This document shows positions 1-64,000 of a DNA stretch of 64,000 nt, piece after piece; the first letter of the stretch is position 1, and the number at the start of each line of letters is the position of its first letter. The notes beneath the pieces are model-generated. The model had not been told where the DNA came from. It did no database searches and saw only the letters and a list, made by a program, of their open reading frames with translations. This DNA is from Cuniculiplasma divulgatum (lineage in GTDB: Archaea > Thermoplasmatota > Thermoplasmata > Thermoplasmatales > Thermoplasmataceae). The stretch covers positions 434,001-498,000 of the forward strand of contig CP133595.1 of assembly GCA_031200235.1 (NCBI GenBank), read 5' to 3'. The translations under genes and the position numbers were made by a program.

Positions 1-407
1 TCGGCAGATTCTTCCGGGGAAAGATTCCTTAAAACGAGCTCTATGAGCTTGTTGTATACCTTTATCCCCTGCGCAAGGGCCTCATTCCCATATTCAGTTA
101 TTGAAACTTTGATTATTCTTCGATCTGTGGCACTCCTTACTTTTGTCACGTACCCTTTCTTTTCAAGCTCATCTACAACCCCGGTTATCCATGGCCCCGT
201 AACATCATTCTCCGTGGCCAGCGAGTTCATGGTTGTGTCGTGATCCTTTGAGAGTGAAAAAAGTACCCTCAGTTCCGTGGGCTTTATGCCAATTTTCTCA
301 AGCTCCCGCTCTATGAGCTTCTTTCCATTCCTGAAGACACGGGAAAATATGTGCCATAGATCGATTGTATCCAGATCGCAGGATGATTCCTTCTTTTCTT
401 CAGTCAA
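1..407 (-). CDS. MarR-family transcriptional regulator (3' end outside window)
   Basis: About 135 codons are visible before the left edge cuts the gene. The translation has a winged-helix core: a helix followed by the segment [16 protein letters not shown] (recognition region) and a wing with [14 protein letters not shown], the typical MarR pattern with the conserved D-R-R. I place the start at TTG 407-405, because GGAGG lies about six bases upstream and the start overlaps the stop of the exporter gene, so translation is probably coupled. MarR proteins bind palindromes as dimers and usually repress adjacent efflux genes in response to small ligands. The upstream exporter is the natural target. 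C-terminal dimerisation helices are not visible. Confidence 0.85.
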
Positions 408-2256
408 CTGATTCCTCCGCAGTGTTCAATCTTGCGTTATCCCTCTTATTTATAACATCATCTGCAGTTAAATCTTTCCCTGATGATTTGGCCTCTGGAT
501 CGATATTGGCCTCCTGGGCCTTTGACATGCCAGGGCTGCTCAAGGGAGATTGTACTGCACTATCACTCTTTTCCTTCATTTCGGCAGTTGTTGATTCACC
601 GTATATGTATCTTTTTCCTCTGAGCGCCGATAGAAGGGCTGCCATTGCGAATATTGCTGCACCTATGTAGAACGACATCCTCAGGGCCCCCATGAAGGCC
701 CCGGCCAGGGCATGCGGGAACCAGGTCTTACCTTCAAGGTATGTCACAACACCTGGATTCAGAATGGAAGAGACCGATCCCTTTGGAAACAGTCCCAGTA
801 TGGTGGCAACCGGGTTATATCCAAGGAAGGCTGAAAACAGTGCTGAAGTGGGTGGAATCTTTATGAAAAACGGGATGAGCTCAGGAGCTCCAGCCTGACC
901 AAGTGCCACTGTAAATGCCGATGGGAGTTTTGATGTGAGCGATACGAGAACTATGGTGAAGAATATGCCCATGCTTGCAGTCTGGCCTGTGTTCTGCAGT
1001 GTGGCTCTCATGCCTGAAGCAACGCCACGAAGCTGCGGCTGAACTGAGTTCATAATTGCCGTTATATTTGGGGCCGCGAATAGACCCATCCCTGAACCCA
1101 TCATAAACAGCATTGCACCGAAAACAGGATATGAAAAATTATAGCTCAGGGTTGAAAGCAGTATGAAGGAGACGGCACTGATTGCCATTCCGATTGTGGA
1201 TATTGTCCTGGCACCTGCCCTGTCTGAGATAGCACCGCTGATTGGACCCAGAACAACGAAGCCTGCCATCATGGGTATCATGTATATGCCTGCCCAGAAA
1301 GGAACGCTTGTGTATGAGTACCCATGGAGAGGGAGCCAGACTCCCTGCAGAAGGATTATGATCATGAACATTGCCCCGCCCATGCCCATTGATTGCAGCA
1401 TCCCTGCAACGCTCCCTGTGGTGAACGCTCTGTTCTTGAAAAGTGAGAGGTTGAACATTGGCTGTGCTACAACCCTCTCAACAAGCACGAATGCCACAAC
1501 CATTGCAAACCCTGCAATTATGGATGTTATGACCCATGGGTTTCCCCAGCCCATTGATGACGTCCCGTAGGGCATCAGGCCGTATGTAATGCCCAAAAGG
1601 ATAAGTGTGAGTCCGCCAGCAAATGTAATATTTCCAGCAATGTCAATCTTCTGTTCCTTGTGCCTTATGGAGTGGTCTTTAAGTTTGAGGTATGACCACA
1701 CTGTTCCAAGTATGCCCACGGGCACACTCACCAGAAATACGTACCTCCAGTTAATTGTGGCAAGAAGACCCCCAAGAATCAGGCCCACCAGTGATCCGGC
1801 CAGAGCAGCTATCTGGTTTATGCCCATGGCCTTGCCACGTTCTGTTGGGCCAAAGCTGTCCGTTATTATTGCAGCTGAATTGGCGAAGAGGAATGATCCC
1901 CCTATTGCCTGTACCATACGGAATATTATGATCTCCTGGGCACCAAGGTCACCCTTGTTGGGTGTTATGAAAAGCAGTATTGATCCAACCGTGAAAATCA
2001 GGAAACCGAAGTTGAAGAGCCTTACCCTTCCAAAAATATCTGAGAGCCTGCCCACGGTGACAAGCATCACGGCTGTAACAACCATGTAGCCCATAAGTAT
2101 CCAGAGAAGGTAAACGAAGGAACCTGATGAGAATGGATCTATATTTATGCCACGGAATATTGCAGGTAGGGATATCAGCATGATGGTGCTGTTGATCGAA
2201 GCCATCAGCACTCCAATTGTGGTATTTGACAGTGCAACCCATTTATATTGTACCAT
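400..2256 (-). CDS. MFS multidrug exporter, DHA2 (EmrB/QacA-like), 14 TM
   Basis: A 618-residue membrane protein with about 14 hydrophobic helices. The first helix region reads [15 protein letters not shown], close to the DHA2 motif for drug:H+ antiporters, and the loop after helix 2 has [16 protein letters not shown], matching MFS motif A (G-R-L-x-D-x-x-G-R). The hydrophilic C-terminal tail of about 60 residues is charged. A TATA-like box at 2283-2290 sits about 28 bases before the ATG, suggesting a leaderless transcript. The gene is followed with overlap by a MarR gene, a common exporter-regulator unit. Substrate cannot be read from sequence; export of toxic organic compounds across the cell membrane is the family role. 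Confidence 0.9.
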
Positions 2257-2280
2257 CTTATCAGCAGGGAATTTCCTTTT

Positions 2281-2325
2281 GCTATAAATAATTAGTTAGT
2301 TAGAAATTAGGAATGGTTTTATAAT
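2281..2325. promoter_or_regulatory. Divergent promoter region with AT-rich repeat
   Basis: Two TATA-like boxes face away from each other: TATAAATA at 2283-2290 for the minus-strand exporter (ATG at 2256) and TTTTATAA at 2317-2324 for the plus-strand gene (ATG at 2348). Each is 24-31 bases from its start codon. Between them TTAG occurs three times in tandem and TAATT/AATTA arms are present at about 2289-2309. By position this is a plausible MarR operator, but the symmetry is weak and the assignment is inference. Confidence 0.5.
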
Positions 2326-2347
2326 CGCTGGATATTGCTGTCCCATT

Positions 2348-2884
2348 ATGATTTCAGGTAAAGTTGCTGCACTCATAGCAGTGGTGATGCTTGTTGCATT
2401 CAGCGGAATAACATATGAAACAATTTCCCATGGGTCTTCATCCACCACCACGGCCATATCCCAATCAAGCCAGGGCCTGGCCGTATCGTCTCCGCAGAAT
2501 GGCACGTCATTTCCCATACTTTCAGCCAATCAGACAATTAATCTGACTGTAAACATCACCAGCAGCTCTTCACCAGTCTACATATTTGATGTGTCTCCTT
2601 CAAACCTTTCCTCGATTCAAAAACAGAGCCCTGTTGAGGTGTATTCCATATATAACCTGACTTACCTGAACAAAACCTCATACCCCTACAATTATATGAC
2701 AGAATCCATCCCGGCAAATTCCACTTTATCGCTGAATTTGACGCTGTATATCAACCAGACTGGTTTTCAGGAAATGAAAACTTCAAGCCCAGGAACCGGA
2801 CAGTATTATCCCTGCATTGTGGAGATCCTTGTAGAGACCTCAAGCGGAGCGTCGGGAATCGGTATTTCTCTGCTGAGAATTTGA
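2348..2884 (+). CDS. Hypothetical secreted or membrane-anchored glycoprotein
   Basis: 178 residues. Residues about 3-22 are a hydrophobic segment (VAALIAVVMLVAFSGI) preceded by a lysine, which fits a signal peptide or N-terminal anchor. The rest is rich in Ser, Thr and Asn with many N-x-S/T sequons (for example NGT, NQT, NLT, NIT, NKT, NST), so it would be exposed outside the cell and probably N-glycosylated. A beta-rich single domain is likely, but I recognise no family. A TATA-like box about 27 bases upstream of the ATG suggests a leaderless message. It is divergent from the exporter. Function unknown. Confidence 0.75.
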   Translation: MISGKVAALIAVVMLVAFSGITYETISHGSSSTTTAISQSSQGLAVSSPQNGTSFPILSANQTINLTVNITSSSSPVYIFDVSPSNLSSIQKQSPVEVYSIYNLTYLNKTSYPYNYMTESIPANSTLSLNLTLYINQTGFQEMKTSSPGTGQYYPCIVEILVETSSGASGIGISLLRI

Positions 2885-2977
2885 GCTGATTTGAACCTTA
2901 TCCAGACCTTTCTTTCGATGACGCATAGGTTTGAGCTGTAACGTAAAGTATGAATACTGGACACTGTTATTAATCAC

Positions 2978-3991
2978 ATGGCGCTTTTGAGGCCTGTAGT
3001 GGGCAGAAGCATACTGAGATCAATGAAGGGAATCAACGGATCAAAGGTTCCTGTTATCGCGGGCCACAAACTGCTTTACGGTTGCAATCTAAAATGCAGC
3101 ATGTGCCCTTTCTGGAGAAGGGAGGATGAAGAACTCCTGAGCCTTGATGACGAGATAAGGATGATGGAGGCACTCAAGCGTGGCGGAGTCTCATTCCTGG
3201 GTTTTGAGGGCGGAGAGCCACTACTCAGGAAGGATATAGGAGACATACTTCAGGAGTCCCATAAGAGGTTCCACACATCCATGGTAAGCAATGGTTGGCT
3301 CCTTAAAGCCAGGCTGAATGATGTCAAGGATCACCTGAATTACCTATTTGTATCACTTGATGGCATCGGAGAACTCCACGATACCCTTCGCGGGGTCAGC
3401 GGCTCTTTCAAGCATGCTGTGGAAGGGATCCAGGCAGCCAGGGATCATATCCCAATGGCCATCAGTTCCACAATAACAAGGGACAATATGCATCAGGCGA
3501 AAGATCTGGTGGATCTAGCTGTAAAGCTCAAGGTGAGCATAAATTTCCAGATTGCATACGACTATTCAACAGCTGACCCAAAATCTCCCGATCGCACCAG
3601 GCTCCTGGATGCCATCAACACACTTAAGACCATGAAGAATGAAGGATATCCGATCGTGAATTCTTCCCAGTACTTCGAGGCTGTTGTAAATTCATGGTAT
3701 CTTGGTGAAAGCTGGAGATGCAAGCCATGGCTCACCATAAACATCGATCCATCTGGAAGGATCGTCCAGCCATGTTATGTCCTCAATGAGTACAAGGGGG
3801 ACCTGAAAGTCTGGGACGTTGATATCAGGAAGGTATGGAATTCCTATGACTGGGAACCCTACGAGAAGTGCAACAAATGTGCACTGGCTTGCTACCTTGA
3901 ACCGTCTCTGTTCTCATGGAAAAATCCATCAATGGTCAAGGAGAGGATACTGGACAATGTGGTCTCCTTCATATCTGGAGACCTTTCATGA
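2978..3991 (+). CDS. Radical SAM protein with SPASM-like C-terminus
   Basis: 337 residues. The radical SAM cluster motif is C36-x3-C40-x2-C43 (CNLKCSMC), followed by a GGEPLLR segment, the SAM-binding GGE. The C-terminal third has further cysteines: W-R-C-K-P-W, then IVQPC, then CNKCALAC, an arrangement like SPASM or twitch domains that bind auxiliary Fe-S clusters in peptide- or cofactor-modifying enzymes. The N-terminal 30 residues are basic. No precursor peptide gene was recognised nearby, so the substrate is unknown. The gene stands alone between a secreted protein gene and an HxlR regulator on the opposite strand. Confidence 0.85.
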   Translation: MALLRPVVGRSILRSMKGINGSKVPVIAGHKLLYGCNLKCSMCPFWRREDEELLSLDDEIRMMEALKRGGVSFLGFEGGEPLLRKDIGDILQESHKRFHTSMVSNGWLLKARLNDVKDHLNYLFVSLDGIGELHDTLRGVSGSFKHAVEGIQAARDHIPMAISSTITRDNMHQAKDLVDLAVKLKVSINFQIAYDYSTADPKSPDRTRLLDAINTLKTMKNEGYPIVNSSQYFEAVVNSWYLGESWRCKPWLTINIDPSGRIVQPCYVLNEYKGDLKVWDVDIRKVWNSYDWEPYEKCNKCALACYLEPSLFSWKNPSMVKERILDNVVSFISGDLS

Positions 3992-4018
3992 ATGATTTCC
4001 GATCACAACGCCCGGTTT

Positions 4019-4339
4019 TCAGAAATGTCCCATCTCATCCATCAGCCTGAAGATAGCTTCGCCTTTTTCTGTTAGCCTGTACTCCACAGCCGGAGGCTTG
4101 AACGGGTACACGGCTCTTGCCACGACGCCACTGCTGACCAGTGCGCCCAGCGCCCTGGATATTCCCTTTGTATCCCTTGCCTTCAGTGATCTCTTGATTT
4201 CATTGAAGCGAAGAGCTCCCCTGAGGCCCAGGAGAAAAATTATCTCAATGGAGTTCTTTTTTGAAACCGGTCCAATGACCTTTCGTGCATTGATAACTGC
4301 CTCCTGATCCCCCAGTTCCAGTAACTTTACAGATGGCAT
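4019..4339 (-). CDS. HxlR-family transcriptional regulator
   Basis: A small winged-helix protein of about 106 residues. The core reads ALRFNEIKRSLK, then ISRALGALVSSGVV, then a wing with VEYRLTEKGEAI, the order and motifs of the HxlR/DUF24 family. I choose ATG 4339 rather than the GTG three codons earlier, because GGTGA stands five bases before the ATG. It lacks the N-terminal cysteine typical of redox-sensing members. The gene is divergent from the HtrA gene with about 75 bases between starts, so it may regulate that promoter; this is only positional inference. Confidence 0.85.
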   Translation of the reverse strand: MPSVKLLELGDQEAVINARKVIGPVSKKNSIEIIFLLGLRGALRFNEIKRSLKARDTKGISRALGALVSSGVVARAVYPFKPPAVEYRLTEKGEAIFRLMDEMGHF

Positions 4340-4414
4340 TGTTGTCACCTTGTGTCTCTCCTGATCCTTTTCTGTATAATAACAGCTTTGAACTGAAGGA
4401 TACAGGTGAAAATT

Positions 4415-5398
4415 ATGGAAATGTATGGTTCACAGGGAATTGCGGATATTGTGGAACACATCAGGAACAGCATAGTCACTGTAAGGACCTCAAGATATGG
4501 GAGAGACCAGTGGGGAAGGATGGACAGGATAGTTGGTTCCGGGACAGGGATGATAATTAGCAGCAGCGGATACATTGCCACCAACTTTCATGTGGTGGCC
4601 GGATCATCAGGAATAACTGTCATAACACCTGACAATGAGAAACACAGTGCAAGGATAGTGGGCTACGATGATGCAACTGACCTTGCTGTCATAAAGATCA
4701 ATGCCCGGAACCTCAGTTCATGCAACTTCGGCGATTCGTCCGCCATCAGGCCTGGCCAGCCTGTGATTGCCGTGGGAAATGCGCTTGCACTTCCGGGAGG
4801 GCCTACCGTTTCATATGGAGTGGTAAGCGCCGTAGGCCGGATACTGCCGTGGTCCGAGTTCATCACTGAAGGGCTTGTTCAGACAGATGCTGCAATCAAT
4901 CCCGGCAACAGTGGCGGACCTCTTGCCACAGTGGACGGCATGGTCATAGGAATGAATACGGCCATTGTGCCCTTCGCTCAGGGCGTTGGCTTTGCCATAC
5001 CTTCCAATACAGTGAAGACGCTTATACAGCAGATGCTTGAACAGGGGAAGGTCCGCAGGCCGTGGATAGGGCTTTCCGGCGTTTCAACACAGGATCTTGC
5101 TGAAATGCAGGAAAAGACTGGACTGGCAGACGGAGTTATGGTAGCATCCACTGTACCGGGAGGACCTGCTGACATTGCGGGAATACGAAGAGGCGATATC
5201 ATCACAGAATTCAACGGAAAGGCGGTAAAGAGCATGAGGGATCTCATAGCCTCCATATCAGAACTGGGAACTGGAAATGAGGCGCCTGCGATCGTATACA
5301 GGGGAAGAAGGCACCTGGAAATTGCAGTTATCCCGGATCAGATGCCGCCAGACTACCTGCAGAGGTCCCACGGCGAAAGGCTCAGGCCATGGGACTGA
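4415..5398 (+). CDS. HtrA/DegP-like serine protease with PDZ domain, no signal peptide
   Basis: 327 residues from ATG 4415, chosen because GGTGA lies five bases before it (an in-frame GTG occurs at 4406). The trypsin-like domain has a complete catalytic triad: His in ATNFHVVAG (about residue 59), Asp in DATDLAVIK (about 89), Ser in NPGNSGGPL (about 166). A PDZ domain follows from about residue 225, with GGPADIAGIRRGDII. There is no signal peptide or membrane helix, unlike most DegP/DegQ proteins, so it should act in the cytosol, presumably in protein quality control. The next gene, formamidase, begins 36 bases downstream and may be cotranscribed. Confidence 0.93.
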   Translation: MEMYGSQGIADIVEHIRNSIVTVRTSRYGRDQWGRMDRIVGSGTGMIISSSGYIATNFHVVAGSSGITVITPDNEKHSARIVGYDDATDLAVIKINARNLSSCNFGDSSAIRPGQPVIAVGNALALPGGPTVSYGVVSAVGRILPWSEFITEGLVQTDAAINPGNSGGPLATVDGMVIGMNTAIVPFAQGVGFAIPSNTVKTLIQQMLEQGKVRRPWIGLSGVSTQDLAEMQEKTGLADGVMVASTVPGGPADIAGIRRGDIITEFNGKAVKSMRDLIASISELGTGNEAPAIVYRGRRHLEIAVIPDQMPPDYLQRSHGERLRPWD

Positions 5399-5434
5399 GA
5401 GCAATATTATTATTACACAACATTTTTTCCGGCC

Positions 5435-6364
5435 ATGATAAAAATTGACGGCCATCTTAAAGGCAACCTGCACATGAACTGGAGCCCCGGACTGAAACCT
5501 GTGGCAGAAATAGACCCGGGCAGCACAGTGCAGGTGGACATCCCGGATTCATCGACACTGCAGATCAGGGAAAACTTCACAACAGAAGACCTCAGGAATG
5601 TTGACGGGTCGCTTCTTGATGCTGCAGTTGGGCCAATATATGTCAAAGGATCGGAACCGGGGGACGTCCTGGAAGTGTCCATAGAAAAACTTGATGTTGC
5701 AAGCTGGGGCTGGACCATGGTCTCCTGGGACTTTGGTTTCATAAAGCACAGGTTCAGGGACAGGCTGCTCATATGGGATATTGACCGGGAAGAAGCCACA
5801 GCCAGGGGCGATTTCCTGAATGGCATCAGGATACCGGTTTCCCCGTTCCTTGGAATAATCGGCACCGCACCTTCTACTGGGAAACATGGGATGATACCGC
5901 CGCAGTACTTCGGTGGAAACATGGATAACAGGCTGCTTGGCCAGGGATCGAAAGTCTACCTTCCTGTGTCTGTTCCCGGTGCGCTTCTTTCGGTAGCAGA
6001 TCCCCATGCCGCCCAGGGTGATGGGGAGGTTTGCGGAACTGCCATTGAAACCATGGCCACAGCAAGGCTGAAAGTCAACCTAATGAAGGGTTCCTCCATA
6101 AGCGCTCCGCGTGCCTTTTCCAACGACCGTGGGCTTGGCCCAGTGGTTGTAACAATGGGGATTTCACCGGATATCCACACGGCATGCAGCGATGCCATTG
6201 AAAACATGATTGAGGAATTGCAAACCTATGGATTCACTGACGAAGAGGCATATGCGCTTTGCAGTGTTACCGGAAACCTCAGGATAAGCGAAGTGGTGGA
6301 CGAGCCGAATTACGTGGTGAGCATGCTGGTGCCCAAGGAGATTGCCAGGCAGAGATTGGCTTAG
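5435..6364 (+). CDS. Acetamidase/formamidase family amidohydrolase
   Basis: 309 residues spanning the FmdA/AmdA family. Recognisable blocks are the N-terminal DIPDSSTLQI strand, VGPIYVKGSEPGDVLEVSI, the metal-site region PPQYFGGNMDN, and SVADPHAAQGDGEVCGTAIE, which is the most conserved stretch of the family. The enzyme hydrolyses formamide or short-chain amides to ammonia and the acid in the cytosol. The ATG follows a TATA-like AT-rich stretch (attattattac) about 25 bases upstream. The stop overlaps by four bases with the stop of the convergent radical SAM gene. Confidence 0.92.
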   Translation: MIKIDGHLKGNLHMNWSPGLKPVAEIDPGSTVQVDIPDSSTLQIRENFTTEDLRNVDGSLLDAAVGPIYVKGSEPGDVLEVSIEKLDVASWGWTMVSWDFGFIKHRFRDRLLIWDIDREEATARGDFLNGIRIPVSPFLGIIGTAPSTGKHGMIPPQYFGGNMDNRLLGQGSKVYLPVSVPGALLSVADPHAAQGDGEVCGTAIETMATARLKVNLMKGSSISAPRAFSNDRGLGPVVVTMGISPDIHTACSDAIENMIEELQTYGFTDEEAYALCSVTGNLRISEVVDEPNYVVSMLVPKEIARQRLA

Positions 6365-7947
6365 GCACCTGACATGGAGGCCCTGCCGATCCAGTATATG
6401 GATCTGAATATGCCCATGACGTTATTGAGGTCTATCCTGCTGAAGTCCCTGGCCTTCATCCCCTTTGTCTCCTTCAGCTCAAGGAATACATTCTCAATGT
6501 GGCTGAATATCTTGTCAGTCATGGTGTTGGTTATGATCTCCACGGTCCTGCTCTGCATCTTTTTTGTCATCTCCGGCATCATGATCCTTGTGATCTGAAG
6601 ATCATATTTCCATGAGGTGTAAAGGAGATCCCAGTAACCCTTTGGCAGTTTCTCCAGTATGGGGAATGGATTGTTCCTGATCCTGGATGTGCCCATGGGT
6701 ATGACCGGGAGAGGGAAAACCCATGCCCTCAACTTCTCGTCTATGATGTTCTGAACCAGGTCTATACTTTCCTGCAGGTCCTCCTCTGTCTCATCTTCGT
6801 AGCCTATTGTCATTGTATAGCATGGTGTGATGTAGGCATCGTTCATTATTGGCGTGGATTCAAGTATAACGTTCTTCCAGTCAGATGGCTTCCAGGGGAA
6901 CGGCTTTCCCCTCATATACTTTGAAATGATACGTTCACTGCCGCTCTCCAGTCCTACAACCGGTGCTTCTGCCCTGTATTTGTCGTATTCAGCTATGTGA
7001 GAAATCTCCTCCACTGTCTTCGGACTGCTAAGGACTCCTGGCGAGGATATGTGTGGGAAATAGATCAGGTCAACGCCCTGCTTTTTCACCTCTGTGAACA
7101 GGTTCACAATGGCTTCATGGTTAACTCCAAGCCTCTTGGAACCGTATAGAAGGATGTCATCGGTCAGAAGTTCAACAGAATTCTGGCCTGCATTCTGATT
7201 CAGATTCACCTCCTTTATTATGTCGGAAAGTGGAATCGACCTGAAGGTTTCCGGGGTTATGGAACAGAACTGGCAGCCCCTTGGACAACCCCGGGTAACC
7301 TGCACTTCGCCAAACCGGCTTGGCTTTATTATGGTGGGAATCTCCTCCACCTTTGGCATCCTGCCCACACTGTCTCTTGGCATCTGGTCTCCATTTATTG
7401 CTTTCCTGACCAGATCCGGCAGATCCAGTTCCGCCTCGCCTGAAAAAATTGTGTCAACCCAGTTGGGTCTCTCCAGGGATAATTGCCATGCTGCAGGGCC
7501 GCCTGCAAAGACCTTGAAGCCGTATTTTTTCTTCAGCTTTGCAATCCTGTGGCCCATTTCCTGGAAAAACTTCTCAGTCCAGCTTGGACCTCCGCCAAAT
7601 ATCATTGTCAGCTTGAATGTTACGGGAGCAAGTCCCAGGGGATCGTGAACGGATATCCCCACAATCTTGGTGTTTTCATCAATGGCTCTTTCAAGCATGT
7701 CTGGGCTGACAACGCTGACGTCTGTTATGCCCGATGCAACCAGTGAAGCCTCAACCTTCCTGAGGGCATAGGGAGCAAAATATGCCTCACCCTTCCTGTT
7801 CGTCTCCTCGGGAGGCGTGAAGATTGAGTTCATCAACACTCGGGGTACAAGCCTTGCCGGCATGCAGGCAACATAACCCATGGTGGATACCCCTGAATAG
7901 CTTGTGAAAGATCCTCTGTCCGATGTAAGAACAACTGTGCTACCCAT
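6361..7947 (-). CDS. B12-binding-type radical SAM protein
   Basis: 528 residues. Residues about 55-180 form an N-terminal Rossmann-like region of the cobalamin-binding type, with ISVHDPLGLAP and FAGGPAAWQLS; it lacks the DxHxxG histidine motif. The radical SAM cluster site is C221-x3-C225-x2-C228 (CPRGCQFC). The middle has GLESGSERI, and TMTIGYEDETEEDL, typical of the MiaB/BchE-like class. I recognise this as a conserved archaeal family marked by the DPLGL and GGP-AWQL blocks, without a firm function. Methylation or C-C bond formation on an unactivated carbon, possibly in lipids, is possible but is inference. Confidence 0.82.
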   Translation of the reverse strand: MGSTVVLTSDRGSFTSYSGVSTMGYVACMPARLVPRVLMNSIFTPPEETNRKGEAYFAPYALRKVEASLVASGITDVSVVSPDMLERAIDENTKIVGISVHDPLGLAPVTFKLTMIFGGGPSWTEKFFQEMGHRIAKLKKKYGFKVFAGGPAAWQLSLERPNWVDTIFSGEAELDLPDLVRKAINGDQMPRDSVGRMPKVEEIPTIIKPSRFGEVQVTRGCPRGCQFCSITPETFRSIPLSDIIKEVNLNQNAGQNSVELLTDDILLYGSKRLGVNHEAIVNLFTEVKKQGVDLIYFPHISSPGVLSSPKTVEEISHIAEYDKYRAEAPVVGLESGSERIISKYMRGKPFPWKPSDWKNVILESTPIMNDAYITPCYTMTIGYEDETEEDLQESIDLVQNIIDEKLRAWVFPLPVIPMGTSRIRNNPFPILEKLPKGYWDLLYTSWKYDLQITRIMMPEMTKKMQSRTVEIITNTMTDKIFSHIENVFLELKETKGMKARDFSRIDLNNVMGIFRSIYWIGRASMSGA

Positions 7948-8121
7948 ACAATATTAACTGATATCTGAGATTTAAGATTTACTAATATTAATATAATTAT
8001 ATGAAAGTAATTGTTCTTCTAAATATTATAGCATGTGAATATTTGCGTATTCAATCGCCGCCATACATTAAGAATTAACATGAAAAAACAAGGAAATATT
8101 TATTTGTAGAGTGCCCTGCAT

Positions 8122-9114
8122 ATGATGTTGAGTGACTGCTGGTATTGTGGGAAGGAGATATCCGGATATGTCTTCAGGATTGCTGGAAATGACTGTGATA
8201 TAAACTGTGCCAATGAACAGATAACCAGGGCCAAGGATCTTCTGGGCAGATTGAATAGCGAGATCGATTCTTTCGTTGGGTTCGGCCTTGGATTTGAGAA
8301 ACCCGAGTTTTTCTGGTACGTTTTCGTTGACGATCCGGGAATGCTTCAGTACCTGAAGGATGAATTCAGTGCTGCCCAGCTTGGATTCAGCATATATCCC
8401 ATTGTCATAGAGATCCCGAATCAGATGGAACCTGAAATGATACCGGCAATACCTGACAAATTCATAATGGGCGGGACATCCATCGGCCATCTGAATGCCT
8501 CCACTACCGGGACACTGGGCGGGGTACTCAGGATGGGAGAAAGGAAATATGTTGTTTCAACTGCATCAGTTCTCGCGCCTGCAGGGGCAATGATAGGGGA
8601 TAAGGTTGTTCACCCTTCCAGGCCGGATTCCCCAAGAAGAGGAGTGATCCTGGGCAGGCTCGTGGTGATCTCCAGGATGGCCCCCAACTCCTCCAACGAT
8701 CTGGATGCCGCCATAGCCGAAATAGACCCGGAAATACTTACAACTCCCCGCGTCAAGAATATAGGAGTGCCCAGTGAGGCCAGCGAACCACACATAGGAA
8801 TGAGCGTCAGGAAAAGCGGGAGAACCACCGGATTCACTGAAGGGAAAATACTCTGCACTGATGTCAGGATGAAACGCATTCAGGACGGCAGGCTTTACTA
8901 TATTAATGATCATTTCATCGTGATGGGCGAGGCGGGCAATTTCGCGGAGCCTGGGGACGAGGGATCACTGGTGATGGATAACAGGAATGCTGTTACAGGA
9001 ATGGTTGAGCTTGCAATCCATGGGATGGCTGTATGTTCCAGGGGCACGGTCCTGCTTGAAAGGTTTGGCTTTGTTCCCCCTGAATGCTTTGAGCCCTTTG
9101 AAGATGAGATGTGA
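8122..9114 (+). CDS. Degenerate trypsin-fold protein (probable pseudoprotease) with N-terminal Cys motif
   Basis: 330 residues. The N-terminus has CWYC (C6, C9) then C25 and C29, a likely metal-binding knuckle. From about residue 128 a chymotrypsin-like domain follows the order of bacterial and plant Nal1-like peptidases: TTGTLGG, KYVVSTASVLA, NDLDAAIAEID, KSGRTTGFTEG, AEPGDEGSLVMD. The usual catalytic His of the HVLA motif is Ser149 and the nucleophile of GDSGS is Glu280; only Asp195 remains. It therefore should not cleave peptides by the normal mechanism. A TATA-like box at about 8095-8103 sits 25 bases before the ATG (leaderless). A Get3/ArsA gene follows 83 bases downstream. Confidence 0.75.
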   Translation: MMLSDCWYCGKEISGYVFRIAGNDCDINCANEQITRAKDLLGRLNSEIDSFVGFGLGFEKPEFFWYVFVDDPGMLQYLKDEFSAAQLGFSIYPIVIEIPNQMEPEMIPAIPDKFIMGGTSIGHLNASTTGTLGGVLRMGERKYVVSTASVLAPAGAMIGDKVVHPSRPDSPRRGVILGRLVVISRMAPNSSNDLDAAIAEIDPEILTTPRVKNIGVPSEASEPHIGMSVRKSGRTTGFTEGKILCTDVRMKRIQDGRLYYINDHFIVMGEAGNFAEPGDEGSLVMDNRNAVTGMVELAIHGMAVCSRGTVLLERFGFVPPECFEPFEDEM

Positions 9115-9197
9115 TGTTATTCACACCACTACCGGCTTGGAACGGTACCATGGTTAAGAGCAGTAACGCATTATACAATTAACAAAGAGGAATTAAG

Positions 9198-10385
9198 ATG
9201 GCAAAGGTCGAAAAGAAAACTGGAAAAACAAGAATAATACTTTTCACGGGAAAGGGGGGCGTTGGAAAGACCAGCGTGGCGGCTTCCACTGCAATGCTAC
9301 TGGCCTCCAGAGGAAAGAGGACTCTCATAATATCAACGGATCCGGCACACAGCCTTTCTGATGCTTTCGGGGTACAGATAGGGGCCGCTGTTACGGAGAT
9401 CACACACAACCTGCACGCCCAGGAGATCAGCGTCATAGAGGCCATAAACGACCACTGGGAGAATCTCAAGGGGTACCTGACAGGGCTGTTCAGTTCGCAG
9501 GGCTTGGACCCGATTTCTTCTGAAGAGATTGCCACATTACCGGGATTTGATGAGGCTTCGGAGCTTCTTTATGTCAATGACTACATGAAAGAGGGGAAAT
9601 ATGACGTGATCGTCATGGATAGTGCTCCAACCGGAGAGTCGCTGAAGCTATTATCATTCCCGGAAGCAATGTCATGGTATATGGAGAAGCTCTTCCCCAT
9701 AAGCAGGACCACTGCAAGGATTGTCAGGCCCATAATGAAGCCTTTCTCCAGCATACCGCTTCCGGACGATTCCATTTTCAAGAGCATGGAGGGCCTGTAT
9801 GAGAGCCTCAGGGAAGTCAGGGGAATTCTTACAGATGAGAGCGTAACATCAATCAGGCTGGTGTGCACTCCAGACAGGATGTCCATGAATGAGACCCGGA
9901 GGGCATACACATATCTTCTTCTGTACGGTTATCCTGTTGATGCAGTCATAGTCAACAAGATATTCAGATCCAACACGGGTGACTTCTTCCAGAACTGGAG
10001 AAAGTCGCAGGAGGAGATAATGGCGGAAATTGACAATTCATTCCAGGATCTCCATATTTTCAAGCTGTATCTTTCAAAGGATGAACCAACAGGAATGGAA
10101 CGCCTTTCTGAAATGGGGAATGATCTTTATGGCAATCAGGATCCACTGGAAGTTTTTGCACACAGCATCCCAATAAGCTATGATAAGCATGATAACTTCG
10201 TTACGGCTCGCATAAGACTGCCATTTGCCACCAAGGAAAGGCTGAACCTCTATAACAAGGGAGGGGAGCTTGTCATTGAGCTTGATAACTGGAGGAGGGT
10301 TTTCTATCTTCCGCAGACACTGGCAAACAAAAACCCCACGGCGGCAGAGTTTAATAACGGTTACCTTCTTATAGACCTGAAGTGA
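9198..10385 (+). CDS. Get3/ArsA-family ATPase with C-terminal HSP20-like domain
   Basis: 395 residues. The deviant Walker A is GKGGVGKTS at 18-26; the switch segment ISTDPAHSLSDAF and the signature DSAPTGESLKLL (about 141-152) define the ArsA/Get3 family. One ATPase domain only, so it acts as a dimer. The last 70 residues (FVTARIRLPFA to YLLIDLK) look like the beta-sandwich ArsA_HSP20 domain. I see no CxxC dimer zinc motif and no metalloid-binding cysteines, so tail-anchored protein targeting or chaperone work fits better than arsenite export. GAGGAA precedes the ATG and a TATA-like TTATACAA is upstream. One base separates it from the next small gene. Confidence 0.9.
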   Translation: MAKVEKKTGKTRIILFTGKGGVGKTSVAASTAMLLASRGKRTLIISTDPAHSLSDAFGVQIGAAVTEITHNLHAQEISVIEAINDHWENLKGYLTGLFSSQGLDPISSEEIATLPGFDEASELLYVNDYMKEGKYDVIVMDSAPTGESLKLLSFPEAMSWYMEKLFPISRTTARIVRPIMKPFSSIPLPDDSIFKSMEGLYESLREVRGILTDESVTSIRLVCTPDRMSMNETRRAYTYLLLYGYPVDAVIVNKIFRSNTGDFFQNWRKSQEEIMAEIDNSFQDLHIFKLYLSKDEPTGMERLSEMGNDLYGNQDPLEVFAHSIPISYDKHDNFVTARIRLPFATKERLNLYNKGGELVIELDNWRRVFYLPQTLANKNPTAAEFNNGYLLIDLK

Positions 10386-10386
10386 A

Positions 10387-10590
10387 ATGACAGCACAGGA
10401 AGATGACTCGAAGGATTTTGTTCTGGAAATAAGGGTCAGGGTTCCAAAGGGGCTTTTGGAGCTTGCCCAGAGGACCCTTAAAGATGCGATGGATGTAGCC
10501 GGAGATGTTGCGAAAATTGGCAGGCAGGTTGTGTCTGGGAAATCCAGCGAACCTGAGAAGCCAAAGGTAAAGAAAATGGAAATCAAATGA
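10387..10590 (+). CDS. Small hypothetical protein, partner of Get3/ArsA
   Basis: 67 residues, starting one base after the stop of the ATPase gene, so the two are surely translated from one message. It has an acidic N-terminus, a short strand (VLEIRVRVP), a predicted helix from KGLLELAQRTL to IGRQVV, and a lysine-rich tail. There is no membrane segment. I do not recognise the family. The context suggests a small accessory or cofactor of the Get3-like ATPase, which is inference from position only. Confidence 0.7.
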   Translation: MTAQEDDSKDFVLEIRVRVPKGLLELAQRTLKDAMDVAGDVAKIGRQVVSGKSSEPEKPKVKKMEIK

Positions 10591-10840
10591 ATTCCATTGC
10601 AACATCCTGCCTGGAATATGGTCAGCAGAAGCATTGAGGCGGATCCTCATCATTGCGTGCCAGGGCAGATGCAAAGATCCATTCACTATGCCATAGGAAG
10701 TGAATTGAACGCGCCTCAGGCTGGAAATTTTAGATTTATTCTGTCAACAACATTAAATTAGGCTGCAGGATGAATTCACATCAGTGCATTTACATTTTCC
10801 ATTCCATGGTTTTCACTATAAAGCAGGTAAGTGGAACGAT
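10591..10840. other. Intergenic stretch without a recognised gene
   Basis: About 250 bases between the small partner gene and tRNA-Glu. No open frame of convincing composition, no long inverted repeat and no T-run terminator was seen. The part nearest 10720-10770 is AT-rich. Confidence 0.5.
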
Positions 10841-10914
10841 GCTCCGGCCGGGATTTGGACCCGAGTCGAGGGATTGAGAGTCCCTTATGCTTGGCCGTGC
10901 TACACCACCGGAGC
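10841..10914 (-). tRNA. tRNA-Glu (anticodon CTC)
   Basis: Read on the minus strand, the 7-bp acceptor stem GCTCCGG/CCGGAGC closes perfectly. The anticodon stem AGGGA/TCCCT encloses the loop CTCTCAA, giving anticodon CTC (codon GAG, Glu). The T arm has GGGTCCAAATCCC. The D arm GTGTAGCACGGCC resembles other archaeal tRNA-Glu genes. CCA is not encoded. A TATA-like AAATAAAT lies roughly 25-32 bases upstream, around 10939-10946. No intron is needed to fold it. Confidence 0.95.
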
Positions 10915-11026
10915 TTCAAGCCTAATCGTGTCTGATCATTTATTTCTTTTTGTTGCAGGTTAGCCTGGCAGTTAATATCAGAAAGGCCGAGCAAATAAAA
11001 ATGCGGGTTTTACAGGATTAATTTTG

Positions 11027-11362
11027 TTATTCTACCTCTACCTCAAGAAAACCCTCATTGTCCCTGATCTTGAATAATCTCAGGCCAAGTTTATCCTTGG
11101 GAGCATTGGGAGCAACAAACGGAGGTTCCAGCATATGCCCGGTGCTCAGGTCAAACTTCGCATTATGGCATGGGCATCGTACTGTGAGATCATCTGCATT
11201 GTAAACGCCAAGTATGCATTTTGCATGAGAGCATACGGCATCCATTGCGTGATAGCCGTCTTTTCCCCTGGCCACAAAAATAGTGTTGCCGCCGACGCTG
11301 ACTGAAAAATGGCCGCCTGCATTATCCAGGGCTTTGGTCGAAACAATTCTTTTCCATACCAT
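11027..11362 (-). CDS. Rieske [2Fe-2S] ferredoxin-type protein
   Basis: 111 residues with the Rieske ligand set C44-x-H46 (CSHAKC) and C63-x2-H66 (CPCHNAKF) separated by 16 residues. The sequence begins directly with the Rieske fold and has no signal peptide, membrane helix or disulfide-type cysteine pair beyond these, so it looks like a soluble electron carrier or a component of a small oxygenase or nitrite-reductase-like system, not a bc1 Rieske subunit. A TATA-like box at about 11385-11393 lies 27 bases before the ATG, suggesting a leaderless message. No reductase partner gene is adjacent. Confidence 0.92.
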
Positions 11363-11473
11363 AGGCGTTCATTATCCGGCGTCATATAAATTTTTCAAGC
11401 CAAGCGTTGCATTCTCAGCTCTTTAAAGGAAAATTACTTACTGACTGAAAAGAAACAAGTGGAAAATCTTGAA

Positions 11474-11638
11474 TCATATTGGCCAGAAAACCTTTGCAAG
11501 CTCCACAATCACGGCCATGGCAATGCCTATGTATATTATGAGCTTGGGATCAAGAGCAGGACCCTTAATTTCCTCTTCATCAAAGTATCTGATTAAACCT
11601 GCTCCAGACTGGAATCCTTCGGATTTCTTGTCTGCCAT
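11474..11638 (-). CDS. secG: Preprotein translocase subunit SecG (Sec61 beta)
   Basis: A 54-residue gene on the minus strand, ATG at 11638 and TGA at 11474-11476. The sequence carries the archaeal Sec61-beta signature: a short polar N-terminus, SGAGLIRYFDEEEIKGP, a proline-containing linker (LDPK), and a single C-terminal membrane helix (LIIYIGIAMAVIVELAKVF). Sec61 beta is the small subunit of the SecYEG/Sec61 protein-conducting channel in the cell membrane, anchored by its tail with the N-terminus in the cytosol. As a tail-anchored protein it is also a possible client for the nearby Get3-like ATPase, which is inference. Confidence 0.93.
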   Translation of the reverse strand: MADKKSEGFQSGAGLIRYFDEEEIKGPALDPKLIIYIGIAMAVIVELAKVFWPI

Positions 11639-11714
11639 GTGACCTGAGATCGCATTTCCGATAAATAGTCTTTGCGATCGACGGTCAGCTTAATCAGAAT
11701 GCCCCATTCATGAA

Positions 11715-12719
11715 TTAGATGGTGTGAGCCTCTCCAGAAACCTTCAGGAGGTCTATCTCATCACATTTTCCAGAAATCAGCGGCAGTACGTTTGCCAGAT
11801 CCTTCTTTCTCACGGTCACAAAAACATTGCTTCCGCCTGTCACAATATATGTGAGCCAGTTTTCTTTCCGCATCTCATTGACCCACGTCATCAATGCCCG
11901 CATCCTTTCGGTTATTACATGAACGCCGACGCTTTCTATGAGGGCATGGTACTCATCTGTGTCATGATGCGCCAGCTCAAATATGCCCTCGATGTCCCTG
12001 TCTTCAGCAAGTTTTACCAGGACTTTTCCTTTTTCCCGGGTGGATTCTATCCTCCTGCTGTAATCAGGGCTGTGTACAACATTCTCATGAATCCTGTCAG
12101 ATGGGTTCCTTGGCACATTGAACCTGCAGCCCACAATAACGTAGTTATTAAATGCCTCTGGATCCAGAATTCTTTCGGTGCTTATTTCCCCTCCATTGAC
12201 CCAGGTCACTGAAAGGCCACCGTAAAGGCTTCTGGCAGCACTTTCGGAAATTGCCCTGAGATCGGATTCAAGGTCTTTATGCGATACTGTCCCCCCGGAC
12301 AGACTCTGGATGCCTGCCCCTATGGCTGCTGCACCGGCATCTGAACTTCCGCTGAGGATTTTTCTGTTTGTGGAACTGAATGATAGAGAGATTTCATCAT
12401 CCGTGATTCCAAACTTCCTGAAGATAAGCGGCGAATATTTGTTCAGGACATGGAATGGCGATCTGTTGGACTGGCTGAACCTGACTGGCTCTCCGTTAAT
12501 TGATCCCGACGGCTGTCCTTTTGTGGCATAAATTCTGGTGTGCACGTCTATGTCATAATCAAGACCTGTATACGCAAACCCTGCAGAGGTGTGGAGCGGA
12601 TTTCTGCGTGTGCGATCGCTTATGCCTCCAAGCAGTATTACACCGATGGTGGGATAAGCAACAGATTCTGCGGTTAAGGAAGATATTTCTGATGTCAACC
12701 TCCATGTCAGTGGAATCAT
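11715..12719 (-). CDS. Mevalonate 3-kinase (GHMP/diphosphomevalonate decarboxylase family)
   Basis: About 334 residues. The landmarks AYPTIGVILLGG, NPLHTSAGFAY, the GHMP-type segment KILSGSSDAGAAA, ESAARSLYGGLSVTW, ILDPEAFNNY, NPSDRIHENVV and YIVTGGSNVFV agree strongly with the Thermoplasma mevalonate 3-kinase as I remember it. That enzyme phosphorylates the C3 hydroxyl of mevalonate with ATP in the Thermoplasmatales version of the mevalonate pathway, leading to isopentenyl phosphate and then ether lipids. The start is uncertain: ATG 12719 gives the length closest to the family; ATG 12749 and 12782 are in frame upstream. An open frame further upstream runs into gcvPA and is not used. Divergent from gcvPA. 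Confidence 0.85.
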   Translation of the reverse strand: MIPLTWRLTSEISSLTAESVAYPTIGVILLGGISDRTRRNPLHTSAGFAYTGLDYDIDVHTRIYATKGQPSGSINGEPVRFSQSNRSPFHVLNKYSPLIFRKFGITDDEISLSFSSTNRKILSGSSDAGAAAIGAGIQSLSGGTVSHKDLESDLRAISESAARSLYGGLSVTWVNGGEISTERILDPEAFNNYVIVGCRFNVPRNPSDRIHENVVHSPDYSRRIESTREKGKVLVKLAEDRDIEGIFELAHHDTDEYHALIESVGVHVITERMRALMTWVNEMRKENWLTYIVTGGSNVFVTVRKKDLANVLPLISGKCDEIDLLKVSGEAHTI

Positions 12720-12789
12720 TATTAAGAATTTTGCCCACAACACCTCCATTGCAGTGATTAGCGAAACTAAATAGAGTTCCATACAATCT

Positions 12790-14139
12790 ATGAGCGATTC
12801 TATGCAGTCAAATTCGGAAAAGCAGGAAATTGCGGAATTTGTTGGCATTTCTGATGAGATGGAACTTTTTTCTGATATACCAAAGAAATTCAGGAAGACC
12901 GATCTCAAGATCAGCCCGGGAATATCAGAGTATGAGGTGATTTCAATGGCCCTGTCCACAGGCGGATTAAATAGGGGTCCTGACATGATAAACTTCCTGG
13001 GGAATGGAATCTATGACCGCGTTGTTCCTTCCACTGTGGATTCAATAATTGGCAGAAGCGAGTTCCTGACAGCATACACCCCATATCAGGCAGAGATGTC
13101 ACAGGGCGCATTACAGTCCCTGTTTGAATACCAGACCTACATGGCAGAACTCACTGGCATGGACATATCAAACTCTTCAATGTATGATGGCTTCTCAACA
13201 CTGGGAGAGGCTGTCAGGATGGCACACAGAATCAATGAGAAAAGAGATATCCTCATACCGGCAAACATATACGATGATAAGCTGAAGGTAATCGAAAGCT
13301 ACCTTTATGGTCTCCCGGTGAGGCTTGTAAGGTACTCAGTGGACAGCAAAAGCGGTTTCATCAACATTGAGGATATCCAGTCCAAGATCACTGATGATAC
13401 GTCTGCCATAGTTGTGGAGATGCCAAATGCCCTGGGCATAATTGACGAGAACGTCCCGAAAATACAGCAGATCAGGAAAAATGCACTCATAATAGCGTAC
13501 GTTGACCCGGTATCCCTTGGAATGCTGGCTCCGCCGGGCGATTACGGTGCGGATATAGTGGCTGCAGAGGGCCAGCAGCTTGGAATTCACATGAATTTCG
13601 GAGGGCCCACACTTGGAATTCTCAGTTTCAGGAAAGATTATGTGAGAAAGTCACCGGGCCGGATTATAGGTGAAACGGTGGACAGCAATGGGAAAAGGGC
13701 TTACGTTATGACCCTGCAGACAAGGGAACAGCATATAAGGAGGGAAAAAGCAACGAGCAACATATGCACAAACCAGGCCCTCATGGCCATTGCCGCAACT
13801 GTGTACCTTGGAACTGTTGGCCCTTCGGGACTCAGGAAAATTGCGGAGACAACATACATTAACTCCAGGAAGCTGAAAGAGAAACTTGGCGGACTGAAGA
13901 TAGCTGAAAAGCAGCAGCTCACCGGAAAACCCTTCTCAGATGTGCTGGTGTCATTCCGGAAAGACGTGAATGGCCTTCAGGAGTTTCTTTCCACCAGGGG
14001 CATCAATGGAGGCCTTGCACTATCAAGGTTATCCAGCGGGGCGGCATCAGATGTAAGAAACGGTGCATTCTTCTCCACTACAGAGAAGACCACCGACGGG
14101 GCAATTGCAAAGCTGGCAGAAGCACTGGAGGTGTTCTGA
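12790..14139 (+). CDS. gcvPA: Glycine dehydrogenase (decarboxylating) subunit 1
   Basis: 449 residues, the N-terminal half of the split P protein. Typical segments are FLGNGIYDRVVPSTVDSI near residue 75, TAYTPYQAEMSQG, ELTGMDISNSSMYDG, and LQTREQHIRREKATSNICT. This subunit forms the PLP-fold partner of gcvPB and helps shape the active site; it lacks the PLP lysine. The complex decarboxylates glycine and passes the aminomethyl group to the lipoyl H protein. A TATA-like ACTAAATAG is about 20 bases upstream of the ATG. The stop overlaps the gcvPB start (TGATG). No H, T or L protein gene is nearby. Confidence 0.95.
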   Translation: MSDSMQSNSEKQEIAEFVGISDEMELFSDIPKKFRKTDLKISPGISEYEVISMALSTGGLNRGPDMINFLGNGIYDRVVPSTVDSIIGRSEFLTAYTPYQAEMSQGALQSLFEYQTYMAELTGMDISNSSMYDGFSTLGEAVRMAHRINEKRDILIPANIYDDKLKVIESYLYGLPVRLVRYSVDSKSGFINIEDIQSKITDDTSAIVVEMPNALGIIDENVPKIQQIRKNALIIAYVDPVSLGMLAPPGDYGADIVAAEGQQLGIHMNFGGPTLGILSFRKDYVRKSPGRIIGETVDSNGKRAYVMTLQTREQHIRREKATSNICTNQALMAIAATVYLGTVGPSGLRKIAETTYINSRKLKEKLGGLKIAEKQQLTGKPFSDVLVSFRKDVNGLQEFLSTRGINGGLALSRLSSGAASDVRNGAFFSTTEKTTDGAIAKLAEALEVF

Positions 14140-15590
14140 TGGCATACCACGAGGCAGTGTACGACGAACCCCTGATCTTTGAGTACAGATCCGGAACAAC
14201 CTACAAGCTTCCGGGCCTTGAGGGAAAACAGAAGATTGATCTTCCGGAAAACCTGCTGAGAAAGGAGTTGAATCTTCCCGAAGTCTCGGAATATGATGTT
14301 GTGCGGCACTACACAAGGCTTTCCCAGATGAACTACAGCGTGGATCTTGGAATTTATCCACTGGGGTCATGCACAATGAAGTTCAATCCAAAGTATGCAG
14401 ACGCCATAGCCTCATCCAGGCAGTTCTCGGAGATGCATCCGCTGCAGCTTCAATCTGAAACACAGGGCGAGCTCAGGATACTCTATGAGCTCCAGGAATA
14501 CCTCAAGGCCATCTCCGACATGGATGCCGTTACGCTCCAGCCTCTGGCCGGGGCACAGGGAGAGTACACCGGGATACTGATCACCAGGAAATATTTTGAG
14601 GTGAAGGGGGAGCTTGACAGCAGAACAGACGTCCTCATTCCTGATTCTGCTCATGGAACCAACCCGGCCTCTGCTGCAATGGCAGGTTTCAACGTCATAG
14701 AGATACCGTCCTCAGAGAACGGTACCGTGAATCTTGATGCCCTGAAGGCTGCCCTATCTGAACATACCGCAGCATTCATGATTACAAATCCCAACACCCT
14801 TGGAATCTTTGAAGACCACATTGAGGAGATAGCAAAGATGGTTCACGATGCCGGTGCCCTGCTTTACTACGATGGCGCAAATTTCAATGGAATCCTGGGG
14901 GTCACATCACCGGGCATAATGGGATTCGACATCGTCCACTTCAACCTCCACAAGACCTTTGCAACCCCGCACGGAAGCGGAGGACCTGGTGCCGGTCCCG
15001 TTGGGGTTAAATCACGCCTGAAGGACTTCCTGCCTGTTCCTGTAGTAGGTAAGGAAGGTGACAGGTACTTCCTTGACTACGGTGCAAAACACACCATCGG
15101 GAAGGTATCGTCATACACGGGATCATTCATGGTACTTCTCAGGGCATGGGCTTACATCACGTACCACGGATCGGATGGCCTCAGGAGAAACACAGTGAAT
15201 GCTGTCCTCAACACAAACTACATAAGGAAAAGGCTTGAGGGCAGGTTCAGCATTCCCTACAAGACGCTGAAGAAGCATGAGGTTGTGATATCCACTGAGA
15301 ATACCGGCATCAGGGCTCTTGATGCAGCCAAGTATCTCATAGATCAGGGTGTGCATGCCCCAACAATCTATTTCCCGCTCATCGTTCATGAGGCAATGAT
15401 GATTGAACCCACAGAAACCGTATCAAAGCAGGATCTGGACAGGTTTGTGGACGCCCTCATAGAGAGTTCGAAACTCTCCCCTGAAGAATTGAAGAACCAC
15501 CCCGTGAACCTGCCAGTCAGCAGGCCTGATGAGGTGAAGGCAGCAAGGGACATGAAGGTAAGGTGGGATGGCAGCACCTATGGAAATTGA
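14139..15590 (+). CDS. gcvPB: Glycine dehydrogenase (decarboxylating) subunit 2
   Basis: 483 residues, the catalytic half of the split P protein. The PLP-binding lysine is in FNLHKTFATPHG, followed by the glycine-rich GSGGPGAGPVGV loop. YPLGSCTMKFNP and PDSAHGTNPASAAMAGF are conserved substrate and PLP contacts. It decarboxylates glycine in the cytosol as a heterotetramer with GcvPA. The ATG overlaps the gcvPA stop by one base, so translation is coupled. Its 3' end overlaps the next acetyltransferase gene by about 11 bases, making a three-gene unit. Confidence 0.95.
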   Translation: MAYHEAVYDEPLIFEYRSGTTYKLPGLEGKQKIDLPENLLRKELNLPEVSEYDVVRHYTRLSQMNYSVDLGIYPLGSCTMKFNPKYADAIASSRQFSEMHPLQLQSETQGELRILYELQEYLKAISDMDAVTLQPLAGAQGEYTGILITRKYFEVKGELDSRTDVLIPDSAHGTNPASAAMAGFNVIEIPSSENGTVNLDALKAALSEHTAAFMITNPNTLGIFEDHIEEIAKMVHDAGALLYYDGANFNGILGVTSPGIMGFDIVHFNLHKTFATPHGSGGPGAGPVGVKSRLKDFLPVPVVGKEGDRYFLDYGAKHTIGKVSSYTGSFMVLLRAWAYITYHGSDGLRRNTVNAVLNTNYIRKRLEGRFSIPYKTLKKHEVVISTENTGIRALDAAKYLIDQGVHAPTIYFPLIVHEAMMIEPTETVSKQDLDRFVDALIESSKLSPEELKNHPVNLPVSRPDEVKAARDMKVRWDGSTYGN

Positions 15591-16365
15591 AGTTGTACAT
15601 GATCCGGATCATATACGGCAGGCTATCCCTGTTATCCGGTCAGCCTGGGGCATGGACAACATTGAGCAGCTTGTGAAGGACATACTGGCAGCCATGCGCT
15701 TCCATGGCGGGCTTGTTTTGCTTGCCAGAGAGGAGGGCAGGGTTGTGGGCATGCACTTCAGCTTTGCCGGCATGAAGAACGGAAAGACATACCTGTATTC
15801 CCATATGACCGGTGTGGTTTCGGAAAGGAAATACTCTGGCGTTGGGGAAGCCCTGAAACTCCGGCAGAAGGAATGGGCAATCAGGAACGGGTACGATCTC
15901 ATTGCGTGGACTTACGATCCGCTTATGTCCCTCAATGCAAATTTCAACGTATACAAGCTCGGAACAATATGCCGGGCATATCTCATGAATTTTTACGGCG
16001 AAATGGAAGATGCCCTCAATTTCGGAATTCCAACAGACCGGTTTGTGACAGAATGGTGGATACTGAAGGATCGTTTCCCTGCCAGAAAACCTGAATATTG
16101 CATAAACAGTGCCGAAAAGCCAGGAGAATTCCGGAATGGGCCCTATGCCGATGTCATAGGATTCCACATTCCCGAGAATTATGTGGAGATGAAGAGAAAC
16201 AGCCATGAGGTGGCACTTGAAATCCGGCTTGCAACCAGAATGAAGTTTCAGGAACTTTTTGCTGCCGGCTATTCGGTGACAGATTATGACAGGAAGAACT
16301 CCGCATACACCCTTGAGCGAGGAGCGGGGATTGAGGAAAAATACGGAAAAAATATATTTTACTGA
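15580..16365 (+). CDS. GNAT-superfamily acetyltransferase (COG3375-like)
   Basis: About 261 residues from ATG 15580; an in-frame ATG four codons earlier (15568) is also possible. The N-terminal two thirds has a GNAT pattern: HDPDHIRQAIPVIRSAWG, then GRVVGMHFSFAG, then HMTGVVSERKYSGVGEALKLRQK, the acetyl-CoA site. DLIAWTYDPLMSLNANFNVYKLGT is the conserved block of the large predicted GNATs found near muconate cycloisomerase-like or amino-acid genes in other prokaryotes. Overlap with gcvPB suggests cotranscription. The acyl acceptor is unknown; small amino compounds are plausible. Confidence 0.83.
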   Translation: MEIEVVHDPDHIRQAIPVIRSAWGMDNIEQLVKDILAAMRFHGGLVLLAREEGRVVGMHFSFAGMKNGKTYLYSHMTGVVSERKYSGVGEALKLRQKEWAIRNGYDLIAWTYDPLMSLNANFNVYKLGTICRAYLMNFYGEMEDALNFGIPTDRFVTEWWILKDRFPARKPEYCINSAEKPGEFRNGPYADVIGFHIPENYVEMKRNSHEVALEIRLATRMKFQELFAAGYSVTDYDRKNSAYTLERGAGIEEKYGKNIFY

Positions 16366-16375
16366 AACCGGTGAT

Positions 16376-17191
16376 TCAGATTACCTTGTAGCGTTTCAGC
16401 GAGACCTCGAATATCTCGCCGTCTGATCCAAGGGAATTCAGCAGATCATCAAGTTCATTCTGTGATATTGACGCATTCTGCGATGCCGCCAGCAGGTCCT
16501 CATACCTGCATCCCCTGCCATCCGTGTCGTTCGCCCTTATGTATTGCAGTATGAAATCCTTTGAGGATTTATGCTCTTCCTTTGCAGCAGGCTGAATCTG
16601 GGCTGCAATGGCGGATTCGAAATCCTGCAGATCATAATCCGGATACTTTTCCATGGCCTTCATGGCGGATTCTGCCTCAAGATCGGAGTAGCCGGCGGCC
16701 CTGACATCCGCAACCGTTGATCCCGGCCTGTTTCTGGCCATTCTTATGGCATAGATCTTTCTCCTTGCGATATGCAGAGTCTTCATGCGCCAGTAATCCA
16801 TTGAGACGCTGTCCACCTTTACGGCTATTTCAGGGTTGATATTGAAATAGGTCTTGCCTTCATTCTGGTAGGTACTGACCCTCCCCATGACAAGAACCTG
16901 GTCATTTATCTCCAGAGCGTCAACCATGGCCTTCGCCTGCATCCCGAATTCGCTGTTAAATGCAGAGATATAGAAGTTACCTGTCCCATCGGTCACTGTA
17001 ACACGTGTCATTGATTCATCGGCGTTCTTCTGCGATACCAGCCCGCAGAAAAGGACCCTTCTGATCCTGGTTCCGAGCGGTGTTATGACGTAGGGCTTTG
17101 CCCTTTCTTCGTCGGGCCTTTCCTCGAGCTCCCTGGAATCCCTCAGTTCCCTGCCGAAGATCCAGTTGGTGAATTCACGCTTTCTTGCCAT
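16376..17191 (-). CDS. RPA-associated OB-fold protein
   Basis: About 271 residues. One OB-fold region (about residues 30-130: ITPLGTRIRRVLFCGLV to KTYFNINPEIAVKV) has the strand pattern of archaeal RPA-associated proteins (COG3390). A helical C-terminus follows, with a predicted winged-helix-like end (DLLAASQNASISQNELDDLLNSLG). It is expected to bind the RPA subunit and single-stranded DNA during replication and repair. The start ATG 17191 overlaps the stop of the RPA gene (TGATG), so the two are coupled; a GTG one codon earlier is in frame. Confidence 0.85.
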   Translation of the reverse strand: MARKREFTNWIFGRELRDSRELEERPDEERAKPYVITPLGTRIRRVLFCGLVSQKNADESMTRVTVTDGTGNFYISAFNSEFGMQAKAMVDALEINDQVLVMGRVSTYQNEGKTYFNINPEIAVKVDSVSMDYWRMKTLHIARRKIYAIRMARNRPGSTVADVRAAGYSDLEAESAMKAMEKYPDYDLQDFESAIAAQIQPAAKEEHKSSKDFILQYIRANDTDGRGCRYEDLLAASQNASISQNELDDLLNSLGSDGEIFEVSLKRYKVI

Positions 17192-18291
17192 CACTGGAAA
17201 TCAGCCCCCATTCTTGCCTCCAGTTTCTTCATGAAATCTGTGTCCATATAATTCAGCGACGATATGCGCACTGATGTTCCAGACTGATTCCTGGTGACAT
17301 CACCCTCTATGACCACTGCCCTGCCCAGGAGTTTCTCCTGGAGCCTGGATGACACAAGCCTGCGTGATATTTTATTATTTTCAGGTGCATATTCCTCCTG
17401 GGTGAAGCCCAGATGGCTCAGCAGTGCAGTTTTTCCGCCGGTGCACTGTATGCTTCCTGTGCCGTCATCAAGCGTGAAGTATGCGAACAGATCATACACC
17501 ACCGGAGCTTCTGGATGGTCCGGGCAGTGGATGTCGTCGAGCCTGTTATTGCAAACTGAGCATCTCATCACAAGGCCGCTCTTTGGGCCCAGGCTCACAA
17601 TGAAGCCGTTTACCGTAACCCCGCCAAGAGGGGTGTTTATATCATGTATGTCGTAGAGCCTCTCCCCAACCTGGAATGATGGCTTTATTTCGGTGATATC
17701 AGTCCTGCTTCCCACTGTGATACGAAGCCGGCCGTTGTATTCAGAAACCTTTGCACCCTCCATCCTGATGAAGACCCCTTCCTTCAGTGGCTTCTCAAAT
17801 GACGATATCCGGATTTTTCCCGTATCGTCGTCAAGATCGCCGTAATACATCATTGTCTTCTTCCCATCACGCTCCAGTTCCTTTTCCCTTACATTGGAAA
17901 CGCGGCCTTCAACCGTTACGTATGGCTGTGCAGTGGAAAGGTCCTTTATCTTCAACTGGGAATAACTCCTCCTTACATCCATGGTTTCACCCGGATGCAT
18001 TATGACCTCTGAGCCGGCGTCTATGTAGACCCTGTTTATTCCTTTGTATTCCCTGACGGACGCTTTCTTTATCTCCACGACGTCGCCTATCCTGACAGTT
18101 TGCGGGAATATCCACGCAGTGAATGATATAGTTCCGGTATCATCCCCAAGTATCCCATAATAATACACGGATTCGCCACGTTCATTCTTCAGTTCTTTCC
18201 GCTGCAGAGATACAATGCTAGCCAGGATGTTCGCATTCTGTGTGCCGGGAGTCAGTTCGGATATTTTCAATCTCTTAACCTGATCGCTCAT
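17191..18291 (-). CDS. Replication factor A (single-stranded DNA-binding protein, RPA)
   Basis: 366 residues with at least three OB-fold repeats (roughly 15-95, 105-195 and 205-330). The last carries a zinc-finger insertion: C-S-V-C (CSVCNNRL) followed by DIHCPDHPE, the C4/C3H type of archaeal RPA. Its role is to coat single-stranded DNA in replication, repair and recombination. The ATG overlaps the upstream stop by four bases (ATGA) and its own stop overlaps the RPA-associated gene, so the three genes form one tight operon. Confidence 0.92.
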   Translation of the reverse strand: MSDQVKRLKISELTPGTQNANILASIVSLQRKELKNERGESVYYYGILGDDTGTISFTAWIFPQTVRIGDVVEIKKASVREYKGINRVYIDAGSEVIMHPGETMDVRRSYSQLKIKDLSTAQPYVTVEGRVSNVREKELERDGKKTMMYYGDLDDDTGKIRISSFEKPLKEGVFIRMEGAKVSEYNGRLRITVGSRTDITEIKPSFQVGERLYDIHDINTPLGGVTVNGFIVSLGPKSGLVMRCSVCNNRLDDIHCPDHPEAPVVYDLFAYFTLDDGTGSIQCTGGKTALLSHLGFTQEEYAPENNKISRRLVSSRLQEKLLGRAVVIEGDVTRNQSGTSVRISSLNYMDTDFMKKLEARMGADFQ

Positions 18292-18902
18292 GCGTACATT
18301 CCACTGTGATCCTTGCTTGCTGACTGCCCGATTAGCTTGTTGAGAAGTATTTCAGCATCTTCCTTACTCAGACCAACCTTTGCCACCAGGTAATTCTCTA
18401 TATCATCCCTGCTCTTCCCCTGGTTTATCATGTCCTGCACCATCATGACCATGCGCTGGGTGACCTCAGCCTGAAACTGCTCCTCAAGCTTGAGCGCCCG
18501 TATCATCAGGTATATGGATGAAAGCAGCGTGTTCAGTCCTTCATTGAGTTCAGCCTTGGTCAGGCCCTCCAGCTCAAGATCAACACGGGATACCACTTCT
18601 TCATTCATTCCGTCAAGCATGAACTTGACAAGGTCAATCTGCCTGTTCAGGAGAAGCAGGGTCCTGTATATGGCAAGCCTCGGCTGGTTCTCCAGCACAG
18701 CAGTCTCGATGCCTGTCCGGAAGAATATCTTAACTGTCTTCTCCTCGAATGAGAGGAACAGTGAAAATGGCACCTTGTCGCTTTCAAGGACCAGGAGTTT
18801 ATCGAGGTCCCTCACTTTCCATGGAATGTCAACAAGATTTGTTGAGGTTTCATCTCCGCCGGCAAGCCACTGTATTACCTGCCCCTTATCCACTGATGTC
18901 AT
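18288..18902 (-). CDS. Conserved hypothetical protein, first gene of the RPA operon
   Basis: About 204 residues from ATG 18902. I prefer this start to ATG 18926, because the TATA-like AATAATATAT at about 18926-18936 is then some 28 bases upstream. The N-terminal half is an alpha-beta region (VPFSLFLSFEEKTVKIFFRTG, AIYRTLLLLNRQ) of the YbjN/secretion-chaperone-like shape. The C-terminal half is helical and ends with a UBA-like segment (KSRDDIENYLVAKVGLSKEDAEILLNKL). I do not recognise a named family. Overlap with RPA (ATGA) implies a job in DNA replication or repair, or in RPA regulation. Confidence 0.75.
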   Translation of the reverse strand: MTSVDKGQVIQWLAGGDETSTNLVDIPWKVRDLDKLLVLESDKVPFSLFLSFEEKTVKIFFRTGIETAVLENQPRLAIYRTLLLLNRQIDLVKFMLDGMNEEVVSRVDLELEGLTKAELNEGLNTLLSSIYLMIRALKLEEQFQAEVTQRMVMMVQDMINQGKSRDDIENYLVAKVGLSKEDAEILLNKLIGQSASKDHSGMYA

Positions 18903-19034
18903 TGGACAAACATAGCTCCTATTCATATATTATTTTTCACAACTTTTATTGAGTTGCCCCAATGGAGTTCGCGGCAAAATGTCAGGCCTGTTCCAGCTGA
19001 TCATTAATACCATCAGCAAATACGGGAACGAAGC

Positions 19035-20198
19035 ATGTCATCCACCGGCAACAGGACTGGAATAGGCGCTATCCTGACAGCCCGGCTATTCTATTCCGTA
19101 AACTGGTACAACGTTTCTCCGGCTCTGGTGCCCATAGGCCATGCCTACGGAATATCACTTGCCGAAACATCCCTCTCCCTGTCACTTTTTCTTGTTGGAG
19201 CTGGAATTTTCCAGGTTCCCGCCGGCATAGTGGCATCAAGGATTGGCGCAAGGAAAACGGCGCTCATGGGGCTCTACCTGATGTCAGTCGCCGCCATACT
19301 CACGGCAATTTCGCCTTCATTTGAAGTGCTTCTTGCACTCAGATTTGCCGTAGGCGTGGGGGCTGCCATGTTCTTCAGCACTGCCATTGCCCTGCTGAAT
19401 GATCTTGCAACCGGCAGCCTGACATCCGTCATAGGATACTACAATGCATCTTTCAACCTTGGAGCAGGCATCGGGATCATAGCATTCACGCCCGTTGTGT
19501 CATTGCTTGGGTGGAGGTACGATTTCCTCATATCCGGTTCCCTGGAACTTGCATCTGCAATCCTGCTGAACGTCCTCATCAGAGAGGCTGGCGTATACCC
19601 GGAGTTTGACTTCTCAGGCCTGAGGAAAAGGCTGATGAACAGGCAGATCTGGATCATAGGCATTGGCCTTGTGGGGCTCTGGTCACTGAATTACACCCTG
19701 CCTGAATATTTCAAGGCATTTGCGTCATCTGTGGGAATTGGTTCATTTGCGGCAGGGGCAATGGGGGGGCTTGTTCCCATGGCGGGTGTTGTTGGGGGCA
19801 CCGTTGCAGGAATGTTCAGGCGGTATAACCCCATAAAACTCTCCATCCTTCTGGTAATAGCAGTCGGAATTTCTGTTGCACTCCTGGGAACTGCCGGCCA
19901 TGCGGAATACTGGGCGATTGTTGTTGAGGTGGGCGTTATTGCCACGGTCATAATATCACTGGAATACGCAATTGTTGCCTCCATTGAAAAATCCAGCAGG
20001 TACATGTCACTGAATATAGGTCTGATCAATTCAATTCAGATTGGTATAGGATCTGTAATCCCGCTTATATTCGGCATCATAGTCCAGGGCTCGGCTGGGT
20101 CATACACATATGCCTGGCTGTTCCTCGGACTGTTCTCAATCTCAACGCTGGTCTTTCTCGCAGGGCTTGGAAGGAATACGCGGATTGCACTTGCCTGA
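19035..20198 (+). CDS. MFS transporter, 12 TM
   Basis: 387 residues with about 12 hydrophobic helices. The loop after helix 2 is GIVASRIGARKTALMGLYLM, MFS motif A. Helix 4-5 has LRFAVGVGAAMFFSTAIALLND, typical of sugar, nitrate or organic-acid MFS carriers. Substrate unknown. It lies alone, divergent from the RPA operon (110 bases between starts), with AT-rich CATTAATACC about 30 bases before the ATG. Confidence 0.88.
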   Translation: MSSTGNRTGIGAILTARLFYSVNWYNVSPALVPIGHAYGISLAETSLSLSLFLVGAGIFQVPAGIVASRIGARKTALMGLYLMSVAAILTAISPSFEVLLALRFAVGVGAAMFFSTAIALLNDLATGSLTSVIGYYNASFNLGAGIGIIAFTPVVSLLGWRYDFLISGSLELASAILLNVLIREAGVYPEFDFSGLRKRLMNRQIWIIGIGLVGLWSLNYTLPEYFKAFASSVGIGSFAAGAMGGLVPMAGVVGGTVAGMFRRYNPIKLSILLVIAVGISVALLGTAGHAEYWAIVVEVGVIATVIISLEYAIVASIEKSSRYMSLNIGLINSIQIGIGSVIPLIFGIIVQGSAGSYTYAWLFLGLFSISTLVFLAGLGRNTRIALA

Positions 20199-20280
20199 AT
20201 CAAATCCTCCGGCACAGGGCGGAAGCGAACATTCCGGATGAGACGCAAATTAAGAAATGCGATGCTTCACTTGAGCATTG

Positions 20281-21285
20281 ATGGAAGTCAGCGATGAACT
20301 GGGATACCTGTGCAGGATAGTGGATGATTCAAAGGTCCCCACAGGATTGACAAATAAAGGTTTCACAGCCTTTGCGTCAAAGGTTCTGGGGTTGCCGGAG
20401 GTAAGCATAATGGAATCCATAAAAACAGCAGGCATAATTTCAGATGCGGAACCTGAAGTCCCGTTTCGGCCCCTTGGTGTCTTCAATTTCAATCCTGAGC
20501 CAGAAAAACTGGAAAAGATGATCTCCGGCATGCTGAATATAATAACTGGAGACGATCTTGCCAGAAATTTCCTCATCCTTTTCATGGCACGTTACAGGTT
20601 TTCTGTTGCTCTCCTTGAGACCATTATTGAAACCCATGGCACCATGCTCAGGATCACCTCTGAAAATTGTGCCTACGCTGTCATGACTTCAGATTTTTTT
20701 CTGCAGGCGGAGGCTGTTAACAGATGGGCAATCCAGCAGAAGGCTGCCTTGAGATCAACCAACCCTGGCAGCATGGGCCAGTTGCTTTCAATGGACTGGT
20801 TCCTGAGCATAATCAAGGTTCTCAGGGATGAGGATTCCGGTTCATTTCATGGCATTATGGAGACAATAATCGCATCCATGGATGAGAATTCACTTGATGA
20901 GCTTCTTTCCTCAATATCCAGTGGCATTCTACCAGTACTGGCCACCCAGAATGAACTCCTGTACAGGGATGAGCGAATACGCCAGGCATTCCTTGAGCGA
21001 AGTATAAGGCATAATGAATCCATAAGACTCAAGAGATTCTATTACTGGCTCGGCATTGCCAACGATCTTTCACTTGGGCTTGAGTTTGTAATAGGCAGTA
21101 TCGAGTTTTTCCCAAATAATGTCTTTGCCGGAGCAAATGATGTGCTTGGAGTCTACCTTTTCATCACAGGCAGCTCGCAGCTGGTGGCAAGGTCACTGAT
21201 CCAGATAGTGATGCAGTTTCATCTGAGGCGTAGCAGGAAAAAGAGCAGAAGAAGGGTTTCGGAATTAATGCGTGCAAATGAATGA
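20281..21285 (+). CDS. Hypothetical protein, helical, possibly membrane-associated
   Basis: About 334 residues; ATG 20281 follows directly on an in-frame TTG. The protein is mostly helical. Two weakly hydrophobic helices near the C-terminus (WLGIANDLSLGLEFVIGS and VLGVYLFITGSSQLVARSLIQIVM) precede a strongly basic tail (RRSRKKSRRRV), which fits a membrane-associated end with positive residues on the inner face. I recognise no family. The stop overlaps the start of the next NifX-like gene by four bases (ATGA), so their products probably work together. Confidence 0.7.
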   Translation: MEVSDELGYLCRIVDDSKVPTGLTNKGFTAFASKVLGLPEVSIMESIKTAGIISDAEPEVPFRPLGVFNFNPEPEKLEKMISGMLNIITGDDLARNFLILFMARYRFSVALLETIIETHGTMLRITSENCAYAVMTSDFFLQAEAVNRWAIQQKAALRSTNPGSMGQLLSMDWFLSIIKVLRDEDSGSFHGIMETIIASMDENSLDELLSSISSGILPVLATQNELLYRDERIRQAFLERSIRHNESIRLKRFYYWLGIANDLSLGLEFVIGSIEFFPNNVFAGANDVLGVYLFITGSSQLVARSLIQIVMQFHLRRSRKKSRRRVSELMRANE

Positions 21286-21707
21286 ATACTTCCCTGCATA
21301 TGAGTGGCGGGCTTAATGTACTCAGATGTGATGACTGTGACATGAAGGTAGCAGTTGTTGAAACCAATCTGATTGTTGAGGGTCCGGGAGAAGGGCAGAC
21401 AGTCCAGATTTATGAGACAGAGCCTGCGCCGAGGGTTGTTGAGGAGTACCAGAATCCTGCGCTTACGGCGACCACCACCAGGGGCATCTGGATGCTGAAG
21501 TCAGCAATGGAGAAAGGGGCAACCGCCATTGTGGTAGCTGAAGCTGGATCGCCGGCATTCAATTTTACAAAGGGTAAGGCAGTCCTCTATTCTGGAGCAG
21601 GAATGCACGTTGATACGGCAATCAAAGCACTTGTGGACGGAAAACTCCCGAAAATGGATGGCCCGACCCATGAGCATGGACACGGCCACGATAACCGTAT
21701 GCATTGA
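21282..21707 (+). CDS. NifX/NafY-like (dinitrogenase iron-molybdenum cofactor domain) protein with His-rich tail
   Basis: 141 residues. From about residue 21 the sequence follows the FeMo-co-binding domain: MKVAVVETNLIVEGPGEGQ, then GIWMLKSAMEKGATAIVVAEAGSPAF, ending with DTAIKALVDGKLP. The N-terminus adds CDDCD and the tail is THEHGHGHDNRMH, both likely metal ligands. No nitrogenase genes are here, so a general iron-sulfur or metal-carrier role is more likely. ATG 21282 overlaps the stop of the preceding gene. Starts at 21300 or 21342 would shorten the cysteine leader. Confidence 0.82.
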   Translation: MNTSLHMSGGLNVLRCDDCDMKVAVVETNLIVEGPGEGQTVQIYETEPAPRVVEEYQNPALTATTTRGIWMLKSAMEKGATAIVVAEAGSPAFNFTKGKAVLYSGAGMHVDTAIKALVDGKLPKMDGPTHEHGHGHDNRMH

Positions 21708-21800
21708 GAATATCAGCTCTGCATCTCAGGCAGTTTAGAAACAGGTATGCAACCATATATGGCCTGCACTGCAAAATCTTGCTGCTATGAGAACAATTAA

Positions 21801-22325
21801 GTGTACTGGAGCCGTTATGGCCTGTGTATGCCAGTGATCCGTATCAACGATAATATTTCCCTCAGATTCCCTGCCGGAGTGAGATTAATGCGCAGGGATG
21901 ATGTGGGAAAACCTTTCTTCACAAGGGATAGCAAGATGAGGGCATACAGCATGAAATATTTTTATGAATGGAGCACTGAGCCTGATACCCTGGTTCTCGT
22001 GGTGGAGGGGAATGGAAATGTTCTCACGGGAATCGTGGTATTAAGGTTCGTCCCTGACAAAAACAATCCCCGGAGCATTGTGGTGGAGATGCTTTCTAGG
22101 AACCAGCTTCAAGGAATGCATAATTCAGGCGTTGGTGCTGAAATGATTCGTATTGTTGAGGATTATATAACAAAGCCGCTGGGTTGCTCTGAAATAGTTA
22201 TTGAAGCTGTTGAGGACCTTACTGATTATTATTCCTCACTGGGATACTCCAGCACGGGAAAAGAGGAATACGATGATTTCTGGGGAAAAGTTGTGTACAT
22301 GAAAAAGATTGTCAGTCAGGAATAG
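21801..22325 (+). CDS. GNAT-like acetyltransferase
   Basis: 174 residues from GTG 21801; ATG 21828 is an alternative that removes nine residues. The core has TLVLVVEGNGNVLTGIVVLRFV, then HNSGVGAEMIRIVEDYITKPLGCSEIVIEA, then DYYSSLGYSSTGKEEYD, an order that fits the GNAT fold with its acetyl-CoA loop (NSGVGAEM) and C-terminal YYSSLGY. The similarity is clear in shape but not strong in sequence. The acceptor is unknown and the gene stands alone. Confidence 0.7.
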   Translation: MYWSRYGLCMPVIRINDNISLRFPAGVRLMRRDDVGKPFFTRDSKMRAYSMKYFYEWSTEPDTLVLVVEGNGNVLTGIVVLRFVPDKNNPRSIVVEMLSRNQLQGMHNSGVGAEMIRIVEDYITKPLGCSEIVIEAVEDLTDYYSSLGYSSTGKEEYDDFWGKVVYMKKIVSQE

Positions 22326-22375
22326 AAATTTTAGAGGTTTTCTTTGATTATTGCAATAGTGTCGGCGGCCTGATA

Positions 22376-23347
22376 TTATGGTACCAGGACTGCCCTGCCC
22401 ATTATACGCCCATTCTTCAGTTCCGAGAGAACTTCATTCGCTTCAGAAAGCCCTCTCCTGTGAACCATGGATTTCAGGCCTGATCCGGCTGCCATGTTCA
22501 GAACTGCCCTTGTTTCCTTCCTGAGTCCGCTGGCGACGCTGGTTATGTTCTTCTCCCAGGTAAAGCTGGAGAATGGTACCTCGATCTTGTCCATCACTGC
22601 CGGAATCACTACTGTCTTTCCGCTGCGGACGGATGATACGGCATCGTTAACAAGGGATGAGCTTGGAGCAAACACTATTGAGCCATCATACAGGCCCGAG
22701 GGCTTTTCAACTATTTCAGATGCTCCTGCTTCTTCGGCCACTTTCGCATGGGACCTTGTCACCGCCACTGCCTTGGCTCCCATTGCCTCTATCATCTGGA
22801 TAGCGTAAAATGCAAGACCTCCTACTCCAAAAACCGCTATCCTGTCATTCACGGACGGGTTAATCTTCCTGACTGCTGAATATGCCGTTATCCCTGCGCA
22901 GAAGAGTGGTGCTGCCTCAATATTCCCTATGCTGTCCGGGATAGGAGTCACATAGTTGGCGTCCAGAACCGCATATTCCGCATACCCGCCTTTCACGTTT
23001 ATGCCGGAAACCAGGGCGTTCGGGCAGAGATTTTCGTGGCCAGATATGCACTGATCGCATTTGCCGCACGCATTGTAGAACCAGCCGATACCGACCCTCG
23101 TGCCCTTCTCGATCCCGCTCTTGGATTCCACAACCTCTCCAACGATCTCATGCCCGGGAATGAGCGGAAAGAGACTCGCGGGAAGTGGAAAATCACCCTC
23201 AACTATGTGCAGATCACTGTGACATACCCCATTTGCCAGCACCTTGACAAGAATCTGCCCATTTACAATCTCCTCGCTCTCCACACTTGTGTACTTGAGC
23301 GGTTTCTTTTCTATCTTTTCCTGCTTCGAGAGAACCATTGCCTTCAT
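22376..23347 (-). CDS. Zinc-dependent alcohol dehydrogenase (MDR family)
   Basis: About 323 residues from ATG 23347; the longer open frame upstream is not homologous. The catalytic-zinc region is ANGVCHSDLHIVEGD with GHEIVGEVV, and the structural zinc site is CGKCDQCISGHENLC. The Rossmann part has FGVGGLAFYAIQMIEAMGA, a slightly altered GxGxxG. The family oxidises alcohols or reduces aldehydes with NAD(P)H in the cytosol. At 323 residues it is slightly shorter than the usual 340-350. No adjacent gene hints at the substrate. Confidence 0.9.
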   Translation of the reverse strand: MKAMVLSKQEKIEKKPLKYTSVESEEIVNGQILVKVLANGVCHSDLHIVEGDFPLPASLFPLIPGHEIVGEVVESKSGIEKGTRVGIGWFYNACGKCDQCISGHENLCPNALVSGINVKGGYAEYAVLDANYVTPIPDSIGNIEAAPLFCAGITAYSAVRKINPSVNDRIAVFGVGGLAFYAIQMIEAMGAKAVAVTRSHAKVAEEAGASEIVEKPSGLYDGSIVFAPSSSLVNDAVSSVRSGKTVVIPAVMDKIEVPFSSFTWEKNITSVASGLRKETRAVLNMAAGSGLKSMVHRRGLSEANEVLSELKNGRIMGRAVLVP

Positions 23348-23544
23348 ACATAAACATTCGGTCATCTGACTTAAACGTTTTTTACCCGTGAATCTTGGAA
23401 TGACCAGTGATATTTCAGAATCATACAATGAGAATTAGGAAACCTTGCCGTGGCCATATTACTGAAGCAACAGTCATCACAAAGCAGGCCAATACCATCT
23501 ACAGAAGGTTAAAATACATATATGAATGACCTCCAAGGAATAAA

Positions 23545-24579
23545 ATGGATTACGATGCAGTTATAGTTGGAGCAGGAACTGCAGGCCTCTCTGCCGGTGC
23601 TTCACTTGAGAGAGCCGGAAAGAGTTATATAATTCTTGACAGGAAGGAAGAAATTGGACTTCCCGTGAGATCAACTGGAGCTGTATCGCTTGAATGGGTC
23701 AATAGAATAGGAATGCCCACCAGCAGTTCCATCGTGGCCTCTGAAATAATGGCCATGGACTTCAGGACCGACCTTGGAAGACACATTCCCCTGAAGTTTG
23801 ACAGACCGGTGGGACTTGTTTATGATTTTACAAGGTATGAGAAATATCTTTCAGATGAATTCGCAGGTAAGCTCAATATTAAGTTGCACACACTGGTGAA
23901 ATCAATCGACGGCAATACCGTCACAACGGATAGCGGCAGCATAACTGCAGAAAGCATAATCATGGCTGCAGGTCCCCAGTCAGCTTTCGGAAAGAAGCTG
24001 GACCGGAATAACGTACTTGTAGCCTATGAGGAAATAAGGGAGCTGCCCAGGAGAGATGATTTCCAGATGATACTCTGGTTCAGTGATATGGCACCTGGTG
24101 GATATTTCTGGGACTTCGCAAATACCGATGATACGAGAAAGGTGGGGGTCTGCTTCTACCCCGTAAATTCACAGCAACCCAAAGCTGTCCTTGACAGGTT
24201 CACTGAAAAGTTTCCGGAGATCAGGGGAAGGATGCTCCACACCATGGCTCATCAGATTCCCCTATCCAGACCTGCTGACTCAGTTGTTTCACAGAACAGG
24301 CTTTATACTGGCGATATGGTGAATGCGGTCCTCAACACAACTGCCGGAGGCCTCCAGGGAGCCTTCTGGTCCGGAAAAGCTGCGGGAGAGGCCGTAGCTG
24401 CGGGAGATATAAGCAGGTACCAGGCAACCTGGGACAGCGAGATAAAACCATGGCTGATGAAACACCATGTACTGCACAGGAGAATACATAAGAATGGCGC
24501 AAAATCAGTAAACAGGTACATAACCCTGGCAAAGTTGATGCCGAAGTCTGTCAAGAAGCAGGTTTTTGGCGGGTTATGA
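23545..24579 (+). CDS. Geranylgeranyl reductase-family flavoprotein
   Basis: 344 residues. FAD-binding GAGTAGLSAGASLERAGK starts at about residue 8, RSTGAVSLEWVNRIG follows, and the second FAD motif is LYTGDMVNAVLNTTAGGLQGAFWSGKAAGEA (GD motif). This matches the geranylgeranyl reductase group that saturates isoprenoid double bonds in archaeal lipids or quinone tails. The C-terminal 60 residues are helical and basic, often seen in membrane-surface enzymes. TATA-like ACATATATG and AAGGAATAAA precede the ATG. It may act on the lipids made from the mevalonate route at 11.7 kb, but other isoprenoids are possible. Confidence 0.83.
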   Translation: MDYDAVIVGAGTAGLSAGASLERAGKSYIILDRKEEIGLPVRSTGAVSLEWVNRIGMPTSSSIVASEIMAMDFRTDLGRHIPLKFDRPVGLVYDFTRYEKYLSDEFAGKLNIKLHTLVKSIDGNTVTTDSGSITAESIIMAAGPQSAFGKKLDRNNVLVAYEEIRELPRRDDFQMILWFSDMAPGGYFWDFANTDDTRKVGVCFYPVNSQQPKAVLDRFTEKFPEIRGRMLHTMAHQIPLSRPADSVVSQNRLYTGDMVNAVLNTTAGGLQGAFWSGKAAGEAVAAGDISRYQATWDSEIKPWLMKHHVLHRRIHKNGAKSVNRYITLAKLMPKSVKKQVFGGL

Positions 24580-24655
24580 TCATAACTCATCTCCTGAAAG
24601 ACTGTGGGCAATCCTTCGCATAGATTTAAAATTCATCTGTCTATTATCCCATCGT

Positions 24656-24728
24656 GCCGCTGTAGCTCAGCAGGTAGAGCAGCTGATTCGTAATCAGCAG
24701 GTCGGGGGTTCAAATCCCTCCAGCGGCT
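24656..24728 (+). tRNA. tRNA-Thr (anticodon CGT)
   Basis: The acceptor stem GCCGCTG/CAGCGGC pairs perfectly. The anticodon stem GCTGA/TCAGC closes the loop TTCGTAA, giving anticodon CGT (codon ACG, Thr). The T arm is GGGGGTTCAAATCCCTC. The discriminator is T and CCA is not encoded. TATA-like ATTTAAAA lies about 27 bases upstream. Its 3' part (from the anticodon loop) is copied at 26259-26302. Confidence 0.95.
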
Positions 24729-24729
24729 T
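24686..24729 (+). repeat. att-like direct repeat, copy 1 (inside tRNA-Thr)
   Basis: 44 bases from the anticodon stem-loop to one base past the tRNA end. The same segment recurs at 26259-26302 with 41 of 44 positions identical; the differences are at 24700, 24716 and 24718. The intact tRNA is at this end. Confidence 0.85.
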
Positions 24730-24804
24730 GCTTACATAATACTGAGTTTTTGACATATTGAATGGGTTATTTTTGTTGTGTTTGAAATTTTTACTTTCCT
24801 GTAA

Positions 24805-24899
24805 ATTTTCACCTACTTGATAATGTATTTTTCCTTTAGTTTCAATAATTTTCCGCATATCCTGTATCATATATTTTCTATTTTCTCCTACCTGATTAT
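24805..24899. repeat. Two imperfect 20-bp direct repeats
   Basis: The segments 24805-24824 and 24880-24899 agree at 17 of 20 positions (attttc-cctac-tgat-at) and are 75 bases apart. They lie between tRNA-Thr and the transposase remnant, in a stretch (24729-24946) with no gene I can support. They could be protein-binding repeats of the former element or a trace of its coding DNA. Confidence 0.4.
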
Positions 24900-24946
24900 A
24901 CTGAAGTTTTCGCAAAAACACATGTTTAAGCGAGACCTTTTCAACC

Positions 24947-25402
24947 TCAACTCTTCAGAAAAGTAGGCACATGTTCCGGCTTGATGCCAAGTGATTCCAG
25001 AATTTCCTTCTGCTTCCTGGTTATCTCTGTTGTGATCTCCTTTCCGCCATTCAATATTACCTTCCTGAGCTTGTGTAGTTCCAGTAGCATCTTCTCAATG
25101 GAGTATTTCTTCAGCAGGCCTGATGATCTCATGTATTCCAGAATCCTGAACCTGATGGCAATTGCAATGAGATTCACGAACATCTCCCCTCTCAATGCCT
25201 CCATGCCGTGAATCCTCAACGGTTCTCCTCCAGTGAATGTCCTGGATGACATGAATAGCGTTTCTACAGCATTCCTCCTACGATATCCTGAAAGGACAAA
25301 TTACGCATTATGGTCACCGATGAACGTTATTACTGTGATGTTGTATCTGCTCAACCTCTGTGACACGGCAGTATCCCTTATCCACAATTGGAATCTCAGC
25401 TT
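24947..25402 (-). pseudogene. Decayed DDE transposase, C-terminal remnant (IS4/IS1634-like)
   Basis: The last 101 residues carry the typical end of these transposases: MEALRGEMFVNLIAIAIRFRI, KYSIEKMLLELHKLRKVIL and EITRKQKEILESLGI. The same frame continues upstream through RRRNAVETLFMSS, an in-frame TAA (25301-25303) and a further 33 codons (to QLWIRDTAVSQRLSRYN), before another stop at 25403. The N-terminal two thirds with the first catalytic aspartates is missing. It is not functional. Confidence 0.82.
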
Positions 25403-25508
25403 TTAAACACATTATAAACCAATGAAGCACTTTATCCTAGTTACAAAAGAGATGAAATCAATGTCGATTCAAATCACGGAGAAGGGAGCAAATATTTATA
25501 AAATGTAG

Positions 25509-25530
25509 ATATGTATGTGTATATACATAT
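25509..25530. promoter_or_regulatory. Inverted repeat (operator candidate) at the vapB start
   Basis: Perfect 8-base arms ATATGTAT (25509-25516) and ATACATAT (25523-25530) separated by six bases, overlapping the ATG (25529). A TATA-like TTTATAAA stands at about 25494-25501, near -30 of that ATG, so a leaderless message is likely. VapBC complexes commonly bind such palindromes to repress their own promoter. Confidence 0.65.
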
Positions 25531-25744
25531 GTCTACTAAAAACATTGCACTCAGAGAAGACGTATACAAAAAATTGAAAGAGGTAAAAGGGCCAGACGAG
25601 AGCTTTAGTGATGCAATAGAAGGGTTATTGAAAAGGAATGTAAGTCTCTTGCCTCTTTGGAGTTCATTATCTGAATCCGAGGCACTTGACCTCATTGAGA
25701 CCGACTTAAAGGCAATTAGAAATGGAGCCAAGATTAGAGTATGA
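25529..25744 (+). CDS. VapB-type antitoxin (COG1753/UPF0330-like)
   Basis: 71 residues from ATG 25529. The sequence STKNIALREDVYKKLKEVK, then ESFSDAIEGLLKR, matches the archaeal VapB antitoxins whose N-terminus is a short DNA-binding part. The C-terminal tail (SEALDLIETDLKAIRNGAKIRV) would wrap the toxin. The gene overlaps vapC by four bases (ATGA). An in-frame ATG at 25511 exists, but the promoter layout favours 25529. It would neutralise the PIN RNase and repress its own operon. Confidence 0.88.
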   Translation: MSTKNIALREDVYKKLKEVKGPDESFSDAIEGLLKRNVSLLPLWSSLSESEALDLIETDLKAIRNGAKIRV

Positions 25745-26142
25745 TTATTTTCGACACTTCCGCCATAATAGATTTCCTAAAAGGTGGAGTGAAAACCAGG
25801 TCTATTGTGGAGGAAATAGAGAGTAATCGAGAGAGTGTATACACTACAGTAATTTCCCAATATGAACTACTTACCCCAGTATATCATAAGGGAATGAAAG
25901 GTGAGGAAAGGAATATTAGGGCTTTTCTCAGACGATCTATTGTATTTCCACTTGATCAGAATTCTGCCGAAGAGGCATCTCGCATAATGGGAAGTCTGTT
26001 TAAGCTTGGTCTTCCAATTAATGCACTTGATACCCTGATAGCTGGCATTGCGATCGAAACAGGAACAGATAAGATAGCTACACTTGATCGAGATTTTATA
26101 CAGATTGCAAAGGTAACCGACCTTGACATGATAATCATATGA
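25741..26142 (+). CDS. VapC-type PIN-domain toxin ribonuclease
   Basis: 133 residues, a complete PIN domain. The metal-binding acidic residues are in place: D5 (IIFDTSAII), E42 (SQYELL), D97 (NALDTLIAG) and D116/D118 (TLDRDF). VapC toxins cut specific RNAs, often initiator tRNA or rRNA, with Mg2+. It overlaps the antitoxin gene and lies inside the tRNA-Thr-bounded relic. It appears intact. Confidence 0.9.
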   Translation: MIIFDTSAIIDFLKGGVKTRSIVEEIESNRESVYTTVISQYELLTPVYHKGMKGEERNIRAFLRRSIVFPLDQNSAEEASRIMGSLFKLGLPINALDTLIAGIAIETGTDKIATLDRDFIQIAKVTDLDMIII

Positions 26143-26180
26143 AACTTCAACTGGAGTAGCTTGATATATTATCACTAAAT

Positions 26181-26201
26181 CCTGAATCTGAACCTTTCAG
26201 G
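26181..26201. terminator. Short inverted repeat after vapC
   Basis: CCTGAA (26181-26186) pairs with TTCAGG (26196-26201) across a nine-base loop, 38 bases after the vapC stop, followed by A-rich then T-rich sequence (around 26228-26240). A weak transcription end signal is possible. Confidence 0.3.
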
Positions 26202-26258
26202 AAATAGAAAATTTGCAAATAAATCAATTTCTTTTCTCTAAAAACGCATATGTTTGTA

Positions 26259-26302
26259 ATTCGTAATCAGCACGTCGGGGGTTCAAATGCGTCCAGCGGC
26301 TT
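26259..26302 (+). repeat. att-like direct repeat, copy 2 (tRNA-Thr 3' fragment)
   Basis: Identical to 24686-24729 at 41 of 44 positions. It covers the anticodon loop to the discriminator of tRNA-Thr but lacks the 5' half, so it cannot form a tRNA. Changes at 26273, 26289 and 26291 damage the variable and T-arm bases, as expected for an unselected copy. Confidence 0.85.
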
Positions 26303-26407
26303 CCTTCTCATGGCTTTTTTCATAGAATGCCATGATCTTGTTATGTTTAACCACAGTTCGAGTCCGCCAGCAGTGAAGTACATGGAACCGAAATAGTTAA
26401 TAAACAA

Positions 26408-26431
26408 CATTACAATTACGTAATTGTAATG
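26408..26431. promoter_or_regulatory. Perfect 24-bp palindrome over the antitoxin start (operator)
   Basis: The sequence from 26408 to 26431 reads the same on both strands (CATTACAATTAC and its complement), and its last three bases are the ATG of the ribbon-helix-helix gene. An AT-rich TATA candidate (GTTAATAAAC, about 26396-26405) is directly upstream. RHH antitoxins bind such palindromes as paired dimers, so this is most likely the autoregulatory operator. Confidence 0.8.
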
Positions 26432-26692
26432 ACCAAAGAGACGATCCAGATCAGAATTGATGAAGAGACCTCTAAGTTAGTTAATCAAATGCTCAGATCA
26501 GGTCTTTTCAGGACAAAGAGTGATGCTCTCAGGTATATTTTATCCGCAGGAATAATTGCTGCTGCGAAATTTCCAGAGGTCTCCGAGAAAGTTGAGAGAC
26601 TTAAGTCCATGGAGAAAACTACTGGAAGATCACCCATCGAATTGTCAGGGAGCCTCAAAGACCTTCTGGTTAATAGGGACAGATTCAATTGA
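26429..26692 (+). CDS. Ribbon-helix-helix antitoxin
   Basis: 87 residues. The N-terminal strand ETIQIRIDEETSKLV followed by two helices (NQMLRSGLFRTKSDALRYILSAGI) is a clear MetJ/Arc-type ribbon-helix-helix domain. The C-terminal part would bind the toxin. The start coincides with a perfect 24-bp palindrome, and the TGA stop overlaps the TTG start of the PIN gene. It is the antitoxin and autorepressor of a second VapBC-like pair. Confidence 0.88.
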   Translation: MTKETIQIRIDEETSKLVNQMLRSGLFRTKSDALRYILSAGIIAAAKFPEVSEKVERLKSMEKTTGRSPIELSGSLKDLLVNRDRFN

Positions 26693-27180
26693 AATATATT
26701 GACACTAGTGTAATTGTCTCTGCCCTTGATCCGGCGGATCCATCCTCCATTAGTTCGAACGAAGTCCTCCAGAAGCAGGAAAAGGTAGTTTCAGAGCTAG
26801 TGATCACTGAACTAAGCTCAGTTCTGTCAAGAAATAAGAATTTTGTGACTCTCATGGATGAACTTTCTGGAGACAGGGCATCCAGTTCTTACGCCATGAT
26901 TCTATATATTCTCAAGAAGTTTGATCTTCTGTTTCTTCCGGTTCAACAAATTCAGGTTGAAATGCCTATTGGGAATTACGGAAACATCATGTCGTTCGCC
27001 GTTGAACTCTCAAGAGATATTCCAATGAGGACACTGGATTTACTTCATCTCTCTTACGCACACGCAATGATGGAGTCAACAAAAGCGGATATTGAATTGA
27101 TAACTAGAGACAGGGAATTCGAAATTTACAAATCAGAGATATACAGTGCCGCAGGAATCAAAGTAATGTATTTCGCATGA
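26689..27180 (+). CDS. PIN-domain toxin, second pair
   Basis: 163 residues beginning at TTG 26689, which overlaps the antitoxin stop (TTGA), so translation is coupled. PIN acidic residues are D5 (KYIDTSVIV), E41 (VITELSSVL), the aspartate in MRTLDLLHLSYA and that in ITRDREF. It is longer than classic VapC, with an insertion in the middle (about residues 85-110). Presumed RNase toxin. The IS605-type element begins just after its stop, and the gene seems undamaged. Confidence 0.87.
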   Translation: MKYIDTSVIVSALDPADPSSISSNEVLQKQEKVVSELVITELSSVLSRNKNFVTLMDELSGDRASSSYAMILYILKKFDLLFLPVQQIQVEMPIGNYGNIMSFAVELSRDIPMRTLDLLHLSYAHAMMESTKADIELITRDREFEIYKSEIYSAAGIKVMYFA

Positions 27181-27194
27181 TTCAGTGACATCCT

Positions 27195-27214
27195 CCCCGC
27201 CCTATGGGACGGGG
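27195..27214 (-). repeat. IS605-type right-end hairpin
   Basis: CCCCG (27195-27199) pairs with CGGGG (27210-27214) and CCC with GGG inside it, with one bulged base and a three-base loop. It overlaps the tnpB stop. Such subterminal hairpins are recognised by the Y1 transposase and form part of the 3' end of the TnpB guide RNA. Confidence 0.75.
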
Positions 27215-28404
27215 CTTCCTGCTTCTGCGATCTGAGTTGCCCTTTCGGGTAGTGCCCTGATCTCCACAGGCGTAACTTCGGGAGTGCCCCTCCCTACTTT
27301 CTCTAATGCCCGATTGTGGATGTTGATTGCAGCATTGAGATCCCTGTCGATTTCAAAACCGCAATGATCACATCTGAAGACTCTCGTTGAGAGTTTCAGT
27401 TCCTGCTCCCTGTATCCACAGTTTGAACATTCTCTTGATGTGCTTCGTGGATCCACAAGTACTACTTCCTTACCGGCACTCTCAGTCTTGTATGTAGTGT
27501 ATTGTACCAGTTTATTCCATGAAGCATCAGCTATGCTTTTTGCTAAATGATGATTCTTCATCATTCCTGTTATGTTCAGATCCTCGAAAACGATGAGATC
27601 ATTGTTTTGCACCATCTGATTTGACAGCTTGTGTGCAAAATCCTCTCTCTGGTTCTTCACCTTTTGATGCTGCTTTGAGAGGCTGATCTTTGCCTTCTCT
27701 TGGTTGTTTGATCCCTTCTTCTTGTGTGACAGGTTCCTCTGTGCCTTTTTGATCCTTTTCTCTCCCTTCTTCAGAAATTTTGGAGGATCAACCACAGTTC
27801 CGTCACTCATTGTTGCCAGATGCAGGAGGCCGGCATCAATGCCGATGCTGTTGCCAGTCTTCTCTGGCTGAATGGTAACACTCTCCTGCTTCACGGAGAA
27901 TGGTGCATACCATTTCCCTGATCCGTCATGTGAGATGTTGAGTGTTCTGGTCTCACCTTCAATCTCACGGTGCATGAACTTTCTTATTGTCCCGATCTTT
28001 GAAAGCCTCAGATGTCAGTTCTCCATGAGAGTGAAGCGGGATTGCGGGTATGTCAGTGACCTGTATCTTCCCTTACCTTTCAGTCTCGGGAAACCTGCCT
28101 TCTGCTTGACACCCTGCTTCTTCTCCCTTATTCTTCCATAGAAGTTCTGGTATGCACGATCAACTCTTCTGGCAACATCCTGCAATACCTGTGAATGTAT
28201 GTTCCGGTATTCATCAAAAGTATTCTTCAGTTCAGGTATCTCATTCTGCTGATGGTTGTATGTGAGGGTTTTCTTTGATCCCCTGTAAGCGTATCTCCTT
28301 TCCAGCAGTAATGAATTGTACAGTTCCCTGCAGAGTTTCACCTGTTCATTGAGTTTTTCTTCCTGATCCGCAGATGGGTACAGCCTGAACTTATACGCTT
28401 TCAA
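27202..28404 (-). pseudogene. tnpB: TnpB (IS605 OrfB) with one in-frame stop
   Basis: Read as one frame of 400 codons from TTG 28404, interrupted only by TGA at 28015-28017 after SRFTLMEN; the frame continues directly as HLRLSKIGTIRK. Glycine is usual at this position, so GGA to TGA is the simplest change. All RuvC residues remain: D in GIDAGLLHL, E in VFEDLNITGM, D in DRDLNAA, and the zinc finger CSNC/CDHC. TnpB is an RNA-guided DNA nuclease of the transposon. With the stop, the two parts would be 129 and about 257-270 residues; an internal ATG at 27975 could give a C-terminal fragment. Confidence 0.87.
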
Positions 28405-28743
28405 TCCTCTTTTCCTCCTGTGATTCCACGTACTTCATCAACACAGGGAGAGTTACCTGGCCCGATGTTGCCAGAAAGTATGATGGTGACCACAGTTTAC
28501 CGTTTCATAGGACTTTGGTGACCTCCGGGAATTTCCTCTGTATTTCTCTGGACGTTATGGTTTTCACTGCATTCACAAATTCAGTGATTCTCAGTACAGG
28601 AGTTCCCCTGAAGAGCATATGGAAATGATCCTCGTCACATTCCATTGAAACAACCTCCACGCCCGATCTATCCGCTATCTCCCTCACCTTTATTTTGAGG
28701 AAGTCCACCAAACCATCATCAGTGAAGCTTCTTGAGAGTATGT
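28391..28743 (-). pseudogene. tnpA: TnpA (IS200/IS605 Y1 transposase) remnant
   Basis: From ILSRSFTDDGLVDFLKIKV onward the frame follows Y1 transposases: GVEVVSMECDEDHFHMLF holds the HUH metal motif (HFH), then TSREIQRKFPEV. A TGA at 28505-28507 interrupts where Trp is usual; the frame continues NGKLWSPSYFLATSG, with the catalytic tyrosine region, and ends at TAA 28391, overlapping tnpB. The N-terminus (usual YRR region) is not recognisable upstream. Not functional. Confidence 0.8.
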
Positions 28744-28936
28744 TATGAAAATAAAAATGTTCGAATGAAAGAACTTCTGAAAATTCTTCGTCCCCAATAT
28801 TACGCCCTTTGCAAGCGCTGGCACACCGGATCGATGTGATCAAAGTCATTTTATTAAGGCACTCAGCATTTCTGACTGGCAGAAGAATGAAGCTGAAGTT
28901 TATGTATTCGTTGATTCTGGCTGCTGGGGAAAGCAG

Positions 28937-29248
28937 ATGAGTGGTCGCGGAACTGATAAGAAAGGTACCCATTGCAAGCCTGATGCTTCAGGTGTTGTTC
29001 CCAGAGTCGACCCGGCAAAATGCGAAGCGAAGGGTGAGTGTGTGAAAGTTTGCCCATACGAGGTTTTTGAAATCAGACCCAGAACATCCGGTGAAATTTC
29101 AGATCTGGGTTTTCTCGGACGCATAAAGGCAAAGGCCCACGGAAACAGGATTGCCGGCACCCCCGGCCTGGACAGATGCCACTCCTGCAGTGATTGTGTT
29201 ACGGCATGCCCTGAGGGGGCAATTCGGTTTGTACCGAGAAATCAGTGA
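28937..29248 (+). CDS. Ferredoxin with two Fe-S cluster sites
   Basis: 103 residues. The C-terminal site is a classical 4Fe-4S motif C-x2-C-x2-C-x3-CP (CHSCSDCVTACP). The first site reads KCEAKGECVKVCP (C-x5-C-x3-CP), the spacing seen in seven-iron ferredoxins. A 35-residue insertion with basic and glycine residues separates them. Cytosolic electron carrier. ATG 28937 is preceded by GGGGAAAGCAG. Upstream is the decayed insertion element, so its original promoter may have been altered. Confidence 0.88.
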   Translation: MSGRGTDKKGTHCKPDASGVVPRVDPAKCEAKGECVKVCPYEVFEIRPRTSGEISDLGFLGRIKAKAHGNRIAGTPGLDRCHSCSDCVTACPEGAIRFVPRNQ

Positions 29249-29406
29249 TCTCCCGGACCCCATTTGTTAATGAATCGGCACCGGCAGAAAACGCAGCTTC
29301 CATGCCAGCCATGTGACAAATGCCATTGTGAAGTCCACGAAGTGGCCGTACAATTATGAACATTGAACGCACAAACCATTTCGTCCGAAAACAGAAAATG
29401 GCAGTG

Positions 29407-29976
29407 TCATTCTTTGCTGATATCCTGGTCTGGATTCCTGGCTGATATCTGTGCATTCTCCCGGGACTTTTTGCTGAATTCAAACATCCTTTTCTGGATT
29501 GCTATCTGGAATGCTTCCCCAAGTATGAGGCCGGAGAGGTATGAAAGTATGATGCTCAGGAAGAAACCCGCCGTAACATCGTAATAGATCAGCAGGTAAA
29601 TCCTCACCACGAAGGCTATTGTCCAGGCAAGCCCAATTATGGGGGAACGCCTGTAATGAAGGATTTTCTTCTTTTCGAAGAATTTGACCTGTCCCTTGAA
29701 CAGTGATGAGAGTCCCAGCCCAAGGGCGAAGGCGATGGAGCAGGCAAGCAGTTCAATTGTGGTCAGCCCCACATATGTGGCACCCGTAAAGGCAAGATAA
29801 AGCAGGGGCGAAAATATGAGTGACCTTGCAGAATACTTCCCGCCCAGAGAAATCCTTATGATCCTGCGGCCAACGAATATGGCAACAAATGCGCTGAAGA
29901 AGATGTCCTTGTACCTGAATATTATTGAGTAGGCTATGCTTTCAATGGTTTCAGACAACTGCGTGATGTTTATCAT
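29407..29976 (-). CDS. Hypothetical integral membrane protein
   Basis: 189 residues with about five hydrophobic helices (roughly 20-38, 52-72, 75-93, 112-132, 135-159) and a charged C-terminal tail of 30 residues. The layout, with a KKKILHYRRSP loop before helix 4, resembles CcdC/DUF1453-like small membrane proteins but similarity is weak. No signal peptide cleavage site. It stands alone. Function unknown. Confidence 0.72.
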   Translation of the reverse strand: MINITQLSETIESIAYSIIFRYKDIFFSAFVAIFVGRRIIRISLGGKYSARSLIFSPLLYLAFTGATYVGLTTIELLACSIAFALGLGLSSLFKGQVKFFEKKKILHYRRSPIIGLAWTIAFVVRIYLLIYYDVTAGFFLSIILSYLSGLILGEAFQIAIQKRMFEFSKKSRENAQISARNPDQDISKE

Positions 29977-30023
29977 AAAGCTATTCTGTCATGATGCAAT
30001 ATTTCGCATGGTATAAAAATATA

Positions 30024-31235
30024 CTACTGTAGGTTCCTGCCTGAAATCCGGATTGAATCACTGCAGTAGAGGGCAATGCCAGAGGGCACCTTTGGATAGA
30101 AGTATGTGGATTTCTGTGGGAGCAGGCGGCCATCCTCTATCATGGATATGAAGACAGATTTGTTCCATTCAGGCATTAGGAATGAAAAACCTGATCTGCC
30201 GCTGTCAACCTCGTCCACTGCAATGACCCTGTTGTGCGTGTAAAGAACCTTTGTTGAGAGGTCCTTCTGGGTCATTCCCATTATCTGCCTTAGTATGAGG
30301 TTGCTCACCAGGGACGGATCCCCGGCATACTTGTACTTCTTGCTGCACCCGATTGCATCAAAGGCAATTGGCTTTGGGGATATGGAATGATATTTTCCGT
30401 CGTACAGGACTATTGATTCCTGGCCATGATCCCCATTCATCTCCCTGACATCGAAATATTCACGGATGCTATCCATAAATGCTGAAATCTCAAACTCCCT
30501 GCTTACAACCCTGTGAATCCCACCAATCAGGAGGGAATCACTTTGAAGCGATGTAACATACGCCATGGTGAATTTCCAGAAATCCCTGTTTTCGCCGTTG
30601 CTTTCAAGATAAAGATTCCTTGTTGCCTGCAGCCTGTGATGGCCATCGGCGACCACTGCATTCTCTCTCTGCAGTGACTGCCTGATGCTCTCTATTGACC
30701 GCGGATCAGTCAGGAAATACACTGAATTTGCCACCCCATCCGGCTCCTGGAAGGTCTTTGCCGGGGACATCTGCCTTACGGCGGCCCTGAGTATCCGCTC
30801 GAAACTGGTGCCGTTCACTGTCAGGAAAATTGGTTCCAGCTGGCAGGATGTCTTCTCCATAAGTTTTCTTCTTTCCTCCACAGCCCATGGAAATGTTTCC
30901 TCATGTGCCAGGACATCCTTCCTCTCCGGCGATGTCTCCACCGGGGAAATTATTCCAATCCTTGATATGCGGCGTCCCCCCACATGTATTTCCTGGTCCA
31001 GTATGATGAGGCAATCGCTGCCAAAAGTTTCTAAAACTCCATCCTTCCTCCACTGTGCCAGGGTGCCAAGTGCATTCTCAAGGATTCCGTGGCGCGGCAT
31101 GGTTATGTGGGTTATGTTGAAGGGACTGGACTTGAGCCTCGCCTCATGATCCTGCGAGATTATGTCCACCGGAGGGGAAGTGGTTCCTTCAAGATCACCC
31201 CTGTAAACAAGCGGGCGAAATGGAATGAGATTCAA
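30024..31235 (-). CDS. DUF1015 family protein
   Basis: 403 residues. IPFRPLVYRG at the start, PPVDIIS (the family's PPYDVI), and VVADGHHRLQATRNLY near residue 195 are hallmarks of DUF1015 (COG4198). The DGHHR motif resembles ParB/Srx-type nucleotide-binding proteins, so an ATP- or CTP-dependent activity is possible. The biochemical function is not established to my knowledge. Its ATG overlaps the stop of nfo by four bases, placing it in the trmB-nfo operon. Confidence 0.88.
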   Translation of the reverse strand: MNLIPFRPLVYRGDLEGTTSPPVDIISQDHEARLKSSPFNITHITMPRHGILENALGTLAQWRKDGVLETFGSDCLIILDQEIHVGGRRISRIGIISPVETSPERKDVLAHEETFPWAVEERRKLMEKTSCQLEPIFLTVNGTSFERILRAAVRQMSPAKTFQEPDGVANSVYFLTDPRSIESIRQSLQRENAVVADGHHRLQATRNLYLESNGENRDFWKFTMAYVTSLQSDSLLIGGIHRVVSREFEISAFMDSIREYFDVREMNGDHGQESIVLYDGKYHSISPKPIAFDAIGCSKKYKYAGDPSLVSNLILRQIMGMTQKDLSTKVLYTHNRVIAVDEVDSGRSGFSFLMPEWNKSVFISMIEDGRLLPQKSTYFYPKVPSGIALYCSDSIRISGRNLQ

Positions 31236-32095
31236 GCGGAATTCATTCCCCTTATGGATTTTATGACCTGCAGATCAGCTTCATATCCGTTCTCGCCTAG
31301 CGGAGTCTCAAGTATCATGGGAGTGTGTTCAAGCCTTCTGTCATTTATGAAATTGCCAATGCCCTGGGCACCTATGGTGCCGCGGCCAATCTGCTCGTGC
31401 CTGTCAAGATGACTGCCTCTGTCTTTCTTTGAATCGTTGAGGTGGATGCCTTTCAGCTTGCTGAGGCCAATTGTGCTCTCGAATTGATCCATTGTTTCCA
31501 TATATCCCTCCGGAGAAACTATATCATATCCTGCAGCCCATGTGTGGCAGGTGTCGAGGCATACTCCTACTTTAGCCGGGAACTGGAGACCATCCATCAT
31601 TTCGGCTATTTCCTCAAACGACCTTCCAATGGTACTTCCCTGTCCTGCAGCATTTTCCAGGAGGATCGTGCATTTCTGGTCCTTAGACATAACGCTGTTG
31701 AGGTTCCGCCGGACGCTGTCGATGGCCTCTTTTGGTGTGGAGCCTGAAGCGGATCCGGGATGGAATGTGAGATAATCCACCCCAAGCAGATCAGCCCTCT
31801 GGATTTCAATGGTGAAGGCATCTGTGGCCTTTTTCCTGAGCTCAGGGCTGGCTGTTCCCATGTTGAGAAGGTATGAAGCGTGTATCATTATCCCGCACAT
31901 GTGATATTGGGAAACTCCATGCCGGAAGCTTTCAATTTCCTCTGCTGGAAGAGGCCTGGCGTTCCACTGCATCTGGTTCTTGGAAAATATCTGGAATGTT
32001 CGGAAGCCGAACCGGGACGCCCTTTCAGGTGCAAGATGCACTCCTCCAGCTGTGGAAATGTGTCCTCCCAGTTTAAGTTCGTCAGTGATGACCAA
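31232..32095 (-). CDS. nfo: Endonuclease IV (AP endonuclease)
   Basis: 287 residues spanning the whole TIM-barrel family. Metal ligand segments are GGHISTAGG, IMIHASYLLN, DYLTFHPGSAS, ILLENAAGQG, GVCLDTCHTWAAG, KGIHLNDSKKDRGSHLDRHEQIG and MILETPLG. It cleaves DNA 5' of abasic sites with three Zn2+ ions during base excision repair. The gene lies between a TrmB regulator (nine bases upstream) and DUF1015 (overlapping). Confidence 0.96.
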   Translation of the reverse strand: MVITDELKLGGHISTAGGVHLAPERASRFGFRTFQIFSKNQMQWNARPLPAEEIESFRHGVSQYHMCGIMIHASYLLNMGTASPELRKKATDAFTIEIQRADLLGVDYLTFHPGSASGSTPKEAIDSVRRNLNSVMSKDQKCTILLENAAGQGSTIGRSFEEIAEMMDGLQFPAKVGVCLDTCHTWAAGYDIVSPEGYMETMDQFESTIGLSKLKGIHLNDSKKDRGSHLDRHEQIGRGTIGAQGIGNFINDRRLEHTPMILETPLGENGYEADLQVIKSIRGMNSA

Positions 32096-32104
32096 AATGA
32101 AAAC

Positions 32105-32821
32105 CTACCTCAACTGTTTGTCGCTCTCGATCATCATGTTGATGAACTGGTAAACATGAAGTGCCAGTGCCGGATTGTCCGTATAGCCGCAGGCATCAAG
32201 TTCAGGGCCAGCCAGCATTGCACGCACCTGGTCGCTTGCAACGTCCGTGGCTATGAGGCCCTCCTTCCTGTAGACAACCGTATTGGGAGGAATCCTCTTA
32301 TTGGGCGGGGTAACGAAGATTACCTTGACTCCCCTTTTTATTGCGTTGTCAAGGTTTTTCTTCAGTTCAGTGCGGATCTCCCTGACCTTAGGAGTGCAGA
32401 TGAGGATCTCCCTTTCTGTCAGGTTTATCATCTCCGCAAGTTTGCTCATGACCCGCTGGTTCCCGTAGATTGTGTAAACTAACTGGGGATCGCCCTTAGA
32501 CGGGACCATGTCCTGTATCTCCTTGAGTTTCCTGAACAGGCTGTCAAACCTTTCCTGGAAATCCGACCTTATCTTTCCCATGTCTTCGGGCTTGAACATC
32601 CGGGGCCTTCCCTCTGTTTCCTTGGCAAAACCCTTCTGCACCAGCGATTCCATGACCTTGTATGCCGATGTCCTGGGTATCTTGGCAGTGTCTGCCACAG
32701 TATCGGCATTGGCGACGCCATGGTAGACCAGGGCGGCGAATCCCTGTGCTTCGTACGATGACAAACCCAGCAGTTTCAGCATTTCCGCTATCTTGCTGAG
32801 TTGCTCAGCATTAGCTTCCAT
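32105..32821 (-). CDS. TrmB-family transcriptional regulator
   Basis: 238 residues. The N-terminal winged helix has LGLSSYEAQGFAALVYHG, ADTVADTAKIPRTSAYKVMESLVQKGF, the exact TrmB HTH pattern. A coiled-coil helix and a phospholipase-D-like effector region follow (VYTIYGNQRVMSKLAEMI to REILICTPKVREI). There is no TrmB sugar-binding C-terminal domain. TATA-like CATATAAAC (about 32841-32849) is 24 bases upstream. The gene leads the nfo-DUF1015 operon and may control it. Confidence 0.88.
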   Translation of the reverse strand: MEANAEQLSKIAEMLKLLGLSSYEAQGFAALVYHGVANADTVADTAKIPRTSAYKVMESLVQKGFAKETEGRPRMFKPEDMGKIRSDFQERFDSLFRKLKEIQDMVPSKGDPQLVYTIYGNQRVMSKLAEMINLTEREILICTPKVREIRTELKKNLDNAIKRGVKVIFVTPPNKRIPPNTVVYRKEGLIATDVASDQVRAMLAGPELDACGYTDNPALALHVYQFINMMIESDKQLR

Positions 32822-32861
32822 AGCTAATAATGTGTTATTTGTTTATATGATTTTCTAAGGT

Positions 32862-32874
32862 CGCAATTATTGCG
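32862..32874. promoter_or_regulatory. 13-bp palindrome upstream of trmB
   Basis: CGCAAT-T-ATTGCG is perfectly symmetric about one base. It lies about 12 bases beyond the TATA-like box of the trmB gene, near position -41 to -53, where archaeal activators often bind. An operator role for TrmB itself is inference. Confidence 0.5.
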
Positions 32875-33024
32875 CTATCAATATTTACCTGATTCTATGA
32901 AAATATTGTTCTATTTATAAATCATTTACAAATGTGGCTGTCATAACTATTTATCTCTCAAAAAAAGGCGTTCACTGCATATGGAGCGTAAATAATAAGA
33001 ACAGCACAGCACTGATTGGAACTG

Positions 33025-33423
33025 ATGATCGATGAAATATCACAGATACTGAAAATGGACAATTACCTGGCAAACATGCAGATCGAGGTTGTTGAGGCAC
33101 ATCAGGGTCATGTTGAGTTCCGGGTTCCTCTGATGAAGAACATGATGAGGATCGGCGACATTGCCAACGGAGGGGCCACCATGACACTACTGGATGCAGC
33201 CGGTGGAATGGCTGTTTTCACACTGGTTGAGGGATCAAACCAGGTCACGGTGAACCTGAACACCAACTTCATAAGAAAAATAGACAAGGGGCCGCTGAAG
33301 GTAACTGCCGATGTTGTCAGGAAAGGCAGGAACATAGCCTTTGCCCGCATGGAGATCACTGATTCTGAAGGAAAACTCTGTGCCGACGCTACAGGGACCT
33401 GGTATATTTTCGGCCATGTATGA
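33025..33423 (+). CDS. PaaI-type hotdog thioesterase
   Basis: 132 residues from ATG 33025 (TTG 33016 is in frame upstream). The hotdog core has GHVEFRVPLMKNMMRIGDIANGGATMTLLDAAGGMAVFTL, where the helix with G-G-x-x-x-x-L-x-D-x-A carries the catalytic aspartate, then TVNLNTNFIRKI and GRNIAFARMEITD. It hydrolyses acyl-CoA thioesters. TATA-like GTAAATAAT lies about 30 bases upstream. Confidence 0.88.
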   Translation: MIDEISQILKMDNYLANMQIEVVEAHQGHVEFRVPLMKNMMRIGDIANGGATMTLLDAAGGMAVFTLVEGSNQVTVNLNTNFIRKIDKGPLKVTADVVRKGRNIAFARMEITDSEGKLCADATGTWYIFGHV

Positions 33424-33574
33424 AACCTGTTACATGAATCCTGGGTGATGTGGTAGAATTTAAGCGCTGCGATGAATACAAATGGCATGGAATATCAGGA
33501 TAAAGGATGCTGCCATATGATGCAGATAATACAACCCGGGAATGCTCTGCTGGAATGCCGGGACGGCGGCAAAA

Positions 33575-34786
33575 ATGGATATAGATGAGAACAGATTTGA
33601 GGGCATGCTTGCTGGAAAGACGGTCATACTGACGGTCACTGCCAGCATTTCACTTTACAGGATGCCGGACCTTGTGAGGGACCTTCGCCGCGAGGGTGCA
33701 AGGGTGATAGTGGGAATGTCAAAGGAGGCTGCTTCCATGATAAGTCCCACCATATTCCAGTGGGCGTCAGAAAACGACGTTGTGACTGCTGTAGGCGGGA
33801 ATATAGAGCATATCAGCCTCTTCATTGGCCACGCAGGTGATACGGCACTTCTCATTTGCCCGGCATCGCACAACACAGTGGGTAAGATTGCAAACGGCAT
33901 TTCTGATGATGTGCCATCACTTTTCTTTTCATTCGCCATTGGCAACGGAAACCCTGTGTGCATTTGCCCGGCAATGCATGAAGGCATGATGGTGAATCCC
34001 ATAAACCACAGGAACCTGCAGGCACTGGAAGATGCTGGAGTACAGATAATTCCACCCAGAATATCGGAAGAAAAGGCAAAGATCTCCGAAAATGACCTCA
34101 TAATAGACCATGTATGCAGGCTATTCCACGGAAAGACCCTGCGTGGAAAGAGTGTGCTCATAATCGGCGGAAGAGGGGAGGAGATGATTGATCCTGTAAG
34201 GGCAGTTTCCAATCTAGGTAGCGGCTTCACACTGTCATGGTTTGCAGTGAATGCTTTCAGGCTTGGCGCAGCAAGCATAGTTATGATAGGCAACACCGAA
34301 TATCGCGTTCCGGAATACGCTGAGTACATTCATGCAGTGAAGATGGAGGAATTCGAAGCAGAAGTGGACAGTATCCTGTCAAAGAGGAATTTCGATGTGG
34401 TCATCAACTGCGCTTCGCTTTCTGACTTCATTGTGAAGGAGAAGTCAGGGAGCAAGATGCCTGGAGACAGAAGCGCTACAGTAACCCTGATTCCCAGGGA
34501 GAAGCTTCTTGATCGCATAAGGAAGAAGCACGGCGGCAGGCTCGTGGCCTTCAAGCTGGATGACGAAGTATCTCCGGATCAGGTGTACAGAAAAGTCAGC
34601 TCCAGCAGGCCGGACCTTGTGGTTTACAACAGCATATCACGTGGATCCGGGCCATTCGGAACGGTGAGCAACCATTACATTTTCATCAGGCCCAATGATC
34701 ATGAGGATCAGGGAATACTCTCCAAGCCCCAGATGACCCAGAAGGTGCTATTCCTTCTGTATTCAAAGTCAACGGAGGCACCATGA
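33575..34786 (+). CDS. coaBC: Phosphopantothenoylcysteine decarboxylase/phosphopantothenate-cysteine ligase
   Basis: About 403 residues from ATG 33575. The N-terminal flavoprotein half has VTASISLYRMPDLVRDL, the catalytic-His region GNIEHISLF, PASHNTVGKIANGISDD and CPAMHEGM. The C-terminal ligase half has GGRGEEMIDPVRAVSNLGSG, NCASLSDF and AFKLDDE. Together they convert phosphopantothenate plus cysteine into phosphopantetheine for coenzyme A. The E. coli Cys loop is replaced by EEKAKISEND, the form I associate with archaeal CoaBC. The next gene overlaps by four bases. Confidence 0.93.
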   Translation: MDIDENRFEGMLAGKTVILTVTASISLYRMPDLVRDLRREGARVIVGMSKEAASMISPTIFQWASENDVVTAVGGNIEHISLFIGHAGDTALLICPASHNTVGKIANGISDDVPSLFFSFAIGNGNPVCICPAMHEGMMVNPINHRNLQALEDAGVQIIPPRISEEKAKISENDLIIDHVCRLFHGKTLRGKSVLIIGGRGEEMIDPVRAVSNLGSGFTLSWFAVNAFRLGAASIVMIGNTEYRVPEYAEYIHAVKMEEFEAEVDSILSKRNFDVVINCASLSDFIVKEKSGSKMPGDRSATVTLIPREKLLDRIRKKHGGRLVAFKLDDEVSPDQVYRKVSSSRPDLVVYNSISRGSGPFGTVSNHYIFIRPNDHEDQGILSKPQMTQKVLFLLYSKSTEAP

Positions 34787-35541
34787 GGATAGTCTCCGTT
34801 CAGGCACCAAGATGTGGAATTTCCTCCGCTGCCGGATATGCATCAGCACTGGCCCGGGAACTGGAAGCCATAGATCCGGATCTGGTAGTTCTGCCGGAGA
34901 AATGGGTAACAGATCGCCTGGAGCAGGATTCGGCAGACCTCTGGGCCATACTGGGGGTATTCATGGATCTTTCCTCGTCAAACGGATCCTCTGTTATTCC
35001 TGGAAGCTTCAGCATAATCAGGGATAGCAAGCTGTACAACTCCTCACCGTTCATCAGGAATGGAAGGGTGCAGGGATTTCAGGATAAGATATCGCCATAC
35101 AGGAACGAACGTTCCATTTATGAGCCTGGCAGGGACATAAGTGTCTTTGACGCAGATTCTATCAGGATAGCAATAGCAGTCTGCTACGACCTTGACTTCC
35201 CGTACTACACAAAGGTAGCTGTGGCTCGGGGTGCCAGAATGCTCGTGAATCCATCCCTTATTGTGAAGGAATTTCATGAGATGTGGCACATTTACGTCCG
35301 CGGCAGATCCCTGGAGAACAGGATTCCTGTTGTGTCTGTGAATTCACTATCCGATCCTTTTGGGGGCGGATCCATGATAACGTGGATGGATTATACGGAC
35401 AGTGGAGTCCTGCTGAAAAGTACTGAGTGCAATACCGCACCCGTAACAGTGGCCGAGATTGACGAAAAGAGAGTAGATGGCCCACTGCTTGCGAGATTCG
35501 ATGAAGATCCTGGCGAATACGGCATTTCAAGCACCCGGTGA
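34783..35541 (+). CDS. Carbon-nitrogen hydrolase (nitrilase superfamily)
   Basis: 252 residues with the full Glu-Lys-Cys triad: E39 (VVLPEKW), K102 (FQDKISPY), C134 (AVCYDLDFP). The family hydrolyses amides, carbamoyl compounds or nitriles in the cytosol. The ATG overlaps the coaBC stop by four bases (ATGA), so it is translated with it. This hints at a pantothenate- or cofactor-related amide substrate, or repair of damaged metabolites; this is inference. Confidence 0.92.
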   Translation: MRIVSVQAPRCGISSAAGYASALARELEAIDPDLVVLPEKWVTDRLEQDSADLWAILGVFMDLSSSNGSSVIPGSFSIIRDSKLYNSSPFIRNGRVQGFQDKISPYRNERSIYEPGRDISVFDADSIRIAIAVCYDLDFPYYTKVAVARGARMLVNPSLIVKEFHEMWHIYVRGRSLENRIPVVSVNSLSDPFGGGSMITWMDYTDSGVLLKSTECNTAPVTVAEIDEKRVDGPLLARFDEDPGEYGISSTR

Positions 35542-35543
35542 TA

Positions 35544-36266
35544 TTATTTATTGGCCTTGCCTTCCATAATGTATCTGGAGATAATTCCGGCAACCTCCTC
35601 CGGGTTGGAAGTCTGCGGAGTATGCCCTGCACCATTTATGATCTCAAGATGGCTGCCATGTATGAGTGAATGAAGCTGATAGGCATATTCCACCGAAATT
35701 ATCCTGTCCTCTGAACCCCAGATTATTGTTGCGGGAACAGAAATGGACCCAAGTTCTCCATCTGTCAGCTTTTCCCGCCCTGTGGCATTGTTCATAATCA
35801 TCTGCCTTATGCTTTCCCTGCTGTTCCCTGGATTCATCCGCATGATCCTGTCCACAAATGCTTCCATAGCTTCTGGGGTATCTTCACCCACAGTTTTGTT
35901 TATGCCTGCAGAATCAACCAGGAAGAGATGCAATACGGGCATGCCGGACAGAACCAGCCTGAGTGATACCCAGCCGCCATATGAGTTACCTACCAGGACA
36001 GGATGGCTGATGCCAAGACTGTCTGCGAAGCTGCGGATCACCCTGCACTGCATGCCAATTGTATAATCATAATTGTCAATCATCGTTCTTCCCTGACCTG
36101 CAAGATCCGGCATGTAAAGTGCAAATACAGGATCAAGATACTGCTGGAGCTTTATCCAGTTGTTTCCGGATCCCCCAAGGCCATGCAGGAAAATTATGGG
36201 AATTGTTCCGTCCCTGTGGAGGTATGAAATCTTTCCGAGATTGGTATGTATTTCACGTCTCTGCAT
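35544..36266 (-). CDS. Alpha/beta hydrolase
   Basis: 240 residues. The oxyanion motif is PIIFLHGLGGSGNNW, the nucleophile elbow VGNSYGGWVSL (Ser), the acid WGSEDRIISVEYAYQL, and the catalytic His in GAGHTPQTSNPEEV. No signal peptide. An esterase, lipase or C-C hydrolase; the substrate is unknown. It is convergent with the nitrilase gene, with two bases between the stops. Confidence 0.92.
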   Translation of the reverse strand: MQRREIHTNLGKISYLHRDGTIPIIFLHGLGGSGNNWIKLQQYLDPVFALYMPDLAGQGRTMIDNYDYTIGMQCRVIRSFADSLGISHPVLVGNSYGGWVSLRLVLSGMPVLHLFLVDSAGINKTVGEDTPEAMEAFVDRIMRMNPGNSRESIRQMIMNNATGREKLTDGELGSISVPATIIWGSEDRIISVEYAYQLHSLIHGSHLEIINGAGHTPQTSNPEEVAGIISRYIMEGKANK

Positions 36267-36388
36267 TATCTGGGATTATATTATCAGATAAAAGGAAACG
36301 TCAGGCACACACTTGAAGTTACCCATCATAGTTAGCTTTGGGATGCTGCATGTAAAATGTGATATTCCAAATAACAATAGAGGAACAC

Positions 36389-37828
36389 ATGCCATTTCAA
36401 GATCTCAGGAGCTACCTGAACGAACTCAGGGGAAAATCCATGCTGGTTGACGTTAGTGCACAGGTTGACCCTGACCTGGAACTCACGCATATATTGAGTG
36501 AGGAGCTACGGATAGGAAAGAAGAGGACAATTGTATTCAACGATGTGAAGGGGAGCAGCATACCCGTTGCCGGGAATCTCTTTGGCGACTGGGAAAGAAT
36601 GAAGATGGTCCTTGGAGATGAGCCCATCAACATCGGGAACCGCCTGCTTGAACTTGTGCAGGTTCCAAGTGATACAGATTCCATGATGTCCAAGGGCCTC
36701 AAGATGTTCAGGGAACTGGGCGGCATAAGGCCTAAGGTGCACAACGATCTGGATTCCGACCACATTGATGCCGGCAAGCCGGATCTTCTCCAGTATCCCA
36801 TATGCCGCACATGGCCAAAGGATGGGGGAAAATACATCACTCTTCCCCTTGTTATAACAAAGGATCCAGTGAGCGGAAACAGGAACGTGGGAATGTACAG
36901 GCTGCAGCTCTATGATTCTGAGACCCTGGGCATGCACTGGCAGATTCACAAGGGGGGCGCAGAGAACTATGACAGGCAGAGGGAAAGATCAAAGCCGCTT
37001 GATGTTGCAGTTGTGCTGGGCACAGATCCACTGAACATATTCTCTGCAGTTGCACCTCTTCCCAACGGGCTTGACGAATTCTCCTTCGCAGGGCTCATCT
37101 CCAGGGACAGGGTTGACCTGGCAAAGGGTTCCACAGTAAACCTGGAATATCCAAGCAATTCAGAAATCGTTCTTGAAGGCTATGTGGACCCTGCCGAATC
37201 AAGGGTTGAGGGACCCTTCGGGGACCACACGGGATATTATTCCCTGGAGGAGGAATTCCCCGTGCTGCATGTCAGGAAGGTATTCCAGAGGAAGAAGCCC
37301 ATCTATCCCACCACAATAGTGGGCAAACTCTGGCACGAGGATGTCATACTGGGAAAGGCGGTTGAGCGGATGTTCCTTCCAGTAATAAAATTCCAGATAC
37401 CTGAAATAGTTGACCTGAACACCATGGAGGAGGCCGTATTCCATAACATGGTCATAGTGTCAATACGCAAGAGATACCCGGGGCAGGCAAAGAAAGTAAT
37501 GTTTGCCCTCTGGGGCCTGGGGCAGCTCATGTTCTCCAAGATAATTGTGGTTGTTGATGACGACATAGACGTTCATGACAGGAAGCAGGTAATATGGGCC
37601 ATGTCCACCAGGATCGACCCTGACAGGGATGTCTTCACTGTGAAGGGGACAGTGACCGACAGCCTTGATCACGCTTCCCCCATATTCAACTATGGCTCAA
37701 AGATGGGAATTGACGCCACAAGGAAAGGCGCCTCGGAAGGGTATATGAGAAGGTGGCCTGAAACCATGCAGATGCCGCCAGAAGTGGTGGAATCCGTGAA
37801 GAAGAAATGGGGCGCGCTGGGCCTATGA
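36389..37828 (+). CDS. UbiD-family prenylated-FMN decarboxylase
   Basis: 479 residues from ATG 36389, which has GAGG about nine bases upstream; an in-frame GTG at 36359 is less likely. The middle has the family block KGGAENYDRQRERSKPLDVAVVLG and VEGPFGDHTGYYS, containing the catalytic Glu/Arg region, then KLWHEDVILGKAVERMFLP. UbiD enzymes decarboxylate aromatic or unsaturated acids with a flavin made by UbiX. Coupling with the following ubiA gene suggests menaquinone synthesis (MqnL-type step of the futalosine route) but the exact substrate is inferred. Confidence 0.92.
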   Translation: MPFQDLRSYLNELRGKSMLVDVSAQVDPDLELTHILSEELRIGKKRTIVFNDVKGSSIPVAGNLFGDWERMKMVLGDEPINIGNRLLELVQVPSDTDSMMSKGLKMFRELGGIRPKVHNDLDSDHIDAGKPDLLQYPICRTWPKDGGKYITLPLVITKDPVSGNRNVGMYRLQLYDSETLGMHWQIHKGGAENYDRQRERSKPLDVAVVLGTDPLNIFSAVAPLPNGLDEFSFAGLISRDRVDLAKGSTVNLEYPSNSEIVLEGYVDPAESRVEGPFGDHTGYYSLEEEFPVLHVRKVFQRKKPIYPTTIVGKLWHEDVILGKAVERMFLPVIKFQIPEIVDLNTMEEAVFHNMVIVSIRKRYPGQAKKVMFALWGLGQLMFSKIIVVVDDDIDVHDRKQVIWAMSTRIDPDRDVFTVKGTVTDSLDHASPIFNYGSKMGIDATRKGASEGYMRRWPETMQMPPEVVESVKKKWGALGL

Positions 37829-38682
37829 ATGCCAGGGACATCGTTGACTACATCAAGCTTGAGCACACTGTATTCGATCTGCCGTTTGTTTTCAGCGGTG
37901 CAGTTCTTGCATCCCATGGCTCCTATAACTACGTGAAGCTGCTGCTCATACTGGTGGCCACCACTAGCGCCAGAGCAACTGCAATGTCCGTGAACAGGAT
38001 AGAGGGAGTAAGGTATGACAGGATAAATCCCAGGAAGAAGGACTGGCTCCTGGTATCTGGAAAGCTCAGCGTGCGGAAGGCCATCATTTTAACCATGGTA
38101 TTTGGCATTATCTTTGAACTTTCAGCGTATTTCCTCAACACCTTTGTCCTCATGCTCTCTCCCATTGTCCTTGTGCTGTTCATAACGGACCCGCTTCTCA
38201 AGAGGATCACTCCATGGAGGCACATCTACATGGGGCTCACCATAGGTGTGGGCGTGCTTGCAGGATATCTTGCCATCGTTCCGGCATTCCCGTCAACACT
38301 ACCGCTCTATCTCATATTTGCAGGATCATCCCTATGGATAGCCGGCTTTGATATGATATACACAATCCCTGATGTTGACACCGACAAGGTTTTCGGCCTC
38401 AGGACGGTTATGACGGATTTCGGCATCCGGAAGGGGCTAATATTATCCAATATAATCCATGGGGTTACCTTTGCATTCTTCCTGGCACTGGCACTCTACA
38501 TGAGGTCAGTATTCTATGACATTGCCCTCATACCCATCCTTGGCCTCATAATATACCAGCACTACATTGTGAAGCCTGATGACCCCCGGAGCATCAAGGT
38601 ATCCTTCAGGAACTCAAACACTTTCATAGGCTTCATTTTCCTGGCAGGAGTCATCCTTTCAATTGCCTTTGGGGGCTACTGA
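37825..38682 (+). CDS. UbiA-family prenyltransferase (menaquinone-type candidate)
   Basis: 285 residues, multi-helix membrane protein. The first Mg-binding motif is NRIEGVRYDRINPRKKDW, where the first Asp of N-R-x-x-D is replaced, and the second is DMIYTIPDVDTDK (D-x3-Y-x-x-x-D-x3-D). The protein attaches an isoprenyl tail to an aromatic acid in the cell membrane. The ATG overlaps the ubiD stop (ATGA). The pair ubiD-ubiA matches MqnL/MqnP logic. No mqnA-D genes are in this window. Confidence 0.9.
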   Translation: MNARDIVDYIKLEHTVFDLPFVFSGAVLASHGSYNYVKLLLILVATTSARATAMSVNRIEGVRYDRINPRKKDWLLVSGKLSVRKAIILTMVFGIIFELSAYFLNTFVLMLSPIVLVLFITDPLLKRITPWRHIYMGLTIGVGVLAGYLAIVPAFPSTLPLYLIFAGSSLWIAGFDMIYTIPDVDTDKVFGLRTVMTDFGIRKGLILSNIIHGVTFAFFLALALYMRSVFYDIALIPILGLIIYQHYIVKPDDPRSIKVSFRNSNTFIGFIFLAGVILSIAFGGY

Positions 38683-39806
38683 TCTCCTTCGACCTTCGCT
38701 GAACCTGCTGTGAATGAACGGGAAAGCATCCTTGCGAATGCCGCAAATGCAACGATGGAAAGGAGTCCGAAGGCTCCTACCGATGACCATATCCTCAGGC
38801 CGTTGTAGGCGTATATGGCTATGAAGAATGCACCTACACTGGGTCCCAGTGCCCTGCCTGTGGAATTCACCATTCCAAGGAATCCCATGTACCTTGCCAC
38901 CTTCCCTTCGGGCGCAATTCTTGACACAACCGTGTTCATTATTGGCGACGTGAGATTTTCACCGATGGTGATGATGACCATGTCTCCCATGAACTGAGGA
39001 AGCGTGGTGGAAAATCCAACAAGCAGGTACCCCACAGTATATGCCAGGGCGCCTGCAATCATGGAAACGATGTCGGGGTACCTCTTCATGAAATTTGTTA
39101 TGGGGTACTGCCCAACCACAACCACAACGCCATTCACAGCATATATGTAGCCTATGAGGTCTGTGGGAACGGCAGCCCTGACTCCTGCATAAAGAGGCAG
39201 TGTCACGGAAAACTGCGACGATACCAGTGTGACCAGGAACGTTCCAGCGGAAAATACCAGCAGGAACCTGTCAAAGCTGATCATCTGTATCCTTCCCGAT
39301 CCCTTTTCCCTTTTCCTGAAAGTCCCTCTCTCCCTGACAAAGAAGAGAACCACTATGCCCTGTATGAGGCTTGATACCGCCACAAGCAGGAATATCCAGA
39401 ATATTCCGAAGTTGAATATGAGCGACCCTGTGAGCGGGCCGATTGCCCACCCCAGGTTTGCCATTATCCTGTATACAACATATCCCCTTGACCTGTCTGC
39501 AATTGAGGTCACGTCCGCTATGAGGGCCCCAGCTGACGGAAACACAAGTGCTCCTCCGAAGGATGTCAGGACAAACATGGCAATGATGGTGGGTATTGGC
39601 AGCCTGATGAGGATTCCAATGGCGATGGCGAAATAAAGTGCTGATCCGGCCCCACTGCCCAGGAGCAGCGTCTTCTTCCTGCCCAGCGAATCTGCCAGTG
39701 CTCCGCCAACAAGACTGAAGACTATGGACCCCACTGAAAGCAGGGTGAATATTATGCCAACTTCATAAACCGGGATGTGCAGATCCAGCTGGAAGAAGAG
39801 GGCCAT
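38676..39806 (-). CDS. MFS transporter; N-terminus uncertain
   Basis: 376 residues from ATG 39806, with about 11 helices. The MFS motif A is GGALADSLGRKKTLLLGSG. ATG 39806 falls inside the first helix: the same frame stays open upstream to about 39914 and encodes FLFSNRELWAVSIASGIRSIG, typical of MFS helix 1, but has no ATG, GTG or TTG. An ATG in another frame at 39910-39908 has a well-placed TATA-like box (39937-39945). Either a frameshift or a non-AUG start is involved. Overlaps ubiA by seven bases, tail to tail. Substrate unknown. Confidence 0.85.
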   Translation of the reverse strand: MALFFQLDLHIPVYEVGIIFTLLSVGSIVFSLVGGALADSLGRKKTLLLGSGAGSALYFAIAIGILIRLPIPTIIAMFVLTSFGGALVFPSAGALIADVTSIADRSRGYVVYRIMANLGWAIGPLTGSLIFNFGIFWIFLLVAVSSLIQGIVVLFFVRERGTFRKREKGSGRIQMISFDRFLLVFSAGTFLVTLVSSQFSVTLPLYAGVRAAVPTDLIGYIYAVNGVVVVVGQYPITNFMKRYPDIVSMIAGALAYTVGYLLVGFSTTLPQFMGDMVIITIGENLTSPIMNTVVSRIAPEGKVARYMGFLGMVNSTGRALGPSVGAFFIAIYAYNGLRIWSSVGAFGLLSIVAFAAFARMLSRSFTAGSAKVEGDQ

Positions 39807-39981
39807 GAAGGGCCATGTTGCCCCGAACCCGATGGAACGTATGCCCGAGGCTATGCTTACTGCCCAAAGCTCCCTGTTGCTGAATAGAAATGCTCCGGAA
39901 ATGCGTCCATTAGCCGTATGGGGCTAGAACAGTGACATATAAAAATCTCGGCAAGTATGGTGCGGCATGGCAGCCATGAAA

Positions 39982-40308
39982 TCAGAGGCTGAGCCCGTGA
40001 ACCGAAGGCTTCCCCGTCATGGATTTCTTAACAGTCACCGTCTGCCGGTCCCTGTCTATGGCGTTGAACACAGCGCCGTCCAGTGCAAGCATGTATCCCT
40101 CGCCGGCAAACAGGCGGTGGGAATCATCAGGAACCTGGCTGATCCTTACCTCTGGATAGAAAATAGGCTGGCAGTCCCTGTCATTGCAGGGGCCGGGGCG
40201 TGATTTCGCCTCAAGGATTATGTAATTGCCTGCAGTGGCCACGGACATAAGGGAACGGCTTATGATGATCCTGCCTTTCCCCACCGGGATTGTCACATCA
40301 TCTGCCAT
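39982..40308 (-). CDS. Hypothetical protein after inorganic pyrophosphatase
   Basis: 108 residues, beta-rich, with GPCNDRDCQP holding two cysteines six residues apart. No membrane segment. I recognise no family. Its ATG overlaps the pyrophosphatase stop by one base (TAATG), so the pair is translated together. Lengths and the neat overlap support a real gene. Confidence 0.72.
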   Translation of the reverse strand: MADDVTIPVGKGRIIISRSLMSVATAGNYIILEAKSRPGPCNDRDCQPIFYPEVRISQVPDDSHRLFAGEGYMLALDGAVFNAIDRDRQTVTVKKSMTGKPSVHGLSL

Positions 40309-40847
40309 TATTCATACTTCTTTCTGTACGCTTCCATGGATCTCTGGATTTCCCTGACTGCAAACTCCTTGCCTTCCCATCCTGAAACTTCTGTCTTCTT
40401 GTTCTCAAGTATCTTGTATGTCTGGAAGAAATTCGCTATTTCCTTCAGGAGATGCTCCGGAAGATCCTTCAGTGTGTTCACCCCACGATAGAGAGGGTCG
40501 CCTTCCGCTACCATGAGTATCTTGTTGTCCAGATCGCCCTGGTCAATCATCTTCATGACACCAACGGGCCTTGCCTTCAGGACAATGCCGGGATATGTTG
40601 GGTCCTTCAGGAGTACCATTGCATCCAGGGGGTCACCGTCATCATAAAGTGTCTGCGGTATTGCGCCGTACTCAACAGGATACACCACCGATGAGTGCAG
40701 AACACGATCCAGGACCACTCCCGCAAATTCCTTGGACATCTCGTATTTGTTCCTGCTCCCCCGGGGGGTCTCGATGATTACGTTCAGGTGCTCGGGTGGT
40801 TCGGGACCGACCGGTACCTGGTGCCAATAGCTAGCATTCTTGTTCAT
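40308..40847 (-). CDS. ppa: Inorganic pyrophosphatase (family I)
   Basis: 179 residues. The active site [13 protein letters not shown] contains the family signature D-G-D-P-L-D, and [23 protein letters not shown], and [13 protein letters not shown] are further conserved parts. The enzyme hydrolyses pyrophosphate with Mg2+ in the cytosol. A TATA-like box (TATTTATAC on the minus strand, 40868-40876) is about 25 bases before the ATG, so the message is probably leaderless. Confidence 0.97.
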
Positions 40848-40960
40848 GTTTTGCCATTGAACTGATGTATAAATATCTGCTTCTTTCAGCCATTTATGCC
40901 GTCAGCATGATCTGTCAGGGTTTTCCCTCTTTACGTCGCCTTTGCCGGAAATATTAAACT

Positions 40961-42007
40961 ATGGATCGCCCATTATCTCCTGCATTGACACAGGGGACTA
41001 AACTGGTATCATACAGCCCATTCAGGATCAGCTTTGCCGGCGGCGGAACTGACATCAACCCGTTCTGTGATGCTTACGGCGGGTCCGTTATCAACGCCAC
41101 CATAGATCGGGGTGTCACCGTCATCTACACTCCGGATGAATATGAACTTGAGATATCGTCACGGGACTTCCTCAAGAGCGTCATGATAGTGGGGGAAAAT
41201 GATAACGGGGATGTCCTTCACAAAATGGCGGGACTTTTCAGGAACTATGGCATCGATCGAGGACGGATCAGCATAAACAGCGGCGTTCCACCCGGCTCTG
41301 GCCTTGGGTCGTCAAGCGCACTCACCACCGCTGTTCTATCGTTGATACACATGCACAGAAATGAGTCCAGAGACCCATGGGAAATTGCCAGGGAGGCTTT
41401 CAGCATAGAGAAGAATTACTTCGGCATCACCCTTGGGAAGCAGGACCCCTTTGCCATTGCTGTGGGAGGATTCAAGTTCATGGAATTCACCGGCGGGACA
41501 GAAATAAACCATCCATTGAATCAGAATCAGGCATTCTGGAGAGAACTTGAGGGCAGAACGCTTCTGATCTATACTGGAAAGACGCGGGAGAGTTCGGCAT
41601 ATCTCAGGGATCAGGTGGACCAGTCAGCTGCAGGTAACAGCCAGGTTGTGAGCAATCTCAGGGAAATGAAGGCCCTCACCCATGAGATGTACAGCTGCGC
41701 CCTGAGTGGCGACATGGGCGGGTTTCTCAGGGGAATCAACAGGGGCTGGGAACTCAAGAGGAACCTGGGCCGTAATGTGAGCAACAGCAAGATAGACCGC
41801 ATAATAAACGAGGCTCTGTCAAATGGGGCTGAAGCAGCAAAACTCATGGGCGGCGGCGGCGAGGGATTTGTACTTGCAGTATGCAGGCCTGGATCCATTG
41901 AACAGGTCCAGAGTTCCATGATGAAGTACTCAGACTTCGTCATCAGGGTCTCATTTGAGGAAAGCGGAACAAGATCACAGAGATTTTCCCAGATTTTCCT
42001 TGACTGA
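40961..42007 (+). CDS. GHMP-family sugar kinase (heptose 7-phosphate kinase-like)
   Basis: 348 residues. YSPFRISFAGGGTDINPFCDAYGG at about residue 20 and the ATP loop GVPPGSGLGSSSALTTAV define the GHMP fold. The close relatives with R-I-S-F-A-G-G-G-T-D are D-glycero-D-manno-heptose-7-phosphate kinases (HddA) and similar sugar-1-kinases. LMGGGGEGFVLAVC is GHMP motif 3. A product feeding nucleotide-sugar synthesis would fit the glycan genes near 60 kb, though these are 19 kb away. The 3' end overlaps a convergent Nudix gene by 33 bases. Confidence 0.88.
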   Translation: MDRPLSPALTQGTKLVSYSPFRISFAGGGTDINPFCDAYGGSVINATIDRGVTVIYTPDEYELEISSRDFLKSVMIVGENDNGDVLHKMAGLFRNYGIDRGRISINSGVPPGSGLGSSSALTTAVLSLIHMHRNESRDPWEIAREAFSIEKNYFGITLGKQDPFAIAVGGFKFMEFTGGTEINHPLNQNQAFWRELEGRTLLIYTGKTRESSAYLRDQVDQSAAGNSQVVSNLREMKALTHEMYSCALSGDMGGFLRGINRGWELKRNLGRNVSNSKIDRIINEALSNGAEAAKLMGGGGEGFVLAVCRPGSIEQVQSSMMKYSDFVIRVSFEESGTRSQRFSQIFLD

Positions 42008-42439
42008 AAGGAACTGCGTGAATATCCTGTATGTGAGTCCCCACATGATCCATCCGTCAAAGTCAAGTGCGTCCTGTCCGTTCACAGGATGCTTTATCCT
42101 GTGCCCACTGTTGATGTCCACAACACGGATCTTGTATATCTCAGGGCCAGGTGCGAGCCCCTCAAGGCTGACTGCTGCTATGACAAATGGATATACAGGC
42201 ATGTCTGGCATCCGCATTGAGTGGGTAGGGGGCAATTCCATCACGATGTCATCCGGCTGAAACGAGAGGCTCACCTCTTCCCTGATCTCCCTGAGAACAC
42301 CCTGAATGGCTGTTTCCCCTTCCTTCACATGTCCACCGGGGAAGGCTATGTCTCCGGACCATAGATCACCTTCCCTTCGCTGCCTCTTAACGATGACGAT
42401 GGAATTATGGTGAATTATGAGACCCACAGCAGAATCCAT
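41975..42439 (-). CDS. Nudix hydrolase
   Basis: 154 residues. The Nudix box reads GGHVKEGETAIQGVLREIREEVSLS; all acidic residues (E, REIREE) are present and the final Gly is Ser. The family hydrolyses nucleoside diphosphate derivatives such as CoA, ADP-ribose or oxidised dNTPs. The presence of LPPTHSMRMPDMPVYPFV after the box resembles CoA-type pyrophosphatases. It lies four bases after a DUF1805 gene, likely one operon. Confidence 0.9.
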   Translation of the reverse strand: MDSAVGLIIHHNSIVIVKRQRREGDLWSGDIAFPGGHVKEGETAIQGVLREIREEVSLSFQPDDIVMELPPTHSMRMPDMPVYPFVIAAVSLEGLAPGPEIYKIRVVDINSGHRIKHPVNGQDALDFDGWIMWGLTYRIFTQFLSVKENLGKSL

Positions 42440-42443
42440 GGCT

Positions 42444-42749
42444 TTACGCCAGAAGCCCTAGGATTTCTGATACCTTCTGTCCCTCTCTTATGCCCATGGC
42501 TGAGGCTTTCTCAGAGACGCCCGCTACCTTGCTCTCGGTCATGGACCTGAGGTCGGAAACCCCCGTAACACGTACTGCAACATCACCCAGCTTGTTGGCA
42601 GCTTCAAGGTTGAGGTATCCGCACATCACAAACCCTTTGCTTCCCTTCAGCACCAGCAGCGGAGCAGTGCCCATGGCCATTCGCATAAATTCAAAACTTT
42701 TCCCGCCTATCTCCACAGATTCTGCCTGAATCATGGTGAGAAATGCCAT
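42444..42749 (-). CDS. DUF1805 family protein
   Basis: 101 residues matching YunC-like DUF1805: a strand with PLLVLKGSKGFVMCGYLNLEAANKLGDVAVRVTGV is characteristic. Helical C-terminus. Function unknown in the family as far as I know. A TATA-like CATATCATATG is about 28 bases upstream of the ATG. Followed by the Nudix gene after four bases. Confidence 0.83.
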   Translation of the reverse strand: MAFLTMIQAESVEIGGKSFEFMRMAMGTAPLLVLKGSKGFVMCGYLNLEAANKLGDVAVRVTGVSDLRSMTESKVAGVSEKASAMGIREGQKVSEILGLLA

Positions 42750-42897
42750 GCATGCATAAAACCTGTTCTCATATGATATGGCAGTCTGCTTGTGGAACCA
42801 TCAACTCTACCATACCATGTTCCAGGTGAAATAGGGTAATTGCAATCCGGCATCGTGCCTGTTGGAATGCCGCCGACATGGGGCCTGATTGGAAATG

Positions 42898-42935
42898 GTT
42901 ATATAGAAGTTTATTTTTACTAGTCTGAGGTCATT
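42898..42935 (+). promoter_or_regulatory. Thermosome promoter and ribosome-binding site
   Basis: TATA-like TTATATAG at 42899-42906 and a second AT-rich stretch TTTATTTTT at 42911-42919 precede the thermosome gene. GAGGT lies five to six bases before the ATG at 42936, so a short leader with a Shine-Dalgarno site is likely. Confidence 0.6.
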
Positions 42936-44564
42936 ATGATAGGTGGACAACCAATATTCATATTAAAGGAAGGGTCAAAAAGAGAGACGGGCAAGGACGC
43001 CATGAAGAACAATATTGACGCCGCAAAGAGCATCGCCAGTGCGGTAAGGTCAAGCCTTGGCCCTAGGGGAATGGACAAGATGCTGGTGGATTCACTTGGC
43101 GATATTGTGATCACCAATGACGGTGTAACCATACTCAAGGAAATGGATGTTGAGCATCCTGCAGCCAAGATGATGGTTGAGGTTTCCAAGACACAGGATT
43201 CCTTTGTTGGTGACGGCACCACAACCGCAGTCATCGTGGCTGGGGCACTTCTGCAGGAGGCAGAGAGCCTTATTAACCAGAATGTACACCCCACCGTTAT
43301 ATCATCAGGATACAGGATGGCAGCAGACCAGTCCAAGAAGATACTGGACGACATATCCAAGCCAGTGAAGTTCACCGACAAGGAACTCCTGAAGAAGATG
43401 GCAGGCACATCACTCAGCAGCAAGAGTGCCTCATCAAGCAAGGATCTCCTTTCAGACATATCCGTGGATGCCATAAAGGCAGTTGCAGAGAAGAGGGACA
43501 ATAACTACACCGTGGATTTCGACAACATACAGGTTGTCAAGAAACAGGGTGGAGACATTGACGACACGCAGCTCATCTATGGTATAATCGTTGACAAGGA
43601 GAAGGTTCACCCCGGAATGCCAAACTTCGTCAAGAATGCAAAGATCGCGCTACTGGATGCTGCACTTGAGATAAAGAAGCCAGAGTTCGACACCAACATA
43701 AGGATTGATGATCCATCCATGATCCAGAAATTCCTTTCTCAGGAAGAGGGGCTGCTCAAGGATATGGTGCAGAAGGTCAAGAAATCCGGTGCAAATGTCC
43801 TCATCACCCAGAAGGGAATAGACGATCTTGCACAGCACTACCTTTCCAAGGAAGGCATATATGCAGTCAGGAGAGTCAAGAAAAGCGACGTGGAGAAGCT
43901 CTCAAAGGCAACCGGAGCCGCCATAGTATCCTCAATTGAGGAACTGTCGGATCAGGACCTGGGCGCCGCCGAAATGGTTGAGCAGGTGAAGATCGGAGAC
44001 GATTACCTTACATTCGTGACCGGCTGCAAGAATCCAAAGGCCGTGAGCATACTGGTCAGAGGCGGCACAGAGCATGTTGTTGACGAAATAGAGAGATCAA
44101 TAACGGATTCACTCCATGTTGTTGCTGCGGCTGTTGAAGACGGAGCTTATGTTGCTGGAGGCGGCTCTGCTGCCTCAGAAATAGCCCTGAAGCTCAGGGA
44201 GTATGCATCAAAGGTTGGAGGGAGACAGCAGCTTGCAATAGAGAAATTCGCCAATGCAATGGAGGAGATCCCCAGGGCTCTCTCAGAAAACGCCGGGCTT
44301 GATGCCATAGACATACTCATAAAGATAAGGAATGAGCACGCCAAGGGAAACAAGACAGCAGGAGTCAACGTGTTCACCGGCAATGTGGAGGACATGGAGA
44401 AAGTTGGCGTTATAGAGCCAATCAGAGTGGGCAAACAGGCCATAGAGGCTGCCACAGATGCCGCCGTGATGATCCTCAGGATAGATGATGTGATCGCCAC
44501 GAAAGGATCCAAGGGCGGAGCACCACCAAGCGGCGGTCCCGGACCAGGCGGAGACTCCGATTAA
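42936..44564 (+). CDS. thsB: Thermosome (group II chaperonin) subunit, beta type
   Basis: 542 residues across all three chaperonin domains. LGPRGMDKMLVDSLGD, the ATP loop GDGTTTAVIVAG near residue 93, ITNDGVTILKEM, and GGSAASEIALKL are the standard motifs, and the apical domain has the built-in lid of group II. The N-terminal IGGQPIFILKEGSKRE matches the beta subunit of Thermoplasma much better than alpha. Sixteen subunits form a two-ring cytosolic folding machine. The tail is Gly/Pro-rich and short (GGAPPSGGPGPGGDSD), without the GGM repeats seen elsewhere. Confidence 0.97.
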   Translation: MIGGQPIFILKEGSKRETGKDAMKNNIDAAKSIASAVRSSLGPRGMDKMLVDSLGDIVITNDGVTILKEMDVEHPAAKMMVEVSKTQDSFVGDGTTTAVIVAGALLQEAESLINQNVHPTVISSGYRMAADQSKKILDDISKPVKFTDKELLKKMAGTSLSSKSASSSKDLLSDISVDAIKAVAEKRDNNYTVDFDNIQVVKKQGGDIDDTQLIYGIIVDKEKVHPGMPNFVKNAKIALLDAALEIKKPEFDTNIRIDDPSMIQKFLSQEEGLLKDMVQKVKKSGANVLITQKGIDDLAQHYLSKEGIYAVRRVKKSDVEKLSKATGAAIVSSIEELSDQDLGAAEMVEQVKIGDDYLTFVTGCKNPKAVSILVRGGTEHVVDEIERSITDSLHVVAAAVEDGAYVAGGGSAASEIALKLREYASKVGGRQQLAIEKFANAMEEIPRALSENAGLDAIDILIKIRNEHAKGNKTAGVNVFTGNVEDMEKVGVIEPIRVGKQAIEAATDAAVMILRIDDVIATKGSKGGAPPSGGPGPGGDSD

Positions 44565-44681
44565 ACCCATTTTTCCATTTTATAAATTTAACATATCCCA
44601 TTGAGTTTTCTCATTTTTCTGATTTCATGAGTATCCTCTGTCGTTTAACAAAGATTATATAATAATTATATCTGTTGCGTC

Positions 44682-45620
44682 GTGGAAAACGCTTACACTC
44701 AAATTTACAAGAAACAGCAGTATGGGCTTGTGGGGAAACACTCAGCCGTAAAGGTCTGCCACTGGACGAAGAGCGAGATCACCGGCGGCAAAGGATGCTA
44801 CAAGGGCGATTTCTACGGAATAAAATCGCATCAGTGCGTGCAGATGACGCCTACCCTGAACTCCTGCACCGAGAACTGCTCATTCTGCTGGAGATTCCAG
44901 GGATTTGACAGCATGCACATATCCGATGAGGATGACCCTGAATTCATCCTGGAAGAATCAATAAAGGCACACAGGAAGCTTCTGACCGGATTCAAGGGGA
45001 ATCCAAAGGTCACTGAAGAGAAGTGGAATGAAGCTGACAACCCAAAACACATTGCCATCTCCCTTACCGGAGAGCCAACACTCTACTCCAGGCTTGGCGA
45101 ATTCATAGCTCTCGCCAGAAAGAGAGGGATTTCCACATTCCTTGTAACAAACGGCACTCTTCCCATGGTCCTGGAGAAACTTGACCCTCTGCCCACCCAG
45201 CTTTACGTCACCACTGCCGGCCCCACAAAGCAGATTTTTCACGACGTGCTGAATCCGGCCATCGGCAATGCATGGGAAAACTTCCTCAGAACGCTGGAGC
45301 TGCTGCCTTCGCTTGATACCAGGAAGGTCATAAGGCACACCCTGGTTAAGGATGTCAATATGCCGTACCTGGAGGAATACGCGAAGCTTGACAGCATAGC
45401 CAGCCCGGACTTCATCGAGTCAAAGGGCTATGTACATGTGGGACAGTCCATTACCCGGCTAGGAATTGAGAATATGCCTTCCCATGATTATGTGGTGGAT
45501 TTCAGCAGGGCTCTTGGATCAATGCTGGGATACGAATTTGCCGGTGAGAGAAGGGATAGCAGGGTCACGCTTCTGGCAAAAGATCCGTCCAGGGCAAAAA
45601 TAGATTTTTCAGCAATCTGA
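44682..45620 (+). CDS. taw1: tRNA 4-demethylwyosine synthase (TYW1/Taw1)
   Basis: 312 residues. The radical SAM motif is C62-x3-C66-x2-C69 (CTENCSFC), and C26, C39 and C52 hold the second 4Fe-4S cluster that binds pyruvate. LTGEPTLYSRLGEF and SKGYVHVGQSITRLG are typical of the family. The enzyme converts m1G37 of tRNA-Phe into the tricyclic base with pyruvate and SAM. Start GTG 44682 follows a TATA-like TTATATAAT at about 44655-44663, so a leaderless GTG start is likely. Confidence 0.96.
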   Translation: MENAYTQIYKKQQYGLVGKHSAVKVCHWTKSEITGGKGCYKGDFYGIKSHQCVQMTPTLNSCTENCSFCWRFQGFDSMHISDEDDPEFILEESIKAHRKLLTGFKGNPKVTEEKWNEADNPKHIAISLTGEPTLYSRLGEFIALARKRGISTFLVTNGTLPMVLEKLDPLPTQLYVTTAGPTKQIFHDVLNPAIGNAWENFLRTLELLPSLDTRKVIRHTLVKDVNMPYLEEYAKLDSIASPDFIESKGYVHVGQSITRLGIENMPSHDYVVDFSRALGSMLGYEFAGERRDSRVTLLAKDPSRAKIDFSAI

Positions 45621-45809
45621 TAGATCGAATGTGGCTAACTTTACCTGGAGTTCCCCTATATTTCTGTTCATGCGAATGATGCCGGCACAGGCGGTCATTT
45701 CCGCCTCCTGATCCGATATGGTCTGCGGGATGAATATACTCATTCGGGAACATTCCAGTGCAATCATATAGCACCCCCGTGGCTTCCTGCGTTTATTTTC
45801 ATTCCCCAT
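45609..45809 (-). CDS. Small hypothetical protein (doubtful)
   Basis: 66 codons from ATG 45809, in the 258-base gap between taw1 and the acyl-CoA dehydrogenase. The translation (GCYMIALECSRMSIFIPQTI, then ATFDLSDC) has an amphipathic, protein-like composition with three cysteines. No family is recognised and the end overlaps the taw1 3' end. GGGAAAT lies upstream. It may be real or chance. Confidence 0.35.
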   Translation of the reverse strand: MGNENKRRKPRGCYMIALECSRMSIFIPQTISDQEAEMTACAGIIRMNRNIGELQVKLATFDLSDC

Positions 45810-45878
45810 GCATATTTCCCGCTGGGAATGATTCAATAATTAACTTATATTGCAAAGACATAGTCAGATGGTAATAAT

Positions 45879-47072
45879 ATGGACTTTAACTTCACTGAGG
45901 AGCAGGATATAATCAGGAGTTCGGCAAGGCAGTTTGCCCAGAAAGAAATTGCGCCGCGCATTCAGGAAATGGTGGCAAAGCGCAGGATCCCACAGGAAAT
46001 CATATCTGGAATGAAAAAGCTGGGTGTTCTGGGCATGACCGTCCCGGAAAAGTACGGCGGGATGGGGGCGGATGCCGTTACCACAGGTATAGTTGCTGAA
46101 GAGATTGCTGCAGCTGATCCCACAATGTCCATTCCCGTGATGTTTCTCGTCCACAATGCGTGGTCTTACCTTGTATCAAAATATTCTGGCAGCGAGGTTG
46201 CCCAGGAGTTCCTGCCAAAGATGGCAAAGGGTGAAATCATAACAGCAATAGCATCCACGGAGCCCAATTTTGGATCCGACATTGGGTCAATGACAACAAC
46301 TGCTACAAGATCCGGCAGCGACTACATAATCAATGGAGAGAAGTCATTTATCAGCCTTGTGAGGGATGTCAGGGACATGGGCGGAGGGTATGTCACAGTT
46401 GCAAAGACCGCCCCGGATAAGGGCACCTCAGGAGTGACGCTTTTCTACACACCTGACAGCAAGGATCATATTGAAATCACCAACCTGGAGGAAATGGGAA
46501 GGGAAGGATCAACATGGGGAGCCTTGAATTTCAGGGATTACAGGATCAACGAGAAGTTTATTCTTGGAAATGTGAACCAGGGATTCAAGATCGTCCACGA
46601 GGGGTTCGAGTTCGCCAGGTCCCTGATTGCAGTGATGTCCGTCTCCACAGCAATGACATGCCTGAACAATGGGATTGAATACATGAAGACAAGAAAGGCT
46701 TTCGGCCAGCCCATCGGCAAATATCAGGGTCTCCAGTTCCAGCTCGCCGACCACATGGCGAGGATGGAGGCTGCCAGGACCCTTGGTTTCAAGGCACTGT
46801 GGATGTATGACCAGGAGCAGAAATACAAGAAATTCACAAGATTCGAGGTGAGCCGGGAAGTTGCCACTGCTAAGCTGCTGGCCACCATATGGTCTTTCGA
46901 TGCCATCAACGATGCACTCCAGTGGCACGGGGCATATGGCTACACAAAATACAATCCGCAGGAGCTTGCCCTGAGGGGCGTCAGGTCCTTCATGCTTGCT
47001 GAAGGATCACGTGAAATAATGAAGATGATCATAGCCAGGGAAAGCCTTGGAAAGGAGTTCTTCAAGGAGTAG
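45879..47072 (+). CDS. Acyl-CoA dehydrogenase
   Basis: 397 residues over the full family. VPEKYGGMGADAVT, ASTEPNFGSDIGSMTTTA (the FAD/substrate signature), MGREGSTWGALNFRDYRI, YMKTRKAFGQPIGKYQGLQ and WHGAYGYTKYNP are present; the catalytic base is expected in the C-terminal AEGSREIMKMIIAR region. It forms an alpha,beta double bond in acyl-CoAs with FAD, feeding electrons to ETF. TATA-like ACTTATATTG is about 30 bases upstream. Enoyl-CoA hydratase and thioesterase elsewhere in the window fit fatty- or branched-acid breakdown. Confidence 0.95.
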   Translation: MDFNFTEEQDIIRSSARQFAQKEIAPRIQEMVAKRRIPQEIISGMKKLGVLGMTVPEKYGGMGADAVTTGIVAEEIAAADPTMSIPVMFLVHNAWSYLVSKYSGSEVAQEFLPKMAKGEIITAIASTEPNFGSDIGSMTTTATRSGSDYIINGEKSFISLVRDVRDMGGGYVTVAKTAPDKGTSGVTLFYTPDSKDHIEITNLEEMGREGSTWGALNFRDYRINEKFILGNVNQGFKIVHEGFEFARSLIAVMSVSTAMTCLNNGIEYMKTRKAFGQPIGKYQGLQFQLADHMARMEAARTLGFKALWMYDQEQKYKKFTRFEVSREVATAKLLATIWSFDAINDALQWHGAYGYTKYNPQELALRGVRSFMLAEGSREIMKMIIARESLGKEFFKE

Positions 47073-47411
47073 GTGAACCGGGTGAGCGAGGAGATCGGCA
47101 TAGAAGATTTCAGGAAGATAGAGTTCCGGACCGGCAGGGTTGTTGAGTGCGAGAAGGTGCCACGCTCCAGGAGCCTTCTCAGGATTGTTGTGGATCTTGG
47201 GGAGGAGAAGAGGCAGATCATATCCAGCATATCTGAGTTTTACAGCCCGGAGGAAATGGTTGGAAAAACCATAGTTGTGGTCACTAACCTGAAGAAGGCC
47301 ACATTCATGGGCCTGGAAAGCCAGGGCATGCTCCTGGCGGTGGAGAAGGATGATTTCCTGTCCCTGCTGACCACCGACAGAGAATCGCCACCTGGTCTGA
47401 GAGTGTCATAG
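47073..47411 (+). CDS. tRNA-binding domain protein (MetRS beta/Trbp111-like)
   Basis: 112 residues forming one EMAP-II-like OB-fold: EDFRKIEFRTGRVVECEKVPRS, RQIISSISEFYSPEEMVGKTIVVVTNLK and MGLESQGMLLA match the C-terminal tRNA-binding domain of methionyl-tRNA synthetase and free-standing Trbp111. It binds tRNA elbows as a dimer. The start is GTG 47073, directly after the preceding stop; GTG 47082 is an alternative. RfcL follows one base after its stop. Confidence 0.92.
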   Translation: MNRVSEEIGIEDFRKIEFRTGRVVECEKVPRSRSLLRIVVDLGEEKRQIISSISEFYSPEEMVGKTIVVVTNLKKATFMGLESQGMLLAVEKDDFLSLLTTDRESPPGLRVS

Positions 47412-47412
47412 A

Positions 47413-48693
47413 ATGAACATAGCAGAGAAATACAGGGCTGAATCAGTATCGGATCTCATCATCAGCCAGAGGATACTTGCTGATATCAGGAACTGGCTGA
47501 AACTGTGGAATGAGGGGACCCCCACAAAGAAGGGGCTGATACTTTATGGCCCCCCGGGATCCGGAAAAACCACCACGGCCCTTGCCCTGGCAAAAGAATC
47601 AGGTGTTCCATTAATTGAGATGAACGCCTCGGAAACGAGAAATTCCGATGCCATGAAGAGGGTGGCCATGATGGGATCACAGTATTCAGATCTCACCCTT
47701 ATGGCAGATCATGCGGCAGGGTTCAACAAGATAATCCTCATTGACGAGGCTGACAACATATTCGAGGGCAGGAGCAGGGAGACCGGCGGGGATTCCGGAG
47801 GGATAACAGAGCTTGCCAGGGTTATCAGGAACACCAGGAATCCTATAATCCTGACCATGAATGATTTTTACGGATTCAGGCGCAAAAATGCAGCCAAGGA
47901 GATCATAAACAACTGTCTTGCCATAGAGTTCAGGCAGTTCAGGAAGAAGAACGATCTCGATTTCAGGAGCTTCCGGCACAAACTGACCGAGAGGCTCATT
48001 TTCATCGCCCAGAGCGAGGGGCTGCAGTTTCGGCCTGAGATAGTGGACGCACTGATAGAACGAAACCGAGATGATCTCAGGGCAATCATAAACGATGCTG
48101 TGAGCATGATGGCATACAGGGATGACCCTGAGGCTGTTGGCCAGCCTTCAATCAGGGATGCTCCCTCCGGCATATACGACGTCATGCACGCAACCTTCAA
48201 GGAGGGTGACTATGAGGGTATCCTAAGGGACCTCATGGACAAAGACTTCACAACGGAAGACTATCTTATGTGGCTTGACAAAAATCTTCCCATGGAGGCA
48301 AAGGATGCAGCGGACCTTGACCATGCATATGATATTCTCTCCATTGCAGACGTATTTGTGGGAAGGGTCATAAAGAAGCAGCACTATGCATACAAGGGAT
48401 ATGCGGAGGAGATAGCCGCAGGCGTTTCAACCGGAATAGTGCACCGCAATGAGAAATATGTGAAGTATGAGTTCCCGTCATACATAATGAAAATGTCCAG
48501 GCTGAGGGAAAGCAGGGAAGGGAGGAAGTTTGCCACAGCAAAGCTTGCAAGATTCACACATAGCGGAAGAATGAGGATTTCCGGAAATTTGTGGTTCTAT
48601 GGTGAAATGCTCAAACGAAAGGAATTTTCGGCGATGCTTGAAAAACAGCTCAACCTGAGCGAGAAGGAATTATCTGTTCTCAAGAAAGGCTGA
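47413..48693 (+). CDS. rfcL: Replication factor C large subunit
   Basis: 426 residues. Walker A GPPGSGKTTTALALA near residue 45, MNASETRN, Walker B ILIDEADNIFEG, and the C-terminal AAA+ collar. RFC loads the PCNA clamp at primer ends; the large subunit works with RfcS, which is not in the window. It is tightly spaced after the tRNA-binding gene. The end overlaps the convergent RNase P-like gene by 24 bases. Confidence 0.96.
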   Translation: MNIAEKYRAESVSDLIISQRILADIRNWLKLWNEGTPTKKGLILYGPPGSGKTTTALALAKESGVPLIEMNASETRNSDAMKRVAMMGSQYSDLTLMADHAAGFNKIILIDEADNIFEGRSRETGGDSGGITELARVIRNTRNPIILTMNDFYGFRRKNAAKEIINNCLAIEFRQFRKKNDLDFRSFRHKLTERLIFIAQSEGLQFRPEIVDALIERNRDDLRAIINDAVSMMAYRDDPEAVGQPSIRDAPSGIYDVMHATFKEGDYEGILRDLMDKDFTTEDYLMWLDKNLPMEAKDAADLDHAYDILSIADVFVGRVIKKQHYAYKGYAEEIAAGVSTGIVHRNEKYVKYEFPSYIMKMSRLRESREGRKFATAKLARFTHSGRMRISGNLWFYGEMLKRKEFSAMLEKQLNLSEKELSVLKKG

Positions 48694-48984
48694 TTTCTCT
48701 GCAGGTCCCGCCGATTCAGCAGGAAGCCTGGAAATAACTTTCCTGCATTTCCTTATGGTTCCGCTCACATAGAGAGTTTCGGCCTCATTGATTTTCTGGT
48801 TGAAATAGGAAACAAAAGGGCCCATCGTGAACTGATCAGTGAGATAAATGGCGTAATTCCCTTCCATATATTTCCTCTTGGCGCGGAACAGGCGGTACAG
48901 CTCCCTGTCAATGAAAGATAACCTCTTCTGGAGGTTGCCGATCCTTACAAGGACATAGCGCTTTCTCAATGGATTGCCTTTCAA
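48670..48984 (-). CDS. RNase P protein component 2 (Pop5-like)
   Basis: 104 residues. RKRYVLVRIGN at the start and ETLYVSGTIRKCRKVI at the end match the edges of archaeal Pop5 (Rnp2), where YLVVRV... and the SGTIRxCR block are conserved. The middle is divergent and short. Pop5 pairs with Rpp30 on the RNase P RNA catalytic domain for tRNA 5' maturation. The assignment rests mainly on the SGTIRKCRK motif and size. Upstream is the L15e promoter on the other strand. Confidence 0.68.
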   Translation of the reverse strand: MKGNPLRKRYVLVRIGNLQKRLSFIDRELYRLFRAKRKYMEGNYAIYLTDQFTMGPFVSYFNQKINEAETLYVSGTIRKCRKVISRLPAESAGPAEKSAFLENR

Positions 48985-49116
48985 CAGAGGCTTATGGCGG
49001 AGTTGTTAATTTAAGTGTCGAGACTTCAGGCATTCATGAACTATTGCCAAGCCAATAACATATTTATAGACTTATACTCTACAGCTTCATTCACGAGAAT
49101 TAGAGGTAAGATTTAG

Positions 49117-49713
49117 ATGCCAGATGTTCAAAGTACATACAGCATGGTCAGGGATGCCTGGAAGGACCTCAAGAAATCTGAGATCTACGGGTTGCAAAAA
49201 GAGAGAATGATCGCCTGGAGAAGCGGTTCTTCAATTGAAAGGGTAGAGAGACCCACAAGGCTTGACAGGGCGAGAGCACTTGGCTATAAGGCCAAGGGCG
49301 GTTTCATCGTTGTCAGGGCCAGAGTGAGAAGAGGAGGAAGGAACAAGCCCAAGATCATGGGAGGAAGAAGACCCAGAAGGATGGGCTACAATAAACTCAC
49401 CCCCAAGAAAAGTATCCAGTGGATTGCAGAGGAGAGAACTGCTGACAGATATCCCAACATGGAAGTTCTCAATTCGTATTATGTTGGAGAGGATGGACTC
49501 TACAAGTATTATGAGGTCATAATGGTTGACCGATCGCACCCGGAGATTGTTACGGACAGTTCTATTTCCTGGATTGCGGAACCACAGAACAGGGGCAGAG
49601 TCTACAGGGGCCTTACCTCGGCTGGATACAAGGGGAGAGGCCTGAGGACAGGTAGAAGCGGAAGTTCCAAGAGCAGGCCATCCATAAGATCAAACGGCAG
49701 GCTCAGAAGATAA
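49117..49713 (+). CDS. rpl15e: 50S ribosomal protein L15e
   Basis: 198 residues. [51 protein letters not shown] and [12 protein letters not shown] are classic L15e; the C-terminus is basic and glycine-rich as usual. A large-subunit protein with long RNA-binding tails. A TATA-like ATATTTATAG about 45 bases upstream gives a leader with AGAGGTAAG, a good ribosome-binding site. tRNA-Ser starts 31 bases downstream and may share the transcript. Confidence 0.97.
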
Positions 49714-49744
49714 TCTCCACAAATTTCCACTGACTTTTTTCTTT

Positions 49745-49825
49745 GCCGCGGTGGCCCAGTGGTACGGCGCCAGACTTGAGATCTGGTTCCCTTGTGGATC
49801 GGGAGTTCGAATCTCTCCCGCGGCG
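49745..49825 (+). tRNA. tRNA-Ser (anticodon TGA)
   Basis: The acceptor stem GCCGCGG/CCGCGGC pairs completely. The anticodon stem CCAGA/TCTGG closes the loop CTTGAGA, giving anticodon TGA (codon TCA, Ser). A long variable arm (TTCCCTTGTGGATC region) and a G discriminator are as expected for class II tRNA-Ser. T arm GGGAGTTCGAATCTCTC. CCA is not encoded. The D arm is short. Confidence 0.92.
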
Positions 49826-49958
49826 TCATATTTGGTTCGCGATTTCATTGATTAGCTTTGTATAATGGCAATACGAAGTTCTGTATATACTCCTCAAATT
49901 AGATACAGGTGCTCCGCTATTCGGAACCGGGAAAGAACAGCAAACTATGGGACTGTGA

Positions 49959-49978
49959 GTAAACTTAATTACGTTTAC
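49959..49978. promoter_or_regulatory. Near-perfect 20-bp palindrome (operator candidate)
   Basis: GTAAAC (49959-49964) and GTTTAC (49973-49978) flank an AT-rich centre with AATT; 18 of 20 positions are symmetric. It lies about 54 bases before the ATG of the 75-residue gene, near its likely promoter (TTAATTAG follows directly). A DNA-binding site is plausible. Confidence 0.55.
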
Positions 49979-50031
49979 CCATTAATTAGCTCGTAAAGTA
50001 GAATTCTTGTACGTCAAATTAGGGTGAATTA

Positions 50032-50259
50032 ATGGGCACCATAAAACAGTGGATAAAGATTGAAGGTTTCGAGAAAGAGGATATCCTTAAGAGTATGGGA
50101 TTCATTATTTCTGATAATGGATACCTCGACATTGATGGCAAGAGAGCTGCATCTGTTGACGGTGCCACTGGTATAAAAGTCAGCGATGTCAAAGGCATTG
50201 TTCCAGGATCTCTAGCTCTTATTACAGATGTTTCTGAAGTAGAATTGATTGAAGAGTAA
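50032..50259 (+). CDS. Hypothetical small protein
   Basis: 75 residues with an acidic, beta-rich look (DGKRAASVDGATGIKVSDVKGIVPGSLALI). GGGTGA lies six bases before the ATG, a strong ribosome-binding site, which supports a real gene. No family recognised. It follows a palindrome and tRNA-Ser and precedes another orphan gene by 44 bases. Confidence 0.65.
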   Translation: MGTIKQWIKIEGFEKEDILKSMGFIISDNGYLDIDGKRAASVDGATGIKVSDVKGIVPGSLALITDVSEVELIEE

Positions 50260-50303
50260 ATCCCATAATGCCACCTACTTTTTTACTTTAAATTGTAAAC
50301 TTA

Positions 50304-51134
50304 TTGAAGAAAGGCGTAAAATGGCTTACAGTAAGGCCAGACAAACCTGACATCAACTTCAACACCTCGTATCAGAACATCAGGATAGATCATCTGATGA
50401 CCCAGAATATTACCATCAACATCAATAAAGAGGCAAAGGACTATGATCCAGTAGTTGCTCAAGAGATTTTTACCGCTCTACAAAATGATATTAAGAATCA
50501 CGAAGAGATTGGGCTCCAGTTCGACCCTTCCTTGAGCATTGCAACCAACCAGAAGCTTACCTCCACACAAAGACACAAGATAGACCTGTTCAAAAAAGCA
50601 GGGTGGAAGCCAGATAAAGTAGCATCAATCAAAATTGCGTTCAAGATAATTAATCTTGAGGACTCTGCCCAGTACGAGGAGGCAAAAAATCTTATGACAT
50701 CAGCTTTTGACGGCCCAAAAAAAACAATGAACAAGAAGTTTTACAATCTGGCAAGATCAGGTTATCTTGAGGGTTTCGCAATGCAGCTGCTTGTAAGCAG
50801 TGAACTTCACTCTGATGAAGCAATAACAAATATACTCGACTACTTCCCGGAAGCACTATTCATAGATGAGGGGACTGATGCATTGAAGTCTATCCAGGAC
50901 CTTCAGAGGAGAGAACAAGGGAATGTTAGAAGTGTTGCATTGTATGCACGCGGAGACAATCACATTACAAGTTTGGATTATTTTTACGGCCAGTACCTGA
51001 AATATTCTCTAAAAAAGGGTGCAGAAGGTATAAACTTGTATATTCTCACAACACGTGAAGAATATAAAATAGGTGCGAGCAACGCAGTAAGAATAGAGCT
51101 TGAATTAAAGTCTGTAAAAACTCAGAATTTCTGA
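50304..51134 (+). CDS. Hypothetical protein
   Basis: 276 residues from TTG 50304; the start is uncertain because no ribosome-binding site or TATA at the right distance is seen. Mixed alpha-beta, soluble, no cysteine-rich or membrane part, Lys/Asn-rich compared with neighbours and with AT-richer codons, which suggests a foreign or fast-evolving origin. I recognise no family. The region around it is next to tRNA-Ser, a common integration site. Confidence 0.68.
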   Translation: MKKGVKWLTVRPDKPDINFNTSYQNIRIDHLMTQNITININKEAKDYDPVVAQEIFTALQNDIKNHEEIGLQFDPSLSIATNQKLTSTQRHKIDLFKKAGWKPDKVASIKIAFKIINLEDSAQYEEAKNLMTSAFDGPKKTMNKKFYNLARSGYLEGFAMQLLVSSELHSDEAITNILDYFPEALFIDEGTDALKSIQDLQRREQGNVRSVALYARGDNHITSLDYFYGQYLKYSLKKGAEGINLYILTTREEYKIGASNAVRIELELKSVKTQNF

Positions 51135-51817
51135 TAAAAAAGCTTCATGAGATACGGTCTTTTGCACTACAAGCTCCCCTTGTTAATGTGTGTCGTAGAA
51201 TGATAGAATGGACCCGCAAACTTGTCAGACTTCTCTTACCAGAACTGTATATTGATATAAACTCAAACTGAACCCACAAACAAGCAACCGTACCTTAACA
51301 GAATCTTACTTACTTCGTGTTGCTCTTACTATAGCCTGTTTCTCAGCACCCAGAGCAGGTTCATTGAACAGCATATCCTTAATTGTTAAAATCAAACTGG
51401 GCTCCTGTGCAAGTTATGTAATTCCCAAAATCTTTTCTGTAATCATCGCTTGGCGGAAGCTGCACGTCAATTATCACAATATATCCAAGTTAGTTCGCAC
51501 GATTATGATCTATAAATTACGCATCTCCAGGGACGAAGCAGTCTGAATCCTGAAACCGACTTCTCACCCCAATATAATTGTGATCTTACGAAGTTTGCCT
51601 CCATTTTATCCACTGCAACAACCCTGATGGATTAATGAAATGAACTGACCGAAAAATATCACGAAATTGCTTCCGGAGAGTCTTATTTGTGAATCTAACT
51701 GGAACACTTTTATTTTCTTGGCGGTAAAATTCGCCATGGACTGTAATTAAAGAAGTTAGCCCAGTCGGAACCGCAATCCATAAAGGCTCAGCGTTGAAAT
51801 TTGAGATAGATTTTTGC
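51135..51817. other. 683-base gap with possible decayed coding remnant
   Basis: No intact gene. On the minus strand, codons between 51382 and 51489 read as a 36-residue protein-like stretch (IVIIDVQLPPSDDYRKDF), bounded by in-frame stops at 51379-51381 and 51490-51492. Another frame from 51306 upward reads LILTIKDMLFNEPALGAEKQ. This pattern suggests a frameshifted, stop-ridden old gene, but chance cannot be excluded. The rest shows nothing I can support. Confidence 0.35.
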
Positions 51818-52588
51818 TTATGTACCGTTAAAATTTGGTTTGCGCTTCTCCCTGAAAGCTTTCACGCCTTCCTTGAAGTCATGTCCCTCCGACAGTTTGC
51901 CCTGCAGACTTGCCTCTTCCTTCAGGAACTCATCCAGATCAAAATAAATTGCCTTTGTTATAAGTTGCTTGCCCACAGAATATGCCCCAAAAGGCCCTTC
52001 AGCCAGATTTTCTGCCATTTTCATGGCCTCAGCCATGGGATCATCCACTACCCTTACCAGGCCCATATTTTCTGCTTCTGCAGCAGAGAATTCTCCGCCA
52101 TGGAGCAGGTACGGAAGTGCTCGTGCTCCGGCCAGTCTTGAAAGAATCAGCGTAAGCCCCGTATCCGGAGCAAGTCCTATGCCCTGAAAAGCCATTACAA
52201 ACCTGCTTTCACGGGATGCGAAAGATTCATCACATGCAAGGGCAAGGCTCATCCCAGCCCCAGCTACAACGCCGTTTATAACTGAAATGAATAGCTTCTT
52301 GCTGTACCTCATTTCTTTCAGTATAAGGTGAAAGGAATTTGACAGCTCGCTCTCTATATCCACACCGGCGCCTTTTTCTGAAGAGGTGGAGACATCCGCG
52401 CCTGCAGAAAACGCCCTGCCCTCCCCTGTCAATATGGCCACACGTTTTCCTTCATTTGCGTTGAAATCTTTGAATGCCTTCAGAAGGTCCCTCCGAACCT
52501 CATCCCCAAGTGAGTTTAATTTTTCAGCACGATTTATTGAGATTATGGAAATGTGCCCTTTATCCTTTACCAGCAACGTGTCATACAT
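51818..52588 (-). CDS. Enoyl-CoA hydratase/isomerase family protein
   Basis: About 256 residues from ATG 52588; the longer frame begins at TTG 52603. ISINRAEKLNSLGDEVRRDLL, GEGRAFSAGADVS, and VAGAGMSLALACDESFASRESRFVMAFQGIGLAPD are the crotonase CoA and oxyanion motifs. The glutamate typical of the first catalytic position near GxGL(A)PE is replaced by Asp in GLAPDTGLT, so an isomerase or related reaction is possible. Cytosolic fatty-acyl or branched-acyl-CoA metabolism. AT-rich upstream sequence; no adjacent acyl-CoA gene. Confidence 0.92.
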   Translation of the reverse strand: MYDTLLVKDKGHISIISINRAEKLNSLGDEVRRDLLKAFKDFNANEGKRVAILTGEGRAFSAGADVSTSSEKGAGVDIESELSNSFHLILKEMRYSKKLFISVINGVVAGAGMSLALACDESFASRESRFVMAFQGIGLAPDTGLTLILSRLAGARALPYLLHGGEFSAAEAENMGLVRVVDDPMAEAMKMAENLAEGPFGAYSVGKQLITKAIYFDLDEFLKEEASLQGKLSEGHDFKEGVKAFREKRKPNFNGT

Positions 52589-52722
52589 TAGAATGCCCTG
52601 CAACTATCAACTGAACATTATTTAACAGTTTTGCTGGGCTGAACGGCAAAGCAGTGTCCATTGACCCATGCAGCCCTGTGGAATGACCAGCTACAGTTCA
52701 TCTCGCTGTGCTTTCAGTATGT

Positions 52723-53493
52723 TCAAATCCCATGCGTCAGGTTATCCATACGGCCTCCATCCGCCACAATTACCTGCCCGTTTATGTATCTGGAATCATC
52801 TGAAGCCAGGAAAGCCACCACATCGGCAATATCCTCTGGTCGCCCAACGCTGTTAAGCGTGGTTCTGCTTCTGAAATAGTGTTCAAGATCTGAGATCTCG
52901 CTGCTGTTCTTGTTCCCAATGGTCATGTCCGTTTCAACCCATCCCGGAGCAACGGCATTGATTCTGATGTGTTGATCCCTGAGATCGAATGCCAGACGTT
53001 TCGTTAGCATAATGACGGCTGCCTTCGTGATGGAATACAGGGTTGTATTTGGAGCAGCAGTTCCAATTCCAGCATTTGATGCTATGTTCACAATTATCCC
53101 TTTTCCCTTCAGATCATCCAGAAATGCCAGGACCGTGTTTATGCCTCCCTTAACATTAACAGCGAACATCCTGTCCATGGCATCTTCCCTGTATGACACA
53201 AAGTCCATAAGTTCCCAGTAGCCTGCGTTATTGACGATTATGTCAACTTTTCCCATCTTTGAATGAATTTCTTCAGCCATCCTGTTGACCTGGCTTCTGC
53301 TGGCCACATCTGCCTGGAATGCCATAGAATCTGGAATTGATCGGGCAAGGCTCTCAGCTTCATCTCTGCCTCTGTTGTAGTTGACGGCAACCCTGGCCCC
53401 CATATTTCCAAGCTTTATGGCAATGGACCTTCCAATTCCCCTTGAAGCGCCTGTAACAAGTGCAATCTTCCCATTAAGGCCATTTTCATTCAT
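52723..53493 (-). CDS. Short-chain dehydrogenase/reductase
   Basis: About 256 residues from ATG 53493 (an in-frame TTG lies six codons earlier). Cofactor loop TGASRGIGRSIA, VNNAGYWEL, catalytic Ser in NIASNAGIG, and YSITKAAV (Y-x3-K). PGWVETDMTIGN is the conserved PG segment. The NYNRGR after the second strand suggests NADP(H). Related to 3-ketoacyl-ACP reductases but the substrate is open. Confidence 0.94.
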   Translation of the reverse strand: MNENGLNGKIALVTGASRGIGRSIAIKLGNMGARVAVNYNRGRDEAESLARSIPDSMAFQADVASRSQVNRMAEEIHSKMGKVDIIVNNAGYWELMDFVSYREDAMDRMFAVNVKGGINTVLAFLDDLKGKGIIVNIASNAGIGTAAPNTTLYSITKAAVIMLTKRLAFDLRDQHIRINAVAPGWVETDMTIGNKNSSEISDLEHYFRSRTTLNSVGRPEDIADVVAFLASDDSRYINGQVIVADGGRMDNLTHGI

Positions 53494-53729
53494 GATCTGC
53501 AGATTTCCCAATGGAATATATCCTTTAGCAACCGCTTTTTATGGCCAGTCAGGTATGGCGAATGATGATGGCGCCTTATGTCAATACTTCGTATTGAACC
53601 CCAAATATCATTCACACAATATTTAAATTGAAGCTTAAAAGTCTAACAATCGGCGAAATTTCCCGTAATTGATGAAAATTTTTTTATAGCTCAACCTTAA
53701 TCACATCCGGGAGACAAAGTGAATCTCTG

Positions 53730-54680
53730 ATGAATTCTCGGGAATCATTCCTTGCTGCTAACAACCTCGACATGGAGCTGGTAATAGAGAATGAGGGAAA
53801 TTTCCCTATTGAGGCTTTTAGCCGAGATCACGATCTTTTCGTCCCTGCCGTCCTTTCTGCCGGTAATGGAAAAGTATCCATGATGTATTATTTCTCGGAA
53901 GCAGCTGTGAAGGGAAAGAGAGATGTTGAAATTTTTCTCAACAGGTATGGGGCCAGGAATAACGGGGGCGTACTGACACTTTACGGTTCAAGCTCCAGAT
54001 TCCCCCAGTATAATATGTTAAAGAGAATTCTTGACATACCCTCAGTGCTGAACTATGCTTCCTATGTATGGAAAGGCAAGCATTATTTCCACTTCATATT
54101 CAGGCATGAATTTCTCCGCCAGGTTTCGGACACGCTTCTTTCATCCGAGGTCCCTTCCGGGATAAATGTACATCGCCTTTCCGGGAATGACAGGATGATT
54201 GACGTCCTGAAATGGATAGACAGCCACGTGGAATTATACGAAGTAACAGTTGATACCATCCCGCCGCCTGAGGAACTGTCTCCTGAAAGAAACCCCATTG
54301 GACTGGAATGGGTTCGGGAGATAAAGTACAGAACCACGGACAGCTCCATCAAGGCTGTTTATTTTTCAGGTTCGGAGAGGGTGAGGGATGACGCAATGAA
54401 AATCGTGGACAATATATATGAAATGGAAACCAGAAACGAGATGCTGGGCTTCCTGTCGTCCAGCGACCACAGCATAATGATACCGTCTTTCCGGCGGATT
54501 CACACCCTGTCCGGAGGGATCTTTACCATAACTCTCATACTTCCCAAATCCTTTGTTTCCGACTATATCAAAAAGATTTCCAGATCGCGTAAAGACTTCT
54601 TGAACTGGAGTGTTAAAATTCGGAATGTGAGGCCGTTTGCCTCCATGATGAAGGGAAATGAAGATGCCGGTGTGTCCTGA
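53730..54680 (+). CDS. Hypothetical protein
   Basis: 316 residues, mixed alpha-beta with a two-part look: an N-terminal region (VIENEGNFPIEAFSRDHDLFVPAV, MMYYFSEAAVKG) and a C-terminal region (IKAVYFSGSERVRDDAMKIVDNIYEM). I do not recognise it; the C-terminal part vaguely resembles regulator effector domains such as those of bacterio-opsin-activator-like proteins, but no HTH is visible. TATA-like TTTTTTTATAG lies about 42 bases upstream. An HTH regulator follows after 123 bases. Confidence 0.7.
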   Translation: MNSRESFLAANNLDMELVIENEGNFPIEAFSRDHDLFVPAVLSAGNGKVSMMYYFSEAAVKGKRDVEIFLNRYGARNNGGVLTLYGSSSRFPQYNMLKRILDIPSVLNYASYVWKGKHYFHFIFRHEFLRQVSDTLLSSEVPSGINVHRLSGNDRMIDVLKWIDSHVELYEVTVDTIPPPEELSPERNPIGLEWVREIKYRTTDSSIKAVYFSGSERVRDDAMKIVDNIYEMETRNEMLGFLSSSDHSIMIPSFRRIHTLSGGIFTITLILPKSFVSDYIKKISRSRKDFLNWSVKIRNVRPFASMMKGNEDAGVS

Positions 54681-54803
54681 TTTAACATAACAGGAAATGG
54701 GCTTCTTTGGATTGGGCCGACTGGAGTGAACGCGCAACATGTTTTTCGTCATTAAACGTAGCTTCATTCGACAAATTTTTAAACATTACAAATCTTACTC
54801 AAT

Positions 54804-55478
54804 GTGGACATACAGGAGAAGATAGCCGGTGAGATCACAATAGCGGAGAATCCCGGCGAAACCATAAGGAAATGGCGTGAAGAGTTTCAGGTGTCTCAGC
54901 TGGACCTGGCCAGGTATCTGGAGATATCGCCATCAGTCATCAGTGATTATGAATCGGGCAGGCGTAAATCACCTGGTGTTACATCAATAAGAAAGATAGT
55001 CAATGCACTGGTGGAGATCGACCTGAAGAGGGGTGGGCAGGTACTGAGGCGGTACAACAGCGGCATGCCTTCTGATGCCATCATCGACATAAGTGATTAT
55101 AGCCATGACATATCGCTCGAGAGGGTGATCCGCATGATAAGCGGGACAAACTATTCCTCCATAGGCCTGAACAGGTACATACGGGGATATACTATTGTTG
55201 ATGGAATCAAGGCAATCCTGTCATTCTCATACTCGGAATACAGCAAGCTCTACGGATGGTCAAGCCAGCGAATAATATTCTTCACAGAGGTAAAACTGGG
55301 AAGAAGCCCCATGATTGCAATCAGGGTGCATCCACTGAAACCTGCCGCTGTTGTGTATATTCAGCCCGACAGAATAGATGATCTGGCAGTAAAGCTGGCA
55401 GACGTGGAAAATATCCCGCTGATCGTTACGGAACTTGATGCGCCTGCCATATCAAAGATTATGGCGTCACTGAAATGA
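54804..55478 (+). CDS. XRE-type HTH transcriptional regulator (COG1709-like)
   Basis: 224 residues from GTG 54804. The N-terminal HTH is GETIRKWREEFQVSQLDLARYLEISPSVISDYESGRRKSPG, a standard XRE/Cro pattern. The C-terminal domain (ISLERVIRMISGTNYSSIGLNRYIRGYTIVDGIKAIL) is the archaeal ligand-like domain of COG1709. TATA-like TTTTTAAAC stands at about -27, so a leaderless GTG start is likely. It may control itself or the preceding gene. Confidence 0.88.
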   Translation: MDIQEKIAGEITIAENPGETIRKWREEFQVSQLDLARYLEISPSVISDYESGRRKSPGVTSIRKIVNALVEIDLKRGGQVLRRYNSGMPSDAIIDISDYSHDISLERVIRMISGTNYSSIGLNRYIRGYTIVDGIKAILSFSYSEYSKLYGWSSQRIIFFTEVKLGRSPMIAIRVHPLKPAAVVYIQPDRIDDLAVKLADVENIPLIVTELDAPAISKIMASLK

Positions 55479-55480
55479 CC

Positions 55481-55502
55481 GGTCTGTCATTCCTGACAGG
55501 CC
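55481..55502. terminator. Hairpin after the XRE regulator
   Basis: GGTCTGTCA pairs with TGACAGGCC around a four-base loop, two bases after the stop codon. No T-run follows. It may slow or end transcription, or stabilise the mRNA 3' end. Confidence 0.45.
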
Positions 55503-55675
55503 ATAAACGGGGAAAATGCAGTTTCCCTCATTATAATTACACCCATAATCAATAATCCAGCATTTACTGACTGGAATCCTCATATATTGCACTGTTAGGC
55601 GCGGTGTTGCCTGAGGCCTGTTCTGTTCAGGCAAATCTCAAAAATTATAACTGATGGCTCATTCAGGATATTCTG
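55503..55675. other. Spacer with a second inverted repeat
   Basis: GCCTGA (55609-55614) and TCAGGC (55627-55632) form a short inverted repeat about 45 bases before the signal peptidase ATG. Nothing else recognised. Confidence 0.35.
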
Positions 55676-56467
55676 ATGAAGAGATCTGCACCGGGGATTC
55701 TGGCCGTGATCATAATAGTTGCCATTCTCGTGGGGATCACGGCATATTCAGGCGAATTCCCTCCAGCATCTGTTGTGGAATCCTACAGCATGGAGCACTC
55801 TTCCAGCTGGGAATGGGGCACAATAAATGTTGGTGATATTGTCATAGTGAAGTATGTCCCAAATCCCGTTGAGGATGTTGTAACATATGTGACCGGAAGA
55901 ATCACCAACTTCTCCACCTACGGTGAATATGGCGATGTCTTACTCTACCACGATCCAGACGGAAACACCGTAATCCATCGTGCCATGTTCTACCTTACAT
56001 GGAATGGCAGCAGGCCCGTTGTGCAGGGATACACAGACCAGAGCTGGCTGAAGATATACGGCATGAACATCGTGATTTATGACTGCGGCTATTCCCACAG
56101 GAATCTCCTTGTAAACGTCTCGGGCTTTGTGAACGAAAGCGGATTCATCACCGTTGGTGATCATAACCTGGCAACTGCCCCATCTTTCTATTTCAATGCA
56201 AAGTATGACGCATACCTGGCGGCTGATCAGAACGTGGGCATCACTCCAGCCCCGGTGAAACCCAGCCAGGTTGTGGGAATTGCCAGGGGGCAGATACCAT
56301 GGTTCGGCCTCATAAAGCTCAACCTCATGAGGCTTGAGGGAGACTGGCCCTATTATAATGAGGTGCCTGCCCACAGCTATGAGTACCTTGGAGCTTCACT
56401 CTTCCTGATTTTCCTGGCCATATTCTTCCCGTATCCATATCTGGGAAAAGGCCGGAAGAGAAAATGA
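55676..56467 (+). CDS. Signal peptidase I (S26B, archaeal type)
   Basis: 263 residues. A membrane helix at about 7-25 is followed by VVESYSMEHS with the catalytic Ser38 of the S-M pair. His101 in NTVIHRAMF replaces the bacterial lysine, and Asp162 is in ITVGDHNLATAP (box E). This is the ER-type Ser-His-Asp mechanism. A second helix at the C-terminus (LGASLFLIFLAIFFPYPYL) anchors the other end. It removes signal peptides outside the cell membrane. Divergence in box B is modest. A small membrane protein gene follows after 27 bases. Confidence 0.9.
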   Translation: MKRSAPGILAVIIIVAILVGITAYSGEFPPASVVESYSMEHSSSWEWGTINVGDIVIVKYVPNPVEDVVTYVTGRITNFSTYGEYGDVLLYHDPDGNTVIHRAMFYLTWNGSRPVVQGYTDQSWLKIYGMNIVIYDCGYSHRNLLVNVSGFVNESGFITVGDHNLATAPSFYFNAKYDAYLAADQNVGITPAPVKPSQVVGIARGQIPWFGLIKLNLMRLEGDWPYYNEVPAHSYEYLGASLFLIFLAIFFPYPYLGKGRKRK

Positions 56468-56494
56468 ATTAATATCAGATGCTATTGTCTGACA

Positions 56495-56899
56495 ATGAAT
56501 CCTTTCACACTGGCTGCCCTCATATTTTCCTTAATAGCCATAGCATTGTGGATAGTGACTTTTACTCAGAGCAGATCGCGCCGAGACATAAAGGCTGCCC
56601 CTGAGGAAAAGCCTTCCGAACCTGAGAATCACCCTGCTGTGGTGGAAGATCATATGGAGCCTGCCACACCGCTGGCAACTGGAAATAATGACCAGGACGA
56701 TTTCATGAAGGACCTCACTAAGTTCTCCCAGATGGTAAGGAAAAACCTGGAGATCATCAACACCAGGATAGGAATCAAATTCGACATCAAGCCCCTGTCG
56801 CAGAAGAGCCGGGATACAGGCCATGAAAAATACGTTGCGTCAATGGACATATCCGGTGAAACCAAGAACGTAGAGAACCAGAAGCCGCCAGATCATTAA
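56495..56899 (+). CDS. Hypothetical N-terminally anchored small protein
   Basis: 134 residues. Helix at about 4-23 (FTLAALIFSLIAIALWIVTF) followed by a basic stop-transfer (RSRRD), then an acidic Pro/Glu-rich linker and a short helical region (DFMKDLTKFSQMVRKNLEIINTRIG). The C-terminus would be in the cytosol. No family recognised. Close to the signal peptidase gene (27 bases), so it may be cotranscribed and linked to protein export. Confidence 0.7.
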   Translation: MNPFTLAALIFSLIAIALWIVTFTQSRSRRDIKAAPEEKPSEPENHPAVVEDHMEPATPLATGNNDQDDFMKDLTKFSQMVRKNLEIINTRIGIKFDIKPLSQKSRDTGHEKYVASMDISGETKNVENQKPPDH

Positions 56900-56929
56900 G
56901 CCACAGAGAACAGCCCCTGAGCCCCTTTT

Positions 56930-57811
56930 CTAATTTGGAAGCACCCGATCCAGGTACCATTCGGTGGAGAACTCCATGATGTCGTCCATTCCCTGGCCTA
57001 CCCCCAGGAACAGCACAGGCTTCCGAAGCTGGTCAGCTATTGTTATTATGGCGCCTCCCCTAGCGTCGGTGTCCAGCTTTGTAAGGACGACGCAGTCAAA
57101 TGATGTCTCCTTCATGAATGTTTCAGCCTGGTACACCGCGTCCTGGCCTATCATTGCATCCAGCACAAGGACAGTGAGATCAGGCTTTGCCACCCTCTTC
57201 ATCTTCTTCATCTCCTCAAGGAGATTCTTGTTGGTCTGCATCCTGCCAGCTGAATCGATCAATACATAGTCAAGGTTCCTGGCCTTCGCATGATCAATTG
57301 CATCGAATGCCACGGATGCCGGATCGCTTCCCGCCTCATGCTTTATGAGATTCACCCCGATATCCTGGCAGAGAAGGCTCAACTGCTCAATTGCACCTGC
57401 CCTGAAAGTATCTCCAGCAGCAACAACAACACGCTTGCCATTTTTCTTGAGATAATTTGCTATCTTTGCCACAGTTGTGGTCTTCCCCGTTCCGTTTATC
57501 CCAAGGAACAGGATCACGAAGGGCTTCTTTCCGGGATTGAGTATATCAATGCCTGTTGAATTCTCATCAAGTATCTTCCTGATGGATTTTCTCAGGGCAT
57601 CCCTGAGATCAGCCTGGCTCACCTTCTTTCCGGGCCTTTCCAGAAAATTATCCAGATCAGCTATGATCCTTTCAGATGTCTCAAGGGACACATCAGATTC
57701 CAGAAGGGCATCCCTGACGGAACTTTCAATATCCCCTTTCCTGAGAACCTCATCGCTACCTGCTGATCCCTTGAAAAGGCCTGAGAGCTTCTTCCTGAAA
57801 TTCTCAAACAT
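56930..57811 (-). CDS. ftsY: Signal recognition particle receptor FtsY
   Basis: 293 residues, N and G domains without the acidic A region, typical of archaea. G1 is GINGTGKTTTVAKIA, then AAGDTFRAGAIEQL, DSAGRMQTNKNL, and TKLDTDARGGAI. A GTPase that docks SRP-ribosome complexes to the membrane and SecYEG. The order pgk-pfdA-ftsY on one strand with short gaps (six bases before it) indicates one operon. Confidence 0.97.
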   Translation of the reverse strand: MFENFRKKLSGLFKGSAGSDEVLRKGDIESSVRDALLESDVSLETSERIIADLDNFLERPGKKVSQADLRDALRKSIRKILDENSTGIDILNPGKKPFVILFLGINGTGKTTTVAKIANYLKKNGKRVVVAAGDTFRAGAIEQLSLLCQDIGVNLIKHEAGSDPASVAFDAIDHAKARNLDYVLIDSAGRMQTNKNLLEEMKKMKRVAKPDLTVLVLDAMIGQDAVYQAETFMKETSFDCVVLTKLDTDARGGAIITIADQLRKPVLFLGVGQGMDDIMEFSTEWYLDRVLPN

Positions 57812-57816
57812 GGCGT

Positions 57817-58230
57817 CTATCCCTTGTTTCTGCCCATCTGGTTCTGAACTGCAGCAACAAGTGAGTTGTACCTGTCTGAAATTTCAGTACGCCTCTGCTG
57901 AATGTTCTGAACCGAATCCTGTATTTCCTTGATGTTCCTGTCCAGTCTGCCAAGGGTCACGCTGGAATCCTCCTCAATATAAAGATCAGAACCTATTGGA
58001 ACGAACAGCTTCTCTTCGTTATGAAGATCCGCCTTCATGTAAATGCCAGCTCCTATGCCGATTTTCACGTCCTTTGAATCCTTGAGATAATTCTCCTTGA
58101 GGACCACTAGGGCGCGGTTGTATTCATCCATGCCCCTCACAAGGACGGAGAGCTGGTTGTCAATGGAATCAATCAGGGATTTAAGGTAGTCAAGCTCTTC
58201 GGATATTCCCACGCTGTTACTGTTTTCCAT
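57817..58230 (-). CDS. pfdA: Prefoldin subunit alpha
   Basis: 137 residues: two long coiled-coil helices (LDYLKSLIDSIDNQLSVLV and LDRNIKEIQDSVQNIQQR) around a beta region with VPIGSDLYIEE and KIGIGAGIYMKADL, the prefoldin-alpha fold. It forms an alpha2beta4 hexamer that delivers unfolded proteins to the thermosome. Its start overlaps the pgk stop by 14 bases. ftsY follows. Confidence 0.95.
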   Translation of the reverse strand: MENSNSVGISEELDYLKSLIDSIDNQLSVLVRGMDEYNRALVVLKENYLKDSKDVKIGIGAGIYMKADLHNEEKLFVPIGSDLYIEEDSSVTLGRLDRNIKEIQDSVQNIQQRRTEISDRYNSLVAAVQNQMGRNKG

Positions 58231-59479
58231 CCTCTTTCACTCCAAAAATCTTACGGCTTTCCACCAGTGATTCCAGTACAGGCATTGGGTCGCCGGATAA
58301 ATAACTTATGAGGGCGCCACCTCCGGTTGAGGCGTGTGTTATGCGCCCCATGAGGTTGAGCTTCTCCAGGGCGCTCAAGGTGTGCCCGCCCCCTGCTATT
58401 GTCAGTGCATCTGAGTTTGCCACTGCCTCCAGGATTTCCCTGGTACCCACGGAATATTCCTCAATCTCGTACATTCCCATGGGGCCGTTGAGGAAAATCC
58501 CCCTGGCTTCCGATATCAGGGACGAGAACCTGGCTATTGACTCAAGACCTATATCGGCAATAAGCTGGTCATCCGGTATGTGATCATTTATGCTGAACAG
58601 CCTGCCCATGGGGTTCAGCACGAAATCCTCGGGCATGATTATCTTTCCGGGATAGGACTTCAGGAGCTTGCTGCAAGTTTCAATGAGCTTCTTGTGATCC
58701 TTATTGTTCTTCTCGATGAATTCACGATTTTTGCGGCCGATGTCGAATCCGCTTGCCCACAGGAAAGCATTTGCAACCACCCCGCCAACCAGTATGCTGT
58801 CCACTGTGCCATCCCTGAGGAAATTGCTGCTTACCTGTATGCTGTCGTCTATCTTTGCTCCGGCAAGTATGGCAATTTTGGGCCTTTCCCTGCTGTCCCT
58901 GAACCTGTCGATCATTGAGACTTCACGTTCAATGAGCCTCCCGGCCAGGTTAGGCTTCAGCCGGCGGAAACCCACAAGTGAGGTCTGGGCTCTGTGTATT
59001 GCGGGAAATGCATCGATGACAAAGTAATCGAATAGATCCACAAGGTTCCTCACTATGTGGGTGGATTCCACGGCATCGATATCTCCGGCGTCTATGTCTA
59101 CCTCCTCACTGTAGAACCTGGTGTTTTCCAGCATGATGATGTCACCCGGCTCCATTTTCCTTATCCTGTTCCTGACCTCCTTCCCGAAGAGGGAATCGAT
59201 GAATTCAACCGGCCTGCCAAGTATCCGCTCAAGTTTTTCAGCGTGCTTGTTCAGGGAAGTGAAGTCGTTCTTCCCGGGACGGCTCTGGTGGGCAACGAGG
59301 ACCACCATTGATTCGGAAAGGTCCCTGAGCGTTTCCAGATGTGATTCGAACCTGGCGGAACTCATTATGTTGCCGTCAATTGGATTTATTGGTGAATTGA
59401 CGTCGAGCCTCAGGTAAATATGCCTGCCCCTGAGATCGAAGCTATCCAGCGTGAAAAAATTACCTGCATATCTGGGCAT
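58217..59479 (-). CDS. pgk: Phosphoglycerate kinase
   Basis: 420 residues from ATG 59479. The N-terminal substrate segment is YLRLDVNSPINPIDG, then VVLVAHQSRPGKNDF, MLENTRFYSEEVD, and the ATP-site LNGPMGMYEIEEYSVGTREIL and TIAGGGHTLSALEKL. A TATA-like ATATAT at about 59502-59509 is 26 bases upstream of this ATG, which supports it over the longer open frame. Glycolysis and gluconeogenesis. The family name in archaea is the same enzyme, about 410 residues. Confidence 0.96.
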   Translation of the reverse strand: MPRYAGNFFTLDSFDLRGRHIYLRLDVNSPINPIDGNIMSSARFESHLETLRDLSESMVVLVAHQSRPGKNDFTSLNKHAEKLERILGRPVEFIDSLFGKEVRNRIRKMEPGDIIMLENTRFYSEEVDIDAGDIDAVESTHIVRNLVDLFDYFVIDAFPAIHRAQTSLVGFRRLKPNLAGRLIEREVSMIDRFRDSRERPKIAILAGAKIDDSIQVSSNFLRDGTVDSILVGGVVANAFLWASGFDIGRKNREFIEKNNKDHKKLIETCSKLLKSYPGKIIMPEDFVLNPMGRLFSINDHIPDDQLIADIGLESIARFSSLISEARGIFLNGPMGMYEIEEYSVGTREILEAVANSDALTIAGGGHTLSALEKLNLMGRITHASTGGGALISYLSGDPMPVLESLVESRKIFGVKEDGKQ

Positions 59480-59678
59480 TTGTTGGTAATCGTTTCCCCA
59501 ACATATATTCGTTTCCTTCATGCATGAAATGCAGGTTGTCAGGCGCATGAAGCCACCGGCCGCATCCCATGGATTAATTCCCGTGCGACGGAGGCTTTGC
59601 AGGATATAACCATGGTGCATCTGGTGAAACCCAGTGTACGAGAATAGTTAAGATAGGACGATATAACCACTTGATCAC

Positions 59679-60422
59679 ATGAAAGCACTTATCACTGCTG
59701 CAGGAAGAGGCGTTAGATCCGGCCTGGACGGGAAACTTAGAAAGGAGATGCTCCCCGTATACGATATGAGGGGTGGACGGCTTGTGCTGCGCCCCATGCT
59801 TGACGTGATCATCACCCGTTTCCACAGCATGGGCATAGATGACGTTGCAGTGGTTCTGGAACCATCTGATGACCAGACGCATTCATACATTTCACGCGAA
59901 TTCCCGGAAGTAACTGTATTGCACCAGAAAAAACAGAGGGGGTTCGGGGATGCCGTCCTTGCCGGAATGGAGTTCATTGATGGTGAGAGGTTCGCCCTCA
60001 ATGCCGGGGATGGAATACTTCTGGACGAGAAAACCCAGTCTGACTGCATCAGGCAGAAAACACCGGGCAACATCCTGACTGTGAGGAGGGTGAAGAACCC
60101 CGAGAACTATGGGACTGCCAGGATAGATCGTGAGGGATCACAGCTTATTGTCAGGGAGGTTGTGGAAAAATCTGCGAATCCTCCTTCGGATTATGCCCTC
60201 TGCGCATTCTACATACTTGAGCCGGGTATATTCGCCCACCTGTCTGCCGATGTGTCAGAGAACGTGGAGCTGACTCCTGCCATAAACAGCATGATAAGGG
60301 AAGGAACACCGACATTTGCCAAGGTTGTGAAGCATGACGACTGGGTCAGTGTTGGGAGAGTAGATGACTACGTCAGAGTTCTCTCCGAGACCCTGGGAAG
60401 AAGCCGCGGCAATGTCAATTGA
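59679..60422 (+). CDS. Sugar-phosphate nucleotidyltransferase
   Basis: 247 residues. ITAAGRGVRSGLDGKLRKEMLPVYD is the GxGxR...K nucleotide-binding loop of UTP/dTTP:sugar-1-phosphate transferases. QRGFGDAVLAGMEFI and FALNAGDGILLD (the metal-binding Asp) follow, and NPENYGTARID and VVEKSANPPSDYALCAFYIL are the sugar part. It would make a UDP- or dTDP-sugar. Its 3' end overlaps the convergent UDP-sulfoquinovose-synthase-like gene by eight bases, suggesting a shared nucleotide-sugar pathway. TATA-like GATATAACC is about 30 bases upstream. Confidence 0.9.
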   Translation: MKALITAAGRGVRSGLDGKLRKEMLPVYDMRGGRLVLRPMLDVIITRFHSMGIDDVAVVLEPSDDQTHSYISREFPEVTVLHQKKQRGFGDAVLAGMEFIDGERFALNAGDGILLDEKTQSDCIRQKTPGNILTVRRVKNPENYGTARIDREGSQLIVREVVEKSANPPSDYALCAFYILEPGIFAHLSADVSENVELTPAINSMIREGTPTFAKVVKHDDWVSVGRVDDYVRVLSETLGRSRGNVN

Positions 60423-61584
60423 TGCCGCTTGCCTTCCATGCCGTATGCGGGCTGATAACGTCGCTGAGAGCTTCTATGCGCGGCCTGTGGGCTGCGAGAT
60501 CCTCCAGCATTATTGAGATCTCCTCTTTCAGCTCCCTTGAGTGCCTGTAACCCATTTCTGCCAGCTTCTTGTGTTCCGGATTGTAATAATGCTCCTCGGC
60601 CTCAATCCGGGGATTCGGCACGTTCCTGATAACTGCCTCCTTTCCGGTGTCATGCTCGAAGACCTCCTTCACCATCTGGGCAAGCTGCATGACAGAATAA
60701 TGCTCGTCAAACTGATTGAATACCCTGTATTCACCTTCTGCAGGAGGCTTTGATATTGAAAGGTCAAGACAGGAAATGCTGTCCTCCAATGACAGGAAAC
60801 CTCTCGTTTGCCCTCCCTTGCCGTATGGCGTTATGGGCAGCCCTGCCACCGCCTGGGCGCAGAACCTGTTCAACGCTGTTCCCCAGACCTCGTCTATGTC
60901 AAACCTTGTCCGCAGGCCTGTCCTGTTGATTTCAGGTGTCCTTGTGCCATATACAACGCCCTGCATAACATCCGTGATACCCAGGCGCCATACCCTGTTT
61001 GCAAACATCAGGTTATTGGAATCGTGCACCTTTGTCCAGTGATACCAGGAACCGGCCTGCTTTGGGAAAGGCAGATAATCCTTCCTTCCGTTGTACTGAA
61101 CCTCGAAGAATCCTTCAGGAATGTCTATGTTGGGTGTTCCGTATTCGCCCATTGTCCCAAGCTTCAGTATATGTGCATGGGGCACAACATCTTTTATGGC
61201 ATAAATGAGGTTCAGGGTGCTGACTATGTTCTTAACCATGGTCTGCGTCGCCTGCCTGAGGCCGATCATGGAATAAGGTGCAGACCTCTGCTCTGCAAGA
61301 TGCACAACAACATCAGGCTTCTCCTTCTTCACGGCGTCTATGACCACGGAAGGGTTTGCAACGTCGCCCCTGTAGAAATTTATTCTTGCGCCGGTTTTCT
61401 CACGCACGGCAGATATCCTCTTCTGCATGGTTGAGATTGGAATCACGGAATCAGAATTGACCTCCCTGACCCGTCTCCTGGTGAAGAAGTTGTCAATTCC
61501 AGAGACCTCGTTTCCCTTCTCTATCTCCCTGAGGGCCAGGGGCCAGCCGATGTAACCGTCAATTCCCAGTATCATTACCTTCAT
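60415..61584 (-). CDS. UDP-sulfoquinovose synthase homologue (SQD1/Agl3-like)
   Basis: 389 residues from ATG 61584. The NAD loop is LGIDGYIGWPLALREIEKG and the SDR active site includes GTMGEYGTPNIDIPEGFFE and YHWTKVHDSNN (Y-x3-K). LPFPKQAGSWYHW and GVVYGTRTPEI are SQD1 hallmarks. SQD1 adds sulfite to UDP-glucose to form UDP-sulfoquinovose. In Sulfolobus the homologue (Agl3) supplies the N-glycan sulfo-sugar, and Thermoplasma N-glycans are reported to carry 6-C-sulfofucose, so a role in the glycan is likely. Faces a nucleotidyltransferase gene. Confidence 0.92.
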   Translation of the reverse strand: MKVMILGIDGYIGWPLALREIEKGNEVSGIDNFFTRRRVREVNSDSVIPISTMQKRISAVREKTGARINFYRGDVANPSVVIDAVKKEKPDVVVHLAEQRSAPYSMIGLRQATQTMVKNIVSTLNLIYAIKDVVPHAHILKLGTMGEYGTPNIDIPEGFFEVQYNGRKDYLPFPKQAGSWYHWTKVHDSNNLMFANRVWRLGITDVMQGVVYGTRTPEINRTGLRTRFDIDEVWGTALNRFCAQAVAGLPITPYGKGGQTRGFLSLEDSISCLDLSISKPPAEGEYRVFNQFDEHYSVMQLAQMVKEVFEHDTGKEAVIRNVPNPRIEAEEHYYNPEHKKLAEMGYRHSRELKEEISIMLEDLAAHRPRIEALSDVISPHTAWKASGIN

Positions 61585-61690
61585 ATGCAGCCGTAGTGGA
61601 AATGCGGATAAAAATGTTTGACACACTTGCAAATTGCAGCAGGAAACACATGCTGCCGGGACAGGGGCTGCCATGTATCACTAAGTTAAT

Positions 61691-62338
61691 GTGCTTCTCA
61701 TTATAACTCCCCCATTGAGTTCACCGTTACTTGATTTTGTTAGCATATTCGTGAGGCTGTTCGTGGTCATTGATCCCTTTGGATCACTTGTCCTCTTTGT
61801 GGCAATGACAGGCACAACCGATACGAAAACCAGGCGGACCATAACCAATGATGCTGTGGTCTACGGCGGCCTCATCCTGCTCTTCTTCGCCATACTGGGA
61901 TCATACATCCTGAGCTTCTTCGGCATATCCATTGAGGCCCTTGAGATAGCTGGCGGGCTCATACTGTTAATCATGGGTATTGAGATGGTGAGGGAGGGGG
62001 ACAGGCCGAAATCAATGGGTGGAGGACAGGTCCAGGAGGATATAGGGATCGTTCCATTTGCCACTCCATTCATAGCCGGCCCCGGTGCCATATCACTGGT
62101 CATCATACTCATGAAGGGAGCAGTTTTCACCAATCCGCTGAATGACCTCTTCACCATTGTGGCGCTTGCACTGGTGATGCTCATAATTTACATATTCTTC
62201 ACATTCTCGTCCAGGATAACCAGGGTCCTTGGTGACAAGGTTCTGAAGGCCCTGACAAGGATATTTGGATTGCTGGTGGCGGGCTTTGCCATACAGTACT
62301 TCATAAATGCCATAATAGCACTTGGCGTCATACACTGA
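61691..62338 (+). CDS. MarC family membrane protein
   Basis: 215 residues, six predicted helices. FVSIFVRLFVVIDPFGSLVLFVAMT is the MarC N-terminal motif and GGLILLIMGIEMV and VPFATPFIAGPGAIS are the central repeats. The start is GTG 61691; the next in-frame ATG lies after helix 1. The family's transport role is unclear. It is adjacent to the SQD1-like gene in opposite orientation (107 bases between starts). Confidence 0.92.
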   Translation: MLLIITPPLSSPLLDFVSIFVRLFVVIDPFGSLVLFVAMTGTTDTKTRRTITNDAVVYGGLILLFFAILGSYILSFFGISIEALEIAGGLILLIMGIEMVREGDRPKSMGGGQVQEDIGIVPFATPFIAGPGAISLVIILMKGAVFTNPLNDLFTIVALALVMLIIYIFFTFSSRITRVLGDKVLKALTRIFGLLVAGFAIQYFINAIIALGVIH

Positions 62339-62360
62339 TGGAGGGTGGGAACCGGCAATC

Positions 62361-63149
62361 TCAGATTGCCGAGAGGTTCTGTATTGCCATGTATATGCCA
62401 ACCACCACAATTATCACTGCGAATATTTTCCTCAGGAGGGTCTTGTTCATTCCTGATGATATCCTTGCTCCTGCCATGCCTCCGAATATGCCTCCCACCA
62501 CATACAGAACTGCGATGGGTATGATTATCTGACCTGCTATGCCGTACCTTATGGCGGTGACCATCCCGAATGTGCCAACAGCCAGAAGGGAAGTGCCAAC
62601 TGCCCTGTTCATGTTAAGGTTGGAGGAATAGAGTATTGATGGTACAATAAGGAAACCGCCGCCTATACCGAAAAACCCTGATGCAAAGCCTGCCAGAACG
62701 CCGAAAGAACTCACCTTTGCATCGCTGCTTTTCTCCACCTTGGTCTGGCCGGAAACGTCCTCATTCGCCTTCCTGCACTTTGTCAGGAATATGTACAGGC
62801 CTATTCCCATCATCATGAACGAAAACAGAAACAGCAGAAGGTTACCCTTCGTCAGCAGGCCCAGAGTGGTACCTATGAGTACACCGATGACACCCATAAC
62901 TGAGAAGATCAGGCCCACCCTGAGATTTATGTTGTGCCTTCTCCAGTGGCTTATGGAATTGATATATGAATTTATTCCAACAGCAAGGGCGGTTGTGCCT
63001 ATGACCACATGGGGATCATTAATGCCCACAAAATAGAGGAGCAGCGGTATTGCCAGGATTGATCCTCCACCACCGATGAGCCCGAGCGAAAAGCCCACAA
63101 GCACTCCGGAAATCACGGAATACAGATATTGAATAATTGTGATTATCAT
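62361..63149 (-). CDS. TauE/SafE family sulfite or organosulfur exporter
   Basis: 262 residues, about eight helices in two halves. GVLVGFSLGLIGGGGSILAIPLL and GFFGIGGGFLIVPSIL are the paired TauE/SafE motifs (G-x-G-G-G-x-L-x-x-P). GGAGGT lies five bases before the ATG, a strong ribosome-binding site. The family moves sulfite, sulfoacetate or related anions across the membrane. Position near the sulfo-sugar gene (separated by MarC) is suggestive of sulfite handling. Confidence 0.92.
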   Translation of the reverse strand: MIITIIQYLYSVISGVLVGFSLGLIGGGGSILAIPLLLYFVGINDPHVVIGTTALAVGINSYINSISHWRRHNINLRVGLIFSVMGVIGVLIGTTLGLLTKGNLLLFLFSFMMMGIGLYIFLTKCRKANEDVSGQTKVEKSSDAKVSSFGVLAGFASGFFGIGGGFLIVPSILYSSNLNMNRAVGTSLLAVGTFGMVTAIRYGIAGQIIIPIAVLYVVGGIFGGMAGARISSGMNKTLLRKIFAVIIVVVGIYMAIQNLSAI

Positions 63150-63386
63150 GCTGAACCTCCGGACTGCAATTTACTGAAAAGTTTGCCCGGCGAGCTCTGG
63201 TTGCATGGAGATTCATTATCATGATTTTCCATAATATTTCATCTCTATGAAAATTACTCACCCGTATTTAAATATGTTCCCTGATAAAACTGCTGATATA
63301 AACTTGGAAAAATCAGTGCAATAAAGATGCTGGGAAAAAATTGAGGCGGGCACCGGCCGGTGGAATATGGCCGGATGATGCTGCCT

Positions 63387-64000
63387 TCATTCGATGGTGA
63401 ATTCCTTCCCGTTGAAGGGGAGGATCACTTCAAATTCAGAGAGATCGTCCAGAAGCTTCTCCCTGCTTTCCCCATGGCAGAGGATTATCTTTTCAGGGCT
63501 TACTGCCTTGGCAAATGAGATAAGATCATCATGGCCGGCGTGGGCGGAAAGATCGAAGAATTCCACCTGCATGCTTGGCCTCAGTGGAACGCCCGCAATG
63601 TTTATTGTACCTGTCTCAACAAGGCTCCTTCCGTTTGTGCCCTCCACCTGGTATCCAGTCAGGAATATTGCACTCTTGTCATCATCGGCAAGTTTCTGGA
63701 TATAGCCAAGGACGGGGCCGCCGTCCAGCATCCCTGAGGTTGTTATGATGATGTCGTTATCCAGGGCTGCTTCCCTCATCCTCCTGCCTCTCACCTGGCG
63801 TACACGACCAACCTTGCGCCTGAACTCTCCCCTCGATCTCAGGTATCCGGGGGTGTTGAGGTATATTCCTGTTATGAGGTTGCCCATGCCGTCAACTGCT
63901 ATCCTGTATCCAAGGTCTGCAAGAATCATGATGAGTTCCTGCGTCCTTCCCAGCGCGAAGGACGGAAGTATGACCTTGCCGCCGTTATCCACAACTTCCT
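63387..64000 (-). CDS. Beta-CASP/RMMBL ribonuclease (aCPSF-like), N-terminus outside window
   Basis: The visible ~204 residues are the C-terminal part: GKVILPSFALGRTQELIMILADLG of the beta-CASP domain, TTSGMLDGGPVLGYIQKLADD, YQVEGTNGRSLVETG, then the RMMBL FFDLSAHAGHDDLISF and IILCHGESREKLLDDL with metal-ligand histidines. The family is a metal-dependent RNA nuclease active in 3' end processing or transcription termination in archaea. The metallo-beta-lactamase N-terminal domain must be to the right. Stop is at 63387-63389. Confidence 0.92.
   Translation of the reverse strand, partial: EVVDNGGKVILPSFALGRTQELIMILADLGYRIAVDGMGNLITGIYLNTPGYLRSRGEFRRKVGRVRQVRGRRMREAALDNDIIITTSGMLDGGPVLGYIQKLADDDKSAIFLTGYQVEGTNGRSLVETGTINIAGVPLRPSMQVEFFDLSAHAGHDDLISFAKAVSPEKIILCHGESREKLLDDLSEFEVILPFNGKEFTIE

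Follow-up and report, generated by a model that had tools for sequence, protein, structure and literature searches.

A Nal1-Like Protein with the Sequence Features of a Serine Pseudoprotease in Cuniculiplasma divulgatum and Its Relatives

Closest Described Systems and the Locus

Serine pseudoproteases are already known in animals and have been described for magnetotactic bacteria, and they generally serve as ligands, cofactors, or scaffolds (PMC13194640). The animal representatives, such as haptoglobin, hepatocyte growth factor, and protein Z (PMC13194640), use a chymotrypsin fold without catalysis for binding, as we propose below for the archaeal protein studied here, although they are secreted S1A proteins with no close sequence relation to it. 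In prokaryotes, the degenerate trypsin-like protein MamO activates the HtrA protease MamE and binds a transition metal without catalysis (PMC4794232). The best structural matches of our protein are rice NAL1 and the Nal1-like proteases (PF25819; PDB 7y77, 8hau, 8pmm); plant NAL1 degrades TOPLESS-type corepressors (PMC12915138). In the limited open-access literature searched, no description of an archaeal cytosolic pseudoprotease of the Nal1-like family was found.

The window analyzed here is a stretch of 64,000 nucleotides from Cuniculiplasma divulgatum (contig CP133595.1), and the gene under study, whose product is called pNal1 in this work, occupies positions 8122–9114 on the plus strand. 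It begins with an ATG codon, contains no internal stops, and encodes 330 amino acids; a genome search found only this one such gene in the source genome. A TATA-like box (TATTTATT, 8098–8105, plus strand) was recognized by inspection approximately 24 nt 5′ of the start codon and is unchanged in the 96% identical orthologue of genome G002, which suggests that pNal1 has its own promoter and a near-leaderless transcript.

Family Assignment and Fold

The sequence-only reading of the window had noted the motif order of trypsin-like peptidases (GTLGG, VVSTASVLA, DLDAAIAEID, KSGRTTGFTEG, GDEGSLV), and these motifs are present as quoted. According to Pfam, pNal1 matches Nal1_C (PF25819) with 27.5 bits (cut-off 26.1) and Trypsin with 24.2 bits (cut-off 20.6), while the orthologues of G003 and G019 score below the PF25819 cut-off; NCBIfam contained no match for pNal1. 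A profile built from six intact members, with no pNal1 in it, matched the window protein at 3.9e-28 and retrieved exactly 13 pNal1 genes (4e-28 to 3e-45) from the 117 genomes of the order. The homology is thereby firm, and these genomes yielded no intact paralogue. A profile–profile comparison gave a probability of 99.9 and an E-value of 1e-36 over 209 columns. Against the PDB, phmmer with pNal1 returned only weak matches to NAL1 (E 0.44), which improved to 3e-5 with the profile of the clade.

An AlphaFold run on the 96% identical orthologue alone reached a pLDDT of 30 and was replaced by an alignment with 40 relatives from viral contigs. With 42 sequences, the model had a pTM of 0.80 and a mean pLDDT of 79, the trypsin domain lying mostly above 80; as the input alignment consisted mostly of intact relatives, the model partly mirrors their fold. 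When this model was compared with the PDB by Foldseek, NAL1 chains ranked first (E about 5e-12), and S. griseus protease B was matched with a TM of 0.84 by target length and an rmsd of 2.6. The profile searches and the model thus agree on the chymotrypsin fold proposed earlier and, judged by sequence and model together, pNal1 is by descent a member of the Nal1-like family with a chymotrypsin-fold domain (PA-clan fold). Descent from HtrA, the origin of MamO, does not apply, and pNal1 groups with the Nal1-like proteins in the Pfam, profile, and tree analyses. With the NAL1-like proteases it shares the GTLG, VDAA, KxGRTTGxT, and GDxGS motifs as well as an N-terminal module (residues ~51–100; 8272–8421, plus strand), which by inspection aligns with the 'VxGVGxG...' module found in relatives from bacteria and archaea and is also present in intact Nal1-like proteins.

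Orthologues, Outside Relatives, and Selection

To find orthologues, 60 related genomes were searched with the protein and 117 genomes of the order with a profile. Thirteen full-length pNal1 proteins were identified, one per genome, all within one Thermoplasmatota family: three in genus g1 (G000, G002, G003), five in g16 (G019, G035, G103, G104, G105), two each in g7 (G010, G028) and g5 (G008, G026), and one in G024, a genome assigned to g3. In G001, a 22-aa piece of pNal1 is located at a contig end. At synonymous sites, the contig carrying pNal1 in G024 lies closer to G010 (g7) than G010 does to G028, the other g7 genome (L006/L018), and G024 additionally contains a g16-like HtrA/Ta1207 contig; its bin is probably mixed, to judge from these sequences, making the occurrence of pNal1 in g3 doubtful.

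Outside the family, a phylum-wide search of 390 genomes added only two distant proteins, L033 (G198) and L034 (G179), both from another Thermoplasmatota family. They follow the same plan as pNal1, with the N-terminal module and the trypsin domain, and they begin with a hydrophobic segment and keep His, Asp, and Ser intact. Five bacterial plasmid proteins of the Nal1-like type likewise have an intact triad. Viral contigs scanned with the intact profile contributed 54 further Nal1-like loci, and the 40 relatives used from them have His at position 149 and Ser at position 280 in 40/40 cases; one of the two patterns of the scan contains His, which is therefore favored by construction, while Ser is in neither pattern. 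Viral homologues of pNal1 itself were not found in the viral sequence searches. Intact Nal1-like serine proteases are common among IMG/VR contigs, with 54 loci from one scan (L098–L151).

The pNal1 clade is monophyletic with a support of 99, and its members are under strong purifying selection: dN/dS is 0.041 between G000 and G002, and the g7/G024 and g5 pairs combine a dN of 0.02–0.06 with a dS ranging from 0.9 to near saturation.

Replacement of the Catalytic Residues

The active-site positions were compared in an alignment of 59 sequences, composed of the 13 pNal1 proteins and 46 outside relatives from viral contigs, plasmids, and two archaea. Ser149 (codon TCA, 8566–8568, plus strand) and Glu280 (codon GAG, 8959–8961, plus strand, within GDEG[SA]) had been read from the window as standing at the sites of the catalytic His and Ser, and the alignment bears this out, with His in 46/46 and Ser in 46/46 outside relatives in the respective columns. 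Among the 13 pNal1 proteins, position 149 is occupied by Ser (9), Gln (2), or Arg (2) and by His in none, whereas position 280 is Glu in 13/13. The catalytic Asp is kept at position 195 (codon GAT, 8704–8706, plus strand) in all 59 sequences. With S149, D195, and E280, pNal1 lacks the His-Asp-Ser triad of the Nal1-like and PA-clan serine peptidases and, on its sequence, is not filed among the Nal1-like peptidases. It instead has the sequence features of a serine pseudoprotease, the protease fold being kept and the catalytic residues lost according to alignment and model, with the loss conserved in 13/13 orthologues under purifying selection.

The two replaced positions have evolved differently. 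Site 280 ranks as the 15th slowest among the 202 sites of the domain, while the rate at site 149 is intermediate (68th). Glu280 is encoded by both GAA and GAG among the orthologues, which means that the codon kept changing and the residue did not. Neutral decay after the loss of catalysis is not expected to have kept Glu280 so tightly, and because the clade is monophyletic, one ancestral replacement at this position suffices. At position 149, the presence of Ser, Gln, and Arg, together with serine codons of both the TCN and AGY types, indicates repeated changes that never led back to His. A His to Ser replacement also occurs in azurocidin; Glu at the Ser position, to our knowledge, is not a documented pattern among animal serine pseudoproteases. 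pNal1 offers a clean case, a single monophyletic clade in which the nucleophile was replaced by Glu once and then held fixed while the neighboring position wandered, with no intact paralogue seen in the order, so that the purpose of a Glu retained where the nucleophile used to be becomes directly testable.

Proposed Function and the Asp195/Glu280 Pair

With the nucleophile replaced by Glu and no general-base His, we infer that pNal1 is unable to cut peptides, and it is probably a non-peptidase binding protein as far as its sequence tells. The former substrate cleft would serve as a surface for binding a protein or a ligand, and a putative buried polar cluster, Asp195-(Ser/Gln/Arg149)-Glu280, would take the place of the triad. 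The suggestion that this gene encodes a purposeful pseudoenzyme, perhaps a binding module, fits well with the loss of His and Ser in 13/13 orthologues, the fixed Glu280, the purifying selection, and the retained fold. Taken as a whole, the best explanation, which we consider reasonably likely, is a serine pseudoprotease that selection has maintained throughout the lineage and that acts in the cytosol in a binding role, perhaps as a cofactor of HtrA.

The same residues could also be read as a re-wired enzyme, in which the carboxylate pair of Asp195 and Glu280, with or without a metal ion, catalyzes a different reaction. Both residues are invariant in 13/13 orthologues and rank with the slowest-evolving sites, although drift would be expected at position 280 if catalysis had been lost neutrally; no Ser codon can be turned into GAA or GAG by fewer than two base changes, pointing to a state that was reached and then held; and residue 149 remains polar. 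However, a structural or binding role accounts for this fixation equally well, and position 149, beside the pair, accepts Ser, Gln, and Arg. We also know of no PA-clan enzyme that uses an Asp/Glu carboxylate pair, which counts further against this reading, and we regard it as quite unlikely. That an active or metal-binding site has newly arisen from the pair, making pNal1 a cytosolic enzyme or a metal-responsive regulator and not an inert scaffold, seems unlikely as well.

Probable N-Terminal Cysteine Finger and Cellular Location

Upstream of the shared module, pNal1 carries a predicted zinc finger of treble-clef-like type (residues 6–29, C6-x2-C9 ... C25-x3-C29; 8137–8208, plus strand), proposed from the invariant cysteines and a low-confidence model. 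The four-cysteine N-terminus described from the window alone holds in part: C6, C9, and C29 are invariant in 13/13 orthologues, while residue 25 is Cys in g1 and g16 and Phe or Tyr, with a His close by, in the five orthologues of g7, g5, and G024. The modeled N-terminus, of low confidence, consists of a beta-hairpin followed by a helix from residue 27, a layout that would fit a treble clef. Residues 1–50 of three orthologues yielded no significant finger family in Pfam, including zf-C4_ClpX and zf-FLZ; two had no match and the best E-value of the third was 0.12 (zf-C4_ClpX). Nevertheless, from its cysteines and modeled shape, the finger is probably a binding site for zinc or another metal.

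Unlike L033 and L034, pNal1 shows no hydrophobic N-terminus in hydropathy plots, and its finger stands where these intact archaeal relatives have a signal peptide. Since this signal peptide is missing, we infer that pNal1 acts in the cytosol. The NAL1-like relatives examined retain His and Ser, and pNal1 differs from them in its altered active site and in the finger.

The HtrA Neighbor

An intact HtrA-type serine protease with trypsin and PDZ domains (Pfam Trypsin_2 1.6e-32, PDZ; NCBIfam degP_htrA_DO) is encoded at 4406–5398 on the plus strand, 2.7 kb upstream of pNal1. According to its hydropathy, it has no hydrophobic N-terminal segment and is apparently cytosolic. It is followed by a gene of the FmdA/AmdA (acetamidase/formamidase) family (5435–6364, plus strand; Pfam 1.1e-57), and a radical-SAM gene in inverted orientation also separates HtrA from pNal1 in the window. 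HtrA lies upstream of pNal1 on the same strand and in the same order in g1 (G000, G003) and in 5/5 g16 genomes, and it is also beside the contig-end pNal1 fragment in G001. The genes in between differ: either FmdA/AmdA stands there, with or without the inverted radical-SAM gene, or an inverted phosphatase gene does; FmdA/AmdA occupies this place in g1, G035, and G105, and in the latter two genomes HtrA, FmdA, and pNal1 share one strand with short gaps. In G001, HtrA on contig C105 is split into two frames by one stop, unlike its counterpart in G000 (L023/L083), which could be an assembly error or a real loss.

The linkage of HtrA to pNal1 holds in two of the four genera, g1 and g16, and not in g5 or g7. 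Across genomes, HtrA was present in 11/14 with pNal1 versus 26/57 without it (p = 0.026, in a test that ignores shared ancestry), and it also occurs where pNal1 is missing. By gene order and distribution, HtrA is a better candidate neighbor for pNal1 than the Get3 gene that follows. By analogy with MamO and MamE, pNal1 might activate or feed the upstream HtrA as a non-catalytic cofactor, a partnership that is possible although doubtful. MamO, as an inactive prokaryotic trypsin-like protein tied to an active HtrA and to a metal, is a conceptual precedent; it differs in being a magnetosome protein of HtrA descent that kept His and Asp and changed Ser to Thr, whereas pNal1 lost both His and Ser. 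If the link to HtrA is true, it would represent a further independent origin of a pair composed of HtrA and a pseudoprotease.

Ta1207-Family and Get3 Neighbors

A different partner would be a Ta1207-family protein (PF19020), with pNal1 acting in a Thermoplasmata-specific regulatory or structural assembly and not as a protease cofactor. In g7, the gene directly downstream of pNal1 belongs to this family and not to HtrA: it starts about 8 nt after pNal1 in G010, as it does in G024, and overlaps pNal1 in G028. Moreover, three Ta1207 genes are situated upstream of HtrA and pNal1 in G019, G103, and G104, and one in G035 and G105. This is, however, a multi-copy family with 4–14 copies in most of these genomes, which makes proximity weak evidence; the nearest copy in the window is 45 kb away, in g5 the family is not adjacent to pNal1, and the G024 contig may be misbinned. 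A Ta1207 partnership is, in our estimation, improbable. The Ta1207-family gene of the window is located at 53730–54680, and its product had no match in the PDB. Ta1207 genes number 1–14 per genome across the 15 genomes of the archaeal family that were checked, and 14 control genomes have none; the open-access literature searched offered nothing useful on Ta1207 or Nal1-like archaeal proteins.

Directly downstream of pNal1, as noted from the window alone, a Get3/ArsA ATPase with an HSP20-like tail (9198–10385; Pfam 1e-93 and 1.6e-18) and a 67-aa ORF (10387–10590) follow on the same plus strand. A joint function with these proteins, for example in the targeting of tail-anchored proteins, would draw on the same-strand adjacency in the window, G002, and G003, and the genome distribution largely rules it out. 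The two genes adjoin pNal1 in g1 only; a search at 1e-20 detected no Get3 in any g16 genome (0/5) or in G024, all of which carry pNal1, and Get3 is unlinked to pNal1 in g5 and g7. Over 71 genomes no association is seen, with Get3 in 7/14 genomes with pNal1 and 30/57 without it (p = 1), which speaks against the link to Get3 suggested earlier. The 67-aa ORF travels with Get3 and not with pNal1, as tblastn located it beside Get3 in g4, g5, and g11, also where pNal1 lies elsewhere or is absent. The 83-nt gap upstream of Get3 contains a TATA-like sequence, which suggests a separate Get3 promoter. Because the 67-aa ORF tracks Get3 and the distribution of Get3 is independent of pNal1, the Get3 unit lies beside pNal1 and is not part of a pNal1 operon, and a working partnership between them is very unlikely. 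Finally, nothing was found in favor of an error in the sequence, a local mutation, or gene decay, which have a negligible probability and were ruled out, given full-length frames and matching residues across 13 independent assemblies, strong purifying selection, and an alignment at positions 149, 195, and 280 in which relatives with intact His and Ser were seen only outside the order.

The occurrence of Get3/ArsA with the HSP20-like tail is patchy in itself; it was not found at 1e-20 in 34/71 genomes, G019 and other near-complete genomes among them (L051–L080). Just downstream of the Get3 and 67-aa pair, a tRNA-Glu (CTC) gene is located at 10840–10914 on the minus strand.

What the first reader, a model, noticed from the sequence alone, without database searches (positions are those of the whole stretch)
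24686..26302. A 44-bp tRNA-Thr 3' fragment flanks a 1.57-kb relic with a toxin-antitoxin operon
Positions 24686-24729 and 26259-26302 agree at 41 of 44 bases and reach from the anticodon loop to the end of the tRNA, the classic footprint of archaeal integrase attachment. Between them are a truncated transposase and vapBC, with no integrase. This looks like a deleted integrated element in which only the TA module survived.
Basis: partly seen in the sequence, partly recalled or inferred. Interest (0 to 1): 0.66.

Follow-up and report, generated by a model that had tools for sequence, protein, structure and literature searches.

The report
Mobile toxin-antitoxin cassettes at tRNA-Thr
A small toxin-antitoxin gene pair sits behind a tRNA gene of an acid-loving archaeon as one unit of a family of swappable DNA cassettes, each ending in a copy of the tRNA's tail, that related microbes seem to have gained, lost and traded at this same spot.

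Summary
The repeat is real (41/44). The attachment-site reading is right; the 'deleted element' reading is probably wrong. The 1.57-kb unit belongs to a family of small cassettes without integrase: a conserved left end (LE1) after the tRNA-Thr 3' end, variable cargo, and a right end (RE) before the displaced tRNA 3' fragment. An LE1-only model hits 24 of 77 genomes of the family; 33 of 35 hits abut a tRNA-Thr gene or fragment. Cassettes stack in tandem; four VapBC types, a methyltransferase, secreted proteins and a type I restriction system occur with differing neighbours. Precise empty sites exist, also within the window's genus. Toxin and host-gene identities do not correlate. A few tRNA-Thr genes look chimeric. 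An SSV-type integrase (PF16795) starts flush with the same footprint in relatives, so mobilisation in trans is likely but unproven. Closest known: tandem integrase-less islands at Dehalococcoides ssrA, and cis-mobilizable elements. Novelty: new variant, an integron-like archaeal cassette array with a tRNA gene as port.

The parts
24656..24728 (+). intact tRNA-Thr(CGT), the insertion port
   Evidence: ARAGORN and Rfam RF00005
24686..24729 (+). attachment core, proximal copy (3' part of the tRNA)
   Evidence: 41/44 with the distal copy
24730..24978 (+). LE1, conserved cassette left end
   Evidence: profile hit; model R1 hits the own genome only here
24947..25252 (-). transposase C-terminal relic inside the cassette
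   Evidence: 32% over 78 aa to a transposase-like ORF of a relative
25511..25744 (+). vapB1 antitoxin
   Evidence: PF02697 E 4.9e-15
25741..26142 (+). vapC1 PIN toxin
   Evidence: PF01850 E 4.1e-14; alignment A2
26190..26256 (+). RE, conserved cassette right end
   Evidence: profile hit; the window's RE was in the profile's training set
26259..26302 (+). attachment core, distal copy (displaced tRNA 3' fragment)
26429..26692 (+). vapB2, antitoxin of the next (second) unit
   Evidence: open frame next to vapC2; no Pfam family; matches directly behind the tRNA in G003 and behind the fragment in G023
26689..27180 (+). vapC2 PIN toxin of the second unit
   Evidence: PF01850 E 5.1e-8
27202..28404 (-). 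TnpB-like ORFs following the second unit, where its closing fragment would be expected
   Evidence: ORFs; label from my reading of the sequence, not scanned against Pfam

Best explanation
The 1.57-kb stretch is one complete unit of a family of small, integrase-less gene cassettes that insert by site-specific recombination into tRNA-Thr genes (mostly CGT, sometimes TGT) of Thermoplasmata. SHOWN by sequence: a typical cassette is [tRNA-Thr 3' core]-LE1-cargo-RE-[core]; cassettes are present or absent with precise junctions, stack in tandem behind the tRNA, and toxins of the same type are far more alike between some genera than the neighbouring host gene is. INFERRED: a cassette circle carries RE-core-LE1 as attP; a tyrosine integrase exchanges strands at the anticodon loop, the incoming cassette supplies a new tRNA 3' half (so the tRNA stays usable) and the old 3' half is pushed outward as the fragment; the newest cassette therefore lies next to the tRNA. 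INFERRED, less sure: the recombinase is an SSV-type integrase (PF16795) supplied in trans by helper elements that target the same footprint. Cargo is mostly vapBC pairs, but also a type I restriction system and others, so the array would work as an exchangeable store of TA and defence genes; addiction by the TA pair may help a cassette without integrase to persist (speculation).
For: (1) Empty sites: G013 with cassette vs G029 without: left flank plus tRNA 226/227 identical, right flank from the core on 193/201; window fragment plus downstream vs G003 intact tRNA plus downstream 164/197, i.e. VapBC2 directly abuts the tRNA in G003; G020 second fragment vs G018 tRNA 232/250. (2) Conserved ends: model R1 built from LE1 alone (no tRNA letters) hits 24/77 family genomes and none of 40 others of the order; 33 of 35 hits abut a tRNA-Thr 3' end or fragment (score 24 or more; 2000 random stretches reach at most 15); 12 of the 35 were training sequences, so 21 of 23 others. 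(3) 33 fragments in 27 of 81 mapped loci; where a tRNA-Thr is on the locus all lie downstream on its strand; 32 of 33 begin at nt 28-36. (4) Tandem arrays with reshuffled cargo: G020 VapBC4|VapBC1|u115; G018 u115-VOC|VapBC1; G023 VapBC1|VapBC2; G025 VapBC1|VapBC3; G088 VapBC4|VapBC2. (5) Transfer: toxin vs host DUF1015 identity uncorrelated, rho -0.12, p 0.49, 34 pairs; window vs G023 94% vs 34%, window vs same-genus G004 77% vs 95%. (6) Acceptor-stem mismatches, as expected of chimeric tRNA genes, in 4 of 44 Thr(CGT) loci, 0 of 28 Thr(TGT). (7) Integrase: PF16795 E 2.4e-44, PDB chain 3vcf E 4.2e-10; nine such genes start within 40 nt of a tRNA 3' fragment, eight of which begin at nt 28-33; one lies at a tRNA-Thr(TGT) fragment followed by LE1 (L063), relics lie in Thr(CGT) arrays of G083 and G034; strong hits in 7/24 LE1 genomes vs 3/53 others, p 0.008.
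Against: No circular form or recombination was seen. The window's own genome has no PF16795 hit, and 17 of 24 LE1 genomes lack a strong one, though many are incomplete. Within tRNA-Thr arrays only G019's integrase gene is open. Two of 35 LE1 hits are not next to a clear fragment. The window's distal fragment has three substitutions and no third fragment closes the VapBC2 unit, so this copy may be fixed. Gain versus loss cannot be told from empty sites alone. The 4/44 vs 0/28 contrast is not significant by itself (p 0.15), and loci share ancestry. Several units show no LE1 hit (L053, L056-L058, L061, L067); a second left end, LE2, occurs.
Confidence: 0.75

Rival explanations
1. One reading: a once larger integrated virus or plasmid lost nearly everything by deletion, leaving the TA module between attL and attR.
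For: A transposase relic lies in the unit, integrase relics occur in arrays of G083 and G034, and the distal fragment has three substitutions.
Against: Both ends are conserved and shared with cassettes of other cargo; homology to the VapBC1 units of G015 and G025 ends at the same fragment; units of this size are the common state, which repeated independent deletion to the same ends would hardly give.
Confidence: 0.1
2. The cassettes moved by homologous recombination: incoming DNA from relatives recombined in the tRNA-Thr, fragments and neighbouring repeats, with no active integrase needed today.
For: 44-bp copies give homology; a two-cassette block is 90.4% identical over 1,992 bp between the window and G023; most LE1 genomes lack a strong PF16795 hit.
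Against: The boundary sits at the anticodon loop again and again (32 of 33 fragments start at nt 28-36) while neighbours differ between genomes, which fits site-specific exchange; LE1 is too diverged (67% mean column identity) to serve well as homology.
Confidence: 0.2
3. The recombinase is the host's own XerA or a PF00589-type integrase, not the SSV-type integrase.
For: G018, G025, G074 and G094 show a single PF00589 hit, a strong one in a ~300-aa frame that I take for XerA (the name is from my knowledge); LE2 left ends carry what looks like the C-terminal tail of a PF00589-type integrase.
Against: No PF00589 hit lies inside a mapped unit (the nearest that I noted is ~18 kb downstream of the tRNA in G012); PF16795 genes are flush with the same footprint.
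Confidence: 0.15
4. The fragment is a duplicated tRNA remnant unrelated to integration.
For: A copy of a tRNA 3' half could arise by local duplication.
Against: Precise empty sites, conserved ends and the same footprint at integrase genes.
Confidence: 0.02

Closest known systems
Dehalococcoides ssrA genomic islands (PMC3146451; passages read)
   Same: Islands stacked in tandem downstream of one RNA gene, each bounded by a displaced piece of that gene; some carry the integration module and 15 do not, and the authors suggest that these may be cis-mobilizable elements.
   Different: Bacterial, serine recombinase, 20-bp repeat of the tmRNA gene, cargo with reductive dehalogenases; here a 44-bp tRNA core, units of 1-5 kb, conserved non-coding ends, TA/defence cargo, and a tyrosine (SSV-type) integrase as candidate.
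Cis-mobilizable elements (CIMEs) and accretion, e.g. the ICESt1 family of Streptococcus thermophilus (cited; otherwise recalled)
   Same: Flanked by att sites, no integrase, tandem with related elements, moved by another element's recombinase.
   Different: CIMEs derive from ICEs by deletion and move with a neighbouring ICE (recalled); here a family-wide set of one-operon cassettes with shared ends and no resident autonomous partner in most genomes.
SSV-type archaeal integrases and their elements (review PMC8371274, passages read)
   Same: Overlap region at the tRNA anticodon loop, intact tRNA reconstituted; integrated elements without integrase and tandem integrations are mentioned.
   Different: The passages describe viruses and plasmids that lost an integrase, not a shared family of small cassettes with common ends.
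Integron gene cassettes, incl. archaeal integrons (PMC9668308, passages read)
   Same: Tandem arrays of small units with exchangeable cargo behind a fixed port.
   Different: Integrons use IntI and folded single-stranded attC sites; here the site is a tRNA core with LE1/RE arms and the candidate enzyme is PF16795. The words 'Thermoplasmat' and 'tRNA' have 0 matches in that paper's main text.
Genomic islands near tRNAs with TA genes in acidophilic archaea (PMC12302457, PMC5155288; passages read)
   Same: Similar hosts; islands near tRNA genes; vapBC mostly on islands.
   Different: Predicted islands, not one-operon units; 'tRNA-Thr' has 0 matches in the main text of PMC12302457; no shared ends or tandem fragments in the passages seen.

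Membership tests
Integrative element at a tRNA gene (general) | Direct repeat of the tRNA 3' part at both borders, intact tRNA retained | tested here: met
Integrative element at a tRNA gene (general) | Relatives with an empty site and a precise junction | tested here: met
   G013 vs G029, window vs G003, G020 vs G018
Integrative element at a tRNA gene (general) | Encodes its own integrase | tested here: not met
   none between the copies; no PF16795-type hit in the whole own genome
Cis-mobilizable element (CIME) | att sites at both ends, no integrase or transfer genes | tested here: met
   window unit:
Cis-mobilizable element (CIME) | Derived from, and moved together with, a neighbouring ICE/IME using the same site | tested here: inconclusive
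   integrase relics or an open integrase gene at tRNA-Thr sites of G083, G034 and G019 only; no movement observed
SSV-type (PF16795) integrase system | Core from anticodon loop to tRNA 3' end, integrase gene adjoining the core | tested here: met
   met by nine integrase genes of the family; the window's core has the same extent but no adjoining integrase
SSV-type (PF16795) integrase system | Recombination of the cassette cores by that integrase | not testable with these tools
   needs biochemistry
Integron | IntI-type tyrosine recombinase gene next to the array | tested here: not met
   PF00589 hits in the own genome lie at 133, 181, 328, 628, 817 and 830 kb, the array at 459 kb; IntI itself was not modelled
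Integron | Folded attC sites between cassettes | not tested
   no attC model was run; borders are tRNA cores with LE1/RE

The most novel reading that the evidence does not exclude
An independently evolved archaeal analogue of the integron: a tRNA-Thr gene is the insertion port, RE-core-LE1 junctions are the cassette sites, and SSV-type integrases supplied in trans by passing viruses or plasmids load, stack and exchange one-operon cassettes of toxin-antitoxin and restriction genes across the genera of a family, each event renewing the tRNA's 3' half and so also spreading tRNA-Thr gene halves between species.
Probability: 0.4. Interest if true: 0.85.

Novelty: new variant of a known kind. Interest (0 to 1): 0.7.

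Why it matters
It turns an apparent relic into a recurrent system: a shared pool of TA and defence genes that moves as minimal units, without any mobility gene, through one tRNA gene. That gives a concrete route by which TA modules spread in archaea, a natural test of the idea that addiction helps integrase-less DNA persist, a helper/hitcher pair to look for among archaeal mobile elements, and natural chimeric tRNA genes. Conserved arms and a candidate enzyme make it testable in the laboratory.

Tried and rejected
Helper element in viruses: no relative of the integrase or of VapC1 in viral contigs. The exact core pattern hit three viral contigs, but these are bacterial phage-like contigs with their own tRNA-Thr-like attachment site, without LE1 or RE hits; a TGT-type core pattern hit none. 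The 48-nt repeat had no match in the phage collection. PF00589 integrases were examined first as the enzyme; the better candidate appeared only by reading the ORF flush with a fragment.

LE1 as a structured RNA was not pursued; Rfam reports only the tRNA in 24000-30000. LE1 as an ordinary tRNA-Thr flank: rejected, since it also follows fragments, and is absent from G029 although its flanks are nearly those of G013. Arm motif: TTTCC/GGAAA recurs in LE1, RE and LE2 but was not tested against chance, so nothing is claimed. XerA was kept as a rival. PADLOC found nothing for the two window toxins, the 115-aa and the 113-aa cargo proteins.

Sampling: the 59 tRNA-Thr genes were partly chosen because a fragment was seen, so 15/32 (CGT), 4/26 (TGT) and 0/1 (GGT) are not unbiased rates; the model search is not selected in that way. 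In one search one TGT gene is counted twice (L138 and L222, same place). For alignment A2 two toxin sequences with a stop codon (L061, L117) were dropped.

Literature: seven searches and passages of eight papers showed no description of this cassette family; the library is open-access only, so it may exist elsewhere.

Full report
CHECK. The repeat is as described: 41 of 44 bases, the next best match in the window 27 of 44, and no similarity just outside. Patterns for each half find only these two places. The first copy is the 3' part of an intact tRNA-Thr(CGT). Of 45 tRNA genes in the genome only this one has a long same-strand 3' fragment within 10 kb downstream; short same-strand ones of 14-20 nt follow Val(GAC), Ala(TGC), His and Thr(TGT).

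RECURRENCE. A search of 61 genomes with the tRNA showed 3' fragments near tRNA-Thr in many relatives. Fetching loci and searching each with its own tRNA gave fragments downstream of 15 of 32 Thr(CGT), 4 of 26 Thr(TGT) and 0 of 1 Thr(GGT) genes (loci partly chosen for having fragments). In the fuller map 27 of 81 loci hold 33 fragments; where a tRNA-Thr is on the locus all lie downstream and on its strand, and 32 of 33 begin at tRNA nt 28-36, i.e. at the anticodon loop.

CONSERVED ENDS. Sequence right after the tRNA, and right after several fragments, is conserved (LE1), as is that before fragments (RE). A model from LE1 only, with no tRNA letters, hit 24 of 77 family genomes (14 of 19 genera) and none of the other 40 genomes searched in the order (24 of 117 in all). 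Of 35 hits 33 abut a tRNA-Thr 3' end or fragment; the two others score 9 and 13 (random maximum 15) with perhaps a decayed remnant. Twelve of the 35 were training sequences. A second left end, LE2, adjoins tRNA-Thr or fragments in L057, L130, L147, L098 (own genome, Thr(TGT)), L058 and L053 (four of these six were its training set or nearly so: L057, L130, L147, L058), and ends in what looks like the tail of a PF00589-type integrase; three further partial hits fall in such integrase tails away from tRNA-Thr.

EMPTY SITES. G013 has a cassette, its congener G029 has none: 226/227 identity over left flank and tRNA, 193/201 from the core rightwards. In G003, of the window's genus, the intact tRNA runs directly into the window's VapBC2 segment (164/197), so the finding's unit is exactly what is missing. 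In G018 the tRNA runs into the segment that follows the second fragment in G020 (232/250).

CARGO AND SHUFFLING. Recurring cargo (labels mine): VapBC1 (window, G001, G004, G015, G020, G018, G025, G023, G010, G084), VapBC2 (window, G019, G023, G024, G088; part in G003), VapBC3 (G025, G006), VapBC4 (G012, G020, G025 TGT, G034, G035, G071, G088), a SAM methyltransferase (G017, G015 TGT site), secreted and membrane proteins. Some VapC1 copies carry a stop (L061, L117). G083 has a 5.1-kb unit tRNA-LE1-[HsdM/S, HsdR]-RE-fragment, a type I restriction system. A Fic-like protein lies at the G035 TGT site. Order and partners differ between genomes. The window's block is 90.4% identical over 1,992 bp to that of G023, a different genus. 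Over 34 pairs, toxin identity and identity of the neighbouring host gene DUF1015 do not correlate (rho -0.12, p 0.49); the window's VapC1 is 94% identical to G023's while DUF1015 is 34%, but 77% to same-genus G004 where DUF1015 is 95%. In named genomes the eight VapC1 relatives with 76% identity or more are all Thermoplasmata assemblies and all lie at tRNA-Thr or its fragment (seven of the eight are contigs already seen under handles). Of the other ten, one (68%) is another Thermoplasmata assembly with no tRNA-Thr or fragment on its locus; nine, at 53% or less, are seven Bathyarchaeota, one Woesearchaeota and one bacterium, none at a tRNA-Thr fragment (one locus has a doubtful intron-split tRNA-Thr call).

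CHIMERIC tRNAs. If each cassette brings a new 3' half, acceptor stems may mismatch. They do in G003 and G025 (4:69 A.C) and in another G025 contig and G005 (6:67 C.A): 4 of 44 Thr(CGT), 0 of 28 Thr(TGT) loci (p 0.15 for the contrast). G003's 3' half is the type of the other CGT genes of the window's genus, while its 5' half is the type common elsewhere. Suggestive, not proof.

ENZYME. In G019 a 261-aa ORF starts at a Thr(TGT) fragment followed by LE1. It is PF16795, Phage_integr_3, E 2.4e-44, and matches PDB chains 3vcf, 4dks and 3uxu, named only 'Probable integrase' (that these are the SSV1 enzyme is recalled). Relatives occur in 13 of 77 genomes (23 hits, some partial or weak). Nine of these genes start within 40 nt of a tRNA 3' fragment, eight beginning at nt 28-33 and one at nt 17: of Ala(TGC), Ala(CGC), Thr(GGT) and Thr(TGT) type. 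Relics lie in tRNA-Thr(CGT) arrays of G083 and G034. Strong hits are in 7 of 24 LE1 genomes and 3 of 53 others (p 0.008; not corrected for kinship or completeness). The review of archaeal tyrosine recombinases says that the SSV1 integrase cuts border the anticodon loop and that integrated elements without integrase and in tandem are known (PMC8371274, passages).

READING. The best reading is a family of non-autonomous cassettes loaded at tRNA-Thr by a site-specific recombinase, probably an SSV-type integrase in trans. The structure, empty sites, tandem order and discordant histories are shown; enzyme, circle, direction of each change and the role of TA addiction are inferred. It works like the tandem ssrA islands of Dehalococcoides, 15 of which lack an integration module (PMC3146451, passages), like CIMEs, and in outline like integron arrays; it is not filed as an integron, and CIME membership is open. 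No description of it was found in the searches named in Tried and rejected.

HOST. Named loci of the same kind are Thermoplasmata assemblies. The sizes of G094, G027, G013 and G029 recall Thermoplasma and Ferroplasma genomes, from memory only and from no call.

Noticed in passing
window 24656-31235: In other genera DUF1015 (with or without the 189-aa membrane protein gene) lies upstream of tRNA-Thr on its strand; in the window and G004 these genes lie downstream on the opposite strand, while G003 keeps the usual order: an inversion within the genus with one end near the tRNA.
   Followed up: partly
G000:C1:971263-971335 (L098), outside the window: The genome's tRNA-Thr(TGT) is followed by LE2 (E 8.8e-35) though no long fragment was found within 10 kb: perhaps a second used port in the same genome.
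   Followed up: partly
window 27202-28404: TnpB-like ORFs on the minus strand lie right after vapC2, where a closing fragment of the second cassette would be expected (a 23-nt one is present in G023, L067 5519-5541).
   Followed up: partly
L055 3902-3998 (G012): Two tRNA-Thr fragments 57 bp apart start to start, in tandem: an att unit without cargo, or a duplication.
   Followed up: no
G000:C1 near 574162 and 925171 (L093, L097): Short same-strand 3' fragments (19-20 nt) 1.6 and 2.1 kb downstream of tRNA-Val(GAC) and tRNA-Ala(TGC); possible older integrations with a T-loop border.
   Followed up: no
L228-L230 (viral contigs): Bacterial phage-like contigs carry a 53-59 nt piece of a tRNA-Thr 3' part, next to an integrase-like ORF in L228: the same tRNA part serves unrelated phages.
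   Followed up: partly
L053 and L054 (both G004): One assembly bin holds two tRNA-Thr(CGT) contigs, one with a VapBC1 unit and fragment, one without a fragment: probably two strains that differ in the cassette.
   Followed up: no
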